Shown in pieces: positions 1 through 64,000 of a DNA stretch of 64,000 bases; positions within the stretch are counted from its first letter, which is position 1, and each line of letters starts with the position of its first letter. A program made the translations under genes and the position numbers. This DNA comes from a candidate division WOR-3 bacterium (GTDB lineage Bacteria; Hydrothermota; Tepidihabitantia; SM23-42). The stretch covers positions 1 through 64,000 of the forward strand of contig JAOUFJ010000013.1 in NCBI GenBank assembly GCA_029858255.1. Reading direction: 5' to 3'. The notes beneath the pieces are model-generated. The model worked only from the letters and a program-made list of their open reading frames with translations. It searched no databases and was not told the origin of the DNA.

Positions 1-984
1 ATGGGCTATGAAGGATTGGTGATCGTGTCACCTGCCCAACCACTGGTGAGCGTTGGCTACTTCCAGGATACGGAAAAAGAAGTCGACCTGGATTACTGCA
101 ATAAAACGAACATTTCCGTAATGCGCAGGGAGGTCGGCGGAGGTGCCACATATCTCGATGGTGACCAGATCTTCTATCAGGTCATATGGAATGCCAAGAG
201 TGTCAAATTCCCTCGTAACGTAAAGGAAATCTTCCACTATCTATCAGTACCTCCTTGCAGGACATACAGGAAGTTTGGCATAAATGCAAGTTTCCGTGCC
301 GAGAATGATATCGTAACTGACAGTGGCAAGAAGATCGCGGGCGAAGGCGGGGGCGATATCGGTGACTCAATGGTTTTTGTCGGCGGCATATTGATGGATT
401 TTGACTACAAGACCATGAGCCGCGTCCTCAAAGTTCCGGACGAAAAATTCCGCGATAAAATATACAAAAGCATGGAAGAGAATCTTACAACGATGAAACG
501 TGAACTCGGCACTATCCCTTCAAGAACCGATATCAAGCGGGTACTCATCGAAAATTTTGAGAAGATCATGGGACGATTGGAACCAGTGGAGATCGACAAT
601 ACAACCATTTCGAAGATCAAAGAGATCGAGCAATGGTTCATGTCTGATTCTTTCCTGCACAAAAAGACCCCTCGCATTCCGCAAGGAGTCAAGATCAAAG
701 AGGGCATCGAAATACTCTACGGACTGTACAAGGCGAGAGGTGGCCTGATCAGAAGCGCTGAGGAGATCGAAAATAAGAAAAAGATCAGAGATATTGTCGT
801 CTCCGGAGATTTCAATCTGTTTCCTAAAGAAGCTCTGAGCGATGTGGAGAACGCGCTCAGAAACAAGGATTTCGATGAAGAAGTCATCAAGAGGGAAATC
901 GCGCGAACTTACGAAAAGAAGAAGATCGAGTCGCCGGGCGTCGCACCCGAGGATATCGCGAAGACCATAACTGAAGCGAAATAG
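1..984 (+). CDS. lplA: Lipoate-protein ligase A family protein, 5' end outside the window
   Basis: A biotin/lipoate ligase-fold protein that would attach lipoate to E2 or GcvH lysines in the cytoplasm. The RREVGGGATY motif (about residues 43-52) matches the family RRxSGGGxVxHD motif, and NDIVTDSGKKIAG (about 102-114) matches the second conserved lipoyl-AMP motif. The C-terminal 120 residues look like the lipoate-ligase accessory domain, so both parts may be in one chain. The first visible residues already lie in the catalytic fold (VSVGYFQ), and about 30 residues of usual N-terminus are missing. The ATG at base 1 is therefore probably internal and the gene starts upstream. No terminator follows it. 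The next operon has its own promoter. Confidence 0.85.
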   Translation: MGYEGLVIVSPAQPLVSVGYFQDTEKEVDLDYCNKTNISVMRREVGGGATYLDGDQIFYQVIWNAKSVKFPRNVKEIFHYLSVPPCRTYRKFGINASFRAENDIVTDSGKKIAGEGGGDIGDSMVFVGGILMDFDYKTMSRVLKVPDEKFRDKIYKSMEENLTTMKRELGTIPSRTDIKRVLIENFEKIMGRLEPVEIDNTTISKIKEIEQWFMSDSFLHKKTPRIPQGVKIKEGIEILYGLYKARGGLIRSAEEIENKKKIRDIVVSGDFNLFPKEALSDVENALRNKDFDEEVIKREIARTYEKKKIESPGVAPEDIAKTITEAK

Positions 985-1065
985 AACAAACCCGTAAGAC
1001 TGTCTTTTCATCTAACCGGCGGCAAGAGAAACACTGTTCATATGTCTTCCTGTGCTCGGTAATGA

Positions 1066-1093
1066 TTGACAGAATTGCATATTTGCATATAAT
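1066..1093 (+). promoter_or_regulatory. Promoter of the hdrCBA operon
   Basis: TTGACA (1066-1071), a 16-bp spacer and TATAAT (1088-1093). Transcription would start near 1100 and leave a leader of about 130 nt before hdrC. Nothing else was recognised in the 985-1233 gap. Confidence 0.7.
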
Positions 1094-1233
1094 AACCACT
1101 GTATTATCTGAATGAGTCGGGATCGGAAGAACAATCCAGGATGCAAAGGCAACTAAGGCTCATAAATACCCCCTCATTCTTATCAAATAATAAAATAGTC
1201 TGACATTTTGCCATAACAGGAGATAATTTTATA

Positions 1234-1725
1234 ATGATAGATTTAAGAAAAAGTGACCCGCAGTTCAAGTGGGAGATTATCAAAAAAGAAGGTGGCGAAG
1301 GTCTGCTCAAATGCTTCGGATGCAGCGATTGCGCTGCCAGCTGTCCGGTCAGGTACTTTGACGAGCGCTATAACCCGCGTAAGATAATCCGATTTACTCT
1401 CCTGGGCATGAAGGATATGGTCCTGAAATCACCATTCCTTTGGTTCTGCGCACATTGCCATGCTTGTACAGAACGCTGCCCGCAGGGTATCAGAGTTGCC
1501 GAACTGATCAATGCGATAAAAAACTACGCGGTAGAGCAGGGATACTGTCCTGAGGGATACAAGATGCAGCTCGACCTGCTGATGAAAATGGGCCGGCTCT
1601 ACGAAGTAGAGGATTTTGACCTGAAGAAACGCCAACGTCTCGGTCTACCACCGATTGACAAAACAATACCTGATGTCGCCAAGATATTGGCAGCCACAAA
1701 CATCATCAAGGTCTTGAAGAAATGA
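1234..1725 (+). CDS. hdrC: Heterodisulfide reductase subunit C-like iron-sulfur protein
   Basis: A 163-residue soluble electron-transfer subunit. It carries two [4Fe-4S] motifs, CFGCSDCAASCP (about residues 28-39) and CAHCHACTERCP (about 70-81), in the spacing typical of HdrC. HdrC passes electrons from the flavin subunit HdrA to the CCG-domain subunit HdrB. An AGGAG ribosome site lies 11 bases upstream of the ATG. The stop overlaps the hdrB start by 4 bases, so the two are translationally coupled. The cognate disulfide is unknown, because nothing here suggests CoM/CoB chemistry. Confidence 0.9.
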   Translation: MIDLRKSDPQFKWEIIKKEGGEGLLKCFGCSDCAASCPVRYFDERYNPRKIIRFTLLGMKDMVLKSPFLWFCAHCHACTERCPQGIRVAELINAIKNYAVEQGYCPEGYKMQLDLLMKMGRLYEVEDFDLKKRQRLGLPPIDKTIPDVAKILAATNIIKVLKK

Positions 1726-2582
1726 GCAAGTACGCTATCTTCCTGGGCTGCACTGTTCCTGTCCGGGCACAACACTATGAACTCAGTGCTCGCAATGTCG
1801 CCACGCAACTCGGCATCGAGCTGGTTGAAATGTCCGGTGCATCGTGTTGTGGCTTTCCCTTGAAGGCGGTCGATGCAGAGACGGCGCTTCTTGTTGCTGC
1901 GCGAAACATTTCTCTTGCCAGCCGTCTCAAAACCGACATCGTCACTCTGTGCAATTCGTGCACCGCGATGCTTTCTGACGCACAAGCCCAACTCAGTAAT
2001 GAAGAATTTCACAGCAAATTCAAACAAGTCGGCCTGTCGTACCCGCACGAAGTAAGGGTACGGCACTTTGTACGCATGCTGTACGAGGACATCGGAATCG
2101 AAAAGATAGGAAAAGTTGTGAAGAAATCCTTGAAACCTCTAAAGATAATGCCACACTATGGATGTCATTACATGCGACCTTCAACTCTATACGGCTTTGA
2201 CAACGTCGAGGTACCACACACCCTGGACGAGCTGGTGAATGTAACCGGTGCCGAGTCTGTTAACTACGCGGATAAGAAAATGTGCTGCGGTGGCTCTGTA
2301 CTCGGCGTCGACGAAAAACTAGCGATAACGATGGCCAATCACAAACTCAGTATCGCAAAAGAGAATGGCGTCGATGCGATCGTATCGATATGTCCGTTCT
2401 GCACAGTGATGTACGAAGACAATCAGCGCAAAGCTGAGGCGCAGTTTGAAAAACAATACGGAATTCCCGTGCTATATTACCCTCAACTCCTCGGATTGAG
2501 TCTTGGCCTCGATGCTAATGCCGTCGGTCTGAAGTTCAACAGGATCAAGCCCGACAACATCATAGATAAACTGACGCGGTGA
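1722..2582 (+). CDS. hdrB: Heterodisulfide reductase subunit B-like CCG-domain protein
   Basis: A 286-residue protein with two cysteine-rich CCG domains: C10, then SCCGFP and LCNSC; and HYGC, then MCCGG and ICPFC. In methanogen HdrB these bind two non-cubane [4Fe-4S] clusters that split a disulfide. All expected cysteines are visible, so it should be active on a disulfide or related acceptor. It overlaps hdrC by 4 bases and is followed 5 bases later by hdrA, which makes a compact C-B-A operon. Confidence 0.92.
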   Translation: MSKYAIFLGCTVPVRAQHYELSARNVATQLGIELVEMSGASCCGFPLKAVDAETALLVAARNISLASRLKTDIVTLCNSCTAMLSDAQAQLSNEEFHSKFKQVGLSYPHEVRVRHFVRMLYEDIGIEKIGKVVKKSLKPLKIMPHYGCHYMRPSTLYGFDNVEVPHTLDELVNVTGAESVNYADKKMCCGGSVLGVDEKLAITMANHKLSIAKENGVDAIVSICPFCTVMYEDNQRKAEAQFEKQYGIPVLYYPQLLGLSLGLDANAVGLKFNRIKPDNIIDKLTR

Positions 2583-2587
2583 GATAA

Positions 2588-4708
2588 ATGAATAACAAAA
2601 TCAGAGTACTGATATGTAACTGCCATAATTCGGTTAAACTGCCGAAGATAGACCTTGGACCGGGAATAGAAGTAGAACAGCACGACAATCTATGTAATGT
2701 TAAACCGCAAATCTCCCCAGAAGAGAAAATCGTGATCGCCGCGTGCAGTCCGAACCTGCTTGAAGGAATATATCCTGACATAAATGCCGAGTTTGTGAAC
2801 ATAATCGAACACGTTGTGTCAATCGGACACCCCTTCGAAAAAGCAGAACAAATGATCATCGCGGCGGTTGAAAAGATCAAAGAAACCGAGCCGATCAAGA
2901 AGAAAGTATTTGAGGTCAAGCACAAGAAAGCTCTTGTTATAGGCGGTGGAATAGCCGGTATCGAAGTTGCCTTCCAGTTGAGCAGAAATGGCATAGACGT
3001 CACGCTGGTCGAAAAAGATCCATTCCTGGGTGGAACCGTAGCTAAACTTGACCGCCTTTACCCCGCGGGAACGCCGTACAGCCATACCCTCATGCCTTTG
3101 ATAAACAAATTACATGCATGCAAAAATGTAGAACCCCTTGTTAATACGGTAGTCACCAGCGTAAAAGGCAGGCCCGGCGAATATGCGATCGTACTGAATA
3201 CAAGCCCCCGCGGCGTGACCGAGTGCATCAATTGCGGAAAATGCGTCGATGTTTGTCCGGTCGAAATCAACGATGACGGAAAAAGAAGAAAAGCAATATA
3301 CTACGTTCCCACTCATCCTGATATGTACGCAATTGATTTTGCCGCATGCACTAAGTGCGGCGAGTGTGTCAAGGTCTGTCCCGGTAAAGTCGATCTCGAA
3401 GAGAAGTGCAGAGAAAAAGATATGCATGCGGGTGCAATTGTCGTAGCGACCGGTTTGAACTGGTACGATGTCAGTAAGGTGGAAGAATACGGCTACGGTC
3501 GTTTGTCGGGTGTCATGAAGACCCTTGAGTTCGAACGTGCTGTAGCATCAGGAGCGTTGCGGCCAAAAAAAGTCGCCATCATTTACTGCGCGGGTTCCCG
3601 TGACTCCAAGCATCTGCCCTATTGTTCTAAGATATGCTGCCTTCTGGGTCTGAAAGAGGCTAAATTAGTCACTGACCGTTTTCCGGAAACAGAAGTCTAT
3701 GTGATCGCGATGGACATGAGAAGCTACGGCACATTTGAATATCTCTACAACAAACTCCGTGAGAAGGGCGTATCATTCATCAAGGGCAAACCCTCCGAGG
3801 TCTTCCAGCGCGATGGCCGTCTCGTTGTCCGAACCGAAGACCTCTACACAAACGAACTTCTTGAAATCGAGGTAGACAATGTAGTTTTGAGCTCAGGATT
3901 TGTAGCCGACAAGGAAACCTTTGAAAAATTGAACATGAAACTCGACGGTGATTTCCCAGTATTGTTCGAAAATGCCGGGCTCGGCACCCATGATTTGCCG
4001 AGGGGTATCTTCACTGCTGGAGCAGCCACGTTCCCGTCTGGGGTTGCGGAAACACTGATCGACGCGCGCAAGGCATCACACTCGGCCCTTAGCCTCCTCC
4101 GAGTAGATAAGATCGAAACAAGACTGCCCCAGGCGGCGATCGACGATGACATGTGCAGCCTCTGCCGTATGTGTATCGGCACCTGCCCTTACAATGCGAT
4201 CTCAGTCGTCGACGACAAGATCAAAATCAATGAAGAATTATGCATGGGCTGTGGGACCTGTTCTGTTACCTGCCCGTCGTATGCAAGCCAATTGGAAGGA
4301 TGGAATAACAAAGGTCTCTATGCACAAATACGTGCCCTTGTTCAGGAAGGAGACCTGCTGGCAATACTATGCCGCTGGTCGGCATACAATGCAACTGAAA
4401 GAGCTGCGCAGGACAAGCTGACCTACCACGAGAATGTTAAGATAGTCCGTGTCCCCTGTACCGGTGCAGTCGATCCCTCCCACGTCATGATGGCATTGAA
4501 CAGAGGAGCAAAAGGAGTACTGATCGGTGGATGTTACCCAGATGCCTGCCACTACGCTCGTGGTAATTTCAGGGCTAGGGCTCGCGAGTTAATTCTCCGG
4601 CTCAATTTAGCCTCACTCGGAATGGACGAGAACCGCGTAAGGCTCGAGTGGATAGGCAAAGATGAAGCACAAAAATTCGTTGAAATCGTGAAGGAAATGA
4701 ACGAGTGA
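2588..4708 (+). CDS. hdrA: HdrA with fused MvhD (methyl-viologen hydrogenase delta) domain
   Basis: A 706-residue FAD and iron-sulfur protein, the predicted bifurcating core. In order: an N-terminal HdrA segment; an FAD Rossmann motif VIGGGIAGIEVAFQLSRNG near residue 116; [4Fe-4S] motifs CINCGKCVDVCP (about 212) and CTKCGECVKVCP (about 254); two more ferredoxin motifs, CSLCRMCIGTCP (about 522) and CMGCGTCSVTCP (about 551). From about 580 to 700 it has an MvhD-like domain with LCRWSAYNA, VPCTGAVDP and GGCYPDACHY, the cysteines expected to hold the [2Fe-2S] cluster that receives electrons from MvhAG. MvhD is usually a separate gene and no free mvhD is seen, so this fusion explains its absence. 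The hydrogenase follows under its own promoter. Confidence 0.92.
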   Translation: MNNKIRVLICNCHNSVKLPKIDLGPGIEVEQHDNLCNVKPQISPEEKIVIAACSPNLLEGIYPDINAEFVNIIEHVVSIGHPFEKAEQMIIAAVEKIKETEPIKKKVFEVKHKKALVIGGGIAGIEVAFQLSRNGIDVTLVEKDPFLGGTVAKLDRLYPAGTPYSHTLMPLINKLHACKNVEPLVNTVVTSVKGRPGEYAIVLNTSPRGVTECINCGKCVDVCPVEINDDGKRRKAIYYVPTHPDMYAIDFAACTKCGECVKVCPGKVDLEEKCREKDMHAGAIVVATGLNWYDVSKVEEYGYGRLSGVMKTLEFERAVASGALRPKKVAIIYCAGSRDSKHLPYCSKICCLLGLKEAKLVTDRFPETEVYVIAMDMRSYGTFEYLYNKLREKGVSFIKGKPSEVFQRDGRLVVRTEDLYTNELLEIEVDNVVLSSGFVADKETFEKLNMKLDGDFPVLFENAGLGTHDLPRGIFTAGAATFPSGVAETLIDARKASHSALSLLRVDKIETRLPQAAIDDDMCSLCRMCIGTCPYNAISVVDDKIKINEELCMGCGTCSVTCPSYASQLEGWNNKGLYAQIRALVQEGDLLAILCRWSAYNATERAAQDKLTYHENVKIVRVPCTGAVDPSHVMMALNRGAKGVLIGGCYPDACHYARGNFRARARELILRLNLASLGMDENRVRLEWIGKDEAQKFVEIVKEMNE

Positions 4709-4768
4709 AAAAAGAAATACACAAAATACTTGAATGCCTACATATCCTGGATTGCCTGAACAAGGATG

Positions 4769-4796
4769 TTGCATATTTCACAGAAATTTATATAAT
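4769..4796 (+). promoter_or_regulatory. Promoter of mvhG-mvhA
   Basis: TTGCAT (4769-4774), a 16-bp spacer and TATAAT (4791-4796) in the 130-bp gap after hdrA. The start would fall near 4803, and mvhG then has a strong AAGGAGG site. The hydrogenase can thus be expressed separately from hdrCBA. Confidence 0.6.
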
Positions 4797-4838
4797 CAGG
4801 CATATGTCATTTTCTGTCTTGCAAAAAGGAGGAAATAA

Positions 4839-5804
4839 ATGGCTAAGCCATTAGTCGCATTTTACTGGTGTGCCTCCTGCGGTGGCTGCGAAGAATCGGT
4901 CGTTGATCTTGCTGAAGATATACTGAAGGTCGTCGATGCAGTAGAATTTAGGCTCTTCCCGGTTGCCATGGATTTCAAATACTCAGACGTTGAGGCACTA
5001 CCGGACAAAGGACTTGCAGTTAGTTTTATCAACGGCGCAATTCGCACCGGAGAGCAGAAACACCTCGCGGAATTGCTTCGCAAGAAATCGCAGCTCGTTG
5101 TTGCTTATGGTGCCTGTGCACATCTGGGTGGCATTCCAGGATTAGCAAATGTGGCAAATCGAAAAGAGATCTTTGAAACCGCCTATAAGAATACACCATC
5201 CACTTACAACCCCAAAGGAATTTATCCGCAGACCGTGACCGAAACCAAGTACGGTAAATTGACTTTACCTGAGATATTCGATACTGTTCAGACATTGGAC
5301 CAGACGATCGACGTCGACTATTATCTTCCCGGATGCGCACCTCCACCAGACCTGGTCATGAAAGCGATAACGGCAATACTGGAAGGCAATCTTCCGGCAA
5401 AAGGTTCTGTGCTAACTTCTGAAAAAGCCCTTTGTGAAACCTGCGAGAGGAACAAAACGAAACCGGACAAGCTGGCAATCAAAGATATCAAAAGGATATC
5501 ACACGTTATCGCAGATCCTGAAAAGTGTTTCCTTGCCGATGGCATCATCTGCCTGGGACCGGCTACGCGCGGCGGTTGCGGCGAGCGCTGCATAAACGCC
5601 AACATGCCATGTCGCGGCTGTTTTGGTCCGACCCGGGAAGTCAAGGACATGGGTGCGAGATTCATGTCCGGTCTCGCATCGATTATCGATGTCGATGATG
5701 AGGCTGAAGTGGAAAAGATCGCCCAATCGGTCATCGATCCAATCGGCTTGTTCTACATGTATTCTTTGCCGAGTTCAATAATCAACCGAAAGCAGGGGGT
5801 TTAG
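4839..5804 (+). CDS. mvhG: F420-non-reducing-type [NiFe] hydrogenase small subunit
   Basis: A 321-residue small subunit. CASCGGCEES at residues 11-19 is the proximal-cluster motif of group 3 enzymes. YGACAHLGG and YYLPGCAPPP follow, then a C-terminal cysteine-rich segment (CFLADGIICLGP, GGCGERC, CRGCFGP) for the other clusters. No Tat signal peptide is present, so the enzyme is cytoplasmic as in Mvh. It would pass electrons from the NiFe site to the MvhD domain fused to HdrA. A strong GGAGG site sets the start. The large subunit begins 1 base after its stop. Confidence 0.92.
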   Translation: MAKPLVAFYWCASCGGCEESVVDLAEDILKVVDAVEFRLFPVAMDFKYSDVEALPDKGLAVSFINGAIRTGEQKHLAELLRKKSQLVVAYGACAHLGGIPGLANVANRKEIFETAYKNTPSTYNPKGIYPQTVTETKYGKLTLPEIFDTVQTLDQTIDVDYYLPGCAPPPDLVMKAITAILEGNLPAKGSVLTSEKALCETCERNKTKPDKLAIKDIKRISHVIADPEKCFLADGIICLGPATRGGCGERCINANMPCRGCFGPTREVKDMGARFMSGLASIIDVDDEAEVEKIAQSVIDPIGLFYMYSLPSSIINRKQGV

Positions 5805-5805
5805 C

Positions 5806-7269
5806 ATGTACAAAGAAATCACAATAGATCCGGTTACCCGTCTTGAGGGTCACGGAAAAATCGATATCTTCCTCGACGACAAGGGGGATGTTGCCCACGC
5901 CTGCATTCAAATCCCTGAATTGCGAGGATACGAGCGGTTCGCGATCGGCCGTCTTGCCGAAGAAATGCCACGCATCACCGAAACGATATGCGGTGTATGT
6001 CCAACCGCGCATCATACGTGTTCGGGGAAAGCGCTCGATGATCTGTACGGTGTAGAACCCCCACCCGCGGCCAGAAAAATCCGGGAAATGGTCTATAACA
6101 CATTTATGTTTGAGGACCACAACCTGCACTTCTATTTCCTTGGCGGGCCAGACTTCATTGTCGGCCCAGCCGCACCAAAGGCCGAGCGTAATATTGTCGG
6201 AGTCATCGGCAAGGTCGGACTCGAAGCCGGGAAGAAAGTGATCGACATAAGAAAACGGGCGAGAAACATCATCCAGACCATGGGTGGCAGGGTCGTACAT
6301 CCTGTGCATTGTTTGCCCGGCGGCGTTTCCAAACCCATGACAAAAGAAATGCAGCAGGAATTCAAGAAAACCGCTGAGGACTCGGTTGAATTCGCGAAAT
6401 TCACGCTGCAGGCGTTTGACGATATCGTCTTAAAAAACAAAGCATACGTGGACCTGATAGTCGGCGATATCTATAAGCACCAAACCTACTACATGGGTTT
6501 GGTTGACGATAATAACAGGGTTAATTTCTACGACGGCTGGATCCGCGTCGTCGACCCGGATGGTAAGGAATTCGCAAAGTTCAAGGCTCAGGACTATCTG
6601 GATCACATTGCCGAAGGTGTTGAATCATGGACGTACATAAAATTCCCTTATCTGAAGAACGTCGGTTGGAAGGGCTTTGTTGACGGCAAGGAAAGCGGTG
6701 TTTACAGGGTCGCACCATTGGGCAGGTTGAATGTATCGGACGGTATGGCAACACCTCTTGCTCAGGAACATTATCAGAGATTCTATGATACTCTGGGCGG
6801 AAAACCCGTGCACAATACTCTAGCAACACACTGGGCTCGGTTGATCGAAGCGATGCAGGCTGCAGAAAGCATGGTCGCACTGATAAATGACCCGGAAATA
6901 CTGGATCCCAATGTCCGCAACATGGACTTTCAGACCCCAAAGAAGGGAATCGGTGTTATCGAAGCGCCGAGGGGCACGTTGTTCCATCATTATGAGACCG
7001 ACGAAAGAGGCAGGCTGACAAAAGCCAACCTGATAGTGGCGACAGTGAACAATTCAGCAGCGATCAATATGTCGGTCGAAAAGGCCGCACGCGGTTTGAT
7101 CAAAGGTGGAAAAGTCGACGATGGCCTTCTCAATATGGTTGAAATGGCTTTCCGTGCTTACGATCCATGCTTTGCTTGCGCCACTCACACGGTAGATGGC
7201 CGTGTGCCGCTCGAAATAAACATTTACGATAACGAGCAAAGAGTAGTTAAATCTATAAAGACACACTGA
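5806..7269 (+). CDS. mvhA: F420-non-reducing-type [NiFe] hydrogenase large subunit
   Basis: A 487-residue large subunit that carries the NiFe active site and oxidises or produces H2. The N-terminal RLEGHGKI and ETICGVCPTAHH (about residues 61-72) and the C-terminal DPCFACATH (about 453-461) give the four nickel-ligating cysteines. About 26 residues follow the terminal histidine. This is the extension normally removed by a specific endopeptidase, and such a protease gene is the next one downstream. With mvhG and HdrA-MvhD it predicts an Hdr-Mvh bifurcating complex. Confidence 0.93.
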   Translation: MYKEITIDPVTRLEGHGKIDIFLDDKGDVAHACIQIPELRGYERFAIGRLAEEMPRITETICGVCPTAHHTCSGKALDDLYGVEPPPAARKIREMVYNTFMFEDHNLHFYFLGGPDFIVGPAAPKAERNIVGVIGKVGLEAGKKVIDIRKRARNIIQTMGGRVVHPVHCLPGGVSKPMTKEMQQEFKKTAEDSVEFAKFTLQAFDDIVLKNKAYVDLIVGDIYKHQTYYMGLVDDNNRVNFYDGWIRVVDPDGKEFAKFKAQDYLDHIAEGVESWTYIKFPYLKNVGWKGFVDGKESGVYRVAPLGRLNVSDGMATPLAQEHYQRFYDTLGGKPVHNTLATHWARLIEAMQAAESMVALINDPEILDPNVRNMDFQTPKKGIGVIEAPRGTLFHHYETDERGRLTKANLIVATVNNSAAINMSVEKAARGLIKGGKVDDGLLNMVEMAFRAYDPCFACATHTVDGRVPLEINIYDNEQRVVKSIKTH

Positions 7270-7377
7270 CATAACAGAGCAGTATCTCGAAATCCGGAGG
7301 GGAAGACTATTCTGCAGCGCGCAGTCCGGGTTGCAGAGTGATGGTCGCCGTTGAGGAAGGATTGCGCTGTCACGATC

Positions 7378-7851
7378 ATGGGAATATCAAAACGTAGCCT
7401 TGTTTTTGGTATAGGCAATCCGTATCGCTGTGATGATGCGGTTGGTATCAGAGTAGCGCAGGAAATCGCAAGGCAAATCAAGAATCCAGACATTGACGTC
7501 AAATGGGGAAGCATCGACGGTGTCGCCATACTCGATGAAGTCGTTGGCTACGAAAGAGTGATCTTCATCGACTCGGTGAAAACCGGCAAAGGAAAGCCTG
7601 GCGATATCTACAAGATCAAACATGCCTCTGAAGAAAATACAGCATCATTTTCCTCCCACGGCATCAATTTTCTCACTGCACTAAGGTTCGGAGAAAAATT
7701 CAAACTCAAGATGCCCGTGCAAATAGACATCTACGCGATTGAAATCACAGACAATACTTCATTCAGCGAAGAATGCACCGAAGAAGTGGCAAGAAGCATA
7801 ACACAAGCAGCACAGATAGTTATGGAAGAAATAAATGAATACCGCAATTGA
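7378..7851 (+). CDS. Hydrogenase maturation protease (HyaD/HycI family)
   Basis: A 157-residue nickel-dependent endopeptidase that trims the C-terminal tail of the large subunit after NiFe insertion. LVFGIGNPYRCDDAVGIRVA near the N-terminus is the family signature, and the Asp in DDAVG is a metal ligand. I chose the ATG at 7378, which starts directly before the conserved beta strand, over an in-frame TTG at 7351. It lies 108 bases after mvhA and is probably cotranscribed. No hypA-F genes occur in the window, so the rest of the maturation set must be elsewhere. Confidence 0.88.
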   Translation: MGISKRSLVFGIGNPYRCDDAVGIRVAQEIARQIKNPDIDVKWGSIDGVAILDEVVGYERVIFIDSVKTGKGKPGDIYKIKHASEENTASFSSHGINFLTALRFGEKFKLKMPVQIDIYAIEITDNTSFSEECTEEVARSITQAAQIVMEEINEYRN

Positions 7852-7879
7852 TACTGGTCGGAAAGAAACAGAGTAGAAC

Positions 7880-8584
7880 ATGATACGTTCGATCATCGAA
7901 ACATCTCTTGTAGACTGGGACGGCAAACTGACAACCGTGCTTTTCTTCGATAAGTGTAATTTCATGTGTCCGTTCTGCCAGAACTGGGAATTAATATTGC
8001 ATCCGGAAAGATTCCCTGTTATCGAGTGGACTCGGATCGAAACCATTCTTCTTTCAAAGAAATCATGGATTGACGGCGTAGTACTCACTGGCGGCGAACC
8101 GCTTGCGCAAACAAAAGAAGTCTTTGACATTACCCGCAGAATCAAGGCATTGGGTTTTCTCGTGAAAATCGATACAAATGGCGCCTATCCAGAAATCCTG
8201 CACGAAATGATCGAGAAAGGTCTGGTCGACTATGTTGCAATGGACATCAAAGCACCGCTTGATGACAGGTACGACAGCGCCGCCGGCAGAAAGATCGACC
8301 TTGCCGCCATAGAGCGGTCTATTAGCATGCTGATGAGAGGTCAAACTGACTACGAATTCCGCACAACCTGCGTGCCCCGTATCATCAACACGCGAACGAT
8401 CGCGGAGATCGGGAAGCGCATCCAGGAAGCAAAAAGATGGTTTTTACAGCGATATGTTCCGGAAAACGCGTATAAAAAAGAATACAGGAATTTGCGTCAA
8501 ATATCGGGAGCCGATGTGAGTGAAGTGCTCCGGATTGCACAGCAATATGTTACAAACGCTAAATGGCGGGGCAAAGAAACTTAG
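7880..8584 (+). CDS. Radical SAM activating enzyme, NrdG/PflA-like
   Basis: A 234-residue radical SAM enzyme. CNFMCPFC (about residues 23-30) is the CxxxCxxC cluster motif, GGEP (about 73-76) binds SAM, and the chain resembles proteins annotated as anaerobic ribonucleoside-triphosphate reductase activating protein. It would make a glycyl radical on a partner, but neither an anaerobic reductase nor a pyruvate formate-lyase gene is nearby. Its position 28 bases after the hydrogenase protease suggests one transcript with mvhGA. The substrate is uncertain. Confidence 0.8.
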   Translation: MIRSIIETSLVDWDGKLTTVLFFDKCNFMCPFCQNWELILHPERFPVIEWTRIETILLSKKSWIDGVVLTGGEPLAQTKEVFDITRRIKALGFLVKIDTNGAYPEILHEMIEKGLVDYVAMDIKAPLDDRYDSAAGRKIDLAAIERSISMLMRGQTDYEFRTTCVPRIINTRTIAEIGKRIQEAKRWFLQRYVPENAYKKEYRNLRQISGADVSEVLRIAQQYVTNAKWRGKET

Positions 8585-8601
8585 TAAAATGAGGTTGTCC
8601 G

Positions 8602-8629
8602 TTGACTTGCCAGCAATAATGGGTATAAT
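8602..8629 (+). promoter_or_regulatory. Promoter nearly abutting the radical SAM start codon
   Basis: TTGACT (8602-8607), 16-bp spacer, TATAAT (8624-8629). The ATG at 8639 is only 9 bases past the -10 box and has no Shine-Dalgarno sequence (AATAAAGT precedes it). The mRNA leader would be about 3 nt or absent. Confidence 0.65.
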
Positions 8630-8638
8630 CAATAAAGT

Positions 8639-10057
8639 ATGAAAGAAGAATCCAAAATCAAACTGAATAACCTGCTCGTATCAAATTTGTTGAAAATTGC
8701 TTTTGCCACCGCAGATACTATGTTTTTCAAAAAGATATTGTTTCCTGTCATAGAAAAGGGTATACGGAGCGCTGTAGAACGTGTCCCTGGTCCTGTTACC
8801 TGGCCCGGCGTGCTCGACGACAAGTACTACATGCTACGGTCAATGGCTTACTCAACTCTGAAAATGGGACTTTCTTCCAAGTTCGCAACTACAGTTGTCA
8901 ACAAAGCAATGCTGAGTAACCTGCGGATGAAAAAGGAAATCGAATTCAGAGGGAAATTTGGTTTTGACCCGCCCGGTTTCATGGTCATCTCACCGGCAAA
9001 ACGGTGCAATCTCCGTTGCCGTGGCTGTTACGCAAATTCCGCGTCGGAGAAAGACCAACTTGACTATGACATCTTCACCAGAGTGATAGAAGAAATGCGA
9101 CAATTCTGGGGGGCTCGTTTCGTTGTCGTCTCCGGTGGCGAACCGATGATGTATCGCTGGAACGGCAAAGGAATCTTGGACATATACAAAGAACATCCTG
9201 ATTCTTTGTTTCTCATGTATACGAACGGCACGATGATAAATGACGAAGTGGCACAGAAGTTCTACAATCTCGCCAATATCACCCCGGCGATATCAGTGGA
9301 GGGAATGCAGAGAATTACAGAACAACGACGTGGCAAGGGTGTTTTCGAAAAGATAACTCAAGCCATGAAAACACTGAAGAAAAACCATGTCTTGTTCGGT
9401 GTGTCAATCACCGTCACCAAACATAATGCCGAGGAAATAGTGTCCGATGAATTCATTGATTACTACTTTAATAAACTCGGCGCCGGTTACGCATGGGTTT
9501 TTCATTATATGCCAATCGGCAGGGATATTGACCCAGACCTCATTCCAACCCCGGATCAGAGGATAATGCTGTGGGAAAAATCCTGGGAGATCGTGAAAAA
9601 GAGAAAGATCATGTTCGTCGATTTCTGGAACCATGGTCCAGTGTCCGATGGCTGCGTATCGGCCGGGAGACCGGGTGGCTATTTCTATATTGATTGGCAG
9701 GCCAAGGTCTATCCATGCGTTTTCTTCCCATACGCCGCAACCACGATGAACGAGATTTACGATAACGGAGGCGATCTGAATGACTTGATAAACCTGCCAT
9801 TGTACTCTCGCATCCGCGACTGGCAGTTCAAGTACTGGAAAGAGGGCGACCTGCTTCGGCCGTGCCCGATACGTGATCATTACAGGATGGCTAAAAAGTT
9901 TGTCGTGGATACAAAGGCAATACCCTCTGACGAGGGAACTGCAGAAATAATAAAAGACCCGGTCTACGAAAAAAAGATGGATAATTATGACAAAGAACTC
10001 AAAAGAAGAACGACCCCCATCTGGGAGGATGTCTACTTACATGGCGCTCGACGCTGA
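8639..10057 (+). CDS. Radical SAM protein with SPASM-like C-terminal cysteines
   Basis: A 472-residue radical SAM protein of unknown substrate. About 115 residues of mostly helical N-terminus precede ISPAKRCNLRCRGCYANS, which holds the CxxxCxxC cluster motif near residue 122. VVSGGEPMMYRW follows. Later cysteines in DGCVSAGRPGG, YPCVFFP and RPCPIRDHY suggest an auxiliary-cluster domain of the SPASM/twitch kind. The start lies just after a promoter and has no ribosome site, so it may be translated leaderless. The stop overlaps the proposed tyrS start by 17 bases. I cannot assign a pathway. Confidence 0.8.
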   Translation: MKEESKIKLNNLLVSNLLKIAFATADTMFFKKILFPVIEKGIRSAVERVPGPVTWPGVLDDKYYMLRSMAYSTLKMGLSSKFATTVVNKAMLSNLRMKKEIEFRGKFGFDPPGFMVISPAKRCNLRCRGCYANSASEKDQLDYDIFTRVIEEMRQFWGARFVVVSGGEPMMYRWNGKGILDIYKEHPDSLFLMYTNGTMINDEVAQKFYNLANITPAISVEGMQRITEQRRGKGVFEKITQAMKTLKKNHVLFGVSITVTKHNAEEIVSDEFIDYYFNKLGAGYAWVFHYMPIGRDIDPDLIPTPDQRIMLWEKSWEIVKKRKIMFVDFWNHGPVSDGCVSAGRPGGYFYIDWQAKVYPCVFFPYAATTMNEIYDNGGDLNDLINLPLYSRIRDWQFKYWKEGDLLRPCPIRDHYRMAKKFVVDTKAIPSDEGTAEIIKDPVYEKKMDNYDKELKRRTTPIWEDVYLHGARR

Positions 10058-11240
10058 TAAGCAGTTAGAGATAATAAGAACCAATGTCGCGGAATTGATA
10101 TCCGAAGAAGAACTACTATACAAACTAAAAGCAAAAAGAAAACTCCGGGTCAAACTCGGCATCGACCCTTCGGGTCCTGAAATCCACCTCGGCTTCAGCG
10201 TCGTCCTGCGCAAGCTAAGGCAGTTCCAGGACCTCGGACATACAGCGGTAATGGTTGTAGGCGACTTCACAGGGATGATCGGCGACCCGAGCGGTGTTTC
10301 CAAGACACGGCCAAAACTCACAAAGAAGCAGGTGGCAAAGAACATGGCAAAATACAAGGAGCAGATATTCCGTATCCTCGATCCTAAACGCACGGAATTC
10401 ACCTACAACAGTAAGTGGCTGGGCGCGCTATCCATGTATGACCTTGTGGAACTGGCGTCGAAATACACGGTTGCCCGCATCCTCGAGCGTGATGATTTTT
10501 CTCAGCGTCTTAAAGACGGTCTGCCGGTCTACATGCATGAAATATTGTATCCGCTGTGCCAGGGATACGATTCAGTGGCGATCAGGGCAGATGTAGAACT
10601 CGGCGGTACCGATCAGAAATTCAACCTCCTCGTGGGACGGGAACTCATGCGTGAGTCTAGTATGGAACCGCAGGTGGTCTTGATGATGCCGATCCTCGAG
10701 GGCACCGACGGTGTGAGAAAGATGAGCAAGAGTTTCAACAACTACATAGGCATTACCGAATCACCCAAGCAGATGCTGGGCAAGATCATGTCTTTGCCCG
10801 ATGAACTTATCATAAAATACTGGCGTTTGGCCACCGACGCTTTCCCCCACCGCATCGAGGAATACCGCATGGCTTTGGAGGACTGTTCGATGAACCCGCG
10901 CGATGCAAAAATCGACTTGGCAAAGACGCTGGTGCGGATGTATCACTCGGCGCAAGCCGCGCAGAAAACCGCAGAAGATTTCCAGCGTGTCTTCACGCAA
11001 CGGGAACTACCCGAGAAGATAGATGAATACAAAGCAACAAAAATAAATAACAACATAATCGACCTGCTGGTCGAATCCAAATTAATGGGCTCTCGCAGCG
11101 AGGCAAAAAGAAAAATTCGCGAAGGGGCAATCGATGTCGACGGTGTGCGAGTCGATGACATTAATTATAGCGTAGAGTTAAAGCAACCCGTTGTACTGCG
11201 CGCCGGCAAACACAAATTCCTCAGAGTATCTAAGAAGTAA
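10041..11240 (+). CDS. tyrS: Tyrosyl-tRNA synthetase
   Basis: A 399-residue class I synthetase that charges tRNA-Tyr. The HIGH-like PSGPEIHLG (about residues 35-43), the KMSKS loop (VRKMSKSFNN) and a C-terminal S4 RNA-binding domain (LVESKLMGSRSEAKRKI) are all present, and the length fits the bacterial TyrRS form with an S4 domain. The ATG at 10041 is preferred because GGAGG lies at 10024-10028. An in-frame ATG farther upstream at 9987 would overlap the preceding gene deeply. It converges on the minus-strand paralogue array with a 10-base gap and no hairpin terminator. Confidence 0.95.
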   Translation: MALDADKQLEIIRTNVAELISEEELLYKLKAKRKLRVKLGIDPSGPEIHLGFSVVLRKLRQFQDLGHTAVMVVGDFTGMIGDPSGVSKTRPKLTKKQVAKNMAKYKEQIFRILDPKRTEFTYNSKWLGALSMYDLVELASKYTVARILERDDFSQRLKDGLPVYMHEILYPLCQGYDSVAIRADVELGGTDQKFNLLVGRELMRESSMEPQVVLMMPILEGTDGVRKMSKSFNNYIGITESPKQMLGKIMSLPDELIIKYWRLATDAFPHRIEEYRMALEDCSMNPRDAKIDLAKTLVRMYHSAQAAQKTAEDFQRVFTQRELPEKIDEYKATKINNNIIDLLVESKLMGSRSEAKRKIREGAIDVDGVRVDDINYSVELKQPVVLRAGKHKFLRVSKK

Positions 11241-11250
11241 CGCTCCTACC

Positions 11251-12792
11251 TCACCTGACTAATACGAATGATCTTTCATGTCTAACCTCTGGCGTCTCCA
11301 GCACCAGAAAGTAAGTACCCTGCGGGAGGTTCCTTGTGTTGAGAATTGATTCATGGACACCTGCGGGCTTGAAACCATCGTACACCGTTTCCACCAACTG
11401 GCCTACCGTGTTGTACAACTTCAGTGAAATATGTGTCGCGGTAGGTAATGAGAAAGAGATCAGTCCCGTATGTGAAACAGGATTCGGCAAAACTCGCATT
11501 TCGCATTTCGCAATCCGCAATTCTTTATTCTCCTCTACACCAGTGTACAAGTACCAGAACATGTTGTAGTAATCCTCAGCATACTGGTCGATCAGCGCGA
11601 TCGCTGTATCAGGCCGATGAAACGGATATCCGTACACGATGTCGGCGAACATGACCGCGAATATCAAAGTGACAGTTGAATCAGGTGACACGTTGAATGG
11701 ACCAGTGGAGACAACAAAGCTTTGATCATCAGGGTCCCCGGGGATTGTGTCAAGCGGTTCGTACGCACCAGTTAAATAATCGTATCCTGCCAGCACAGCG
11801 TATCGCTCCGGGTCTGTCTCTGGGTAGGGAAAAAAGAACTTCTTCAATGCTGTCATGCCTCTCTGCGGCCATTGCGATGGATCGCGCCAGTCAGGAACGC
11901 CGTCATTGTCCGCATCCCACAAGTATTGCGGAAGATTATTAACATAATATACGCTATCTCGCTCGTATTGATCGAGAATGCCGTCACCATCCTTATCCAT
12001 GCCCACAATGAGGTCATATGGTGTCTGCAATAGATCTAGTCCAACAACACCCGGTTCCCACGGCGGTGTACCCGGTTCTTCGGTCAAATCCCACTGGTAC
12101 GCGACGTTATCAACTGCTATTGTATCCGGCTCGATGAAGTACTTGTGATCGATAATTCCGCTAAATCGTTCATCAGCGTTCATCCACTCACCGATTTCGC
12201 CATTCATATATAAACCAATGTAGCAGTGAAATAGTGTATGGCAAGATACATTCTTTATTTCATCGACAAAGAAAATCATATCCTGTAAAAATGGAAGATC
12301 CCACACGTAGACAGTCTGATAAAACTCTATTCCGATCGGCCTTCCACCCTGCGTATGGTACGCAGAATCACAATCATTGAAACAGCACCATGAATCCTGA
12401 TGAGATACCGCTTCCTGGGGTGCCATGGGAAATGTATCCACTGGCGGCGGCCAATTATACGGATACATATATATGATCGCACAAGGATGGCTCACCGACA
12501 TACCGTCCAGACCGGGAGCGAATTCAGAGGACCACCACCAAGTCGTCACGAGCGTGTCACCGGTCAGAGAATCGATAGTACCGAACCAACTACCTGCTCC
12601 GTAGATGTAATTGTGGCCTGAGCCTACAGGCCACCAGCAGCCTGGTGTACCGTACTCAGTCAAGCCAAACATGCCGTAGTTGGAGATACACATCTCGACC
12701 CGGTTTGTGTCATGGCGTAATATCTGAAAATCTCGCCCCATACTTTCAGCACTCACGAATCCCAAGAGAAGAACACACATCACCTGTATCAT
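11251..12792 (-). CDS. Secreted paralogue 1 with Ca-binding repeats and Por/T9SS-type C-terminal domain
   Basis: A predicted 513-residue secreted protein of unknown function and the last gene of a four-member tandem family. A hydrophobic signal (MIQVMCVLLLGFVSAES) is followed by the shared core: SNYGMFG, GCWWPVGSGHNYIYGAG and DSWCCFNDCDS. Two Asp-rich loops (DKDGDGILDQYERDS, DADNDGVPDWRDPS) resemble thrombospondin type 3 calcium sites. The last 80 residues (VLPNPVSHTGLISFSLP through LPQGTYFLVLET) match a Por secretion/T9SS type A sorting domain. The ATG at 12792 is chosen because AAAGGAG precedes it; an upstream GTG at 12819 lacks a signal-like start. Confidence 0.75.
   Translation of the reverse strand: MIQVMCVLLLGFVSAESMGRDFQILRHDTNRVEMCISNYGMFGLTEYGTPGCWWPVGSGHNYIYGAGSWFGTIDSLTGDTLVTTWWWSSEFAPGLDGMSVSHPCAIIYMYPYNWPPPVDTFPMAPQEAVSHQDSWCCFNDCDSAYHTQGGRPIGIEFYQTVYVWDLPFLQDMIFFVDEIKNVSCHTLFHCYIGLYMNGEIGEWMNADERFSGIIDHKYFIEPDTIAVDNVAYQWDLTEEPGTPPWEPGVVGLDLLQTPYDLIVGMDKDGDGILDQYERDSVYYVNNLPQYLWDADNDGVPDWRDPSQWPQRGMTALKKFFFPYPETDPERYAVLAGYDYLTGAYEPLDTIPGDPDDQSFVVSTGPFNVSPDSTVTLIFAVMFADIVYGYPFHRPDTAIALIDQYAEDYYNMFWYLYTGVEENKELRIAKCEMRVLPNPVSHTGLISFSLPTATHISLKLYNTVGQLVETVYDGFKPAGVHESILNTRNLPQGTYFLVLETPEVRHERSFVLVR
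11494..11523 (-). repeat. Heptanucleotide-period repeat inside the coding linker of paralogue 1
   Basis: About four 7-nt units of the TTCGCAT/TTCGCAA type (as read on the plus strand) encode the linker ELRIAKCEMR just before the PNP of the sorting domain. Confidence 0.6.
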
Positions 12793-12815
12793 CCCGCCAA
12801 CTCCTTTCAAGATGT

Positions 12816-14390
12816 TCACCTCAAGATAACGATGGAACGAGATATCTTTAATTCACCCGTCTCCAATACCAGGAAATAAGTCCCCTGCGGCAGTTCCCCG
12901 GTGTTGAGAATTGATTCATGCACACCCGCGGTTTTGAAACCATCAAATACCGTTTCCACCAACTGGCCCAGCGAATTGTACAATTTCAGTGAAACACTGG
13001 TCGCAGCGGGCAGCGAAAAAGAAATCACCCCGTTATTTGAAATCGGATTCGGCGAAATTCGCATTTCGCATTTCGCAATCCGCAATTCTTTATTCTCCTC
13101 TATCCCTGTATACAAGTACCAGTACATGTTATAGTAATCCTCGGCATACTGGTCGATCAGCGCGAGTGCTGTATCAGGCCTTGCATATATGTTCATCCAA
13201 TCGGCAAACATGACCGCGAAGACCAGTGTAACAACAGAATCAGGTTCCAGGTCAAAAGGACCGCTCGAGAGAAGGAATCGCTGGTCGTCAGGCGCCGGTG
13301 GGATTGTATCATACGGCTCATACACACCGGTCTGGAAATTGTATCCAGCAAGGGACTCGTAGCGATCAGAGTCGATGTTCGGCTCTATATTTAGAGAGTA
13401 TCTTTTAAGCGCGGTCATACCTAATTGTGGCCACTGCGAAGGGTCGCGCCAGTCTGGTACGCCGTCAAGATCAACGTCCCACATTGAAGACGGTAGGATA
13501 TTTACATAATATACGCTATCTCTCTCGTACTGGTCGAGAATACCATCGCCGTCCTTATCCATTCCTTCAACCAGATCGAACGGTGTCTGCAGCAGGTCAA
13601 AGCCGATCGTGCCTGGATACCATGGAGGTGAGCCAGACTCAATCACTTCCTGCCACTGGTAGGCAACGTTATCCACAACAATCGTATCTCCATCAACGAC
13701 ATATTCTCGATATACAATGCCACTATACCTGTCATTCGAAGAAGTTCCATCCTCATCACCAATGTCGCAATTCGTGAGAAGTCCAGAATAGCAGTTATGA
13801 AGGGTATGCCCGGAGACATTCTTAACATCGTAAATGAAGAATATCATATCTTCAACGCACGGTATATCCCAGGCATACACGGTCTGATAAACCTCTATGC
13901 CGATCGGTCTCGTATCGCCGGGGATATGGTAGACCACATCAGAGTCATTGAAGCAACACCATGAATCCTCATGTGATACCGTATCTTGCGGTGCCATTGG
14001 CAGCGTATCTGGCGGTGCCGGCCAGTTATCCGGGTGCGTGTAGATGATCGCAGCCGGATGACTTGGAGACCAACCCGAAAGGCCGGGAGCGAATTCAGCC
14101 GCACCGCCGTGTGCACTAAAACCGATCGTTACTAGTGTGTCGCCGGTCAGTGAGTCAATCGTACCGAACCACAGACCTGCCCCATAGATGTAATTGTGGT
14201 GCAATTCTGCAGGCCACCAGCAGCCATAATTATTTCCCGTTTCATCCTGACCGAATTTGCCGTAGTTAGAGATACACATCTCCACCCGGTTAGTGTCGTG
14301 CCGCAGTATCTGAAACTCTCGCCCGGTAGCCAAGGCATTCATGGGGTACAACGCTACCACAACGAGAAGCAACATCACGAGTTTTATCAT
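12816..14390 (-). CDS. Secreted paralogue 2 with Ca-binding repeats and Por/T9SS-type C-terminal domain
   Basis: A 524-residue member of the tandem family. The signal peptide MIKLVMLLLVVVALYPMNALA precedes the shared core (SNYGKFGQDETGNNYGCWWP, HNYIYGAG, DSWCCFNDSD). DKDGDGILDQYERDS and DVDLDGVPDWRDPS are the likely Ca2+ loops, and ISPNPISNNGVISFSLP begins the sorting domain. The family-specific phrase YAEDYYNMYWYLYTG sits before the linker. It lies 24 bases upstream of paralogue 1 in the same orientation. The function is unknown. Secretion to the surface by a T9SS-like system is inferred from the C-terminus alone. Confidence 0.75.
   Translation of the reverse strand: MIKLVMLLLVVVALYPMNALATGREFQILRHDTNRVEMCISNYGKFGQDETGNNYGCWWPAELHHNYIYGAGLWFGTIDSLTGDTLVTIGFSAHGGAAEFAPGLSGWSPSHPAAIIYTHPDNWPAPPDTLPMAPQDTVSHEDSWCCFNDSDVVYHIPGDTRPIGIEVYQTVYAWDIPCVEDMIFFIYDVKNVSGHTLHNCYSGLLTNCDIGDEDGTSSNDRYSGIVYREYVVDGDTIVVDNVAYQWQEVIESGSPPWYPGTIGFDLLQTPFDLVEGMDKDGDGILDQYERDSVYYVNILPSSMWDVDLDGVPDWRDPSQWPQLGMTALKRYSLNIEPNIDSDRYESLAGYNFQTGVYEPYDTIPPAPDDQRFLLSSGPFDLEPDSVVTLVFAVMFADWMNIYARPDTALALIDQYAEDYYNMYWYLYTGIEENKELRIAKCEMRISPNPISNNGVISFSLPAATSVSLKLYNSLGQLVETVFDGFKTAGVHESILNTGELPQGTYFLVLETGELKISRSIVILR
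13057..13087 (-). repeat. Heptanucleotide-period repeat inside the coding linker of paralogue 2
   Basis: The same 7-nt-period sequence as in paralogue 1, again encoding ELRIAKCEMR immediately before the sorting domain. Confidence 0.6.
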
Positions 14391-14409
14391 GTCAGAGCAA
14401 TCCTGTCGT

Positions 14410-15990
14410 TCACCTCAGAACGACTATCGAACGAGATATCTTGAAATCCCCTGCTTCCAATACCAAGAAATACGTTCCCTGCGGCAATCCGTGGGTGTTA
14501 ACAACGAATTCATGCACACCCGCAGGTTTGAAACCATCGTACACCGTTTCCACCAACTGGCCCAGTGTGTTGTACAACTTCAATGAAACACCGGTCGCAG
14601 CAGGTAATGAGAAAGAAATCAACCCGGTATTTGAAATCGGATTCGGCAAAATTCGCATTTCGCAATTCGCAATCCGAAGTTCGCAATCCTCTTCTATCCC
14701 TGTGTACAGATACCAATACATGTTGTAGTAGTCCTCAGCCCACTGGTCGATCAGCGCAAGCGCGGTATCAGGCCTCATATATATCCCTATCCAGTCGGCA
14801 AATATCAACGCAAAAACCAATGTGACGATGGAATCAGGCTCCAGGTCAAATGGACCGCTCGCCAGCAGGAACCGTTGATCGTCCGGGTCAGGAGGCACCG
14901 TGTCAAAAGGTTCGTACAGACCCGTAACGAAATTATAACCGGCCAATGTCGCATACCGCTCAGCATCGAGATTCGGTTCGACCGCTAATGTGAATCTTTT
15001 TAATGCAGAAATGCCGACCTGAGGCCATTGAGAAGGATCGCGCCAGTCCGGCACACCATCGTTATCCGCATCCCACATCGATGCGGGCAGATTTATGACA
15101 TAGTATGCACTATCTCGCTCGTACTCGTCGAGAATGCCATCGCCATCCTTATCCATTCCGGCAACAAGATCCAAAGGAGTCTGCAATAGATCGAATCCGA
15201 TAACACCAGGATTCCATGGCGGTACGCCCGGTTCTTCAACTTCCTGCCATTGATAAGCTACGTCGTCCACGATGATAGTATCGTCGTCTATCACATACTC
15301 CTGGTAAACAATACCACAGTATCGATCATTCGCACTCGTCCCAGCTTCATTGCCGATGTCGCAGTCAGCACAGATGCCAATATAGCAGTCATTCAGGAGG
15401 TGACCGGATACGTTCTTAACATCATATGTAAAAAAGATCATGTCTTCCAAGTAGGGAAAATCCCAGACGTACACCGTCTGATAGACCTCGATACCGATCG
15501 GCCGCGTGTCGCCGGCGATGTGATAGACCGAATCACAATCATTGAAACAACACCACGAATCCTCATGGGATACCGTGCCTTGAGGCGCCATGGGAAGAGT
15601 ATCTGGCGGTGCAGGCCAGTTCTCTGGATATATATAGATTATGGCAGCTGGATGACTCACCGGCCAGCCCGCAAGACCGGGAGCGAATTCGGACTCGCCC
15701 CCATGGGGTCCATACCCGATCGTAACGAGCGTATCGCCTGTTAACATGTCGACCGTGCCGAACCAGATACCGGCTCCGTAAATATAATTATGACCAGAAC
15801 CAATCGGCCACCAGCAGCCAGCGTTGTTCCCCGTTTCGTCCTGCCCGAATTTGCCGTAGTTGCTGACACACAATTCTACGTTGTTTCCATTGTGCCTGAC
15901 AATCTGAAATTCCCGGCTTGCATTCGTCATAACCGCAGTCGAGCCAATCAGGCATAATGCCGTACCACACAAAATAAATATGGACTTCAT
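14410..15990 (-). CDS. Secreted paralogue 3 with Ca-binding repeats and Por/T9SS-type C-terminal domain
   Basis: A 526-residue family member. The start at 15990 gives a clean signal peptide (MKSIFILCGTALCLIGSTAV) with GGAGGG just upstream; a farther ATG at 16056 adds non-signal residues. Core motifs match the neighbours (SNYGKFGQDETGNNAGCWWP, DSWCCFNDCDS, DKDGDGILDEYERDS, DADNDGVPDWRDPS). The C-terminus (ILPNPISNTGLISFSLP, LPQGTYFLVLEAGDF) is the sorting domain. Nearest-relative features point to recent duplication with paralogues 1 and 2, since the whole architecture and many long stretches are shared. Confidence 0.75.
   Translation of the reverse strand: MKSIFILCGTALCLIGSTAVMTNASREFQIVRHNGNNVELCVSNYGKFGQDETGNNAGCWWPIGSGHNYIYGAGIWFGTVDMLTGDTLVTIGYGPHGGESEFAPGLAGWPVSHPAAIIYIYPENWPAPPDTLPMAPQGTVSHEDSWCCFNDCDSVYHIAGDTRPIGIEVYQTVYVWDFPYLEDMIFFTYDVKNVSGHLLNDCYIGICADCDIGNEAGTSANDRYCGIVYQEYVIDDDTIIVDDVAYQWQEVEEPGVPPWNPGVIGFDLLQTPLDLVAGMDKDGDGILDEYERDSAYYVINLPASMWDADNDGVPDWRDPSQWPQVGISALKRFTLAVEPNLDAERYATLAGYNFVTGLYEPFDTVPPDPDDQRFLLASGPFDLEPDSIVTLVFALIFADWIGIYMRPDTALALIDQWAEDYYNMYWYLYTGIEEDCELRIANCEMRILPNPISNTGLISFSLPAATGVSLKLYNTLGQLVETVYDGFKPAGVHEFVVNTHGLPQGTYFLVLEAGDFKISRSIVVLR
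14651..14689 (-). repeat. Heptanucleotide-period repeat inside the coding linker of paralogue 3
   Basis: A variant copy of the linker repeat with ATTGCGA/AATGCGA units on the coding strand, encoding CELRIANCEMR before the sorting domain. Confidence 0.55.
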
Positions 15991-16071
15991 GTTCCCTCCT
16001 CTACATTTTTGTACAAAATTTTCTTCTACTAATAATATACGTAACCATGTTCCCACTTTCCTCCGGTCATT

Positions 16072-19000
16072 TCAATTTATTATCACGAACTTGCCGACCT
16101 GCTCGCCGACATCTGATTCCACATGGAAAATGTACACGCCACTTGAAACGAGCTCGTCGTAGTCATTCAGGACATTCCACCACTCATCACCGCCGAGGTC
16201 GTTAGAAACACCCGATGCCGAAGTCTCCTGATGCAACAAGGTTCGCACTAATTCACCATTGAGATTGAAGATTCGGATCGTACACCTGTTGGGCAGGTTG
16301 ATGAATTTAACCCGACGCTGCACAAAACGTGTCTGCCATTCGTTATGAATAATATACGGATTCGGCACTACCTTGACGTTCAAGAGCATCGCACTATCCG
16401 TGAACACACCCGGTGTGCCGGTTATTTGTACTTCGCCATACACAGAAGGCGGCAGATAGTCTTCATTCACACGAATGACCCATGTCTCATCTTCCTCAGG
16501 CAGAATCGTATCGTACATGTACGAATTATTCCGTAACGCGATCATCCCGCCGTTGATATAAAGATAACGAGTCCTCTCCGAAGTCGGAAATCCAATACCC
16601 ACCTGGATCGTATCATGCGAGGGTTTGCTCCACGCCGTAGGTGGCGAATGCCAGGTAAAACACCAACCGTCAGCTAGGTGCCGTGTCAATGGCGTATTCT
16701 GATACTGCCGGTAAGGAATTACCTCACCAGTCACCAGATCCGTCACCTCGACCGTATTCACCGGACCGCCCGGATTCTTGCGGCGCCAGACAATCTCGTA
16801 GTCATTACCCCGCCACGCCCAAAGACCATGCATGTACACGGTATCGGCACTATCCTCTGCTGCAGGCAAGGGCACTGGTATGCTGGCAACAAGATACTGC
16901 GACGGATAACTGCCGCTCATGATCTCGATCGAATCAAAGACCGCAAATGTCGCCGGCAGTTCCGGGGTGCCGATGTCTGGATTGATTAACATCCCATTGA
17001 CAGTAGGCGCAATCTCGTGCGGCACATATCCCGAACCGATACGCACTACATAATCGATCGTATCCAACACTCTCGCGTCATCCTTTAGCAATGCTGTATA
17101 GCGGCCGCCCGTATACGGTATCTGATGATCGTGCTCGTTCGTGAAAAAAACCGTCGCCGTATCCGGCGCCAAATACTCGATATACAGCCGATAATCCGCA
17201 TCGATATCCTGCGGATAAGCGACCGAAGCATCGACCAACTCGGCAATCTGTTCATTACCAGACACCAACTCGATCATGGGATCACTTGGCGGCACGTAGT
17301 TCGCCGGATCACGGCGGGCGCGAACACTGTCACTGCTCAAGCCACTCTCAAACCAGATCGCGCGCGGCCCGTACACCTCTACAGAATCATACTGGTAAAC
17401 CCAAAGAGTATCATAATTACCCAGCGTATCTATGTAAACATAAGGGGTAGAATCAATGACAAAGATCGAATCGTAAGTCGCTCTGATGTAATTGTAATCG
17501 AAGGAAGTCACCGCATAGTGATACATAAAACCATTGCGCACGTCTTCGTCAACAAAGATATGGGATAGACCTGTATTGCTCGCTGCCAAAGGTTCGGGTT
17601 CGAATGCAGTATCCGTAATGGTAATATCATTGCTCAGATCGAAGGATGCCAGCATTTCCCATGTACCGACCTGCCCGGTCGTGCTCTTCCAGACACGGTA
17701 TCCCTCGAAATCATACTGGCGGTAGAACGGGTCATAATTTAATGAATATGGGTCACCGACAATATCAAACCACGGATCTCCGGTCACTTCGGGCAGGTTA
17801 TCCCACACCAGGGTTATCTTTGCATCACCGGGGATAAGGGTCAGGCCAGGTGATGGCGGCGGTCCGGGTATAAACCAGTTCATATCGTGGCAGAACTGCG
17901 CCCAGTAATCAACCAAAATCAGTGCCGTATCCGGCCTCATATAATAACCATACCAATTTGCGAACACCAGGGCAAGCACGAGTGTAGCCGTCGAATCGGG
18001 CATGAGTTGGAAGGGTCCGCTCGATTGCAGCCAGCGCTGGTCATCGGGATCTACAGGAACTGTATCGTACGGTTCGTAAGCACCGGTGTGGTAATTGTAT
18101 CCGGCGAGTGTCATGTATCGCTCGCGATCATAATTCGGCTCCAGATTCAGGGTGAACCGTTTGAACGCGGTCATACCCAGCTGCGGGATCTCTGACGGGT
18201 CGCGCCAGTCCTGCAAACCATCATGGTCAACATCCCATGCCGCGGGAGGCAGGTTGTTTACGAAATAAACACTGTCCCTCTCGTACTGGTCCAGAATACC
18301 ATCGTCATCCTTGTCCTCGCCCTCGACCAGATCATACGGTGTCCTGACCAGATCATAGCCCATGGCAGCGGGGTACCACGGAGGTGTCCCCGGCTCTTCT
18401 GTTTCCTGCCATTGATAAGCCAGATTGTCGATATAAAATGAATCTCCATTGATTACATACCACTGGCCCACAATAGCAGAAATACGATCGTTAGCTACCG
18501 TACCTGCTTCGTTGCCTATATCATTATCCGCACAGATACCAAGGTAGAACTCGGTCATATTCTGTCCCGAGACATTCTTTATTTCAAAGACTAAATACGC
18601 AACATCCATTAATAAATTCAAACTCCACACATGTACACTCTGGTAGACTTCAAAGCCAATGGGTCTGGTATCGCCTGCAACATGATAAAGACTATCAGCA
18701 TCGTTATATACACACCACGAATCCTGATGGGAGAGTGATCTTTGAGGCGCGGTTGGATAGGTCGCGGCCGGCGGCGGCCATGGATTAGGATAGAAATATA
18801 TTATCGCCTGGGGATCGCTGACCGACATGCCGCAGAGACCAGGCGCGTACTCACTCGCGCCGCCCGACGGCATGTAACCGATGGTCACCATTGTATCGTT
18901 CTCGACCGTATCTACTGCACCGACCCACGTTCCGGCACCGTAGATATAGTTCTGACCAGAACCCACCGGCCACCAGCAGCCAGCATTGTTCCCGGTTTCG

Positions 19001-19152
19001 TCCTGTCCGAATTTGCCGTAGTTGCTGACGCACAATTCTACGTTGTTTATGTTATGCCTCAGGATCTGAAACTCCCGGCCTGTGGTGGTCGTGACTACGG
19101 TTCTGCCGAAGACGCATAATGCCGTGCTCAACAAAACAAATATGATCTTCAT
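16072..19152 (-). CDS. Secreted paralogue 4, long form with extra C-terminal region and sorting/FlgD-like domain
   Basis: A 1026-residue protein. Residues 1-425 follow the same plan as the three shorter paralogues: signal peptide, SNYGKFGQDETGNNAGCWWP, two Asp-rich Ca-type loops and the MRPDTALILVDYWAQF region. An extra 500 residues follow, rich in aromatic and Asp/Thr residues and suggesting beta-sandwich modules. The end (IFNLNGELVRTLLHQE ... LVSSGVYIFHVES) is of the FlgD/T9SS type A class. It lacks the ELRIA linker found in the other three. Its leader holds a long inverted repeat. A GGGGAGGG ribosome site is present. It may be the ancestral full-length member. Confidence 0.75.
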   Translation of the reverse strand: MKIIFVLLSTALCVFGRTVVTTTTGREFQILRHNINNVELCVSNYGKFGQDETGNNAGCWWPVGSGQNYIYGAGTWVGAVDTVENDTMVTIGYMPSGGASEYAPGLCGMSVSDPQAIIYFYPNPWPPPAATYPTAPQRSLSHQDSWCVYNDADSLYHVAGDTRPIGFEVYQSVHVWSLNLLMDVAYLVFEIKNVSGQNMTEFYLGICADNDIGNEAGTVANDRISAIVGQWYVINGDSFYIDNLAYQWQETEEPGTPPWYPAAMGYDLVRTPYDLVEGEDKDDDGILDQYERDSVYFVNNLPPAAWDVDHDGLQDWRDPSEIPQLGMTAFKRFTLNLEPNYDRERYMTLAGYNYHTGAYEPYDTVPVDPDDQRWLQSSGPFQLMPDSTATLVLALVFANWYGYYMRPDTALILVDYWAQFCHDMNWFIPGPPPSPGLTLIPGDAKITLVWDNLPEVTGDPWFDIVGDPYSLNYDPFYRQYDFEGYRVWKSTTGQVGTWEMLASFDLSNDITITDTAFEPEPLAASNTGLSHIFVDEDVRNGFMYHYAVTSFDYNYIRATYDSIFVIDSTPYVYIDTLGNYDTLWVYQYDSVEVYGPRAIWFESGLSSDSVRARRDPANYVPPSDPMIELVSGNEQIAELVDASVAYPQDIDADYRLYIEYLAPDTATVFFTNEHDHQIPYTGGRYTALLKDDARVLDTIDYVVRIGSGYVPHEIAPTVNGMLINPDIGTPELPATFAVFDSIEIMSGSYPSQYLVASIPVPLPAAEDSADTVYMHGLWAWRGNDYEIVWRRKNPGGPVNTVEVTDLVTGEVIPYRQYQNTPLTRHLADGWCFTWHSPPTAWSKPSHDTIQVGIGFPTSERTRYLYINGGMIALRNNSYMYDTILPEEDETWVIRVNEDYLPPSVYGEVQITGTPGVFTDSAMLLNVKVVPNPYIIHNEWQTRFVQRRVKFINLPNRCTIRIFNLNGELVRTLLHQETSASGVSNDLGGDEWWNVLNDYDELVSSGVYIFHVESDVGEQVGKFVIIN

Positions 19153-19189
19153 GATCCCTCCCCTTTCTGCTACAAAACCATCAGATCAT

Positions 19190-19284
19190 ATGAGCAGGAC
19201 CACCAGGAATATGATGACCCTTCTCGGGTGACTCAAGAACAAGATATTTCCCTTTCATACCAATACTCCGGTGGCCCTGCTCAT
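19190..19284 (-). repeat. Long inverted repeat in the leader of secreted paralogue 4
   Basis: Arms 19190-19206 and 19268-19284 pair over 17 bp (15 identities; the two differences become G-U pairs in the minus-strand RNA). A smaller ACCC/GGGT hairpin sits in the loop. It lies between the regulator stop (19365) and the paralogue 4 start (19152). Otherwise this 212-bp gap holds only an imperfect hairpin near 19312-19338 and no clear promoter. Confidence 0.6.
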
Positions 19285-19364
19285 GATTCCTCTCAATCAC
19301 CGTTTGCGCCGCTTCTATAACAAATCATAATAAGCGGCTGTGAGAAATCTGTGAATTTTAGTGC

Positions 19365-22300
19365 TCAGCCACCCGGGGGTGCATTAGCAAGAGCCTCATA
19401 GACCTCCACGGTCTCCTTTTGGGGCTCGGTTTTAAGCTCTTTCCTGAGAGCCTTTTTTAGTTCCTGAAAGTCCTGTTCAATTTCACCAAATCTACCCAAT
19501 TGAGCAAGTACACGCATCAATCTACAATGATGCTTCTCGTCAAGAAAGTTCAATGATATCAGTTTCTTGCTGACGTTCATCGCCCCGATGTATTCCCCGT
19601 CTCCCTCGTACTGTTCAAAAAGCATGACCAAACCTTCTTCATACCTGGACTGATAGTGCCGCCGCATCTGCTCTACCCAATCATCATACCACCCAGATGC
19701 AAAACCTTCTTTATATACGCTGCTCATCTTGTCGAGCAACCTTCTTTTCTCTGCCTCATCAGCCGTCTCTTTTGCCTTTTTCAACAAAGCCTCGAACTCA
19801 TCGGTATCAAGATTCACCAAAACGCCCGAAACCAATTGGTATGAACCCTTGGCAGAACATATCAGGTCTTCTTTTATCCCAAGCGTCGACCTGGTAATTT
19901 CCCTTATGTACTGCATTGCCTTGCGCAGGCTGATACTTCCTTTTTTACTGGACACTTCATGCCACATGGTATCGATGAGAATATCACCGCTTACTTTCTC
20001 ACCCTTGTGCAGGAGCAGGTAGAAGAAGAGTCTTTTTGTCTTTGATGTCTGCCACAGGTCATCATCGATCGGCCGGTCATCAATAACAACCTCTGGAACG
20101 CCGAAGAATTTTCCATCGATCCAGTGGATGTCCAGCTTTGACTTCTTTATGATCGCCTTCACATACCCCTGCTCGATGTCGTGCGAGCGGATCACCTGCA
20201 TCATCCATTCATTCTGCCGTAATTTCTTCAATAGCAGATAGTCATATCCCTTTTCGCGGCTTATCCGCGTTGCCCTGCACAGGAAATCGCAGCTCTGAGT
20301 TGTGTCATTTAAAAGGTAAAATAATCTGCTAAGTTCCATACCAATGAGGAATTGATGGAAGATTTCATTGAATTTCTCTGCGAGATGCATAGACGCAATC
20401 AGTATATCCTCTGCGTCGCGGAACTTACCCTCCGCCATCCTTATCATCCCTTCTGTCACAAGATAAGGTATTGCTTCCGCATCATCGCGTGATTTCTTCA
20501 ATGTCCATATTGCCGAAAGACACTTCTCGGCTTCGATAAGATCTCCATCCGCCAGGCATATCTTGCACATCTCATTCATAGCTATGACCGTCAAACGTTC
20601 GACACCAAGTTTATCGGCCATTTGTAGCGACTTGTTGAGATATTGTTTCGCTTTTTCCAATTCCTCGGCTTCTTGATACAAAAGTCCGTAACCGCTCCAA
20701 AGCGCAACCATTGACCACATATCATTATATGAACTGCACGTCTTCACACCAATGTCCAAGATCGACTTCGCCTCTGCTGCGTGGCCAAGCAAGATACTAA
20801 ACCTGGCCGCATTAAAGAAACCCGCCCCGCAACCAGGCGAAAAATGATGGGCAAGTATACCAGTTATTTTCGAAAGTTTTGCATAGGCAGTGTTCAGATT
20901 ACCCATTTTCCATTCGCTCATTGCCCAGTTGTTGAGAATACTCGCCTCAATATCTCCATATCCCCCGTGCTGTGCGATCGTATAGGCCTTATCATAGAGG
21001 CTTACGGCCTTAGGCGAATATCTTCCACCGAGTGCTGTGTGAAGCGAACCGAGTGAATTCAGTATCGAAGCTCTCGTCAGGCTCGAACCTCGCGGACATA
21101 CTTTAAGTGCATCACGGTAGTAACGCATGGCGGACTTGAATTTACCCTCGGTGTAACTGATGCCACCCAGAGCGTATAAAACATCTGCATGCTTCCGTTT
21201 TGCCCGTGGCATCTTTTTCAAGAGCCCCCGAGCTCTCAGTATACTCTTGCGGGACTCGACAAGCCTTCCCACGATGGTTAATGCGCGGGAATATGTAATG
21301 AGAAGATCGTGATCGCGAATGCGGATCTTCGCCGGGATCTGCTCGACATAGCTACATAACATTCCGCTCCTGCCCTCCCCCGTATAGAGGGGACCGATTC
21401 TGTTTATTATGGCGATCATTCTCTTGTATGCTCCTGCCTGCGCGTAGAATGAAAGTGCCTCGTCATACTTATCTTTCTTCGCGAGATAGTCAGCAGCACG
21501 CATGCGTATTGCCCTCTTCAGCTTCGCATCGGTGAACTTACTGTAAAGAAAATCCCTGAATAGATTATGCAAGCGGTAGCCATGCTCTGGTATTTTAACG
21601 ACAAAAGCATTGCGCCTTGCCAGTTCAGAAAGCAACACACTTGAATTCTTGCGTCTTGTGGCAGCGTCAAACAACTCCGGATTCAGCAACTCAAATAACG
21701 AACATTCGAGCAGAAATCTGCGCATACGAGCCGTTTCCTGAAAGTAGATTTCCTGAGCGAAGTAGTTGAAGAGACCTGCCTGTGACTGCAAATATCCGCT
21801 GACCAGTGTTCTGGTATGCTCAGACGATGTAATTCCTTCAAGATAACTTGTCGATTGAATCATTAACCGCAGACTCACTGGCCACCCTTCAGAGTATTTC
21901 TCCACCCATTCGAGATCCCGTGACTTCAGCGGAATCGAATACGTCTTCTTGAAAAGCTTGCTGATCTCGCCCTTGGTGAATCGCAGCTGCTGACTGGTCA
22001 ATTCAAAGAATTCATCTCTGGCTGTCATCAGCGCAAAATAGAGGTCTGGTTCTGAACGCGACGTAATGATGAAATGCAGGTTAGCCGGCATGTGTTTGAA
22101 CAAGAAGTCGAGCGTTTTGTCGACAGCCGTGGAAGGCTGCAGGGCATGATAATCCTCCAGGATGACGTACGTGTCTTCCTTTATGCATTCCACGACTTCG
22201 TTTATGAACGTACCAACAATAATATCAGAATAACGGTACGGCTGGTTAAAAAGATGGCGTAGATGAGCCACCTTCCTGCCAAAGGATGGCTTCAGTTTCT

Positions 22301-22571
22301 GTAACCCGGCAACGAGATAGGAGAAGAAAACCGCGGGCTCGGCATCCGTTCTCTCGAGATGATAATAGACAATCGGCCTGTTCTTCTGCGACATGAAATG
22401 TGACAGTAATGTAGTCTTTCCATATCCATGACCCGCGCACAGAAGTATGACCTTCTTATCGAGATTTCTCGACATGATATGCAGCAAACGCTGACGCCTT
22501 AGGGTTTTTGTCTTTATTTCCGGAGGCTGCAGTTTACTAAGTAAAATTATACCAGGTTCCTTCCCTCGCAC
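19365..22571 (-). CDS. MalT-like ATPase/TPR transcriptional regulator with C-terminal BTAD domain
   Basis: A large signalling regulator of 1068 residues with the proposed start. The N-terminus (ILLSKLQPP, then AGHGYGKTTLLSHF as Walker A) matches the MalT/LuxR-type STAND ATPase family. A long TPR-like helical region follows. The last 250 residues hold a winged-helix OmpR-like DNA-binding segment (QTSKTKRLFFYLLLHKGE) and a bacterial transcriptional activator (BTAD) domain. I place the start at the GTG at 22571 because a promoter overlaps the upstream in-frame codons and MalT proteins begin almost exactly there. An ATG at 22625 exists but lies upstream of the -35 box. Its ligand and targets are unknown; the secreted array next to it is a candidate. 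Confidence 0.82.
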   Translation of the reverse strand: MRGKEPGIILLSKLQPPEIKTKTLRRQRLLHIMSRNLDKKVILLCAGHGYGKTTLLSHFMSQKNRPIVYYHLERTDAEPAVFFSYLVAGLQKLKPSFGRKVAHLRHLFNQPYRYSDIIVGTFINEVVECIKEDTYVILEDYHALQPSTAVDKTLDFLFKHMPANLHFIITSRSEPDLYFALMTARDEFFELTSQQLRFTKGEISKLFKKTYSIPLKSRDLEWVEKYSEGWPVSLRLMIQSTSYLEGITSSEHTRTLVSGYLQSQAGLFNYFAQEIYFQETARMRRFLLECSLFELLNPELFDAATRRKNSSVLLSELARRNAFVVKIPEHGYRLHNLFRDFLYSKFTDAKLKRAIRMRAADYLAKKDKYDEALSFYAQAGAYKRMIAIINRIGPLYTGEGRSGMLCSYVEQIPAKIRIRDHDLLITYSRALTIVGRLVESRKSILRARGLLKKMPRAKRKHADVLYALGGISYTEGKFKSAMRYYRDALKVCPRGSSLTRASILNSLGSLHTALGGRYSPKAVSLYDKAYTIAQHGGYGDIEASILNNWAMSEWKMGNLNTAYAKLSKITGILAHHFSPGCGAGFFNAARFSILLGHAAEAKSILDIGVKTCSSYNDMWSMVALWSGYGLLYQEAEELEKAKQYLNKSLQMADKLGVERLTVIAMNEMCKICLADGDLIEAEKCLSAIWTLKKSRDDAEAIPYLVTEGMIRMAEGKFRDAEDILIASMHLAEKFNEIFHQFLIGMELSRLFYLLNDTTQSCDFLCRATRISREKGYDYLLLKKLRQNEWMMQVIRSHDIEQGYVKAIIKKSKLDIHWIDGKFFGVPEVVIDDRPIDDDLWQTSKTKRLFFYLLLHKGEKVSGDILIDTMWHEVSSKKGSISLRKAMQYIREITRSTLGIKEDLICSAKGSYQLVSGVLVNLDTDEFEALLKKAKETADEAEKRRLLDKMSSVYKEGFASGWYDDWVEQMRRHYQSRYEEGLVMLFEQYEGDGEYIGAMNVSKKLISLNFLDEKHHCRLMRVLAQLGRFGEIEQDFQELKKALRKELKTEPQKETVEVYEALANAPPGG

Positions 22572-22577
22572 AATAAA

Positions 22578-22606
22578 ACTATAACTGACAACTTCTAAGT
22601 TGTCAA
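22578..22606 (-). promoter_or_regulatory. Promoter of the MalT-like regulator, leaderless configuration
   Basis: On the minus strand TTGACA (22606-22601), a 17-bp spacer and TATAGT (22583-22578). Six bases later comes the GTG at 22571, exactly where transcription should begin. An inverted repeat fills the spacer. Confidence 0.7.
22586..22605. promoter_or_regulatory. Palindromic operator candidate between -35 and -10
   Basis: A perfect inverted repeat TGACAACTT-CT-AAGTTGTCA overlaps the -35 box and fills most of the spacer of the regulator promoter. A dimeric protein bound here would block RNA polymerase. Autoregulation is the simplest reading. In the rest of the 22607-22765 gap I see only two weak hairpins (near 22633-22650 and 22666-22680). 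Confidence 0.6.
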
Positions 22607-22765
22607 GCATTGTTTCAAACGCCATACATAGAACGATGTTTCACACATCGCCATTCGTTTGACGATTTCGAAAAGCGAAACGGATAACGGCGTCGATCAT
22701 CAAAACCATCTTTCGAAAACGCATCGCTCTTCGCAACCAACCAACGTAGGACGATCTCCATGATG

Positions 22766-22794
22766 TTGACACCCATCACGCAGGCTATTATAAT
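22766..22794 (+). promoter_or_regulatory. Promoter of priA, leaderless configuration
   Basis: TTGACA (22766-22771), 17-bp spacer, TATAAT (22789-22794). The GTG of priA at 22800 follows after 5 bases (GAACC) and has no ribosome site. Confidence 0.7.
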
Positions 22795-22799
22795 GAACC

Positions 22800-24776
22800 G
22801 TGAAGGTCGACGTTGCTATTCCCAAAACAAGAGTGGATTTCCTCACTTACAATACGTCCGATGACCTAAATCCCGGTGATCTTGTACTCGTCCCGGTCAG
22901 GAAGAAAACGAAATTCGGCATTGTCATCAATAAAAACTCGCAAAGGGATGTTTCGGGCATGAGGGATATCGAAGAAATTCTCCACAGAGAATTCATTCCA
23001 CAAAATCTGCTGACCTTGTACCGGTGGTTGGCAGACTATTATCTAACACCTCTTGGAGAAGTTCTGAAGGTCGCTTTACCATCCAAGATCTTGAAAAAAT
23101 ACGAGTTCGTTGAGATAAGTAGAGGTGAACCTGCAAAAGTCCGGGCACCAACGCCTAATTATTATCAGAATTTCGCGATCAGGCAAATCACCGAAGCGCT
23201 GGATGCAAATATTTACGCAACTTTCTTGTTGCACGGAATAACTGGAAGCGGCAAGACCGAAGTCTATATAAGGTGTATTGAAAAAGCGATCAAAAAGGGA
23301 GGCCGGGCACTCGTTCTCGCACCTGAAATATCGATGACGCCCCTGCTATTTGAAAGATTCGAGGAACGATTCCATAACGAAGTAGTCACTATTCACTCAA
23401 CGTTGTCGGATAAGGACCGCCGGCAGATATGGCATGCCGTCAAGGATGGGAGGTACCGCGTTGTCATCGGGCCTCGCTCAACCGTTTTCATTCCAATGCC
23501 GGGCCTAAAGATCATCATCGTCGACGAGGAGCATGATCAATCCTACAAAGAACATACACGTATGCCTCATTACAATGCACGTGATGTAGCTGTCGCGCGC
23601 TGTCAATTTGAGAATATTGTTGCCGTACTGGGAAGCGCCACTCCCCAGGTCGAATCTTACTACAACACGGAGATCGGCAAGTACCGGTTGCTCGACCTCA
23701 AAGAACGTATCGATTCCCGGCCACTTCCAGAGATCGAGATAGTGGATATCAGACAAGAAGCGAAACCATATATATCACCAGAGCTGCAATCCAGGATCGA
23801 GCAGACGGTCAGAACCGGTGAGCAGGTGATTATCTTTCTTAATCGGCGGGGCTTCGCGGCCAGCCTCATGTGCCCGCACTGTGGATTCACCGCCAGGTGT
23901 CCTTTCTGTAACCTCCCACTCGTCTACCATAAACCCGAGAAGGATGACTCGGCATCACTCTCATGTCACATCTGCGAATACAAGTCCCCCTTGCGAAGCA
24001 CTTGCCCCAAATGCCGTCGGGGCACGCTTCTATATCGCGGTGCTGGAACCCAGCGTATCGAAGAACTACTAAGAAAGACAATAAAAGATTTGGAAATCGC
24101 CGGCCCCGAAGACCGTTCACTGATCGTGCGCCTCGACCGGGATTCGGTTCGGCCAAAGGGCAAAATGCACAGCATTCTGAAAGCCTTTGAAAACGGAACT
24201 GCAAAAATACTCCTGGGAACCCAGTTAGTTACGAAAGGGTTCGATTTCCACGATGTCACGCTCGTTGGCATCGTCAACGCAGATATCATCCTTCACCTAC
24301 CAGATTTCCGGAGCGGAGAAAAAACTTTTCAGGTGCTCACCCAGGTTGCCGGACGCTCTGGCCGGGGCAAGAAACCAGGAAAGGTCCTTATCCAGACCTA
24401 CCACCCTGAACAGTATGCAACAATCTTCGGCCAGTTGCAGGATTACGGGAAGTTCTATAAGAACGAGTTATCGAGCCGCAAAGAATTAGGCTTCCCCCCA
24501 TTCTCAAGACTTATTCTCATAAGGCTCAAAGGAACGGACGAAAAGGGTATCTGGAAAGAAGCGAACAGAATACACTCATTACTGCAGAAGACCGGCGGCT
24601 TCGAAATATTCGGACCGAATCGTTCCTTCTATTATAAAATTAGAAAGCAATTCCGGGTATTCATTGTTCTTAAACTAGGCAAAAATTATCCTCACCGCAA
24701 ACTAAGATTTCTACAGGAATACAGGACAGGTAAATGCCAGATCGAGATCGATGTTGATCCGATCGACGTTTTCTAG
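22800..24776 (+). CDS. priA: Primosomal replication protein N' helicase
   Basis: A 658-residue superfamily 2 helicase that restarts stalled forks. GITGSGKTEVY is Walker A, DEEHDQSYKEH is the DEAH-type Walker B, and LGSATPQVES is motif III. A zinc module with four CxxC-type pairs (CPHCGFTARCPFC, SCHICE, CPKCRRG) lies mid-chain, followed by QVAGRSGRG (motif VI). It is somewhat shorter than the E. coli enzyme (about 730), mainly at the N-terminus. The GTG start directly follows the promoter, so translation is probably leaderless. The stop overlaps the convergent glycosyltransferase stop. Confidence 0.95.
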   Translation: MKVDVAIPKTRVDFLTYNTSDDLNPGDLVLVPVRKKTKFGIVINKNSQRDVSGMRDIEEILHREFIPQNLLTLYRWLADYYLTPLGEVLKVALPSKILKKYEFVEISRGEPAKVRAPTPNYYQNFAIRQITEALDANIYATFLLHGITGSGKTEVYIRCIEKAIKKGGRALVLAPEISMTPLLFERFEERFHNEVVTIHSTLSDKDRRQIWHAVKDGRYRVVIGPRSTVFIPMPGLKIIIVDEEHDQSYKEHTRMPHYNARDVAVARCQFENIVAVLGSATPQVESYYNTEIGKYRLLDLKERIDSRPLPEIEIVDIRQEAKPYISPELQSRIEQTVRTGEQVIIFLNRRGFAASLMCPHCGFTARCPFCNLPLVYHKPEKDDSASLSCHICEYKSPLRSTCPKCRRGTLLYRGAGTQRIEELLRKTIKDLEIAGPEDRSLIVRLDRDSVRPKGKMHSILKAFENGTAKILLGTQLVTKGFDFHDVTLVGIVNADIILHLPDFRSGEKTFQVLTQVAGRSGRGKKPGKVLIQTYHPEQYATIFGQLQDYGKFYKNELSSRKELGFPPFSRLILIRLKGTDEKGIWKEANRIHSLLQKTGGFEIFGPNRSFYYKIRKQFRVFIVLKLGKNYPHRKLRFLQEYRTGKCQIEIDVDPIDVF

Positions 24777-26818
24777 AATATTGACTTGATGATTATTTGG
24801 AGATCAGTGACGATGGACTGGTTTTTTATGTAGTATAGATTATAGTAATCCTTTTCTTTATCTGTCAATTCGTGTTTTTTCTCTCTTGATTTTAGCTGGA
24901 CCAACCCAGTCAAGCCGGGTTTGTAAATGGGATGGAAATTGTCTGCAGTACACTCTATTATCTCCGAACCAACAATGCTCAGACGTCCAACGAGTATTGA
25001 GAAATACAGCGGAACGCGTTTCATGAAACCAAAACCGCCGTCGAAATAGCATACGCTCACCCCTTTTCCGTTGGCATCTATTATCTTCTTCGTTCGAAAC
25101 CGTGCACCAGCAATGAAATTCAAAAGAAAAAATGGTGCACTAAGAATGATAATAATGGCCGAAGCAATAATATCGAACAACCTTTTTACCATCAGATCAA
25201 GTGGACCTGCAAATGCAGTAATATCAAGCATCGGGACCGAATCTATCTCATCAACCGTGGATTTTGCCACAATGTATTCCACCTCGTGTGGTACAATACG
25301 GAAATTCACGCCCGTGCCCCTTGCCCGGACAATGGTCTGTAGAATCTGGGCGTTGGTTAGACGATCCGAAGAGAAAATAACATCATTTATCTTTTCCACC
25401 CGGATCAAATCTTTTACATTTTCGATGGTCGCCAGCACTTCGAGGCCGTCTATTGCCCTGCCAACGGTCTTTGGGTCGAAATCGACGAAACCACATATCT
25501 CATAATGCATATCGGGTCGCGCACGTATCTGTTTGAGAATCCTCTTTCCCTCATGGCCTGCCCCGACTATTATCGCACGTCGCAACCTTGATAGCGGTGC
25601 GCGCCTGGCTCCGGGCCCTGCAATTCTGTAAGCTACGCGCCATAGCGAAGCGAGTATTAGTATCAATGAAAATGATATCAAAACGATGATACGCGAATAC
25701 GCGAATTGCTTGAAGAAGTACGTGAACGTCGAATTAGTCAGTAAACCGAACATCGTACCCCAGACTACAGGCTTCAAATGATAATTGCCCCTGCGCTGAT
25801 ACGCGCCGAACAAATAAATGCTTGTCATCCAAACCACCGTGTATATCGGCAGCACAACATTGAACCTCGCCAGCGGATAATGAGGAAACCTTATCCGCAT
25901 TGACAGGATCAGACTCGCCAAAACGATAAAGAGATCCAGGAGCGGTGGCGCAAGGTTCTTTACCGTCTGCAACAAAAAAGCCATCGTTGCCCTCGCGTAA
26001 ATACCGGCGGTGAGCAATATCCTCAGCAGGAATGAATAACGTCCCTCAAAATGTTTTCCCACGAATATCAGCATTGTCGAATAGAACTTGGCGATGATCG
26101 AAAAATCGCTCTTCTTGCTGCTCTCCCCTTTGTAGTGTATCGCCTTGGTCAGAGGAGTATACATGATTTTCCAGCCGGCCTTCTTTATCCGGTAGGAAAG
26201 ATCGATGTCCTCGCCGTACATGAAATAGTCTTCATCAAAATAGCCGACCCGATCAAGCACGCTCTTTCTGAGCATCATCAGAGAGCCGGAAAGAACATCC
26301 ACCTCGGCCTCCGCGTCCGGATCAAGATAGGTTACGTTATATTGCCCGAATAAACGACTCTTCGGGAAAACGCGGCTCAATCCGATTATCCTGCAAAAGG
26401 CCACCCAGGGGGTTGGAAAACTCCTGCGGCTTGCTATTTGAAAAGAGCCATCCGGATTGAGCAATTTGCACCCAACAGCTCCGACATCCTGACGCTCGTC
26501 GAGGTACTTTTTGAGTACGGCCAACGCATCTTCCTGGATCAATGTATCAGGATTGAGAATGAGGATATATTCGCCCTGCGCGACCCTGATCGCTTGATTG
26601 TTCGCCGTGGAAAATCCAACATTGGTGTTGTTCTCAATGAGATTGACATCCGGGAATTTTTTCCTGACCATGGCCTGGCTGCCATCCACCGATGCATTAT
26701 CAACAATAAATATCTCGATATTCAAATCCCCGCGTGCGCGACCAATGGCAATAAGACACTGCTCGAGAAACGCTTTGACATTATAATTGACAATGATAAT
26801 GGAAAGGTCCTTCTTCAT
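24773..26818 (-). CDS. Fusion of GT2 glycosyltransferase and membrane sugar-phosphate-transferase-like domain
   Basis: A 681-residue fusion. Residues 1-240 are a GT2 rhamnosyltransferase-like domain (SIIIVNYNVKAFLEQCL, LILNPDTLI, MYGEDIDLSYR). Several membrane segments follow (about 255-400), then a Rossmann-like CoA-binding domain (RRAIIVGAGHEGKRILKQI) and a region aligned with bacterial sugar transferases (KRLFDIIASAIIII, KPGLTGLVQL). The usual catalytic Asp-Glu pair before Pro in the transferase loop reads Lys-Arg (MKRVPLYF), and the preceding GPVFFxQxRxG motif is degraded, so the phosphotransferase half may be inactive. The ATG at 26818 lies 6 bases past its own promoter. Confidence 0.8.
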   Translation of the reverse strand: MKKDLSIIIVNYNVKAFLEQCLIAIGRARGDLNIEIFIVDNASVDGSQAMVRKKFPDVNLIENNTNVGFSTANNQAIRVAQGEYILILNPDTLIQEDALAVLKKYLDERQDVGAVGCKLLNPDGSFQIASRRSFPTPWVAFCRIIGLSRVFPKSRLFGQYNVTYLDPDAEAEVDVLSGSLMMLRKSVLDRVGYFDEDYFMYGEDIDLSYRIKKAGWKIMYTPLTKAIHYKGESSKKSDFSIIAKFYSTMLIFVGKHFEGRYSFLLRILLTAGIYARATMAFLLQTVKNLAPPLLDLFIVLASLILSMRIRFPHYPLARFNVVLPIYTVVWMTSIYLFGAYQRRGNYHLKPVVWGTMFGLLTNSTFTYFFKQFAYSRIIVLISFSLILILASLWRVAYRIAGPGARRAPLSRLRRAIIVGAGHEGKRILKQIRARPDMHYEICGFVDFDPKTVGRAIDGLEVLATIENVKDLIRVEKINDVIFSSDRLTNAQILQTIVRARGTGVNFRIVPHEVEYIVAKSTVDEIDSVPMLDITAFAGPLDLMVKRLFDIIASAIIIILSAPFFLLNFIAGARFRTKKIIDANGKGVSVCYFDGGFGFMKRVPLYFSILVGRLSIVGSEIIECTADNFHPIYKPGLTGLVQLKSREKKHELTDKEKDYYNLYYIKNQSIVTDLQIIIKSIF

Positions 26819-26824
26819 CATGGA

Positions 26825-26852
26825 ATTATAGGTCAACCAATGACAAAGTCAA
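26825..26852 (-). promoter_or_regulatory. Promoter of the GT2 fusion gene, leaderless configuration
   Basis: On the minus strand TTGACT (26852-26847), 16-bp spacer, TATAAT (26830-26825). TCCATG and then the ATG at 26818 follow, so the mRNA would begin at or within a few bases of the start codon. Confidence 0.65.
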
Positions 26853-26867
26853 TAATGTAGCATGCAA

Positions 26868-27380
26868 TCATATTTCGTACATATATATTCTATCCTCGGG
26901 TAGGCAGTCAACCATTTGCCAACCGTCAAATTCCCAGACATAAGAAACAATGCGCGTACCAGGTTTTAGCTCGCGTTTGAATTTTTCCTTGAGTCGGTTG
27001 TTAGTTGGTCCGTATAAGAAAAGCATTACAGCCGTCGCGTCGCCAATATCTCTTTTGAAAAAATTGCCGAATATGATACTAACCCTTCTGGACTGCCCCG
27101 AAATAATCGTCATAAACCATGCAAATATAAATCTGAAAGGGTCGATCTCGATCCCGACTCCGCGCGCGCCGAAACGTTTTGCGGCCGCAATCAAGACACG
27201 TCCATCACCACAACCAAGATCGAACACAATGTCATCGTTACCAACCTTGGCGATTCTCAGCATCTTATACACCTTATCCATGGGTGCAGGGTCAAAACCT
27301 GCGCCGACGGATAGTGCCCAGTATTTCCACAACACGTAGATAACGAAAACAATGAGAAATATTGCCAGGAGTTGTATCAT
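26868..27380 (-). CDS. Membrane-anchored class I SAM-dependent methyltransferase
   Basis: A 170-residue protein with an N-terminal membrane helix (LLAIFLIVFVIYVLWKYW) and a small Rossmann methyltransferase domain: IVFDLGCGDGRVLIAAA is motif I and VGIEIDPF is the acidic SAM-ribose motif. The size and layout (one helix, short C-terminal domain) resemble the FAM173/ATPSCKMT protein-lysine methyltransferases, but the substrate cannot be told from sequence. It follows the S9 peptidase by 18 bases in the envelope operon. Confidence 0.75.
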   Translation of the reverse strand: MIQLLAIFLIVFVIYVLWKYWALSVGAGFDPAPMDKVYKMLRIAKVGNDDIVFDLGCGDGRVLIAAAKRFGARGVGIEIDPFRFIFAWFMTIISGQSRRVSIIFGNFFKRDIGDATAVMLFLYGPTNNRLKEKFKRELKPGTRIVSYVWEFDGWQMVDCLPEDRIYMYEI

Positions 27381-27398
27381 TTCCCCAAGGAACGAAGA

Positions 27399-29372
27399 TT
27401 ATTGTTTCTTAAGATAGGGCTTGATGAATTTCAGAATAAACTCCAACCTCTTCTCGCGCCTCCGCGGCGAACCATGCCTGGAAAGCCCGTGCGGCTCGCC
27501 TGGGAAATGTACCATTTCCACATCCCTTCCGAGTAGTTTGAGTGCAGCATATAACTCCTCAGCCTGGGTGATCGGGCATCGATGGTCCTGCTCACTATGT
27601 ATTATCAGTAACGGGGTCTTCATCCTTCTTACATATTTAATTGGAGACATGCTCCAGTAGAACTGAAAATTTCTTTTGTCCCACCAATGACCCTTGAATT
27701 CTCTGGACATCGCAAAGCCAAAATCCGATGACCAGAAGGATAACATGTTAACTACGCTGCGCATAGTCACGGCAACCTTGAATAGATCTGTATGACCGAT
27801 GATCCAGTTGGTCATGAATCCCCCATAACTGCCGCCCATAACACCCATTCTCTTGCGATCCACGTATTTCCTTCTCGTTATCACGTTCAAACCCTTGATG
27901 ATATCCCGCGTATCCGGTATGCCCCAGCGGTTGTGCAGGTCTTTGGCGAATTTCTCGCCATATCCGACACTGCCGTGCGGGTTCGAGTAGAACACCACAT
28001 ACCGATTCGCCGCAAGCACCTGGAATTCGTGGAACAGAGAATTACCGTATGCAGCGTGTGGACCACCATGGATCTGGACGATGAGCGGATATTTCCTGCC
28101 CGGCCTGAAATCAGGAGGTTTCAGTAACCACCCTTGTATTTCATCACCGCCATGACCCTTCCATCTGATCTCTTCTGGCACGGCAAGCTTGTGTGCCCTC
28201 AGATAATCCCGGTTTAAATGCGTGAGCTTTTGACGGACACCATCCCGGCAGATATAGAGGTTGCCGGGATCAACCGGATTGCTGATCGCCAGTACCCAGG
28301 TACCGACTCCGTCATGATCAAAGGCGTAAATGCATTCATTGACTCCCATCACTTTGCTGGCTTTCTTATTCTTTATGTCGATACGATAGACGCAATAATC
28401 GCCGTGATCTACCGTTATATCGTACAGAAACCTGCCATCACTCGAAAAAACAGGACGGTTGGACGCATAGTTTCCTAAATCGTCAACCATCAGTGCCTCA
28501 AAAGTGTTGTCGAACGATTTTGTCAGGTTAACTGCCTTGCCGCCCTTGACCGCAACCAACCATTGGTTAATATTGCGCCAGCCAACCCATTCCTCCGGAT
28601 ACAACCTGCCCCGGTATGCCAGATATTTACCATCCGGTGAAAAAACGGGCGACCATTTTGGTCCGGCCGGTGTCTGGATCTTTCTTTCTCTTCCGGTATT
28701 CATGTCCACAAGATAGATATCATAGTACTGGAATTTTTCCTCAAAATGCTCGTTACGGTTTGAACTGAATGCTACATACCTGCCATCGGGTGAAATATCT
28801 GAAAAATCATCACCATTACGCCCCCGTGTCAGTTGTTTCATCTTACCTGAGCGCACACTAACCTTCCAGACATGTTGTTTCTCCTGAGGCAACATGCCCA
28901 TCCCATCCAGTTTATACCACATACTCTTTATGTGATGATATAGAGGCGGTTTATCCTTATCCGGTACCCTGTCTTTGTCCTCTTTCTTGACCGTGAACCC
29001 GCAAACGATATTCTTGCTGTCTGGAGTCCATCCGTAATTGCCAAAGAACCCTTCTGCATCAGTAATAGCGTAAGCCTCACCACCGTCCGAGGGAATCGCC
29101 CATAGATTCTGTTTCTGTTTATCAGTTCGAATGAACGAAATCAGTTTTCCATCTGGGGACCATCGTACTTTCTTGATATCTTTTTTCCCACGGACAAAAT
29201 GGCGAACCTTACCCTTATCATTAACCACGTAGAGATTTGTGTAGTATTTATTATCCTTTCTTTCCATCCACTCTACCGTGTATGCAACCTTTTTACCATC
29301 GGGTGACAGGGCAATTTCCCTCAGGAAATCAATCCTGTACAGATCACTGATTGCCACATGTTTTCTTCTCAT
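27399..29372 (-). CDS. S9 family peptidase (acylaminoacyl-peptidase / prolyl oligopeptidase type)
   Basis: A 657-residue serine peptidase. An N-terminal beta-propeller (many SPDGK repeats: SPDGKKVAYT, WSPDGKLISF, SPDGRYVAFS, SPDGKYLAYR) precedes an alpha/beta-hydrolase domain. GGSYGGFMTNW holds the catalytic Ser, and HSEQDHRCP and PGEPHGLS hold the Asp and His. No signal peptide is seen, so it probably cleaves short or acylated peptides in the cytoplasm. The ATG at 29372 has an AGAGGGA site and overlaps the upstream TPR gene stop by 4 bases. An upstream in-frame start would run into that gene. Confidence 0.9.
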   Translation of the reverse strand: MRRKHVAISDLYRIDFLREIALSPDGKKVAYTVEWMERKDNKYYTNLYVVNDKGKVRHFVRGKKDIKKVRWSPDGKLISFIRTDKQKQNLWAIPSDGGEAYAITDAEGFFGNYGWTPDSKNIVCGFTVKKEDKDRVPDKDKPPLYHHIKSMWYKLDGMGMLPQEKQHVWKVSVRSGKMKQLTRGRNGDDFSDISPDGRYVAFSSNRNEHFEEKFQYYDIYLVDMNTGRERKIQTPAGPKWSPVFSPDGKYLAYRGRLYPEEWVGWRNINQWLVAVKGGKAVNLTKSFDNTFEALMVDDLGNYASNRPVFSSDGRFLYDITVDHGDYCVYRIDIKNKKASKVMGVNECIYAFDHDGVGTWVLAISNPVDPGNLYICRDGVRQKLTHLNRDYLRAHKLAVPEEIRWKGHGGDEIQGWLLKPPDFRPGRKYPLIVQIHGGPHAAYGNSLFHEFQVLAANRYVVFYSNPHGSVGYGEKFAKDLHNRWGIPDTRDIIKGLNVITRRKYVDRKRMGVMGGSYGGFMTNWIIGHTDLFKVAVTMRSVVNMLSFWSSDFGFAMSREFKGHWWDKRNFQFYWSMSPIKYVRRMKTPLLIIHSEQDHRCPITQAEELYAALKLLGRDVEMVHFPGEPHGLSRHGSPRRREKRLEFILKFIKPYLKKQ

Positions 29373-30250
29373 TTGTCCCTCTTTCCTTTTATGCCAATGA
29401 ATTTTTTGATGTTTGTCACACGTGGCTTGTGGAGCCACTGCAATATTTCGAATGCACAATCCAATTTGGGATTGCCGGCAATTGCCCGCTTGACGTAGAA
29501 CAGGGCATGCTCATAGTCATGGTTCATCCTGCTGCACTGCGCAAGTCCGCAGAGAGTCAACGGGTTTTCAGGCGTCATGTTCAAAGAAAACCTCAAGTGT
29601 TCAGATCCCCGCACTGCATCGCCCGTCAGCAGGTACGCCAGTCCTACTCGTTGATTAAGAAAAGAATCGTTCGGGGCCGGACTCAATGCTTTTAGAAAAC
29701 AAAAAAAAGCACCCATCCTGCCGATTCCTTTGTATGGTGTGAACAATCTCTGGAAAAAATTTATCTTGATCTTCAGAAAAACCTCGCCGCGCAAAAGCCA
29801 GATCATAGGTGTTTCATCAGTTCCAACCGGAACATTGATAATCTCCTTCGCCTCACCGATCATCCCGCCACTGGCGAGAGCAAATGCCTTGGCATTCCGT
29901 AGAAGGTCGCCCCATCCCAGCCTTTTCGCAGCCTCGTCCGACCAGTATGTTGCTGCCTCATGTCTTCCTACATCGACAAGAATCCGTATCTGCCCGATCC
30001 ACGCATCGAGGTTATGCTCATCATGAAAGAGTACCCGAGCGTAGCACGCCAGCCCATCCTCGTAGAACCCACGAAAATAGCAGTCGTGGGCTCTGAGCAG
30101 CAGTTGCTGAACTACAGAGCCCGGGGCTCCATCATCAGGATCTCGTTCTTGTAATATCTTCCGGTGTTGACCGTTTCCGAGTAATATCCTGCTGAACGCT
30201 TCCTCATCATGATGCGGTAGGTCAATTGTGGAAAATGAACTTAATTTCAT
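29369..30250 (-). CDS. TPR-like protein of unknown function
   Basis: A 293-residue soluble protein. Repeating helix pairs such as AHDCYFRGFYEDGLACYARVL, DAWIGQIRILVDVGRHEAA, and PLTLCGLAQCSRMNHDYEHA indicate tetratricopeptide repeats, hence a scaffold or adaptor. No signal peptide or catalytic motif is visible. The ATG directly follows the lptE stop and its own stop overlaps the S9 peptidase start, so all three are translated as a coupled block. Confidence 0.65.
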   Translation of the reverse strand: MKLSSFSTIDLPHHDEEAFSRILLGNGQHRKILQERDPDDGAPGSVVQQLLLRAHDCYFRGFYEDGLACYARVLFHDEHNLDAWIGQIRILVDVGRHEAATYWSDEAAKRLGWGDLLRNAKAFALASGGMIGEAKEIINVPVGTDETPMIWLLRGEVFLKIKINFFQRLFTPYKGIGRMGAFFCFLKALSPAPNDSFLNQRVGLAYLLTGDAVRGSEHLRFSLNMTPENPLTLCGLAQCSRMNHDYEHALFYVKRAIAGNPKLDCAFEILQWLHKPRVTNIKKFIGIKGKRDK

Positions 30251-30739
30251 CTACCAGTTGGTAAGAATATTGGTGACGAGCCTTTCTGCGGCCTTTTTTG
30301 CGGCCTCCCTGATGCCCTGCTCTTCATCGGTATCGTAGAGAGCCCAGTCTGATACATCGCCCTCCCAGAAAACTTCATTTCTGACCTTATCGACACAGCG
30401 CATCGAGTATCTGACCGTGATCTTGTATTGAAGGATCGTCTGGTCAGAAGTATACGTATAGGGGTCTTTTGAAAAACCCGATACACTCCCCTCAAGCACG
30501 AGATCGGCGCTACCCTCATCGACGATACGCAGACTCGAGCCGCTACGAAAAGCCTCGATCACAGTATTCGTTGCCAATTCATCAAGACCAGGCTTGAGTG
30601 TTCGGTTTTCCAGGATACCTATGTATATTTTCTGCATGTATCCAGGCATCAATGAGCGTGTTGAATATCCGCAGCAGGAGAGCATCAAAATCGCAGATAC
30701 CAGGCAGACCGTTGCTACAGATTTCTTGATTAAAATCAT
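30251..30739 (-). CDS. lptE: LptE-like outer-membrane lipoprotein
   Basis: A 162-residue lipoprotein. The signal peptide ends in a lipobox (LMLSCCGYS), so Cys would be lipidated. The mature part (YIGILENRTLKPGLDELATN, then ADLVLEGSVSGF and ITVRYSMRCVDK) matches the LptE/RlpB family, which plugs the LptD barrel during lipopolysaccharide assembly. That indicates a Gram-negative envelope. The ATG at 30739 gives a normal signal length and has a GGAAAGG site; an ATG at 30763 adds eight residues. It lies between two TPR genes. Confidence 0.8.
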   Translation of the reverse strand: MILIKKSVATVCLVSAILMLSCCGYSTRSLMPGYMQKIYIGILENRTLKPGLDELATNTVIEAFRSGSSLRIVDEGSADLVLEGSVSGFSKDPYTYTSDQTILQYKITVRYSMRCVDKVRNEVFWEGDVSDWALYDTDEEQGIREAAKKAAERLVTNILTNW

Positions 30740-30778
30740 ATCATAAACCTTTCCAATGCGCATGCTTGTTCTCCAATT

Positions 30779-33034
30779 CTATGGTTCGAGATGCTCGAGC
30801 CGCAAATTAGCCTCTGCGGCGATCGGATCACTGATGCCTCGCTCACGTATGATCTGTTCATAGACTTTCTTCGCTGCTTCAATTTCATCCAGAAGTTCCA
30901 GAGTGATACCGGTCTTGTACCGTGCCGTAGGCGCCCACATCTCATCATCAGGAAAGATATCAGCAATTTTCTGATAACTATGGAACGCACGTGTAAAATC
31001 ACCCTTTCCAAGGTATGCCTCACCCAGCCAGTAATAGTATGATGGTTCTGCCTTCGCCCTCACCGCGACCTTGAGATTCTCGATCGCCTCGTGAGGCCTT
31101 CCTGCCCGCAAGAAAGCATAACCGATCTCAAAATGAACATCAGCCTGTTCTTCATCAGAGACCATGGCCAACATCTTTTCACCGGTATTGATCACCATAC
31201 GCCAGTTGCCGGCCTTCTTGTAACTGATCAATTGATTCTGCATTGCGTCTGACGTCAATGCAACATCTTCACACGCCAGGCCATAATAGTGGCCTGCCGA
31301 ATCATATTCCTCCTTCAGATAATTCAACGTTGCGATCTTAAACAACGCATCATAGAAATGATCGCCCCGGCGAAAATTAGAGACATAATATCTAAACCTG
31401 TAAAGAGCAGTATCCATCTCGTTGTTCAAAAATGAAGTCATCGCCCAATTGTAGTATAAACCTTCAACTGGCTCCGTCGCTGTATGCTGAATTATGGAAT
31501 CGTAATATGCTCTCGCCCGGCGGTATTGCTTGGCACTGATAAGATATTCACCATAGAGGTTCAACAATTGATCATCGGTTTCCTGAAGATACGCGTGGAA
31601 TAGAGAATCGGCACGAGCCATGTTGCCAGAACGAGCCAAACTCCGCGCATAGATTCGAACAAGAGCAGTGTCACCCGCTAATTCGGTGATATCGACCGAA
31701 AGAATGTCCCCATAAGACTCGGCGCGATAACTCTCCAATAAATAGCCCCTGACGGCTTTTCTCAGGAGCAGAGAATCTGCGGTCTGAGTCGCTATATCAG
31801 CATAGAGATCCGTAACACCCTGACCCATGAACCTCAAACATTCTGCAAGGACATACGTTACCGCAGGGCTTCTGTAGTTGGATAGAATAATGTTCTTGGC
31901 CGCTGACTCATAATCTCCCTCCGCAAACTGATGGAATCCCATTACCTTTCGCGCGTAAGGCTCGGCATTCTTGTACCTCAAATAACCCGCAATTACCTTT
32001 TTCGCCTGCTCGTATTCACCGCGCGCCATCAAATGCTGGCAATACAACGAATCCAAATAATAGTTGTTCCTGAATTTTCCTCTGAGTTCTCTGATTCGCG
32101 ACAGTGTATCCTCGGCATACTGTAGGATTGAATCGACGGGAACATCCTGGGGTGGTGCTCGCGATATCGTGTCAAGGCTGAATATCTGCACAAAGAGCGA
32201 GCGCTCATCATCATCTTCAGGCAGAAACCGTGGTAGCGGTTGCACACGGACCAATGCATATAAGAGGTCAGCCTTACGGTCAAATCCATTCATCGTCCCG
32301 AGTCTTTTGATATGGCGTGAAATATCACTGCCGGCAAAGAGCAGCGCAATCTTAGTGTAGCGGTAAAAAGCATCACCCTGGAATCGGTCTCCAGATATCT
32401 TTCGAAAGGAAAGGAAGGCATTCACCGTATCGCCCATGAGTAGAAGATTCTCCGTCAGATACAGATCACGAGTCATACCATCCAAAGATTCCAGTATCTT
32501 AACGCGCTCATGGAGATCACTCTTCGCCATCGCACGAAGAATCTTTATTGTATCAGTCTGACCACAGAAAGAAAGGATATAGCCAGCCGATGCAGGTTCC
32601 CCGTGGTCCAAAAGACGCCGACCTAATTCTTCCAGAGCAGGAAGATCGCTTATCAGAAAATCGTATTTAAGAACGTATTCATATGCAACGAGGTAGGCAC
32701 TTCTCTCGACCAGTTCGCGCACGAGCAGTGTGATAACCTCATTTGCCCGCGAATCGTAACTATATCTCTCCAGAAAACGGCTGGCAGACGACAGAAATCC
32801 AACAAAATCCCCTTCGCGGTTATGAATCATGAACAAATAATATACAGCATCGGGAAAGAATTCACGGTTGCCGCCATCATCAAGGAGATTTTCGAAATAG
32901 ATACGTGCAATGGCATAGTCGCCCCGTTTGTATGCATCCACCGCAAGGTCGAACTCCCTACTTCCGGCGGCATATATGTTTGTCATGACAAGAACGCACA
33001 GTAATATCCCAAAGGCGATATGATCAACCTTCAT
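30779..33034 (-). CDS. Exported TPR-repeat protein
   Basis: A 751-residue protein with an N-terminal signal peptide (IAFGILLCVLVMTNIYAAG). TPR-like helical repeats follow across the chain (for example FDLAVDAYKRGDYAIARIYFENLL near the start and EAYLGKGDFTRAFHSYQKIADIFPDD near the end). The C-terminal repeats resemble the YbgF/BamD-type periplasmic TPR proteins. A periplasmic scaffold for envelope assembly is likely, judging from its LptE and glycosyltransferase neighbours. It overlaps the end of the GT4 gene by 11 bases. Confidence 0.7.
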   Translation of the reverse strand: MKVDHIAFGILLCVLVMTNIYAAGSREFDLAVDAYKRGDYAIARIYFENLLDDGGNREFFPDAVYYLFMIHNREGDFVGFLSSASRFLERYSYDSRANEVITLLVRELVERSAYLVAYEYVLKYDFLISDLPALEELGRRLLDHGEPASAGYILSFCGQTDTIKILRAMAKSDLHERVKILESLDGMTRDLYLTENLLLMGDTVNAFLSFRKISGDRFQGDAFYRYTKIALLFAGSDISRHIKRLGTMNGFDRKADLLYALVRVQPLPRFLPEDDDERSLFVQIFSLDTISRAPPQDVPVDSILQYAEDTLSRIRELRGKFRNNYYLDSLYCQHLMARGEYEQAKKVIAGYLRYKNAEPYARKVMGFHQFAEGDYESAAKNIILSNYRSPAVTYVLAECLRFMGQGVTDLYADIATQTADSLLLRKAVRGYLLESYRAESYGDILSVDITELAGDTALVRIYARSLARSGNMARADSLFHAYLQETDDQLLNLYGEYLISAKQYRRARAYYDSIIQHTATEPVEGLYYNWAMTSFLNNEMDTALYRFRYYVSNFRRGDHFYDALFKIATLNYLKEEYDSAGHYYGLACEDVALTSDAMQNQLISYKKAGNWRMVINTGEKMLAMVSDEEQADVHFEIGYAFLRAGRPHEAIENLKVAVRAKAEPSYYYWLGEAYLGKGDFTRAFHSYQKIADIFPDDEMWAPTARYKTGITLELLDEIEAAKKVYEQIIRERGISDPIAAEANLRLEHLEP

Positions 33035-34121
33035 TGAAATCGATTTCCTTTCTCAGTACCTCTTCAAACATTCTTGCCGACTTCTCCCAAGAGAACTGGC
33101 GTGCCCAATGTTTGGCCGCAGAGGAATAACGGGTCCACTTTTTCTTATCATCCAGCAATTCGATTATGCGCTCAGCCATCTCCGCGATATCACCGTATTC
33201 ATAGAGAAAGCCGGTCTGCCCGTGAACCACGACCTCGCGCAAACCAGGTGAATTCGCACTCACGACCGGCGTGCTGCACGACTGAGCTTCAATCGCCGTC
33301 AGACCCCAACCTTCCTTTATCGACGGCTGTACAACTATGCGCGCAGAACGGTAGACCCGATACTTTTCATCCTCGGAAACGAAACCGGTAAATTCAATAT
33401 CCACGCCGTGTTCTCTTGCCAGAGACTTCAGATCATCCAATGCATCCCCGTCCCCCACGATCTTCGCCCTGATGTTTCTGCGTTTCTTCACTATCGCCAC
33501 GGCTCGGATGAAATGATCGATCGACTTGTAAGCCTTCACACGACCCACGTATGCGACAAGGTCATTTTCTCGATTTCTGAAACCACTACCCCGGCGCTGG
33601 GGGATACCGCTGTATACAACATGGATGCAGCGCCTTATGCCAATATCTCTTAAATCCCGCGCGGTGCTCTTCGAAATTGCCACAAAATTGACCCGGCGGT
33701 AGAATATGCCAATCAGCCTTTCGGCGACGTAAACGTAACTAGCGAAAATAGGATTGGTCTCTCGGAATATTGTCGAACGAAAAAGATGCATCAACGTAGG
33801 CAAAACCCTTTTCCGTGTTACGAGCGTTGAAAAGAAAGGGATCTTGTTGAGATCATCCACCACGACATCAATAGGCCGGTGCCGCAATATTGACCGTAAC
33901 GCGAAAGGAGCAACGAAATTGAAATTCGCCCGGCCACCAACCCTGAAGATCTCAAAGCCATCGATGAATTCATGACGACTCTGTCCTCTACCTCGACTAC
34001 AAAGTAATATGATTCTATTTCCGCTTTTTACTATGCGCGAGAAAATTTCGTACAGATAGACCTCAGCGCCGCCAGCAAAAGGATTCGCCCAGTCTTGCCA
34101 ATTAACGACAAGGATATTCAT
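33024..34121 (-). CDS. GT4 family glycosyltransferase
   Basis: A 365-residue GT-B enzyme of the glycosyltransferase 4 family. NPFAGGAEVYLYEIF near the N-terminus is the GAE acceptor-side motif, GRVKAYKSIDHFIRA marks the second Rossmann domain, and PSIKEGWGLTAIEAQSCSTPVV is the EX7E nucleotide-sugar motif. No membrane segment is seen. With the two GDP-sugar-type enzymes just upstream, it probably adds a sugar in polysaccharide or glycolipid synthesis. Confidence 0.88.
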   Translation of the reverse strand: MNILVVNWQDWANPFAGGAEVYLYEIFSRIVKSGNRIILLCSRGRGQSRHEFIDGFEIFRVGGRANFNFVAPFALRSILRHRPIDVVVDDLNKIPFFSTLVTRKRVLPTLMHLFRSTIFRETNPIFASYVYVAERLIGIFYRRVNFVAISKSTARDLRDIGIRRCIHVVYSGIPQRRGSGFRNRENDLVAYVGRVKAYKSIDHFIRAVAIVKKRRNIRAKIVGDGDALDDLKSLAREHGVDIEFTGFVSEDEKYRVYRSARIVVQPSIKEGWGLTAIEAQSCSTPVVSANSPGLREVVVHGQTGFLYEYGDIAEMAERIIELLDDKKKWTRYSSAAKHWARQFSWEKSARMFEEVLRKEIDFNEG

Positions 34122-34132
34122 ATACTGAGACG

Positions 34133-35050
34133 CTACACCTTGGCGCGCCAGTAATTGAGGATATCCTCGATAGTCTTCTCTATTTTCACCTTAGGAGACC
34201 AACCAGTGAGTCGGGAGAATTTGGCTCCATCACCTAACAGAATGGGAATATCGTTCTTTCTAATTTTTGTCGGATTTACTTTGAGCTTGAAATTTTTCTT
34301 TGAAAGAGCCGCAAAGACCCCGACCAATTCTGATATCGTATAGCCAATGCCACTAGCAATGTTATATGTCTCCTTACCGACGCATTTTTCAAGGGTCAAA
34401 ACATAAGCACCAACGATATCATTGATGTTCAGAAACTCACGCTTGGCTTCAATATTGCCAAGTTCGATCAAGGGCGCCCTCTTGCCTTTTTCAATTTCAC
34501 TTATCTGTTTGGCAATCGTTGGCAAAACAAAACTCTCGGCCTGTCCAGGACCTGTGTGCGTGAAGGGTCTCAGAATGATGCAATCCATACCATCGCTTTG
34601 ATAATCAGCGCAAATCAGTTCTGCCGCATATTTGCTTATGGCATAGGGGTTCTTTAGAACGATGGATGCATCTTCGGACAAACATTCGCCGCCACCGTAT
34701 ACCTCGCAGGTCGAGGCAAAGTAGAATTGCATTTCCTTATTCAGTGATTTCGCCGCCTCGAGCAGATTTGCCGTACCTACGATATTGGTGCTGTAGGCAA
34801 TCGGGCGATCGCGGAAGGATTTCGCCACCGAACTTATCGCAGCAAGATGAAAAACGATATCAGGATCATATTGTTTGAATATCTCGACCGTGAGGTCCAG
34901 ATTCAAGATATCCAGCGCTACGTATTTTCCTTTTTTCGGAAGCAGTTGCGGTAAGCATGTCCCGACTACATCATACTTCGATTCATCCAACGCCTTGATC
35001 AAGTGAGAGCCGACAAAACCCTCACTGCCCGTCACAAGAACCGTCTTCAT
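34133..35050 (-). CDS. NAD(P)-dependent sugar reductase/epimerase, RMD-like
   Basis: A 305-residue extended short-chain dehydrogenase. GSEGFVGSHLIKAL binds the nucleotide, STCEVYG and NPYAISK give the Ser/Thr-Tyr-Lys catalytic set, and the C-terminus (RLTGWSPKVKIEKTIEDILNYWR) is typical of GDP-6-deoxy-D-mannose reductases. It is the second of two homologous genes that overlap by 4 bases, the usual arrangement of a dehydratase and a reductase producing a GDP-deoxyhexose. The exact product is not certain. Confidence 0.78.
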   Translation of the reverse strand: MKTVLVTGSEGFVGSHLIKALDESKYDVVGTCLPQLLPKKGKYVALDILNLDLTVEIFKQYDPDIVFHLAAISSVAKSFRDRPIAYSTNIVGTANLLEAAKSLNKEMQFYFASTCEVYGGGECLSEDASIVLKNPYAISKYAAELICADYQSDGMDCIILRPFTHTGPGQAESFVLPTIAKQISEIEKGKRAPLIELGNIEAKREFLNINDIVGAYVLTLEKCVGKETYNIASGIGYTISELVGVFAALSKKNFKLKVNPTKIRKNDIPILLGDGAKFSRLTGWSPKVKIEKTIEDILNYWRAKV

Positions 35051-36003
35051 TTAACTACGCTGCGCCAGTAATCCATCAAATCGCTGAGTGTCTTATCGAA
35101 TGGGATCTCAGGCTTCCACCCGGTAGCTTTTTTGAATTTTTCGGCAGATCCAATGAGTAATTCGACATCTGACGGACGCATCCGGGCAGGATCCTGTTCA
35201 ACCTTTATGTTGGCCTTTGTCAATGCAACCAATCTATCGAGCAGATCTCCGACCTTCGTGCCTTCGCCTGATGCAATATTATAAACCTCACCTGGTGTGC
35301 CCTTTTCAAGGGCGAATGCGTAGGCGCGCACGACGTCCCTGACATCCGAAAAATCGCGCACTGCGTTCAAATTCCCCACACGTAACACAGGCTCTTTTTG
35401 ACCAAGTTCGATCTCAATCAGCTGCCTCGCGAAAGTCGATGTCACGAATACCTCACCGCGCCTTGGTCCGGTGTGATTGAAAGCACGGGTGCGGACAATC
35501 CTCAGACCATAGCTCTTGAAATACTGATAACCCAGAAAATCCTGGGCTACTTTGCTGACCGCGTAGGGACTCAAGGGACGCAGCGGATTGCCTTCAGTTA
35601 TCGGTATCTCATCTGGATGCACCATGCCATATTCTTCGCTTGATCCGGCTATGTGTATCATCGGATCCAACTTGAGCTCACGCACGCACTCGAAGAGATT
35701 CAACTCTCCGATAATGTTCGTCTCCAATGTGGCCTTTGGAGCGTGCCAGGAAAAAGGTACAAAACTCTGAGCGGCCAGATGAAAAACCAAATCCGGTTTG
35801 CTCTTCTCGAGAACAGACTTCACCGCAAACGCGTCTGTGATATCACACTCGACGAGGCTCACCTTTTTTTCCATGTGCAGAATATTCTCACGCCTTGAAC
35901 GCCATTTGATCGTGCCGAAGATCTCATGTTTACCCTCAGCAAGGAAATAGTCTGCGAGATGACTACCCGCGAACCCCGATATGCCGGTTATTAGTATCCT
36001 CAT
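35047..36003 (-). CDS. GDP-mannose 4,6-dehydratase family protein
   Basis: A 318-residue extended short-chain dehydrogenase. GISGFAGSHLADYF is the NAD(P) motif, GSSEEYG and SPYAVSKVAQD resemble GMD active-site motifs, and the C-terminus has the same RPSDVELLIGSAEKF... type end as GMD/RMD enzymes. It is a little shorter than classical GMD (about 340-370), so it could also be an RMD-type reductase. AAGGAGA precedes the ATG. It is coupled to the following sugar reductase by an ATGA overlap. Confidence 0.75.
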   Translation of the reverse strand: MRILITGISGFAGSHLADYFLAEGKHEIFGTIKWRSRRENILHMEKKVSLVECDITDAFAVKSVLEKSKPDLVFHLAAQSFVPFSWHAPKATLETNIIGELNLFECVRELKLDPMIHIAGSSEEYGMVHPDEIPITEGNPLRPLSPYAVSKVAQDFLGYQYFKSYGLRIVRTRAFNHTGPRRGEVFVTSTFARQLIEIELGQKEPVLRVGNLNAVRDFSDVRDVVRAYAFALEKGTPGEVYNIASGEGTKVGDLLDRLVALTKANIKVEQDPARMRPSDVELLIGSAEKFKKATGWKPEIPFDKTLSDLMDYWRSVVK

Positions 36004-36012
36004 ATGCTCTCC

Positions 36013-36765
36013 TTAAAATTTAACAAAAAAGGGAAGATAGCCAATCGGGTCAACTGGCTCGCCCCGAAACCTCACTTCATAGTGAAGATGCGGAGATGTC
36101 GATTTGCCAGTGGAACCGACCGTTCCAATGACTTGACCTCCACTAACTCGACTTCCGTTGAGAACATCAATAGAATTGAGATGTCCATAAAAAGTGGAAT
36201 AATTCTTATTATGTTCGATCACGACATAGTTACCGTAAAGTGAATCCCATCCAGTGCCTTCCACAATACCAGAAGCAGAGGCAATGACCGGCGAAAATTG
36301 CGGCGCTGCAATATCGAGACCATTATGCCCAAGATGGAATTCTCTGGATATCTGCCCCATTGTCGGCAGGAGCGCCGGAATGTTCTCGGGCATGTCCTTA
36401 AGAACCTCAATATCCGTGTAGTTCGGACTTATTTCTACGATACTGGGTTCAACTGGCTCGGGTGTCTTTTCTATACCCAGCATGACTTTGATCTTACGGT
36501 TGTTAGCTTCCGCGACCTGCAAGTTCTCTTTGATCTCCTCGATCTTTGTAAATTCCCTTTCAAGCTGCGCATTGCGACGTCTCAGCATCTCCACCTCCAT
36601 GGCGCGGACATAGACTGCAGCGTAGTTCAACCCGGCAATGATCGCAACAAGCAGGACCGCAGCAACAATCGCTCCGGCAATGATAAGGAAATTCCTGGAT
36701 AAGAAGTAGTTCCTTGAACGGCTCGAATCATCCGAGACAACGAGGATTGAGTAGCCTTTTTTCAT
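36013..36765 (-). CDS. M23 family metallopeptidase (LytM-type), membrane anchored
   Basis: A 250-residue protein with an N-terminal membrane helix (FLIIAGAIVAAVLLVAIIAGL), a coiled-coil stretch (VEMLRRRNAQLEREFTKIEE), and a C-terminal LytM domain. HLGHNGLDIAAP (HxxxD) and PHLHYEVR (HxH) supply the zinc ligands, so it should be catalytically competent. Such proteins cut peptidoglycan cross-links or activate amidases in cell separation. It starts 3 bases after the stop of the preceding M42 gene. Confidence 0.9.
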   Translation of the reverse strand: MKKGYSILVVSDDSSRSRNYFLSRNFLIIAGAIVAAVLLVAIIAGLNYAAVYVRAMEVEMLRRRNAQLEREFTKIEEIKENLQVAEANNRKIKVMLGIEKTPEPVEPSIVEISPNYTDIEVLKDMPENIPALLPTMGQISREFHLGHNGLDIAAPQFSPVIASASGIVEGTGWDSLYGNYVVIEHNKNYSTFYGHLNSIDVLNGSRVSGGQVIGTVGSTGKSTSPHLHYEVRFRGEPVDPIGYLPFFVKF

Positions 36766-36768
36766 TGC

Positions 36769-37776
36769 CTAATCCAAACCCTTTTCACAGACGTGCGCGA
36801 GGAGCTCTACCGTACCATTGACATCGTCCAGGTCACAGACTTCACTCGTGCTGTGTATGTACCTGGTTGGTATTGACAGCACCCCACTCATGACCCCACC
36901 TTTCACCAGCTGTATGAATGCAGCATCAGTGCTACCGTGCTCAAGAATTTCGAATTGGTGAGGTATTGAAAGGGTTCGCGCGTATTCAGCGAGTTTATCC
37001 ATGATAATCGGATTCGTTATGAAACCACTGTCTTTTACCTTTATCGCCACCCCCTTGCCGACGCTCACCTGCATCTTATATGCCTCAGGGGTGTCGCCGG
37101 TGTCGGTGACATCGACTGCAAGCGCGTAGGCTGGTTCAATCGCATAAGCACCGGTTCTTGCGCCGCGCCCGCCAACCTCTTCCTGTACCGAGAAAACGAA
37201 ATAGATGTCGTGAATACTCTTCTTCAGTCGCTTGGCCACCTCGATCAGGCAGTAGCATCCAATTCGGTCGTCAATCGCCTTGCCCGCGATGCACTTCTTA
37301 TTGATGAATACCAACTGCTGGCTGAAAGATGCTATGTCGCCTACCCGCACCTTTCTCTGGACACTCTCCCGGTCGCGCGCGCCGACATCTATGAACATCG
37401 ATTCGAATTTCGGCCGTCCCGAAGATTTGGATTCATCTTTTGAGGGTTCGATTCCGACAATACCGGTCGTCCCGTTCTCAAAAACAACTCGCTGATAAGG
37501 CACCCGCTCGGCGAACACCCCTCCGACATTCGTAAATCTCAGAAATCCGTTTTTGTCTATGTATGTAACGATCAACCCTATTTCATCCATGTGCGCGCAG
37601 AGCATGATCTTCTGCCCGCGTTTGGATTTTGCTGGTCGGTGTGCGATCAAATTACCCAATCGGTCGGTGTAAACGTCGGAACAAAGACCTTTGAGTTCTT
37701 TTTCTATTATTCCCCGAACGCGATGTTCGCGACCTGTCGGACCGTACGCGTTACATAATACTTCGATCAAACCCAT
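36769..37776 (-). CDS. M42 family aminopeptidase, copy 2
   Basis: A 335-residue cobalt/zinc aminopeptidase of the tetrahedral (TET/FrvX) family. Metal-binding motifs are LCAHMDEIG, KAIDDRIGCY, VQEEVGGRG, AVDVTDTGD and the C-terminal RYIHSTSEV. The ATG at 37776 is placed by the AAAGGA site and by homology (MGLIEVLCNAYGPTG). It overlaps the preceding copy by 10 bases. The two copies are clear paralogues and may build a mixed peptidase particle; both would finish cytoplasmic peptide breakdown. Confidence 0.9.
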   Translation of the reverse strand: MGLIEVLCNAYGPTGREHRVRGIIEKELKGLCSDVYTDRLGNLIAHRPAKSKRGQKIMLCAHMDEIGLIVTYIDKNGFLRFTNVGGVFAERVPYQRVVFENGTTGIVGIEPSKDESKSSGRPKFESMFIDVGARDRESVQRKVRVGDIASFSQQLVFINKKCIAGKAIDDRIGCYCLIEVAKRLKKSIHDIYFVFSVQEEVGGRGARTGAYAIEPAYALAVDVTDTGDTPEAYKMQVSVGKGVAIKVKDSGFITNPIIMDKLAEYARTLSIPHQFEILEHGSTDAAFIQLVKGGVMSGVLSIPTRYIHSTSEVCDLDDVNGTVELLAHVCEKGLD

Positions 37777-38789
37777 TCCCGTTCCTTTCCCATGATGTTG
37801 TTTATGCTGCACCTCAGTAACTTCTCAACAGCTAAAATATCTCCTCTGGACGCAAAAGAGAGCGGCGAATGTATGTATCGTGCCGGTACACTGATCACCG
37901 CGCTCCGGACCCCGGGCCCTGCCACGTGCATGGACCCGGCGTCTGTGCCCCCGATCATCGGTCTCTTGTCCTGATAAGGAATCTTCTCCCGCTCAGCGGT
38001 TTCACGTATTGTCCTGACAAGCTTCTCATCACATATCACCGAACGATCGGCCGTGGTCACAACCGCACCCGCTCCCAATGCCGGATACTGGGGAGTGTCG
38101 CCATCGTCGGGCCACTCGCCCGACGAAGTTGTATCAACTGCGATCGCAACATCCGGCTTAACTCGATTAGCAGCAATACGTGCACCCCTCAGGCCGACCT
38201 CTTCCTGCACCGTAAATGAATAAAATGCAGGTAGGTCAGATTCCATTATCATTCGGAGCAAGATGAAACAGCCAATTCTGTTATCGAACGCCTTGCCCTG
38301 AACAGAATCACCATTCTCCCTGTATTCGGTACCGAAACTTGCATAATCCCCTACCTGAACGACCTTGCTGGCATCCTCCTTGGACGACATGCCAATGTCG
38401 ATAAAAAGATCCTTCGTCTTTGGCATTTTCTTTAATTCTTCTTCCTTTGCCAGATGGATCGGTTTATGGCCCATGACACCGAGGACCTTGTCTTTGCCGA
38501 TGAAGACACGTTTTGCCATCAGGACGTTGGGCATCATGCCGATCGCATGGAATCTCAGCAAACCACTCTTCTCGATTCCGGTTATCATGAGGCCAACCTC
38601 ATCCATGTGCGCGGCAAGCATTATTCTGGGTCCCTTCTCAGGTCCTTTTCTGACTATCAGGTTGCCGTACGGATCCTCAGATATTTGAGTGGCATGCTTT
38701 TTGACTCTTTTCTTTATGTACTCTCTGACCCTGATCTCGTCGCCGCTCACGCCATTCAATTCGCTCAATTCTTTTAAATCCTGTAACAC
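37767..38789 (-). CDS. M42 family aminopeptidase, copy 1, first gene of the envelope operon
   Basis: A 340-residue paralogue of the next gene. LAAHMDEVG, KAFDNRIGCF, VQEEVGLRG, AVDTTSSGE and RYIHSPLSF carry the metal ligands and the catalytic Glu. The start is placed at the GTG at 38789, six bases after a TATAAT box. A TTG at 38795 sits inside the space between the -10 box and the predicted transcription start, so it cannot be used. The protein would then begin VLQDLKELSELNGVSG, which matches the family N-terminus. This promoter probably drives genes down to at least 26868. Confidence 0.88.
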   Translation of the reverse strand: MLQDLKELSELNGVSGDEIRVREYIKKRVKKHATQISEDPYGNLIVRKGPEKGPRIMLAAHMDEVGLMITGIEKSGLLRFHAIGMMPNVLMAKRVFIGKDKVLGVMGHKPIHLAKEEELKKMPKTKDLFIDIGMSSKEDASKVVQVGDYASFGTEYRENGDSVQGKAFDNRIGCFILLRMIMESDLPAFYSFTVQEEVGLRGARIAANRVKPDVAIAVDTTSSGEWPDDGDTPQYPALGAGAVVTTADRSVICDEKLVRTIRETAEREKIPYQDKRPMIGGTDAGSMHVAGPGVRSAVISVPARYIHSPLSFASRGDILAVEKLLRCSINNIMGKEREWV

Positions 38790-38795
38790 GGTCAA

Positions 38796-38823
38796 ATTAT
38801 ATTTAATTAGCTATTATTGTCAA
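38796..38823 (-). promoter_or_regulatory. Promoter of the M42/envelope operon, leaderless configuration
   Basis: On the minus strand TTGACA (38823-38818), 16-bp spacer, TATAAT (38801-38796), then TTGACC and the GTG at 38789. It is back-to-back with the plus-strand promoter at 38836; 12 bp separate the two -35 boxes. Confidence 0.72.
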
Positions 38824-38835
38824 CCTAATCAATTA

Positions 38836-38863
38836 TTGACTACGTCTGGTGTGCGACTATACT
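38836..38863 (+). promoter_or_regulatory. Promoter of the glycine-rich secreted protein
   Basis: TTGACT (38836-38841), 16-bp spacer, TATACT (38858-38863). The leader would be only about 10 nt and holds GAGGAAAAG before the ATG at 38880. Confidence 0.6.
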
Positions 38864-38879
38864 TACTGCGGAGGAAAAG

Positions 38880-40001
38880 ATGAATATTTTATTGTATATA
38901 TCGCTTATCCTCGGATATATTTACGAAGATAGCGACAGCCTCATTGTATACAACGACACGCTTAACATCTGCGGCCAACATACTTACAACATCAAGATAC
39001 ACGCTGCAGACACTGCCAGGTTGTTTATCACGTCCTGGACCGGCAGTGCAGATTCCACAGGCTGGCTTGTACTCAATGCTCCAGACATCCATATCACAGG
39101 TTTGTCAATGATCACAGCAGACGGAGCAGGCTACTGGGGAGGCACCGATGCCCATGCAGATGGCTATGGTCAAGGATACGGAGGGGCTGGAAACCTTGGC
39201 GGCGGTGGTGGCGGCGGCGCTGGCTACGGAGGCACAGGCGGCAATGGTGGCGGCATTCCCGGCTATGGCGGTATCTCCTACGGCACCAGCGATGATACCA
39301 TCACACTGATCGGCTCTGGAGGAGGTGCCGGGCGACTCGGTGGTGTGGAAGGCTTCGGCGGCAACGGTGGCGCCAGTGTACTTATAACAGCGAATAGTGT
39401 GCGTATAGACTCCTCATCGATCACCTCAATGGGAGCGGCCGGATACGATGCGGTCATCGCGGCCGGCGGTGGCGGATCAGGCGGCGGAATCATGATAAGG
39501 GCTGATAGTGTAGCGCTCAGAGCAGACACCTTTGCCATTGAAGGCGGTCCGGGTGGCGACACTGACGAATACGGCGGCTACGGAGGCGGTGGCGCTGGAG
39601 GAGGACGCCTCAAGGTGTTCTACCATTCTTTTCTGGATACATCGGATCTACAGATCACATATGGGGGCGGTGAGGGCGGAATAGGGGGTTGGGGTAATGG
39701 TCAACCCGGTATGCCCGGCACAACGTTCTTCGGTGTGGAAACAGGGATATCACAAATCGTCAGTTGGATGAATCCGGCGTTCATCATACGGCCAAACCCA
39801 ACCCGCGGCACAATGCATATCACGACGAAAATGACACCAGCGCAAATCAAACTGTATGATATTTCAGGCCGATTGATCATGAGTTTGGAACTCGTGAATC
39901 AACGCGAAACGGTTGATTTACGCGATCTGCAACGTGGCGTCTATTTTATGATTGCGGAAAATCAAGAGATGCGTCCGTGCAAGATCGTCGTTATTGACTG
40001 A
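38880..40001 (+). CDS. Glycine-rich secreted protein with Por/T9SS-type C-terminal domain
   Basis: A 373-residue protein. A short hydrophobic start (MNILLYISLILGYI) is followed by a beta-rich domain and then a glycine-rich region from about residue 85 to 285 with runs such as GAGNLGGGGGGGAGYGG and GYGGGGAGGGRLKVFYH. The last 75 residues (FIIRPNPTRGTMHIT through DLQRGVYFMIAEN) form a T9SS type A-like sorting domain. A surface or adhesive role is plausible but not shown. The signal peptide is short, so export is inferred mainly from the C-terminus. It has a GAGGAAA ribosome site. Confidence 0.72.
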   Translation: MNILLYISLILGYIYEDSDSLIVYNDTLNICGQHTYNIKIHAADTARLFITSWTGSADSTGWLVLNAPDIHITGLSMITADGAGYWGGTDAHADGYGQGYGGAGNLGGGGGGGAGYGGTGGNGGGIPGYGGISYGTSDDTITLIGSGGGAGRLGGVEGFGGNGGASVLITANSVRIDSSSITSMGAAGYDAVIAAGGGGSGGGIMIRADSVALRADTFAIEGGPGGDTDEYGGYGGGGAGGGRLKVFYHSFLDTSDLQITYGGGEGGIGGWGNGQPGMPGTTFFGVETGISQIVSWMNPAFIIRPNPTRGTMHITTKMTPAQIKLYDISGRLIMSLELVNQRETVDLRDLQRGVYFMIAENQEMRPCKIVVID

Positions 40002-40021
40002 GCGGGGATAACGGGTCCGTC

Positions 40022-40255
40022 GTGCTAACCATAAAGTGCGCCAGATGTAAAGGGAAGATTTTCCGGTATCTGAAGGTCGGCAAGGGCCACGTGCTCCGCT
40101 GTTATAAGTCCCGGATTTCGAGAGATTACAGCATACGTGAAGGAAGTGAGGTCTTATGCCGATGCGGTAATCTCATCGGCATCGAAGCAGACAAATGCAT
40201 AAAAATGCGTAGAAATGCTTTCTTTCACACGGGAACCAAGGTCAGCAAGTGTTGA
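40022..40255 (+). CDS. Small zinc-ribbon-like protein
   Basis: A 77-residue basic protein that starts with GTG. Cysteines in CARCKGK, RCYKSR and LCRCGNL give two possible zinc knuckles, and a final Cys ends the chain. It lies 20 bases after the glycine-rich gene and is probably cotranscribed. The composition (basic, CxxC pairs) suggests a nucleic-acid- or ribosome-associated zinc ribbon. I do not recognise a family. The coding call rests on the Cys pattern and position, so it is moderate. Confidence 0.55.
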   Translation: MLTIKCARCKGKIFRYLKVGKGHVLRCYKSRISRDYSIREGSEVLCRCGNLIGIEADKCIKMRRNAFFHTGTKVSKC

Positions 40256-40316
40256 CGAGAAAGACCCAATAGCGTAACGGCTGAGACGGTCCTCGACTTG
40301 GAACAGCACTATTCTC

Positions 40317-40344
40317 TTGCATTCAAATCAAAAGTGTGTATAAT
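40317..40344 (+). promoter_or_regulatory. Promoter of pckG
   Basis: TTGCAT (40317-40322), 16-bp spacer, TATAAT (40339-40344). It leaves a leader of about 90 nt that ends in AAGGAGG just before the ATG at 40438. Confidence 0.62.
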
Positions 40345-40437
40345 TGCCAGATCAATCATTCTTTACACATGATTCAAATGAGAGTTCAAAGACACTAGTT
40401 TGTATTAAGGGATGAGACTTTTAAGGAGGCTAATAAG

Positions 40438-42318
40438 ATGGACGCAAAAGTCAGTGATTTTCTAAAACAACGGTTAGGGGATGAGGGCTATGGAAAGCTA
40501 TCACGAATTGACAATCCTGGTCTGCATGCATTCGTTGCCAAGTATGTAGAGCACTGCAATCCGGATAAGGTATTCATCTGTACAGATGACCCTGCCGACC
40601 TCAAATACGTGAGAGAAGCGGCGCTCAAGAACGGTGAGGAAGAACCACTTGCCACCGAGGGTCATACAATTCACTTTGACAACTCCAAAGACCAGGCCCG
40701 CGACAAAGAGCATACGCTAATTCTTGTACCGAAGGGTACTGACCTGGGAGCAACGATCAAAACAGGAAACCGCGACGAGTGCCTCAAGGAAGTGCATGAA
40801 ATAATGAAGGATATCATGAAAGGCCGTGAAGCATACGTCCGATTCTTCTGCCTCGGCCCCACCAATTCTGAGTTCTCTCTCCCGAGCGTTCAAATAACTG
40901 ATTCCGCATATGTCGCTCACAGTGAAGATATCCTGTACCGTCAGGGATTTGAGGAATTCGTGCGCCAGGGGAAAAACGCCAAGTTCTTCAAAGTAGTGCA
41001 TTCCGCAGGTGAGCTGGACGAGCGAAAGACCTGCAAGAACCTCGACAAACGGCGTGTTTACATTGACCTCCTCGAGAATCTTGTTTACAGCTGCAACACA
41101 CAGTATGGTGGTAATACAATCGGCCTGAAAAAATTATCGATGCGATTAGCGATAAAGAGAGGATCAGAAGAAGGATGGCTCACTGAACATATGCTCGTCA
41201 TGGGCATTCATGGTCCACAAAATCGTGTCACATATTTCACTGGTGCGTTTCCTTCTCTCTGCGGCAAAACGTCAACGGCCATGCTCGACAGCGAGACAAT
41301 CGTCGGTGATGACATCGCCTATCTGAGAAAGAAAGACGGCGAGGTCCGTGCGGTAAACGTTGAAAAAGGTATGTTCGGTATTATCCAGGGGATCAACTCT
41401 GAAGATGATCCAATCCAGTGGAAGGCTTTGCATACTCCAGGTGAACTCATATTTTCCAATGTGTTAGTAACACCTGAAAAAGACGTGCACTGGATCGGCA
41501 AAGACGGCGACCTACCGCCTAAAGGCTGTAATCATGCGGGTGATTGGACCCCGGGCAAGAAGGATGCAAAAGGCAATGAGATTCCCCCTTCGCATCCCAA
41601 TGCAAGGTTCACGCTTTCACTCGAGAATCTTGAAAACCTCGATAAGACCCTCCACGACCCTAAGGGAGTCGTAGTCGGTGGCATGGTCTATGGCGGACGT
41701 GATTCGGACACCTGGGTACCAGTCGAAGAATCATTCGACTGGGCGCACGGCATAATTACAAAAGGTGCCTCCCTTGAATCAGAAACGACCGCCGCAACCC
41801 TGGGTCAGGCCGGTGTGAGAAAATTCAACCTCATGTCGAATCTCGACTTCTTGTCGATCCCGGTCGGGCAGTACATTCAAAACAACCTGGATTTTTCCAA
41901 AGGTCTGAAAACGACACCGCTCATTTTCTCGGTGAATTATTTCCTTAAAGATAAAGAAGGTAATTTCCTCAATGCAAAAACCGATAAGAAAGTATGGTAT
42001 AAGTGGATGGAACTTCGAGCTCACAAAGATGTCGGAGCGATCGATACACCAACAGGCCGCATCCCCAAATACGAAGACCTCAAGAAACTCTTCAAGGAAG
42101 TTCTGAACAAAGACTACACCGAGGAAGATTACAGGAAGCAGTTTACGGTACGTGTGCCCGAGAGCCTCGCTAAGATCGACCGCATCAAGGAGATCTACGA
42201 AACCAAGGTCAATGATACACCAAAAATCCTATTCGACGTTCTCGAAGAACAGCGCAAAAGATTGTTGGAGGCACAAAAGAAACACGGCGATTATATCACA
42301 CCAGAAAAACTCGCGTAG
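40438..42318 (+). CDS. pckG: Phosphoenolpyruvate carboxykinase (GTP)
   Basis: A 626-residue GTP-dependent PEPCK that interconverts oxaloacetate and PEP. The kinase P-loop-like GAFPSLCGKTSTAM (about residues 269-282) contains the reactive Cys typical of the GTP form. VGDDIAYLR is the metal-binding motif that follows, and NARFTLSLEN and the C-terminal region fit the family length (about 600-620). It is transcribed alone, between its own promoter and a strong terminator. In an H2-using anaerobe it could serve gluconeogenesis or anaplerosis. Confidence 0.96.
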   Translation: MDAKVSDFLKQRLGDEGYGKLSRIDNPGLHAFVAKYVEHCNPDKVFICTDDPADLKYVREAALKNGEEEPLATEGHTIHFDNSKDQARDKEHTLILVPKGTDLGATIKTGNRDECLKEVHEIMKDIMKGREAYVRFFCLGPTNSEFSLPSVQITDSAYVAHSEDILYRQGFEEFVRQGKNAKFFKVVHSAGELDERKTCKNLDKRRVYIDLLENLVYSCNTQYGGNTIGLKKLSMRLAIKRGSEEGWLTEHMLVMGIHGPQNRVTYFTGAFPSLCGKTSTAMLDSETIVGDDIAYLRKKDGEVRAVNVEKGMFGIIQGINSEDDPIQWKALHTPGELIFSNVLVTPEKDVHWIGKDGDLPPKGCNHAGDWTPGKKDAKGNEIPPSHPNARFTLSLENLENLDKTLHDPKGVVVGGMVYGGRDSDTWVPVEESFDWAHGIITKGASLESETTAATLGQAGVRKFNLMSNLDFLSIPVGQYIQNNLDFSKGLKTTPLIFSVNYFLKDKEGNFLNAKTDKKVWYKWMELRAHKDVGAIDTPTGRIPKYEDLKKLFKEVLNKDYTEEDYRKQFTVRVPESLAKIDRIKEIYETKVNDTPKILFDVLEEQRKRLLEAQKKHGDYITPEKLA

Positions 42319-42342
42319 GAAACCAAAAGATCAAAACAGACG

Positions 42343-42373
42343 AAAAGGGTCGGCCTGCGCCGGCCCTTTTTTT
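42343..42373 (+). terminator. Rho-independent terminator after pckG
   Basis: GGGTCGGC (42347-42354), loop CTGC, GCCGGCCC (42359-42366), then seven T. The stem is 8 bp with one G-T pair, extended by A-T pairs. Confidence 0.9.
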
Positions 42374-42424
42374 CTTGAAACAAAAATACACCAATGATTT
42401 GCTCACTTTTTCAGCCTATCTTCA

Positions 42425-42452
42425 TTGACACGAACAACAATCACGCTATAAT
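42425..42452 (+). promoter_or_regulatory. Promoter of the CMD-LUD-nitrilase operon
   Basis: A full consensus: TTGACA (42425-42430), 16-bp spacer, TATAAT (42447-42452). The leader is about 50 nt and carries TAAGGAGG before the ATG at 42510. Confidence 0.8.
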
Positions 42453-42509
42453 CTGCGGGAGACAATTAAAAGAACCTTGCCATTTTAGAAAATCTAAGGA
42501 GGTCAAAAT

Positions 42510-42866
42510 ATGTCCAGGAGAAAAATCGAGGATTTTGTCCGGGAACGCGATGAATTGATCGAGAACATGTCCAGATACTGCGGGCAAAATGCAAAGCGAT
42601 TCTTTCATCTTGATTCACAGATCTACGAGGCTGGCGCCTTGCCCGCGAAAACCAAAGAATTGCTGGGCCTGGTCGCCTCGCTCGTCCTGCGCTGCGAGGA
42701 CTGCATAGATTATCATTTGGTGAATTGCCATAAAAACGGAGTCAGTGATGAAGAACTCGCAGAAACCATGACGGTCGGGCTCATTGCCGGCGGTTCGATA
42801 ACGATACCTCATCTCCGCAGGGCTTACGCGAGCTGGGACGAGCTGAAAAAAGGTGGTTTGAAATGA
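42510..42866 (+). CDS. Carboxymuconolactone decarboxylase (AhpD-like) family protein
   Basis: A 118-residue all-helical protein of the AhpD-like fold. RCEDCIDYHLVNCHKNG contains the CxxC plus His redox motif of this family, which usually acts as a thiol peroxidase partner or reductase. It is the first gene of a three-gene operon and overlaps the LUD gene by 4 bases. A role in handling reactive or disulfide compounds is plausible, but the partner is unknown. Confidence 0.88.
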   Translation: MSRRKIEDFVRERDELIENMSRYCGQNAKRFFHLDSQIYEAGALPAKTKELLGLVASLVLRCEDCIDYHLVNCHKNGVSDEELAETMTVGLIAGGSITIPHLRRAYASWDELKKGGLK

Positions 42867-43516
42867 CATCCGAATTCAATGATTTCAGAATATGGCACAG
42901 CGAAAATGCGCTTATGCAGGTTGTCAAGGCACTGAAAAAGAGGGATTTCGATGCCGAATATTTCCCTGATGCTGCTGGTGCGAATGAAGCGTTGCTGAAG
43001 GTTATACCGGAAAAAGCAACCGTTGGTATCGGTGGTTCGGTTACCGTACGCGAACTCCGTATCATCGGGCAACTCGAGAAACGCGGCAACGAAGTCACCC
43101 ACCACTGGAAGCCCGAGGCCACGAAAGAAACAAACCGTGAAATAAGAAAAAAAGAAGGAACGGCGGATTATTATCTGACGAGTGCCAACGCGATAACCGA
43201 GCAAGGTGATGTAATCAATATCGATGGCATAGGGAACCGTGTCGCCCACATGATCTACGGTCCTGACAATGTCATTATCGTTGCCGGATACAACAAGATC
43301 GTTCCCGATATCGACTCTGGAGTCAGACGCAGCAGAGAAATCGCTGGAGTCATCAATGCAAAGAGAGTCGGCGCCAAGACACCATGTGCCGAGACAGGCA
43401 ATTGTGTTAACTGCAATGCGCCGGGCAGGATATGCCGGGTCACGACGATAATGCAATACCGACCATGGCAAACGAATATCAAGGTCATTCTCGTTAATGA
43501 GATTCTGGGTTACTAG
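42863..43516 (+). CDS. LUD-domain protein (LutC/YkgG-related)
   Basis: A 217-residue single-domain member of the LUD (DUF162) family. ATVGIGGSVTVREL, TSANAITEQGDVINIDG and VIIVAGYNKIV are typical segments. A cysteine-rich loop, TPCAETGNCVNCNAPGRIC, follows near the C-terminus. In lactate-utilisation systems LutC works with LutA and LutB, but neither is here, so its substrate is open. It is coupled to the upstream CMD gene by ATGA. Confidence 0.82.
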   Translation: MTSEFNDFRIWHSENALMQVVKALKKRDFDAEYFPDAAGANEALLKVIPEKATVGIGGSVTVRELRIIGQLEKRGNEVTHHWKPEATKETNREIRKKEGTADYYLTSANAITEQGDVINIDGIGNRVAHMIYGPDNVIIVAGYNKIVPDIDSGVRRSREIAGVINAKRVGAKTPCAETGNCVNCNAPGRICRVTTIMQYRPWQTNIKVILVNEILGY

Positions 43517-43517
43517 T

Positions 43518-44300
43518 ATGAAGGTCGGTTTTCTACAATTCAATCCGTCATTCGGCAACAAGAAAAAAAACTTCGAAGATGTCAAGGCACTGTTGAGAGG
43601 CACGACCGCGGACATTGTAGTACTCCCCGAACTGTTCAACACGGGCTATGCATTTTTAGATAAAAAGGAATTGATGGAACTGGCCGAACCCGCCGATGGA
43701 GAAACGAGCCGTTTCATGCAGAAACTGGCACATGACGCAAACTGTTCGTTTGCATATGGTTTTGCTGAAATAGTGGATGATTCTCTTTACAACTCCATGT
43801 CTTTTGTCACCCCGACAGGAATTATCGCCACTTATCGAAAATCACATCTTTTTTTCGAAGAAAAATTCTTGTTCAAACCTGGCGATACCGGTTTCACCAT
43901 CTTCGAATACAGCGGCGTAAAATTCGGCATGCTCATATGCTGGGACTGGATCTACCCGGAAGCCATGAGAACGCTGGCGCTAAAGGGAGCGCAGATAATT
44001 CTCCATGCCGCGAATCTTGTGACACCATACTGTCCCGACGCTATGAAGACACGGGCTATTGAGAATCGTGTTTTCATCATTACTGCGGACCGTGTCGGCA
44101 ACGAAGCGCGGGGTGATAAAAAATTCCACTTCATCGGCAAAAGCCAGGTCGTCGCCCCAAACGGCGACATATTGGTCCGTGCGGGAGAGGAAATCTGTGT
44201 GAGGATCGTCGACATCGAGCCAGATCTGGCACTCGACAAGAAGATGAACATGCACAATGACCTTTTCGGTGACCGGAGAGCGGATATCTATTTTGAGTAG
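43518..44300 (+). CDS. Carbon-nitrogen hydrolase (nitrilase superfamily)
   Basis: A 260-residue amidase-like enzyme. The Glu-Lys-Cys triad is visible in VVLPELFNTGY, TYRKSHLF and MLICWDWIYPEA. The ATG at 43518, one base past the LUD stop, gives the usual start MKVGFLQFNPSFG. The family includes omega-amidases, N-carbamoyl amidohydrolases and others; the substrate cannot be set from this sequence. Third and last gene of the operon. Confidence 0.9.
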   Translation: MKVGFLQFNPSFGNKKKNFEDVKALLRGTTADIVVLPELFNTGYAFLDKKELMELAEPADGETSRFMQKLAHDANCSFAYGFAEIVDDSLYNSMSFVTPTGIIATYRKSHLFFEEKFLFKPGDTGFTIFEYSGVKFGMLICWDWIYPEAMRTLALKGAQIILHAANLVTPYCPDAMKTRAIENRVFIITADRVGNEARGDKKFHFIGKSQVVAPNGDILVRAGEEICVRIVDIEPDLALDKKMNMHNDLFGDRRADIYFE

Positions 44301-44384
44301 TCACTCTACCACGTACGTCTACACCACCCTCACATAATGGTGACCGCGCCTCCAGAGAGAGAGTATCGATAATACATCATATCA

Positions 44385-44412
44385 TTGACAAAAAATGCAA
44401 TCTATCTAGAAT
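44385..44412 (+). promoter_or_regulatory. Promoter of the histidine kinase-regulator pair, very short leader
   Basis: TTGACA (44385-44390), 16-bp spacer, TAGAAT (44407-44412). The ATG at 44423 is 10 bases past the -10 box, so the leader is about 4 nt, with no clear ribosome site. Confidence 0.62.
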
Positions 44413-44422
44413 TATCAAGAGA

Positions 44423-46633
44423 ATGAACAAAGGAATCCCAAAAATCGTAATCTGCGAGAAGTGCGGCACTGAAAACTCTGAGGGCACAACACATTGTGTC
44501 AAATGTGGCGAAGAATTATATCATGATTATTACAGGGGACTCCAACTCCGTAACACACTCATCACCCTAGGTCTGTTCCTGCTCCCCTTCGTCATCTTCT
44601 TCTACATTCTCAATTTTGAGACGTCAAGGCACTTCGAAGATCTGGTAAAGCAGCAACTGAGCTACTCTGTTGAGGTAAACGCCCGGGCAATAAAGACCTT
44701 CCTCGAAGAACGTAAACATGATCTCCTCTCTATCGCTACTATGGATGTAGCCGAGATAACCGATGTCCGTACCAGAAGAACATTCCTGCAGAGATTCTTG
44801 AAGGAAAAGCCATCATTCGACTTCATCGCTGCTGCAGACCCGTCCGGAAAAATGATCTTCTCAACCAATGATCTGCGAGGCACGGTAGACAAACGCATAT
44901 ATTTCAGAAAATCGATGACCGGTGAGTTCTACAACAGCGGCATATTCTACTCGGACATCCTCGATACATCAGCGATGATAATTTCTACACCGCTCTACAA
45001 TCGCAATGACCGGCAGATCGGCGTCATACTCGCATCCATTTCGTTGAAGGCGCTCTACGACCTTATTCTGGACCTGCGCATCGGCCGGACGAGCGAAATC
45101 TTCCTGGTAGACGAGAATGGTATTTTCCTCTCCCCTTCCAGGCTCGGCGGCACGGTACTCAAGGAATACGGATATTACAGCAAAGACGCGAACCCCCATG
45201 CCGACGGCGGCGGAGTGCTCATTCATCGTGATTATCGCGGCGAGAATGTAATCTGCGCCTACCGAAGCTTCGAGGAATTCCACGGGTACCTCGTGTCAGA
45301 GATGGATGTCGACGAGGCACTCGCACCGGTAGCGCGGCTGAAGAGCGTTATTTTCTATATATTCTTGATATTTGGAGGTTTCCTGGTTTTCTCGTCGGTA
45401 TTCTTCTCCCGGCAAGTAACCAATGTGTTGAAAAATCTGACCGGAGCGTTGAAGTCAGCACTCGACGATGCCCATCAGAAGAAAACAACAATCGATACAA
45501 TAAACGCTGAACTACGCAAGCGTCTGCGCGATTGTGAATCTCTGAGCAAGCAGTTACGCGTTTCAGAAGAATACATCAAGAATATCATAAACAGTATATC
45601 GAGCGGTGTAGTCGCTTTTGACCGAGAACTCAGGATAACCTATTACAATGATTTCGTGCGAACATTGTCCGGTATGAAAGACATAGAGATAAATACAAAC
45701 CTTTATGAGGCCCTGCCACTGTTGAAGAATGACGTCATCACCAAGGCAATAGACGACATATTCACCCACAAGGAACCTTTTTATATTATGAAAACATCGG
45801 TCTCAAGTGACGACCGTGATTATATCTTCAGCATATCCGGATTCCCGATAAGGCATGAGACCGATATTTCCGGGGCAACACTTCTGATGAATGACATCAC
45901 AAAAGAAGTGAAGATGCAGGCCCAGATGGCGGATTATGAAAAACTATCGGCGCTGAGCCAGGTTGCCCTCGGCGCGGCGCACGAAATAAATAATCCTCTG
46001 CTTGGCATCACGTCATATATTGAACTGTTGATCGAAGAAGAGAAGGATGTGGAGAGAAGAACACAGGCCAAGCAGGTTCTGGACAGTGCGTACCGCATTT
46101 CTGAAACGATCAAGGGACTTCTAAACTTTGCAAGACCTTCGCCGCCTTCGTTCACCAAGATCAACATCAACAAATTGATCTCCGAAACAATTTCCTTTCT
46201 CAATCACCAGCCGCTGTTCAGGAAAATCAAATTTCAGAAGCAGCTCGCTGATTCCCTGCCCCATATCACCGCAGATGCCAATCAAGTCCGCCAGGTACTG
46301 CTGAATATTTTTCTCAACGCTGGCCAGGCCATGCCTGAAGGCGGCATCATAGCAGTAATGACCAACAAGGTCAAATTCGAAGAGCAGATAGAGATCAGAA
46401 TAAACGATACCGGAGTGGGCATTTCAGATGAAGACTTAAAGCGCGTATTCGATCCTTTTTTCACCACAAAAAAAGGCGAGGGCACAGGACTGGGTCTGAG
46501 CATAAGCTACAGTTATGTCAAAAGCCACAAAGGGCAGATCGCGATAAGCAGTAGTCCAGGCAAGGGCACGGAAGTAGCATTAATGCTTCCCATAAGGCAA
46601 GAAACGAGAACCAAAACTGAGGTATTGGAATAA
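44423..46633 (+). CDS. Membrane sensor histidine kinase with N-terminal zinc ribbon
   Basis: A 736-residue sensor kinase. In order: a cytoplasmic zinc ribbon (C11, C14, C25, C28), a membrane helix (NTLITLGLFLLPFVIFFYIL), an extracytoplasmic dCache-like domain with DPSGKMIFSTND and DENGIFLSPSR (about 65-305), a second helix (SVIFYIFLIFGGFLVFSSVFF), a coiled coil, a PAS domain (about 390-500), HisKA with AAHEINNPL (phospho-acceptor His), and the ATPase with N, G1 (NDTGVGISD) and G2 (GTGLGLSI) boxes. The stop overlaps the regulator start by 1 base. The ligand is unknown. A zinc ribbon ahead of the first helix is unusual. Confidence 0.9.
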   Translation: MNKGIPKIVICEKCGTENSEGTTHCVKCGEELYHDYYRGLQLRNTLITLGLFLLPFVIFFYILNFETSRHFEDLVKQQLSYSVEVNARAIKTFLEERKHDLLSIATMDVAEITDVRTRRTFLQRFLKEKPSFDFIAAADPSGKMIFSTNDLRGTVDKRIYFRKSMTGEFYNSGIFYSDILDTSAMIISTPLYNRNDRQIGVILASISLKALYDLILDLRIGRTSEIFLVDENGIFLSPSRLGGTVLKEYGYYSKDANPHADGGGVLIHRDYRGENVICAYRSFEEFHGYLVSEMDVDEALAPVARLKSVIFYIFLIFGGFLVFSSVFFSRQVTNVLKNLTGALKSALDDAHQKKTTIDTINAELRKRLRDCESLSKQLRVSEEYIKNIINSISSGVVAFDRELRITYYNDFVRTLSGMKDIEINTNLYEALPLLKNDVITKAIDDIFTHKEPFYIMKTSVSSDDRDYIFSISGFPIRHETDISGATLLMNDITKEVKMQAQMADYEKLSALSQVALGAAHEINNPLLGITSYIELLIEEEKDVERRTQAKQVLDSAYRISETIKGLLNFARPSPPSFTKININKLISETISFLNHQPLFRKIKFQKQLADSLPHITADANQVRQVLLNIFLNAGQAMPEGGIIAVMTNKVKFEEQIEIRINDTGVGISDEDLKRVFDPFFTTKKGEGTGLGLSISYSYVKSHKGQIAISSSPGKGTEVALMLPIRQETRTKTEVLE

Positions 46634-47991
46634 TGGCAGCGTCCGTACTGATAATCGATGATGAAGTGTTGACTTTAAATAACTTGAAGCGGGCACTAAT
46701 AAAGGAAGGTTATGAGGTGCTGGTCGCAGACTCGGGTGAAACCGGCTTAGAGATCTTCAGAAGGCATCGGCCCAACATAGTGCTTGCTGACCTGATGCTA
46801 CCTGGTATCGATGGCATCGAAGTCCTCAAACAAGTAAAAAGTTCGGAAGCCACTACTGCGGTAATCATGATAACCGCCTACGAGATAATTGAAAAAGCGA
46901 TTGAAGCTATGAAACTGGGTGCATATGATTACCTGATGAAACCGTTCAAGATAACCGAGCTGAAAGCCAGCATCGCGCGGGCACTGGAACTCCAATCGTT
47001 AAGGGTCAGGGTCTCAGATACCGTTGAAACTGAAAAAGGGAAATACTACTTTGACCGCATAATCGCCCAAAGCAAAAAAATGATCGAAGCCGTGAGAACT
47101 GCACGCCGCGTTGCGCCGCTTGAGAAAACAACAATCCTCCTTACTGGAGAGAGCGGCGTTGGCAAAGGACTCCTCGCCCGTGCGATTCATTACAATAGCG
47201 GCCGCGCCGAGGAACAGTTCATCGAGCTCAACTGTGCAGCTGTGCCGGACAACCTCATGGAGAGCGAACTCTTTGGTTATGAACCAGGTGCTTTTACTGA
47301 TGCGCGCCGTCGCAAGATAGGCCTGTTGGAAAAGGCCGATCACGGGACTTTCTTCCTCGATGAGATAGCTGATATGCCGCTTCCCCTTCAGGCGAAAATC
47401 CTCAAGGTACTTGAAGAACAGTCTTTCACCCGTCTTGGCGGTACAACACAGATAACCGTAGACGTGCGTATCCTCGCCGCCACCAATAAAAACCTGCAGG
47501 CTGAGATGGAACAAGATAATTTCAGGGAGGACTTGTTCTACCGTCTTAACGTCGTACCGATCGCAATTCCTCCACTTCGTGAGAGAGAAGAAGATGTCAT
47601 ACCCCTGGCACTCGCATTCATGAAGGACTTCAATGTTGAACTCCATAGATCATTCAGGGGTATATCGGAACAAGCTGCAAGCGCGCTGGTCAATCATAAA
47701 TGGCCGGGTAATGTCCGCGAGCTACGTAATATTATCGAAAGAGTCATGGCCTTGTATCAGGTTGAAGAAATAGATATCCAGTATTTACCGGCAGAGATAA
47801 CCGTTACCAGGGCAATAGAACCGGTCATCAAGGACCAGATCGACAAGAAGACTTTCGTCACTATTGAAGAACTCGAGGAAAAATACATAAAAGAAGTGCT
47901 CAACTATACCGGTGGGAACAAAACCCGCGCAGCTAGAATATTGGGCATACATCCAACATCTTTGTTCAGAAAAATCAAGAAAAGCAAGTAG
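46633..47991 (+). CDS. NtrC-family sigma-54-dependent response regulator
   Basis: A 452-residue regulator. The receiver domain has VLADLMLPGIDG with the phosphorylatable Asp, the AAA+ domain has GESGVGKGLLARAIH (Walker A) and DEIADMPL (Walker B), and the C-terminus is a FIS-type helix-turn-helix (NKTRAARILGIHPTSLFRKI). The sigma-54-contacting GAFTGA loop reads GAFTDA (about residues 219-224). It is coupled to the kinase. No canonical -24/-12 promoter was found in the window, so the targets may lie elsewhere. Confidence 0.92.
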   Translation: MAASVLIIDDEVLTLNNLKRALIKEGYEVLVADSGETGLEIFRRHRPNIVLADLMLPGIDGIEVLKQVKSSEATTAVIMITAYEIIEKAIEAMKLGAYDYLMKPFKITELKASIARALELQSLRVRVSDTVETEKGKYYFDRIIAQSKKMIEAVRTARRVAPLEKTTILLTGESGVGKGLLARAIHYNSGRAEEQFIELNCAAVPDNLMESELFGYEPGAFTDARRRKIGLLEKADHGTFFLDEIADMPLPLQAKILKVLEEQSFTRLGGTTQITVDVRILAATNKNLQAEMEQDNFREDLFYRLNVVPIAIPPLREREEDVIPLALAFMKDFNVELHRSFRGISEQAASALVNHKWPGNVRELRNIIERVMALYQVEEIDIQYLPAEITVTRAIEPVIKDQIDKKTFVTIEELEEKYIKEVLNYTGGNKTRAARILGIHPTSLFRKIKKSK

Positions 47992-48040
47992 GTTATTCAG
48001 CATAAACTGCATCCAAAAATGGCAAGTTCTTTTTGCACTA

Positions 48041-48066
48041 TAGCATTATGCTATGCTTAATAGCAT
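48041..48066. promoter_or_regulatory. Three TAGCAT half-sites upstream of glutamate dehydrogenase
   Basis: TAGCAT (48041-48046), its complement ATGCTA (48048-48053) and TAGCAT again (48061-48066). ATGCTAT and ATAGCAT form a perfect 7-bp stem with a 5-nt loop. A weak TTCACC-16-CATAAT promoter (48072-48099) follows, so this is a likely operator for gdhA. Confidence 0.55.
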
Positions 48067-48157
48067 AAAGATTCACCTCCAGAATAGAAGTCTCATAATT
48101 TCAACATAATTCCCAGGCACACTTATTGCATATACATTTCTTCAATGGAGGTTATTG

Positions 48158-49441
48158 ATGGTAAAAATAAATGAGACAAAGATTAGAGAGAAAAAATATG
48201 ACCCTTTCATAGAAGCAACGATGCAATACGAAAGGGCGGCATACTCCCTGGATCTTGAGCCATGGATATATAACCGGCTCAAGTTCCCGGAGAAAGAACT
48301 GACCGTGCATATGACCATCACTCGTGACGATGGCAATGTCGAAACCTATACCGGCTACCGAGTACAGCATTGCACGGTGCGTGGTCCGGGTAAGGGCGGT
48401 ATTCGTTACAGTCCAGACGCGTCGCTCAGCGAGTGCAAGGCGCTCGCCGCGTGGATGACCTGGAAGACAGCCGTTATGGACCTGCCACTTGGCGGTGCTA
48501 AGGGCGCGGTGATCTGCAATCCCCCGGAGATGACCGAAAGTGAGCTGGAAAAACTCACGAAAGAATACACATATTCCATAAAAGAGATCATTGGACCGAA
48601 CCGGGACATCCCGGCACCAGATGTCTGGACCAATGCCCGAACCATGGCCTGGATATGCGATGCATATAGTCGCTATGTCGGTCACTTTGAACCAGCCGTG
48701 GTTACGGGAAAACCACTGGAAATCGGGGGCTCTCTCGGACGGGCTGGAGCCACAGGTCTTGGTATGTATTTCTCCCTGCTTGAGGCCTCAAAGCACCTTG
48801 AATATCCGCTCGAGGGAAAACGTGTTGCCATTATCGGTTACGGTAACGTTGGCAGCTCCATAGCAGAATTGCTCCACCCGTATGGCTGCAAAATCATCGC
48901 AATAACCGATATGTACGGCGGCATCCATAACAAAAATGGAATCGACATCCCTGGTCTGTGTGAACACGTCAACCAAACAAAAACTGTCAAAGGATTCAAG
49001 AAATACGATTCGATCACAAATGAAGAGTTACTGGCGCTCAACTGCGATATCCTCCTCCCATGCGCGATCGAAGGCATGATAAATGAGAAAAATGCCCACA
49101 AGATCAAGGCTAAGATAATATGTGAAGGCGCAAATGGACCCACTACTGCCGATGCCGATGAGATACTGGCTGAAAAAGATGTCTTCATGCTCCCTGATAT
49201 CCTCGCCAACGCCGGTGGCGTTACGGTATCATACCTGGAATGGATACAGGACCTTCAAAAGTGCTTCTTTAGCGAAGAAGAAGTCAAGAACCGGTGCTGG
49301 AGAATGATGCAGAAAGCGTTCTGGGATGTTGTGCGTGTCTCTGACAAGCACAAAACAAACACGCGGCACGCTGCATACATCCTTGCCGTTCAAAGAGTCG
49401 CTGATTCGATCAGACTGTTCGGAAAGATCGGTCGAAATTAG
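48158..49441 (+). CDS. gdhA: Glutamate dehydrogenase (Glu/Leu/Phe/Val dehydrogenase family)
   Basis: A 427-residue enzyme that interconverts glutamate with 2-oxoglutarate and ammonia. PLGGAKGAV contains the catalytic Lys, GPNRDIPAPD is a conserved active-site loop, and IIGYGNVGSSIAELL is the dinucleotide motif. The length and the absence of an N-terminal insertion fit the hexameric GDH50 type. GGAGG sets the ATG at 48158. A palindromic cluster upstream suggests regulation, and a strong terminator ends the transcript. It lies between the NtrC-type regulator and the transhydrogenase operon. Confidence 0.94.
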   Translation: MVKINETKIREKKYDPFIEATMQYERAAYSLDLEPWIYNRLKFPEKELTVHMTITRDDGNVETYTGYRVQHCTVRGPGKGGIRYSPDASLSECKALAAWMTWKTAVMDLPLGGAKGAVICNPPEMTESELEKLTKEYTYSIKEIIGPNRDIPAPDVWTNARTMAWICDAYSRYVGHFEPAVVTGKPLEIGGSLGRAGATGLGMYFSLLEASKHLEYPLEGKRVAIIGYGNVGSSIAELLHPYGCKIIAITDMYGGIHNKNGIDIPGLCEHVNQTKTVKGFKKYDSITNEELLALNCDILLPCAIEGMINEKNAHKIKAKIICEGANGPTTADADEILAEKDVFMLPDILANAGGVTVSYLEWIQDLQKCFFSEEEVKNRCWRMMQKAFWDVVRVSDKHKTNTRHAAYILAVQRVADSIRLFGKIGRN

Positions 49442-49462
49442 TCCTTCCAGTAGCTTGATAAA

Positions 49463-49491
49463 GCCGGGTTCTTCAGAACCCGGCTTTTTTG
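49463..49491 (+). terminator. Rho-independent terminator after gdhA
   Basis: AGCCGGGTTC (49463-49472), loop TTCA, GAACCCGGCT (49477-49486) and a run of T. The 10-bp stem is perfect. Confidence 0.93.
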
Positions 49492-49584
49492 TTATCACAT
49501 TCAACTCAGAATATCAACATACGGACAGCAGAAAACCGCTCTCAAACAACTGCATTCTGCAATAGTGCATATGGCAACAACATG

Positions 49585-49612
49585 TTGACTATCGACGAAA
49601 ACTAAGTATAAT
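49585..49612 (+). promoter_or_regulatory. Promoter of the NuoE-NuoF/GltD-NuoG operon
   Basis: TTGACT (49585-49590), 16-bp spacer, TATAAT (49607-49612). A leader of about 16 nt contains GAAAGGAG before the ATG at 49635. Confidence 0.68.
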
Positions 49613-49634
49613 AATAGCCCGAGAAAGGAGTGAT

Positions 49635-50135
49635 ATGAAAATCAACACGAAAGAACTATCAACTATAGTTGACAAATATCACGCAGAAAAAGCATCTCTG
49701 ATTGCCGTCCTGCAGGATGTTCAAGAAAAGTATCACTGGCTGCCCCCCGAAACCCTCCAATTCGTCGCCGATAAACTCAACGTCCCGCTCATCGATGTCT
49801 ACAGTGTTGCGACCTTCTACCGTGCTTTCAGCCTAACACCACGGGGTGAGCACGTTGTGACCGTATGCCTGGGCACGGCTTGTCATGTACGTGGGGCACC
49901 CCTTGTCCAGGACCGGCTGAAAAATCTACTTAAAATCGACCCCGGCTGCACCACGCCTGACAGGAGATTCACTCTGGAGAATGTAAACTGCCTTGGGGCA
50001 TGTGCATTAGCACCGATCGTGGTCGTCGATGGTAACTATCACGGCCAGACCACAATCAAGAAGGTCGATCAAATCCTTGAAAAGTACAAAAAGAAACCCA
50101 GGAAAAAATCAACAACAAGGAAAAGAAAAAAGTAG
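49635..50135 (+). CDS. NuoE/HydC-like [2Fe-2S] subunit
   Basis: A 166-residue thioredoxin-fold ferredoxin. VCLGTACHVRGAP and NCLGACALAP supply the four cluster cysteines in the NuoE/HydC/StnA spacing, and VYSVATFYRAFS is a family segment. It would shuttle electrons to the flavin subunit NuoF. The C-terminus is a Lys/Arg-rich tail (KKKPRKKSTTRKRKK) not typical of NuoE. It is the first gene of the operon, separated from the other electron-transfer genes by the sensory block, and 3 bases precede the next gene. Confidence 0.88.
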   Translation: MKINTKELSTIVDKYHAEKASLIAVLQDVQEKYHWLPPETLQFVADKLNVPLIDVYSVATFYRAFSLTPRGEHVVTVCLGTACHVRGAPLVQDRLKNLLKIDPGCTTPDRRFTLENVNCLGACALAPIVVVDGNYHGQTTIKKVDQILEKYKKKPRKKSTTRKRKK

Positions 50136-50138
50136 CAC

Positions 50139-50516
50139 ATGATCCTTTCCCAAATACAGATACTGTTGAATGCAGAATTCATATCCGGACAAACAGCCCA
50201 ACATCTTGATATAAAATACGCCAAAGCATCAGACCTTATGAGCGATGTTCTTGCTTTCTCGAAACCATATTCTGAACGAAATACACTCCTCGTAACTGGA
50301 CTGACCAACAAGCAAGTGGTCAGAACTTGTGAGATCGCAGGTGTTGGAGCAATCATATTCGTCCGTGGTAAGAACCCTACAGAGGAAACAATAGAACTTG
50401 CCGAGCAGTGCAACATTCCACTGCTTACCACCAAACTGAAGATGTTTGAAGCCTGCGGCATTCTGTACACAGAAGGCATCATCGGCGCTACCCCGGATGC
50501 CTTTGAGAACAAATAA
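50139..50516 (+). CDS. DRTGG-domain protein, copy 1
   Basis: A 125-residue single-domain protein. KASDLMSDVLAFS and EIAGVGAIIFVRGKNPTEE match the DRTGG domain that accompanies [FeFe]-hydrogenase regions in clostridia and Thermotogae. The DRTGG motif itself is weak (about DIKYAKASDLM). The role is unknown; a ligand-sensing or regulatory function is usually assumed. It is coupled to the anti-sigma-like ATPase that follows by a 1-base gap. Confidence 0.7.
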   Translation: MILSQIQILLNAEFISGQTAQHLDIKYAKASDLMSDVLAFSKPYSERNTLLVTGLTNKQVVRTCEIAGVGAIIFVRGKNPTEETIELAEQCNIPLLTTKLKMFEACGILYTEGIIGATPDAFENK

Positions 50517-50517
50517 G

Positions 50518-50961
50518 ATGCGATCCGAGGTACTATTGAAACAGGAGTTCAAGATCGAAGGCGGGGATTTCGTCAATGCAGGTGAATCATCCTGTAAGGT
50601 CAGGAATACACTGCGCGAGATCGGTATCGAGAGTGATCTTGTGAGACGCGTGGCGATCGCGGCATACGAGGCTGAAATGAATGTAGTAATGTACGCCCGT
50701 CGGGGTACAATGCAGGTGAATGTATGCCGGGACAATATCTTACTGATTATCGATGACAAAGGCCCAGGGATCGAAAACATCGACCTTGCCATGCAACCAG
50801 GCTATTCGACGGCAACCGAAGAAATGCGGGAGATGGGTTTTGGCGCTGGTATGGGTCTTCCCAACATGAAGAAGAATGCTGATGTCTTCAAAATAACCTC
50901 TCGCGTCGGCAAGGGCACGAGGATAGAGATTAAAATATTTCTCAACGGGAACAATGCCTGA
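50518..50961 (+). CDS. Anti-sigma-factor-like (RsbW-type) HATPase domain protein
   Basis: A 147-residue stand-alone GHKL ATPase. EAEMNVVMYA is the N-box, DDKGPGIENIDLAM is the G1 region and GAGMGLPNMKKNAD the lid. No kinase phospho-acceptor domain is present. Proteins of this kind act as switch kinases or anti-sigma factors. The ATG at 50518 directly follows the DRTGG stop. It overlaps the following sensor gene by 8 bases, so the two are probably made in equal amounts. Confidence 0.8.
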   Translation: MRSEVLLKQEFKIEGGDFVNAGESSCKVRNTLREIGIESDLVRRVAIAAYEAEMNVVMYARRGTMQVNVCRDNILLIIDDKGPGIENIDLAMQPGYSTATEEMREMGFGAGMGLPNMKKNADVFKITSRVGKGTRIEIKIFLNGNNA

Positions 50962-52270
50962 ACAGATCTTCATTCACTCAATAAAGGTCGACGAGGAAAA
51001 ATGCATAGGCTGTGTTGCATGCATGAAGACCTGCCCCACCAAAGCAATAAGAATACGCCGGGAAAAAGCACGTATCAACTTTGAGAAGTGCATCGATTGC
51101 GGAGCATGTCTGCGTGTCTGCCCGTATGGAGCCATAATACCTATCACAACCGCATCTTCTGACCTCGATCGGTTCAAATTCAAGATCGCACTACCCTCAC
51201 CAGTGATCTATACTCAATTTGGTGAACAGGTAATGCCCAACGAAATCCTGACAATAATCAGTGAAATAGGTTTTGACCACGTCTATGATGAAGCGTTGGT
51301 TTGTGAAATGATCAGTGTAGCAATCGAAGAATATCTCGACGAAAACAAATCACCGCGTCCGATAATATCTTCCACATGTCCGGTCGTTGTGAGGCTCATC
51401 CAGAGACTCTTCCCCAGTCTGTGTAAGAATATTTTGCCCCTTGAACCACCGCGTGAAATCGCGGCCAAGAACCTTCGCATTGAAGTAAATAGAGAAAAGG
51501 GTTACGCACCTGAAGAGATCGGAATTATTGACATCACCCCATGCTCTGCGAAAATGGTCTCGATAACCAGACCTGAGACCATGGAAAAATCAAACCTCGA
51601 CGGCGCGATATCGATAAAGGAAATATACAACAAAGTCATGATGAAACTGAAACGGAATCTGCCAATGACTATGATGCAGACGCAAAATCGTATCAGCGGC
51701 ATCGGTATTGGCTGGGCATTTGAAGGTGGCGAGATTCGGGGACTCAAATACACAAATTCGGTCTCGGTATCAGGAGTTCTCAACACAATACGAATCCTCG
51801 AAGATGTTGAGTCGGGTCGGCTTAAGAACATCGAGTACCTCGAATGCTTGATATGCCCCGATGGATGTATCGGAGGACCGCTGACCGTCGAGAATAGATT
51901 CATCGCGAAGAGCAATGTCTTGAGACTCATCAGACATTTCGGTGGTAAGAAGAGGGTAAATACTGAAATGGTACGAAAACTGTACAAGGAGAATTTCTTT
52001 TCCTTCAAGTGGGCGGTCGAGCCAAAGTCATTTCCACCGCTTGACAAAGACCGCGATAAAGCGATCAAGAAATTGAAGGATAAAGAGAGATTAATAAAGC
52101 AACTCCCTGGCACCGACTGCGGTGTATGTGGTGCACCGGACTGCCAAACGCTGGCCGAGGATATCGTAAGGGGTGAAGCAAAACTTGAGGATTGTATTCA
52201 TTATAATAAAATTGTGATGAAGGACAAAAATAGTACCGGAGATAAAAATGAAGCTCGCAGAAATCGTTAA
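50954..52270 (+). CDS. [FeFe]-hydrogenase-like sensor protein (HydS-like) with two ferredoxin clusters
   Basis: A 438-residue protein. Two [4Fe-4S] motifs (CIGCVACMKTCP, CIDCGACLRVCP) precede an H-cluster-type domain: L1 SSTCPVVV (about residue 140), L2 TPCSAK (about 197) and L3 CLICPDGCIGG (about 300). The four H-cluster ligands are conserved, but the Cys that relays protons in active enzymes (TSCCP) reads Thr. A C-terminal CGVCGAPDC region is an extra Fe-S motif. Together these point to a sensory or non-turnover homologue. It overlaps both neighbours, and the ATPase next to it may transduce the signal. Confidence 0.82.
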   Translation: MPEQIFIHSIKVDEEKCIGCVACMKTCPTKAIRIRREKARINFEKCIDCGACLRVCPYGAIIPITTASSDLDRFKFKIALPSPVIYTQFGEQVMPNEILTIISEIGFDHVYDEALVCEMISVAIEEYLDENKSPRPIISSTCPVVVRLIQRLFPSLCKNILPLEPPREIAAKNLRIEVNREKGYAPEEIGIIDITPCSAKMVSITRPETMEKSNLDGAISIKEIYNKVMMKLKRNLPMTMMQTQNRISGIGIGWAFEGGEIRGLKYTNSVSVSGVLNTIRILEDVESGRLKNIEYLECLICPDGCIGGPLTVENRFIAKSNVLRLIRHFGGKKRVNTEMVRKLYKENFFSFKWAVEPKSFPPLDKDRDKAIKKLKDKERLIKQLPGTDCGVCGAPDCQTLAEDIVRGEAKLEDCIHYNKIVMKDKNSTGDKNEARRNR

Positions 52271-52592
52271 GCAATGCAATTTGAAATTAGGATCCGGAGA
52301 GACATCGCTTGACCGCGAGGTAACTGGGGGCTATTCCAGTGACCTCCTGAGCGACGTGATGGCTCATAGCAAAAAAGGAAATATCTGGATCACTCTGCAG
52401 GCACATCCCAACATCATCGCCGTGGCGGTGCTCAAGGAACTGTCTGCCATCGTGCTGGTAAACGGACGCAAACCTGATGAGGAGACGATCAATAAGGCTC
52501 AATCCGAGAACGTTCCTCTCCTGACAAGCGAGTCATCGGCTTTCGACCTTATCGGTCATCTCTATGGTATGGGCTTGCGTGGAACGCTCTGA
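52248..52592 (+). CDS. DRTGG-domain protein, copy 2
   Basis: A 114-residue DRTGG-type protein. LDREVTGGYSSDLLSDVM is a clear DRTGG-like motif, and ELSAIVLVNGRKPDEETINKA parallels copy 1. It overlaps the sensor gene by 23 bases and has GGAG seven bases before its ATG. The pair of DRTGG proteins surrounds the sensor and its ATPase, which suggests a small regulatory unit. Confidence 0.78.
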   Translation: MKLAEIVKQCNLKLGSGETSLDREVTGGYSSDLLSDVMAHSKKGNIWITLQAHPNIIAVAVLKELSAIVLVNGRKPDEETINKAQSENVPLLTSESSAFDLIGHLYGMGLRGTL

Positions 52593-53338
52593 TGCTCAAA
52601 TGTTTGGACGCCGACCTCCATATCCATTCCTGTTTATCACCATGCGCCGACCTGATGATGTCACCCAAGAGAATTGTTGAAATGGCCGTCAAAAAAGGTC
52701 TGGATATGATCGCCATATGCGACCATAACTCCGCAGAAAATATTAGCGCCGCTCTGAAAGTTGCACACAACACCGTACTGACAGTACTTCCTGGGATGGA
52801 GATCACCACTGTCGAAGAAGTACATGTCATTGGCATATTCCCGAGTTATGATGCGATCTTGTCCATACAGGAATCGGTTTACGCCAGGCTCACGCCGGGG
52901 GAGAACAAAGAGGACCTCTTCGGCGAACAGATAATCGCTAATGAAATTGACGAAGTCGAAGGTTATAACCACAGGCTGTTGATTGGCGCTACTAACTTCT
53001 CGATCGAAGAGGTCGTACAGGAAATTCACGATCTCCAAGGCTTAGCCATAGCGTCACATGTCGACCGGGAAGTATATAGTATAATCGGACAATTGGGCTT
53101 CATCCCAGACGGATTGGATCTTGATGCCCTTGAGATATCGTCACTGGTTACATATGATGAGGCTGCCCGCAGAATACCCCAACTTACACACTACCCCGTA
53201 GTAACATCTTCCGACGCTCACAACCTCGAGGACATCGGCCAGAGAACAACAAGATTCTGGATAGAAAAGCCAACGATAGATGAGATAAGAAACGCTTTTC
53301 AGAAAAGGGAAGGACGCGGTATTGTACTGGAGAATTGA
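52592..53338 (+). CDS. PHP-domain metal-dependent phosphoesterase
   Basis: A 248-residue PHP-fold protein. DADLHIHSCLSPCAD and MIAICDHNSAENI are metal-binding motifs, MEITTVEEVHVIGIF and ASHVDRE the later ones, and SSDAHNLEDIG the last. A trinuclear metal site acting on a phosphoester or nucleotide is expected. PHP proteins recur beside DRTGG and HATPase genes in hydrogenase clusters. Its ATG overlaps the preceding stop by 1 base. Confidence 0.85.
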   Translation: MLKCLDADLHIHSCLSPCADLMMSPKRIVEMAVKKGLDMIAICDHNSAENISAALKVAHNTVLTVLPGMEITTVEEVHVIGIFPSYDAILSIQESVYARLTPGENKEDLFGEQIIANEIDEVEGYNHRLLIGATNFSIEEVVQEIHDLQGLAIASHVDREVYSIIGQLGFIPDGLDLDALEISSLVTYDEAARRIPQLTHYPVVTSSDAHNLEDIGQRTTRFWIEKPTIDEIRNAFQKREGRGIVLEN

Positions 53339-53340
53339 TA

Positions 53341-53898
53341 TTGGACGACCTTTCTCTACACATTCTGGATATCATGGAAAATTCTGTAACCGCGGGTGCA
53401 AAGATGATCGGTCTTGAGGTCAGAGAAGAGACAGGAAAGAATCGCCTTATCATACAGATAAAGGATGATGGTAAAGGTATGGACAAAGAAACATTGACAA
53501 AAGTACTCGACCCATTTTACACTAAAAAAACTGTCAGGAGAGTCGGACTTGGTCTGTCCATGCTGGCGCAGGCCGCGAAAGAAGCCGGAGGCAGTTTCAA
53601 GATAGATTCCGAACTCGGCAAAGGCACAAACATCAGTGCTATTTTTGTATACGATCATATTGACCGAAAACCACTTGGCAATATGGCAGAGACGATTTCG
53701 GCGTTCATCGTCGGTAGCGGTACGGAAGTTGACCTGATCTACCGGCACCACAAGAACGGCAACGAATTCGTCTTCAGCTCGATAGAAGTCAAAAAAATAC
53801 TTGAAGGTGTGGCAATTAATAACCCCGAAGTAATTGCATTTCTGAAGGATTACATTCAGGGCGGTTTGAATGAGATTTCTGAAAGGAGCAGAAAATGA
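53341..53898 (+). CDS. HATPase-domain protein, second copy
   Basis: A 185-residue GHKL ATPase without a histidine-phosphotransfer domain. HILDIMENSVTAGA is the N-box, DDGKGMDKETLTKVLDPFYT is the G1/F region and GLGLSMLAQAAKEAGG the G2 lid. I chose the TTG at 53341 because GGAG lies eight bases upstream; a TTG at 53335 is also possible. It overlaps the ferredoxin gene by 4 bases. It probably works with the PHP protein or the sensor. Confidence 0.78.
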   Translation: MDDLSLHILDIMENSVTAGAKMIGLEVREETGKNRLIIQIKDDGKGMDKETLTKVLDPFYTKKTVRRVGLGLSMLAQAAKEAGGSFKIDSELGKGTNISAIFVYDHIDRKPLGNMAETISAFIVGSGTEVDLIYRHHKNGNEFVFSSIEVKKILEGVAINNPEVIAFLKDYIQGGLNEISERSRK

Positions 53899-54278
53899 AA
53901 AAATTGAAGATCGGCGATTTAGCCAAGATCCGCGACAAAGTCAGAAAGACCGCGGTGCTACGGCAAGGCAAAGCGCGGGCGAAAATCACGGTACACATGG
54001 GAACTTGCGGCATAGCAGCAGGTGCACGCGAGATACTCTCGAATCTACTCGAGGACATCCGGAAAAAGAAACTCGATGACTTGATCGTCACAACATCAGG
54101 ATGTGCCGGGCTGTGCAGTCGCGAGCCAATGGCAACGGTAGAGGTCACGGGCAAGCCGCCGGTTAAGTATGTGGACCTGACGACCGAAAAAATGAGGAAA
54201 ATATTGAACCAGCATATCATAAAGGGTACCATCGTCAACGAATACGCACTTGCTGTTGGCAGCGAGAGAACGCATTAA
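53895..54278 (+). CDS. Thioredoxin-like [2Fe-2S] ferredoxin
   Basis: A 127-residue ferredoxin of the thioredoxin-like fold. HMGTCGIAAGA and SGCAGLCSREP carry the cluster cysteines. In HydABC and related systems such a protein sits just before NuoF. A GAAAGGAG site and an ATGA overlap link it to the preceding ATPase. It likely carries electrons between the flavin subunit and partners. Confidence 0.88.
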   Translation: MKKLKIGDLAKIRDKVRKTAVLRQGKARAKITVHMGTCGIAAGAREILSNLLEDIRKKKLDDLIVTTSGCAGLCSREPMATVEVTGKPPVKYVDLTTEKMRKILNQHIIKGTIVNEYALAVGSERTH

Positions 54279-54302
54279 CCTGCGGCCGATAAGGAGGTTA
54301 GT

Positions 54303-57300
54303 TTGAAAGAATTTCGAACACATTTGCTGGTGTGCGCTGGAACAGGATGTGTAGCAGCAGGGTCATACGATATCAAGAAAACACTGGAGAAAGAAATACT
54401 GAAAAGAAAACTGCATAATGAGGTAAGAGTGATCGCTACTGGCTGCAACGGTTTCTGTGAACGGGGGCCGATCGTTGTTGTTCAACCAGATGGCATATTC
54501 TACCAGAAGCTCAAGCTCAAAGATATCCCTCACCTCGTGGAGGAACATCTGCTCAAAGGACGACCCGTCAAAAATCTAATGTATGTTCCGCCGGCCGGAG
54601 AAAAACCCGTGCCAAAAATGATGGATATTGGCTTTTTCAGCCATCAAAGGCTGATCGTGCTAAAGAACCGCGGCCGCATTGATCCCGAGAACATCGACGA
54701 GTACATAGCGTTTGAAGGATACCAGGCACTCGAAAAATCACTGACCGAAATGAATCCCGAAGAGATCATAAAAGAGATCAAAGAAGCAGGTCTCAGGGGA
54801 CGCGGCGGCGCCGGCTTTCCTACTGGGTTAAAATGGGAACTATGCCGTAGAACACCCGGTGACGACAAATACGTAGTATGTAATGCCGATGAAGGTGACC
54901 CGGGAGCATTCATGGACCGTAGCATACTGGAGGCAGATCCACATGCCGTGCTCGAAGGCATGATCATCGGCGCCAGGGCAATCGGTGCGACGAAAGGCTT
55001 TATCTACGTTCGTACCGAATATCCGCTCGCCCTGCAACGAATAAGGATAGCTATAGAGCACGCAGAAAAGTACGGATTGCTCGGCAAAGACATATTGGGT
55101 ACTGGTTTCGATTTCTCCATCGAAGTCAAACGTGGTGCAGGAGCCTTCGTCTCGGGCGAAGAAACATCCCTGCTGGCAGCAATCGAAGGGAAAATAGGTA
55201 TTCCAAAACAACGCCCGCCGTATCCCGTGCAAAAAGGCCTCTGGAGAAAACCGACAAATATTAACAACGTTGAGACATGGGCAAATGTACCTCACATCAT
55301 ACTGCGCGGCGCAAAATGGTATTCGGAGATAGGAACCGAAGGAAGTAAGGGAACCAAGATCTTTTCGCTCGTGGGCAAGATAAACAACACCGGGCTTGTC
55401 GAGGTACCAATGGGCATCACCATGAAAGATATCATATATGAAATTGGCGGCGGTATACCTCATAACAAACAGATAAAAGCCGTGCAGACCGGCGGCCCTT
55501 CGGGCGGTTGCATACCCAGGAACATGCTCGACCTTCCGATTGACTACGAAAGTCTACGAAAAGCCGGGTCGATGATGGGGTCCGGCGGTATGATTGTGAT
55601 GGATGAGGATACCTGCATGGTTGACGTAGCCAAGTATTTCATGAACTTCCTGCGCGATGAATCCTGCGGAAAGTGCCTTTCATGTCGCGAGGGTACACAA
55701 AGGATATGGGAAATACTCGAACGAATCACAAAAGGCAAAGGCACGCAGGACGACATCGGCCTGCTCCAAGAGCTTGCCCAGGCTACCAAAGACGCTTCGA
55801 TGTGCGGGCTCGGACAGACCGCGGCAAACCCGGTACTCAGCACGCTCAACTATTTCATGGATGAGTACGAGGCGCATATAAAATACAAGAAGTGCCCCGC
55901 CGTAGTGTGCAAAAGTATTATCTCCTCACCCTGCCAGCATACGTGTCCGATTGAAACCGAAGCGCCACAATATATAGCCTATATCGCGCACGGTGATTTT
56001 GACAAAGCCTATGAGATTATTCTCAAGGACAATCCCCTGCTAAATGTCTGCGCACGTGTATGTCATCATCCGTGTGAGACAAAGTGCCGGGCTGGTCAAG
56101 GCGGCAAACCGATTGCCATCCGTGAACTAAAACGGGCAGCAATCGAGCACAGCGATGGGAGGAGACGTCCGAAAACAAAAACCCCATCCGGCGATAAGGT
56201 CGCGATCATCGGTTCTGGACCTTCCGGACTGATGGCCGCACACGCGCTCGCGCACAAGGGCTATGCTCCAACTATTTTCGAGGCCCTACCCATAGTCGGC
56301 GGCATGCTCGCGGTCGGCATCCCTGAATACAGATTACCCAGCAAAGCCCTCAAGGAGGACATAAAACGAGTGCTCAATGCCGGCGTCGATATAAAAACGG
56401 AACAAAAACTGGGCAGAGATTTCACCCTGGACAAGTTGCTTCAGCAGGGATACAAGGCAGTATACATAGCAATCGGTGCGCACAAGAGCATAAAACTAGG
56501 AATACCGAATGAAGAAGCAAGTGGCGTGATCCCGGCAATGCGTTTTCTTACCGACGTCAGCCTCGGCAGGAAAGTCACGCTCGGCAGTCGAGTGGGCATA
56601 ATCGGTGGCGGTAATTCCGCAGTTGATGCTGCCCGTGTAGCCAACCGGTTGCCAGGAGTCACCCAGGTTACGATCATTTACCGTCGAACACGCAACGAAA
56701 TGCCGGCATACGCGGAAGAAATCGAAAGCGCGCTGGAAGAAGGCATCGATATCCAGTTCCTGACCGCGCCGACCGAAATCATCGTGAAGGACGGACACGT
56801 CACCAGAATCAAATGCACAAGAATGCAGCTCGGCACTGTAGACCAGAGTGGAAGGCGCCGACCCATACCAATAAAGGATTCGGAGTTTGTTGTCGAACTC
56901 GACACTCTCATATCAGCCATAAGCGAACAACCTGACTTGTCATTCCTTGAAGAAGAACACGATTTTGAAATCTCGGGATGGAATACTTTCGTTGTTGAAA
57001 AGGAATCGCTGTCAACAAATGTCCTGGGTATTTTTGCAGGTGGTGATGCGATACGCGGACCAAGCTCAGTAATCGAAGCGATGGCTGACGGCAAAAGAGT
57101 TGCCGAGACCATCGATCAATATTTGAAGAACAGACCGATAAGGTTAGAGTATAAGGTAACAAGACCAACAGTATACGTCGAGCCCGTAAAATTGACGGTT
57201 GCAGAGACACTTGAAAGCACCAGACAAGACTCCAGGAAAACAAAATCTGCAGCCCGTCGCAAGAACTTTGCCGAAGTTGATCTCGGTTTAAACAGAAGCT

Positions 57301-57377
57301 CAGCAATAAAAGAAGCGAAACGCTGTTTGCGATGCGATCTGGAAGTAAAAGAAGAAGATGAAAAGGAGCAATCATGA
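54303..57377 (+). CDS. Fusion of NuoF-like NADH/FMN subunit with GltD/NfnB-like NADPH/FAD domain
   Basis: A 1024-residue fusion starting at TTG after a strong AAGGAGG. Residues 1-100 are a thioredoxin-like [2Fe-2S] domain (CAGTGC, TGCNGFC). NuoF follows with the FMN/NADH motif GRGGAGFPTGLKWE (about 166), GAGAFVSGEETSL, and the cluster motif CGKCLSCREG (about 454). From about 535 it becomes GltD-like: CQHTCP, CARVCHHPCETKC, FAD motif IIGSGPSGLMAAHALAHKG (about 635) and NADPH motif GIIGGGNSAVDAARV (about 765). Both an NADH site and an NADPH site are thus in one chain, as expected for a transhydrogenase. No catalytic hydrogenase subunit follows. Confidence 0.9.
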   Translation: MKEFRTHLLVCAGTGCVAAGSYDIKKTLEKEILKRKLHNEVRVIATGCNGFCERGPIVVVQPDGIFYQKLKLKDIPHLVEEHLLKGRPVKNLMYVPPAGEKPVPKMMDIGFFSHQRLIVLKNRGRIDPENIDEYIAFEGYQALEKSLTEMNPEEIIKEIKEAGLRGRGGAGFPTGLKWELCRRTPGDDKYVVCNADEGDPGAFMDRSILEADPHAVLEGMIIGARAIGATKGFIYVRTEYPLALQRIRIAIEHAEKYGLLGKDILGTGFDFSIEVKRGAGAFVSGEETSLLAAIEGKIGIPKQRPPYPVQKGLWRKPTNINNVETWANVPHIILRGAKWYSEIGTEGSKGTKIFSLVGKINNTGLVEVPMGITMKDIIYEIGGGIPHNKQIKAVQTGGPSGGCIPRNMLDLPIDYESLRKAGSMMGSGGMIVMDEDTCMVDVAKYFMNFLRDESCGKCLSCREGTQRIWEILERITKGKGTQDDIGLLQELAQATKDASMCGLGQTAANPVLSTLNYFMDEYEAHIKYKKCPAVVCKSIISSPCQHTCPIETEAPQYIAYIAHGDFDKAYEIILKDNPLLNVCARVCHHPCETKCRAGQGGKPIAIRELKRAAIEHSDGRRRPKTKTPSGDKVAIIGSGPSGLMAAHALAHKGYAPTIFEALPIVGGMLAVGIPEYRLPSKALKEDIKRVLNAGVDIKTEQKLGRDFTLDKLLQQGYKAVYIAIGAHKSIKLGIPNEEASGVIPAMRFLTDVSLGRKVTLGSRVGIIGGGNSAVDAARVANRLPGVTQVTIIYRRTRNEMPAYAEEIESALEEGIDIQFLTAPTEIIVKDGHVTRIKCTRMQLGTVDQSGRRRPIPIKDSEFVVELDTLISAISEQPDLSFLEEEHDFEISGWNTFVVEKESLSTNVLGIFAGGDAIRGPSSVIEAMADGKRVAETIDQYLKNRPIRLEYKVTRPTVYVEPVKLTVAETLESTRQDSRKTKSAARRKNFAEVDLGLNRSSAIKEAKRCLRCDLEVKEEDEKEQS

Positions 57378-58075
57378 TAAGCTTCATTTTGAATGGACTC
57401 GAGGTGCAGACCGAGGAAGGGTCGACAATTTTGGAGGCGTGCAGGTTCTATGGCATTGAAATACCCACCCTTTGCTACAACGAAGGTTTGAAACCTTATG
57501 GCGGTTGTCGCTTGTGCCTCGTCGAAATAGGCACTGGCGAAAACAGTAAACTTGTCAGTTCTTGCACGTATCCGATTGAAGAAGGTCTTCGTGTTCGCAC
57601 TAATACGAAACGAGTGGTCAGTGCCCGGAAGATGATGATCGAACTACTGGTTTCCATAAGCCCGCAATCAAAAACAATCCAAGACCTCGCGTCGAAGTAT
57701 CACGTGACCAAGGTGCGTTTCCCGGTACGCAACGATGACTGTGTGCTCTGCGGATTGTGTGTGCGCATGTGTAAAGAACAAATGCAGTCTGGAGCCATCG
57801 GTTTCACCGAACGCGGGTACAAGAAGAAGATAGTAACGCCCTTCAATATCCGGTCAGAACAGTGCCGACTATGCGGTGGCTGTATCTATATCTGCCCCGC
57901 CTGTCAGATGAGGTGCCAGGGCCCGGATGCACCAACTGATCTCTGCAGCGGATGCTTGTCCCTGGAGCCATCCTGCATTGAAACTCATGATGACTATCAA
58001 TGCTGGATGGGCACAACCGGCGATTGCGGAACGTGCGAAGGAAGACCTGATCAGAGGAAAACAGATAAGAGATAG
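57374..58075 (+). CDS. Short NuoG/HydA N-terminal-like iron-sulfur protein
   Basis: A 233-residue protein with an N-terminal [2Fe-2S] domain (CYNEGLKPYGGCRLC, SSCTYP), then two ferredoxin clusters (CVLCGLCVRMCKE, CRLCGGCIYICPACQMRC). A C-terminal cysteine-rich tail follows (CSGCLSLEPSC, CWMGTTGDCGTC). It ends there, without the H-cluster domain of HydA or the molybdopterin-like domain of NuoG. Its clusters would link the fused flavin protein to ferredoxin. It overlaps the upstream gene by 4 bases. A heptad repeat covers its stop codon. Confidence 0.85.
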   Translation: MISFILNGLEVQTEEGSTILEACRFYGIEIPTLCYNEGLKPYGGCRLCLVEIGTGENSKLVSSCTYPIEEGLRVRTNTKRVVSARKMMIELLVSISPQSKTIQDLASKYHVTKVRFPVRNDDCVLCGLCVRMCKEQMQSGAIGFTERGYKKKIVTPFNIRSEQCRLCGGCIYICPACQMRCQGPDAPTDLCSGCLSLEPSCIETHDDYQCWMGTTGDCGTCEGRPDQRKTDKR

Positions 58076-58088
58076 CAGATAATGGATG
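58061..58088 (+). repeat. Heptanucleotide-period repeat across a gene end
   Basis: Four 7-nt units (ACAGATA, AGAGATA, GCAGATA, ATGGATG) run over the stop codon at 58073-58075. Three end in GATA. Confidence 0.6.
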
Positions 58089-58114
58089 ACAGCAAGATCA
58101 TGGACACATTGGTT

Positions 58115-58609
58115 ACGGTAACGAAGCCCGTTTCGGTGACGTCAAGCGGTAACGTATGAAAGAAAAAAAGCGGATAACTAGTTTTCACGACCTCGATGTT
58201 TATCAAAATACATATAAGGCATGCATTGAAATTATGAAAAGAATAGTACCAAGGTTACCCGAGAGTGAGAAGTATGACTTGAAAGACCAGCTTAGCCGTT
58301 CGTGTAAAGCAATCCCTCGCCTCATCGCAGAAGGCTATGCGAAGAGACATCAAAAAATGGGGTTCCAAAAATACTTAGATGATGGCATGGCGGAATGCAA
58401 CGAGACTATCGTCAGTCTGTCTCAGGCAAGAGACATCTACGATAATTCCGCCGATGTTGATTTGTGTAATAGTTTGATTGACACATATGACAAATCCGGC
58501 CGTCAGTTATACAACTTGGCAATAGCCTGGAGCAAGTTTAAAAGGGGAAGCAAAGATGTTAGATGAACGTATCTCTAACCTTTGTTTACGAAACGGGCAT
58601 CGTAACCGT
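58115..58609. repeat. Inverted repeats framing the four-helix-bundle gene
   Basis: The 21-bp arms at 58115-58135 and 58589-58609 are inverted copies with 19 identities. The left arm ends 20 bp before the gene's ATG, and the right arm begins 22 bp after its stop, so the unit is 495 bp in all. No target-site duplication was found. The layout resembles 23S rRNA intervening sequences, whose stem is cut by RNase III, but here it is between two mRNA-coding genes. Confidence 0.68.
58156..58566 (+). CDS. Four-helix-bundle protein (23S rRNA intervening-sequence family)
   Basis: A 136-residue all-helical protein of the S23/four-helix-bundle family (TIGR02436 type). ITSFHDLDVYQNTY at the start, PESEKYDLKDQLSRSCKAIP and IAEGYAKR are the family hallmarks. 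These proteins are encoded by intervening sequences inside 23S rRNA genes and by stand-alone copies; their function is not established. The same fold occurs in the Avd protein of diversity-generating retroelements, but no reverse transcriptase is here. The gene has no ribosome site and is flanked by inverted repeats. Confidence 0.88.
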   Translation: MKEKKRITSFHDLDVYQNTYKACIEIMKRIVPRLPESEKYDLKDQLSRSCKAIPRLIAEGYAKRHQKMGFQKYLDDGMAECNETIVSLSQARDIYDNSADVDLCNSLIDTYDKSGRQLYNLAIAWSKFKRGSKDVR

Positions 58610-58649
58610 TTACCTTAATTGTTTTACTTTAAGTAGGAAAGGAGAAAAA

Positions 58650-60233
58650 ATGCCCTCATTATCAAGAATGAATGCCTCTGCGGCAACGTTAACAAAAAAT
58701 AGAACTGAAGATTCAATCGTTCCGCTCAGCGGAATGTGCGTTACTTGTGTCGATGGTTGTATCGGCATGTGTGAAATAGGCAAATCCGCATATCGCGGCC
58801 ACGAAGTAATATACCCGCAGCCGTTCGGCATCCTGACTGCAGCATCCGAAAAGAACTACCCGGTGGATTACTCTCACTTCAATATCATGGGCACAGCAGT
58901 GGGCGCAATGGGAGTGGAGGCCGATCCGGACAAAGCGATATTCCCGAACGTAACGATTGAACAGAAAATCGGCGCAAACAGCGACATCAAACTCAAATTC
59001 CCGATGGTCGTCCCTGGACTGGGATCAACAAATGTCGCCAAGAACAACTGGGATGGATTGGCGATCGGAACCGCATTATCCGGAACCATGCTGACGATCG
59101 GCGAGAACGTCGTTGCCATGGACATGACAAGCGAAATAAAAGACGGCAAAATACTCAAAGCACCAGATCTCGAACAGCGCGTGAAATTGTACAAGGACTG
59201 GCAGAGAGACGGTTTCGGCATGATAATCGTTCAGGCCAATGTCGAAGATACCAGACTGGGTGTGCAGGAATTCGCCATCCGGAAGTTAGGCGTTGAGACG
59301 GTCGAACTGAAATGGGGACAAGGCGCCAAAGATATCGGCGGTGAGGTAAAAATAAAGGACCTCAAGAAGGCACAGGAGTTGCGGAAGCGGGGGTATGTCG
59401 TACTGCCCGATCCGCTGGATCCAGATGTGATCGAGGCGTTTGAGCACAAAACATTCACCGAGTTCGAAAGACATTCCCGGATCGGAATGGTTGACGAGGA
59501 ATCGTTCATGAAACGGGTTGACGAATTGCGTAAAGCCGGCGCCAAGCACGTATTCTTGAAAACTGGTGCGTACCGACCAGCCGATCTGGCGCGAGCGGTG
59601 AAGTACTCATCGAAAGCAAAGATCGATCTGCTGACCATTGACGGCGCTGGCGGCGGCACTGGTATGAGTCCGTGGCATATGATGAACGAATGGGGCATGC
59701 CTCCGGTTGAGATCCATTCCCTGGCATACTTCTACACCGACAAGCTGGCCAAAAAAGGCGATTATGTTCCTTCGCTGGCATTTGCTGGCGGTATCGCCTT
59801 TGAAGACCAGATCTTCAAGGCGCTTGCCCTTGGCGCACCTTACACAAAAATCGTAGGTATGGCCCGCGGTCCTCTCTGTGCGGCAATGGTCGGTAAGACC
59901 ATCGGCAAGAAGATCGATGAGGGTGAAATACCGGTGTTCGTCGAGCGTTTCGGAAACAAAAAAGAGGAAATCTTCGTTACGGCATCAAAACTGAAGAAAG
60001 AACTGGGTAAGGATTTCGATCGCGTGCCGCCAGGTGCACTGGGCGTCTATACCTATGTGGAGAGAATGGCCCAGGGGCTGAAGCAGCTCATGACCGGAAA
60101 CCGCAAGTTCGCCCTCAAATATATCACACGTGACGATATTGCATCTTTAACCAAAGATGCCGCGGATATTTCAGGGATCCCTTACGTGATGGATGTTGAC
60201 AAGGAAGAGGTTGAAAAAATACTTAACGGATAA
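58650..60233 (+). CDS. FMN-binding glutamate synthase-domain protein (GltB2-like)
   Basis: A 527-residue protein of the glutamate synthase central/FMN family. C30, C33, C37 and C41 near the N-terminus may bind an Fe-S cluster. VPGLGSTNVAKNNWDG, LTIDGAGGGTGMSP and MARGPLCAAMVGKTIG are family motifs of the FMN barrel. It lacks the N-terminal glutaminase domain, so it would use ammonia or a separate amidotransferase. The ATG at 58650 has GGAAAGGAG. The upstream GltD-like domain is a natural electron donor, but an interaction is inferred from position only. Confidence 0.85.
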   Translation: MPSLSRMNASAATLTKNRTEDSIVPLSGMCVTCVDGCIGMCEIGKSAYRGHEVIYPQPFGILTAASEKNYPVDYSHFNIMGTAVGAMGVEADPDKAIFPNVTIEQKIGANSDIKLKFPMVVPGLGSTNVAKNNWDGLAIGTALSGTMLTIGENVVAMDMTSEIKDGKILKAPDLEQRVKLYKDWQRDGFGMIIVQANVEDTRLGVQEFAIRKLGVETVELKWGQGAKDIGGEVKIKDLKKAQELRKRGYVVLPDPLDPDVIEAFEHKTFTEFERHSRIGMVDEESFMKRVDELRKAGAKHVFLKTGAYRPADLARAVKYSSKAKIDLLTIDGAGGGTGMSPWHMMNEWGMPPVEIHSLAYFYTDKLAKKGDYVPSLAFAGGIAFEDQIFKALALGAPYTKIVGMARGPLCAAMVGKTIGKKIDEGEIPVFVERFGNKKEEIFVTASKLKKELGKDFDRVPPGALGVYTYVERMAQGLKQLMTGNRKFALKYITRDDIASLTKDAADISGIPYVMDVDKEEVEKILNG

Positions 60234-60339
60234 CTAATTACTGATGACAGATAACCGATAACAAGTAACCGAAATCTGGCATGTGATGTCTGTTATCTGA
60301 TATCAGACATCGGTTATCTGATATCAGGCATCAGTCTGT
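60228..60339. repeat. Array of 7-bp-period repeats covering a whole convergent gene junction
   Basis: Sixteen consecutive heptamers in one phase, such as TGATGAC, AGATAAC, CGATAAC, AAGTAAC, TGATATC, AGACATC, GGTTATC, with C in the seventh position of nearly all. Two 21-bp units (60291-60311 and 60312-60332) are almost identical. GATGTCTG/CAGACATC (60285-60311) can form a hairpin. The stop codons of both flanking genes lie inside the array. Confidence 0.75.
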
Positions 60340-60627
60340 TTGGGTTTTCTCCTGAACCATGTTCTTGAATATCTTTGAAGGACGGAAAAACGGTACATAG
60401 CGATCAGCCAGAGTGTACACTTTACCACTCTTAGGGGCTTTTGCACTTCGGCCCGGACGTTTCCTGAGTTCGAATGTCCCGAATCTTCTCAATTCTACCC
60501 TCTTATTCTGTATTAAAACATCAAAAAGAGTATCCAGGAATGTATCAATCAGCTTTTCGATATCTGTCTTAGTGTACGCCGGGCCTATCTTTTCGGCGAT
60601 TTTCTCAATCAAAAATTCCCTTCGCAT
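60331..60627 (-). CDS. hup: HU/IHF family DNA-binding protein
   Basis: A 98-residue histone-like protein. LIEKIAEKIGPAYTKTDIEKLID is the dimerisation region, VELRRFGTFELRKRPGR includes the HU signature, and the C-terminus (VPFFRPSKIFKNM) is the usual tail. It would compact or bend DNA as a dimer. The ATG at 60627 is preferred over the one at 60630 because AAGGAGG would be too close to the latter. Its stop lies in the repeat array shared with the convergent GltB2-like gene. Confidence 0.95.
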   Translation of the reverse strand: MRREFLIEKIAEKIGPAYTKTDIEKLIDTFLDTLFDVLIQNKRVELRRFGTFELRKRPGRSAKAPKSGKVYTLADRYVPFFRPSKIFKNMVQEKTQTD

Positions 60628-60716
60628 CATTCCTCCTTGCTAATTGTTTTTCTTCCGAACATATGCTTCGCTACTGCCCTGACTTACAGAGCTGGGGATG
60701 CCAGCGGCGACAATCT

Positions 60717-60744
60717 ATTATATTCAAATGAACCCATCTGTCAA
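60717..60744 (-). promoter_or_regulatory. Promoter of the HU gene
   Basis: On the minus strand TTGACA (60744-60739), 16-bp spacer, TATAAT (60722-60717). The leader to the HU start is about 80 nt. Confidence 0.75.
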
Positions 60745-60790
60745 TGCTTTTATCACGAAATTACGAATCAAAACCCGCGTGCTCCGAACC

Positions 60791-60961
60791 CTATACGCCC
60801 ATCTGTTTCTTACGTCTCTTGGTCTTCCTCCGTTCATCCCATGATCGTTGGTCACGCTTCGATACTTTCCCCTTTTCAATCAGATTGCGAAACTGTTTTT
60901 CAGTCAGAAGCTTCCGCCTTTCCTTCTTGCGGCGCTCGGTTTTCTTCCTGCTCTCCTTCAT
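60791..60961 (-). CDS. Small highly basic 56-residue protein
   Basis: A 56-residue protein, mostly Lys/Arg with Glu and Gln (MKESRKKTERRKKERRKLL ... SKRDQRSWDERRKTKRR). It has its own TTGACA-TAAAAT promoter and a strong GGGAGG ribosome site five bases before the ATG, so I consider it real. The composition suggests RNA or ribosome binding. It does not match S21 or another protein I recognise. A short gap separates it from the HU gene downstream, and mreB is divergent. Confidence 0.68.
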   Translation of the reverse strand: MKESRKKTERRKKERRKLLTEKQFRNLIEKGKVSKRDQRSWDERRKTKRRKKQMGV

Positions 60962-60978
60962 TGGGTACCTCCCTCATA

Positions 60979-61006
60979 ATTTTACACAATACATTGACGT
61001 TGTCAA
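60979..61006 (-). promoter_or_regulatory. Promoter of the 56-residue basic protein with overlapping palindrome
   Basis: On the minus strand TTGACA (61006-61001), 16-bp spacer, TAAAAT (60984-60979). ACGTTG-T-CAACGT (60997-61009) is an inverted repeat across the -35 box. Confidence 0.65.
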
Positions 61007-61024
61007 CGTTTCCCAATTTTTTCC

Positions 61025-61052
61025 TTGACTTTCAGAGAAAAGTAAATATCAT
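61025..61052 (+). promoter_or_regulatory. Promoter of the mreBCD-mrdA operon
   Basis: TTGACT (61025-61030), 16-bp spacer, TATCAT (61047-61052). AAAGGAGGA then precedes the GTG start of mreB at 61077. Only 18 bp separate its -35 box from that of the divergent small gene. Confidence 0.65.
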
Positions 61053-61076
61053 TCTACTAACAAAGGAGGACCGCAA

Positions 61077-62132
61077 GTGGCATTTAACATATTCTCTGTA
61101 TTACGAGGTATCAGAAGCCAGTTCTTGAGCGACATAGCAATAGACCTGGGCACGCGTACAACCCTCATCTATGTGAATGGCCGCGGCATCGTTCTTGATG
61201 AACCAACAGTTGTCGCGATTGATACGAAAACGAAGAAATGCCTTGCGATCGGAAATGAAGCAAAGCAAATGCTGGGCAGAACACCAAACGACATCAAGGC
61301 AATAAGGCCAATGAAAGACGGGGTCATTGCTGACTTTGAGATGGTTGAATTGCTGCTGCGTATTTTCATTGAAAGAGTTCAGAAAAAACGCCTTTTTACG
61401 CGCCCGCGTGTTCTGATCTGTGTACCATCTGGCATAACCGAAGTCGAAAAGAGAGCGGTCAGAGATTCTGCCGAAGCGGCAGGCGCGCGCGAAGTCTTCC
61501 TCGTGCCCGAGCCAATTTCTGCCGCGATAGGAATCGGTCTACCCGTCCATTCACCAATCGGAAATATGATCGTCGACATAGGTGGTGGTACGACAGAAAT
61601 TGCCGTCATCGCTCTATCTGGCATCGTGACGAACAGCTCTATCCGTATTGCCGGTGACGAAATGGATGATGCCATAATCCAGTACATCAAGAAGACCTAC
61701 AATCTCATAATCGGAGAGCAAACTGCCGAGAATATCAAAGTCGGGATAGGCAATGCGTTCCCGACCGTTGAAGAAAAAACCCTCGAGGTCAAAGGACGTG
61801 ACCTTGTATCAGGCATCCCAAAAACGGTGAAACTCACCAGCCACGAGGTGCGGGAAGCCATTCAGGAACCTCTGTCGATGATCTCAGAAACGATACGGCT
61901 CACCCTTGAGAAAACCCCTCCGGAACTTGCTGCGGACATCGTAAATAACGGTATATACATGGCCGGTGGTGGTTCACTCCTGAAAGGCATCGATACCCTG
62001 GTCAGAGAAGAGACCAATCTGCCAGTGACGATCGCCGATGAACCGAACAAGGTCGTGGTCATAGGTGCGGGAAAGATCCTCGAAGACCTGAATCGGTACG
62101 AAAAGGTCATCTATACAATGAAGCGAGCATAG
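61077..62132 (+). CDS. mreB: Rod shape-determining protein MreB
   Basis: A 351-residue actin homologue that guides cell-wall synthesis at the inner membrane. IAIDLGTRTTLIYVNGRG is the phosphate-1 motif, NMIVDIGGGTTEIAVI is phosphate 2, and IYMAGGGSLLKGID is the adenosine motif. The N-terminal FNIFSVLRGIRSQ is probably an amphipathic membrane anchor. The start is a GTG with a strong AAAGGAGG site. First gene of the elongasome operon. Confidence 0.97.
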   Translation: MAFNIFSVLRGIRSQFLSDIAIDLGTRTTLIYVNGRGIVLDEPTVVAIDTKTKKCLAIGNEAKQMLGRTPNDIKAIRPMKDGVIADFEMVELLLRIFIERVQKKRLFTRPRVLICVPSGITEVEKRAVRDSAEAAGAREVFLVPEPISAAIGIGLPVHSPIGNMIVDIGGGTTEIAVIALSGIVTNSSIRIAGDEMDDAIIQYIKKTYNLIIGEQTAENIKVGIGNAFPTVEEKTLEVKGRDLVSGIPKTVKLTSHEVREAIQEPLSMISETIRLTLEKTPPELAADIVNNGIYMAGGGSLLKGIDTLVREETNLPVTIADEPNKVVVIGAGKILEDLNRYEKVIYTMKRA

Positions 62133-62891
62133 TTGCGTCGTCAGCAGATCATACTTTTCATCCTTCTATTCATTGTATCTACCATACCAGTTTTATTAAG
62201 CGAAAACACCAATCTCAATTTAGCGAGAGACCTTTCGTCATTTCTCCTCTTTCCTTTCCGTATCACGACTGCTTTTGTTGAATACCTCGCTATCTCAAAC
62301 ACCCGCATCGAGAAACTTGAGACTATCGTAAACCAATTGAAGCTCGAGAATGCAACACTAAAGGACCAACTCGTCGTCGACACGACAAATCTGGAATTCA
62401 GGTCGTACATTCTCTTGAAAGCATCGGTGGTGGGCCGTGACCCGCTCAACATAAATGGCTACCTGCACATCGACAGGGGCACTGTGCACGGCGTCTCCGA
62501 AAATCAGACAGTACTCTCGGTCGACGGTTTCGTCGGCAAGATAAGACACGTCGGGCCGTCCAGCAGCATCGTTGAGACAATCGAAAACCGAGGCTTCACG
62601 GTCAGTGCAATCGATGTGAGCACCGGCATTCACGGTATCGTGAAGAAACAAGAGAATCTCATGTTTCTTTATATCCGTCATAACGATGCAATTGGTATTG
62701 GTGATTCGATAACGACCTCGGGAATGAGCGAAATATTCCCAAAAGGTATTTTGATCGGCAACGTCCACACCATCTCTGAATCCGAGGATATGTTCTTCAA
62801 AAACGTATACATCACTCCGGCTTCCCAGATTAACAGGCTGGTGTCAGTGTACGTAGTCCAAGATACTTTGACAAATCCCGCAAGGAACTGA
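62133..62891 (+). CDS. mreC: Rod shape-determining protein MreC
   Basis: A 252-residue membrane protein. A membrane helix near the N-terminus (IILFILLFIVSTIPVLL) is followed by a coiled coil (RIEKLETIVNQLKLENATLKDQL) and a beta-sandwich periplasmic part (VVGRDPLNINGYLHIDRG, VLSVDGFVGKIRHVG). MreC links MreB to penicillin-binding protein 2. The start is a TTG directly after the mreB stop, a weak start that may reduce its level. Confidence 0.9.
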   Translation: MRRQQIILFILLFIVSTIPVLLSENTNLNLARDLSSFLLFPFRITTAFVEYLAISNTRIEKLETIVNQLKLENATLKDQLVVDTTNLEFRSYILLKASVVGRDPLNINGYLHIDRGTVHGVSENQTVLSVDGFVGKIRHVGPSSSIVETIENRGFTVSAIDVSTGIHGIVKKQENLMFLYIRHNDAIGIGDSITTSGMSEIFPKGILIGNVHTISESEDMFFKNVYITPASQINRLVSVYVVQDTLTNPARN

Positions 62892-62893
62892 AA

Positions 62894-63319
62894 ATGATCC
62901 GCTATTTACTCTATTTTCTTGCCTTGTACCTCAGTCTGCCTTTCAACAGCACAATTGAAATTGCCACAATAATCGTATTCTTTGTCATCATGAAAGAGGA
63001 TGCACGCTTTGCCCTTATCTTTGCTTTCGCGACTGGTCTTTTGACCGACCTCTACTATCCCGTTCGACTCGGGGTCAACGCCATCGTCTATATTTCTCTG
63101 ACCCAGTTACTGCTCTATCTGAAGAGATTCCTTGTACTGAACCCGCTCACCACCATCGCCACATTCACCGTCTTGTATCTCGTCAAAACCGCTGCTCTCA
63201 ATGTCTTTGTCTCGGCGCACATTGATGCTGCCCGGATAATATTTACGATTCTCATATTCTTCCCTATTGTTTTTTTGCTGAATAGAATCGGCTACGGTAT
63301 ATGGATGAAAAAGCAATAA
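62894..63319 (+). CDS. mreD: Rod shape-determining protein MreD
   Basis: A 141-residue integral membrane protein with several hydrophobic helices (YLLYFLALYLSLPF, DARFALIFAFATGLLTDLYYP, LTTIATFTVLYLVKTAAL, IIFTILIFFPIVFLLN). The size, topology and position between mreC and mrdA identify it as MreD. It overlaps the mrdA start by 19 bases. Confidence 0.87.
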   Translation: MIRYLLYFLALYLSLPFNSTIEIATIIVFFVIMKEDARFALIFAFATGLLTDLYYPVRLGVNAIVYISLTQLLLYLKRFLVLNPLTTIATFTVLYLVKTAALNVFVSAHIDAARIIFTILIFFPIVFLLNRIGYGIWMKKQ

Positions 63320-64000
63320 CTTTCAAAGCAATTCGAAATCTCATTTTTGCACTCGCCGCAATTATTGTTCTCTGGAGCATCAAGCTTCAGATTTTTGAAG
63401 GCAAAAAGTACTCACGCCTTTCCGAAGAAAACCGCATCAGGCGAAACTTTGACCCGGCACCACGCGGACGGATCCTGGACCGGAACGGCAAGGAAATCGC
63501 CAACACCAGACCTGGTTTCTACGTATCGGTTGTAAGGGCCGTGATCGATCAGAAGACGCTCAGCGCTCTCTCCAGCATCCTGGGCATCAAGGAAGAAGAG
63601 ATCATCGAGAAAAGCCGGATCGAAAAGAACTCCTTCAGCCCGGTCAAAATAGCCCATGACATATCATACGGGCAACTCTCCCTGATCGAAGAGCAAGCGG
63701 ATGCCTTCAGTGGCGTTGAGGTGGGTGTCGAACCACTCAGGAATTACCCCCACGGCGAATTGTTCTTTCACGTTGTAGGTTATGTCGGTGAAATAACCTG
63801 CGAGGAAATCGAAAAAGACAGAACGTATATATTGGGTGATTACATAGGTAAACTGGGTCTGGAGCGATACTACGAGAATATTCTAAGAGGAACCAACGGC
63901 ATTGAGTATGTTGAAGTCGATGCCCGTGGAAAGGAAGTGAGCAAGATCACCGAGAAAAGAAGCATCCCGCCGACCGCGGGGGTAGATCTCATTACGACGA
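63301..64000 (+). CDS. mrdA: Penicillin-binding protein 2, 3' end outside the window
   Basis: A partial class B penicillin-binding protein. The reading frame starts at the ATG at 63301 and runs open to the last base (about 233 residues seen). A membrane helix near residues 13-26 (LIFALAAIIVLWSI) is followed by the dimerisation domain signature PAPRGRILDRNGKEIANTRPG and VVGYVGEI. The transpeptidase active site lies beyond the window. It overlaps mreD by 19 bases and completes an mreB-C-D-mrdA operon. Confidence 0.92.
   Translation, partial: MDEKAITFKAIRNLIFALAAIIVLWSIKLQIFEGKKYSRLSEENRIRRNFDPAPRGRILDRNGKEIANTRPGFYVSVVRAVIDQKTLSALSSILGIKEEEIIEKSRIEKNSFSPVKIAHDISYGQLSLIEEQADAFSGVEVGVEPLRNYPHGELFFHVVGYVGEITCEEIEKDRTYILGDYIGKLGLERYYENILRGTNGIEYVEVDARGKEVSKITEKRSIPPTAGVDLITT

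Follow-up and report, generated by a model that had tools for sequence, protein, structure and literature searches.

The function of the S23/IVP proteins and the origin of the intervening sequences (IVSs) of 23S rRNA have been open questions for more than 25 years. An IVS lies inside a 23S rRNA gene, and its complementary ends form a stem around an open reading frame (ORF). Two ideas, both untested, have been put forward: that IVSs are remnants of transposition, or that they are mobile elements with an ORF needed for mobility (PMC4990558). Hairpins of another kind, the REPINs, are pairs of palindromic repeats in inverted orientation that are scattered between genes; they have a cognate Y1 transposase gene flanked by the same repeats, and carry a GTAG or CGTC tag at one end of the palindrome. 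A literature search, with most subscription journals and preprints outside it, returned no paper that describes non-rRNA PF05635 genes as mobile hairpin elements.

Here we describe a locus within a stretch of 64,000 nt (the window) of contig JAOUFJ010000013.1 from a candidate division WOR-3 bacterium, whose genome is referred to as the host genome. In the spacer that separates a NuoG-like gene from a GltB-like one, an ORF encoding a 136-aa four-helix-bundle protein (58156-58566, + strand) is placed between complementary arms. An earlier note on the window had likened this arrangement to an IVS inside an mRNA, and the likeness in anatomy was borne out: the protein family is the same, the gene lies in the loop of a stem, and it is oriented in the sense direction inside an operon. 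With moderate confidence, we interpret the unit (58111-58614) as a horizontally spread, IVS-like hairpin element, which carries the four-helix-bundle gene in its loop and is inserted in the sense orientation in a transcribed spacer.

Structure of the unit in the nuoG-gltB spacer

The operon gene upstream of the unit encodes a HoxU/NuoG-like 2Fe-2S/4Fe-4S iron-sulfur protein (57374-58075), while the downstream one is GltB-like and contains a Glu_synthase domain (PF01645; 58650-60233, 58650 being the most likely start). These two genes and the four-helix-bundle ORF are all located on the + strand. A CAGATAAGAGATAGCAGATAATGGATGACAG word array is found at 58061-58092 (+ strand). The same words make up the left arm of another type of four-helix-bundle unit, present in this spacer in genomes G006, G010, G011 and G020, and the array is probably a remnant.

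Read along the + strand, the unit begins with the outer word GGTTAC (58111-58116), a less conserved outer part of the stem, and the left arm ACGGTAACGAAGCCCGTTTCG (58115-58135), with a conserved 19-nt core GGTAACGAAGCCCGTTTCG at 58117-58135. The inner word GGTAACGT (58148-58155), which forms the inner stem in the 88-nt hairpins described below, directly precedes the ATG of the gene (58156-58566; PF05635/TIGR02436). The gene is followed by the inner word ACGTATC (58567-58573), partly complementary to the word at 58148-58155, by the right arm CGAAACGGGCATCGTAACCGT (58589-58609), with a conserved 19-nt core CGAAACGGGCATCGTAACC at 58589-58607, and by the outer word GTTTACC (58608-58614). The arms, each of 21 nt, are 90% complementary (19 of 21 positions paired); 20 nt separate the left arm from the ATG, and 22 nt separate the stop codon from the right arm, in agreement with the framing of the gene by inverted repeats proposed in the earlier note. 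The GTTAC/GTAAC words that had been pointed out in the arms are present as well. The exact ends of the unit, when read for a target duplication, are blurred by the outer arm words. No recombinase, transposase or reverse transcriptase is encoded within 58111-58614, and the unit has no match in Rfam. As in an IVS, complementary ends form a stem around an ORF, but the unit is situated between two protein genes and not inside a 23S rRNA gene.

The 20-nt arm core, with up to three mismatches allowed, has two matches in the window (0.01 expected) and 11 in the host genome (none for the reversed-pattern control). A chance inverted repeat was ruled out by this expectation and by the lack of reversed-control matches in the host genome and its genus. 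None of the other candidate arm copies in the window looks real: those at 1928 and 18498 are weak, and GTTACGGTAAC, which occurs elsewhere in the window only at 48837, was taken as coding sequence.

Folding of the unit as RNA pairs the arms together (z -2.7 for stability versus shuffled sequences), and the predicted MFE fold pairs them in 24 of 29 units. In 26 aligned arm pairs, 13 of the 38 columns are invariant; stem positions 4, 9 and 16 are mostly unpaired, while the remaining positions pair. Divergent copies show alterations in both arms, e.g. GGTTACGAGGCCGGTTTGG with CTAAACCGGCTTCGTAGCC at locus L171. Formal covariation is modest, with two-sided change in six pairs and about the same number in shuffles, since variation in the arms is low and complementarity was one of the grounds for choosing them.

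The same gene with the same arms across phyla

The suggestion of mobility made in the earlier note gained strong support from the presence of the same arms at homologues in about 20 phyla. Scanning a single genome for each species, most records being MAGs, revealed 56 loci with 52-81% identical proteins in these phyla, placed in differing gene contexts. The locus names include Omnitrophota, Desulfobacteraceae, Planctomycetota, Elusimicrobia, Nitrospirae, Cloacimonadota, Bacteroidetes, Ignavibacteria, Marinimicrobia, WOR-3/Stahlbacteria, Zixibacteria and many CPR groups. Several loci are situated in long sequences, namely contigs of 551 kb, 313 kb, 252 kb and 171 kb and one record given as a chromosome. 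Two relatives from the window's family have proteins identical to those of loci named Stahlbacteria and WOR-3, which places the window in that phylum.

Most of the close homologues are flanked by the same arms (left GGTAACGAAGCCCGTATCG, right CGAAACGGGCATCGTAACC), with approximately 20-30 nt between the left arm and the ATG and 8-22 nt between the stop codon and the right arm, and in most copies the unit size is 456-491 nt. Homologous genes devoid of arms, which the earlier note had named as an argument against its reading, are thus not the rule in the relatives. In the protein tree, which mixes phyla and is weakly resolved, the phylum labels require 22 changes, the minimum being 19. No close relative of this subfamily was identified in the sets of phages and plasmids or in the scanned viral contigs; plasmids carried only remote (30-38%) four-helix-bundle genes. 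Comparison of the loci shows the gene and its arms travelling together, as far as sequences can tell, across about 20 phyla, and the recurrence of the same hairpin with the same gene suggests that these genes, long unexplained, are part of mobile elements of a little-known kind.

Gene-less hairpins

Hairpins of approximately 70-93 nt that have the same arms but lack the gene were found in Desulfobacteraceae, Nitrospirae, Bacteroidetes, Ignavibacteria and others. Within the host genus, seven of the eight genomes contain 7-33 arm copies each (zero in every reversed control), and eight paired copies are exactly 88 nt long. The 88-nt hairpins share the outer 19-nt stem, and many add an inner GGTTACGT/ACGTAACC stem; in gene-bearing units the ORF occupies the loop of this inner stem. 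The loops of the mini-hairpins L146 and L179 contain GTGAAAGAAAAAAGACGA, a short segment similar to the beginning of the gene. In the host genome, the remaining arms stand singly, apart from one 90-nt hairpin (L016).

The search for further arm copies recommended in the earlier note therefore yielded both kinds, with and without the gene. The same note held that arms widespread without the gene would speak against its idea, and gene-less 88-nt hairpins and single arms are indeed dispersed in the genome and the genus. However, they fit miniature or decayed forms of the gene-bearing element, so mobility is not refuted by them. Genome G006 contains 13 gene-less copies, yet its sole PF05635 gene is of type 3 and no close relative of the window gene was seen there, so the protein may not be the spreader of these hairpins.

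At L163, L180 and L184 (Nitrospirae, Ignavibacteria and Bacteroidetes), one gene copy is surrounded by a cluster of several complete hairpins, each about 86-92 nt long. At L147, L150 and L152 a further palindromic word array (ACACAGATGATCACAGAT ... ATCTGTGATCATCTGTGT) encloses the unit, as if hairpin elements enter the loops of other hairpins.

The 88-nt hairpins could alternatively be REPIN-like, i.e. moved in trans as single-stranded DNA by Y1 transposases of the RAYT/TnpA-REP type, with the gene being only cargo of the loop, but we regard this as unlikely. The inverted pairs, about 88 nt in size and mismatched at the constant positions 4, 9 and 16, resemble REPINs (PMC3116915), the fixed mismatches recall the mismatch-dependent REPs of TnpA-REP (PMC8266576), hairpins without the gene exist, and the host genome contains five Y1_Tnp genes. 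Four of these five, however, have no arm within 1 kb, and an arm lies about 1.75 kb from the fifth, itself a weak match. The numbers of Y1 genes and hairpins also disagree: there are 12 Y1 genes and no arms in G005, but 3 Y1 genes and 33 arms in G007. The association with Y1 transposases was rejected on both counts. By eye, no constant GTAG or CGTC tetranucleotide is present at the hairpin ends, and mobilization of this type would leave unexplained both the linkage of gene and arms across phyla and the sense bias described below.

Orientation and occupation of spacers

At loci whose two neighbouring genes share a strand, the gene is in the sense orientation in 55 cases and antisense in two; for all PF05635 genes of the relatives the numbers are 74 and four. 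A DNA transposon entering spacers would be expected in both orientations. Ordinary operon genes are also mostly sense to their neighbours, and the ratio therefore counts only jointly with the evidence for mobility.

The nuoG-gltB spacer is occupied differently in related genomes. In the sister genome G003 the right arm and a decayed gene remain. Genomes G002, G004 and G007 contain another four-helix-bundle gene with the arm words ACGCAAAACGCTCGACGC / GCGTCGAGCGTAAAGCG, and G006, G010, G011 and G020 a third type, with GATAACTGATAACGG / CAGTTATCAGTAACG. Only a short array is present in G018, while in G021 and G023-G026 the spacer contains no unit; these are the empty sites in relatives that the earlier note had proposed to compare. 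A second hotspot is the spacer before a conserved 361-aa gene, mostly located after a gene for a CPKC-ending protein (L001, L060, L061, L067, L081, L202, L203, L204, L207, L208 and L210). One type of unit is found there in G000, G003, G007, G008 and G020, and another in G001, G002, G004, G005, G021 and G023. The presence of different unit types in the same two spacers indicates that whole units were replaced or repeatedly inserted at these sites.

These observations also bear on a reading in which the unit is purely an RNA-processing device: the stem would be an RNase III site that splits the operon transcript into two mRNAs, the protein would regulate the cut, and mobility would be incidental. 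The predicted stem around the ORF and its sense orientation are in accordance with such a role, and the IVS of Coxiella, which encodes a protein of the same family, is excised by RNase III (PMC4990558). We nevertheless consider it improbable: sister species have no unit or an unrelated one in the same spacer, so the operon does not need it, and gene-less hairpins are scattered through the genomes.

Inverted flanks and word arrays of PF05635 genes

The host genome contains eight PF05635 genes, all with distinct flanks, several of which are visibly inverted word arrays, such as GAAGACACG / CGTGTCTTC and CGTTAATTTCGTTA / TAACGAAATTAACG. For 99 distinct PF05635 loci of relatives, the upstream 150 nt were compared with the reverse complement of the downstream 150 nt. 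The mean score was 26.8 for a locus's own flanks and 15.6 for cross-paired flanks, and the own flank ranked among the top three in 52 of the 99 loci in the inverted orientation, but in only 11 in the direct one. None of 5000 permutations reached the observed mean, and the result holds with one locus per protein cluster. For 132 control ORFs from the same loci, the corresponding scores were 16.9 and 15.9.

Hundreds of degenerate TAACGNNNN arrays with a 9-nt period lie between genes in the host genome (e.g. L010, L013, L017, L018 and G000:C6:91909-92092). With one mismatch allowed, there are 185+267 overlapping matches, compared with 1+3 when the pattern is reversed. These arrays form inverted arms at the four-helix-bundle gene of L003, while the listed gene-less arrays elsewhere are mostly in a single orientation. 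TAACG arrays occur in all four genomes with a close L003-type gene, but also in G007 (55) and G025 (10), which have none, and the association is suggestive only.

PF05635 units with inverted word arms were also observed beside or between tRNA genes (L070, L072, L075, L079, L132, L006, L008 and L164); the L164 unit is located between tRNA-Thr and tRNA-Tyr. These four-helix-bundle genes are probably placed inside tRNA transcripts. Genomes G053, G059 and G060, which belong to the same class, contain 19-31 PF05635 genes each.

It had been proposed as an alternative origin that the arms arose by repeat expansion. In the form considered here, slippage of GTTAC words would have taken place beside an ordinary operon gene, gene and arms being functionally unlinked, which we find very unlikely. 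TAACG arrays are abundant, and other four-helix-bundle genes of the host genome are flanked by degenerate word arrays with a 9-nt period, around which expansion may matter. Purely local expansion was ruled out for the window arm because its sequence is conserved across phyla together with the gene, and flank complementarity is specific to PF05635 genes when compared with the control ORFs.

The four-helix-bundle protein

The product of ORF 58156-58566 matches PF05635 (23S_rRNA_IVP, E 2e-16) and TIGR02436 (four helix bundle protein), in profile matches of 60.4 bits (curated cut-off 33.8) and 50.1 bits (cut-off 24). Its AlphaFold model has four helices (pLDDT 91), and the best matches among solved structures are the S23-family proteins 2gsc (the top PDB match) and 2rld, followed by a weaker, more distant fold match to the Avd chain of the DGR complex 8ub7. 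The most conserved stretch, K-x-x-P-R-L-I-A-E-G-[YF]-A-K-R-H-Q-K...F-Q-K-Y, is rich in basic residues and may constitute a nucleic-acid surface. The dN/dS values of 0.03-0.15 among near relatives point to purifying selection and hence to maintenance of the protein, in contrast to the ORF of the Coxiella IVS, which is decaying (PMC4990558).

That the protein is an Avd relic of a DGR which lost its reverse transcriptase, as the resemblance of PF05635 to Avd (PMC10053308) and the 8ub7 match could suggest, is highly improbable, given that the host genome has no RVT_1 match, that 2gsc and 2rld are the best matches in both fold and sequence, and that an unsystematic look at the unit showed no template/variable repeats.

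Proposed mechanism

Returning to the horizontally spread hairpin element, we infer the following course for RNA excision, arm binding and movement. The imperfect stem of about 20 bp, together with the outer and inner words, would carry an IVP/S23 (Avd-like) gene in its loop. With little room for a promoter of its own, the unit would be read from the host transcript, which would fold, and the stem would be bound by the (probably pentameric) protein. RNase III would cut this stem, as in 23S rRNA intervening sequences, which would render the insertion harmless to the operon. The protein, which probably binds its own arms, would act on them as an RNA or a single-stranded DNA hairpin and thereby stabilize or spread the element, while catalytic steps would be borrowed from host enzymes.

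A wider proposal can be offered only tentatively, namely that PF05635 genes outside rRNA form a broad class of hairpin mobile elements. A non-catalytic four-helix-bundle protein may recognize a subfamily-specific imperfect stem that enters, or is kept in, transcribed spacers in the sense orientation and leaves gene-less miniatures behind; the 23S IVSs may be those members that landed in rRNA. Non-rRNA family members with cross-phylum arms, gene-less miniatures and locus-specific arm pairs lead to a concrete hypothesis: the protein binds its own hairpin, and the spreading unit is the hairpin plus the gene. Named sequences and testable RNA and DNA substrates are now available for it. The hypothesis may also explain the degenerate palindromic word arrays between genes that are common in many uncultured genomes.

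Comparison with known systems

The IVSs of Coxiella, Leptospira and Salmonella share with the window unit a PF05635/S23p ORF in a stem loop of complementary ends, with a length of approximately 430-490 nt. The Coxiella IVS has tandem heptamer repeats (GACAGAT) before the ATG of S23p (PMC4990558), and their resemblance to the arm words of the window type links the 23S IVS and the hairpin element. The window unit differs in residing in a protein operon spacer, in having arms conserved in sequence across phyla, in the existence of gene-less 88-nt forms, and in the selection acting on its protein.

A full unit with a gene, accompanied by short gene-less units with the same ends, is reminiscent of MITEs and their parent insertion sequences, as are the mini-hairpins L146 and L179, which keep a stretch like the start of the gene. 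However, the element has no transposase in the unit and a strong sense orientation. Avd of DGRs belongs to the same four-helix-bundle superfamily and is thought to act with structured RNA, but the host genome has no reverse transcriptase, and no template/variable repeat was seen at the unit.

The element shares with REPIN/REP-RAYT systems its scattered inverted pairs of about 88 nt, in which the mismatches hold fixed positions, as well as isolated remnants and nesting in other hairpins. In contrast to these systems, a non-catalytic four-helix bundle takes the place of the Y1 transposase as the associated protein, its gene lies inside the loop, and the element is spread across phyla. Because it is not located in 23S rRNA, has no adjacent Y1 gene and bears no GTAG or CGTC tag, the element is a member of neither group, being IVS-like in its anatomy and REPIN-like in its dispersed mini-hairpins.
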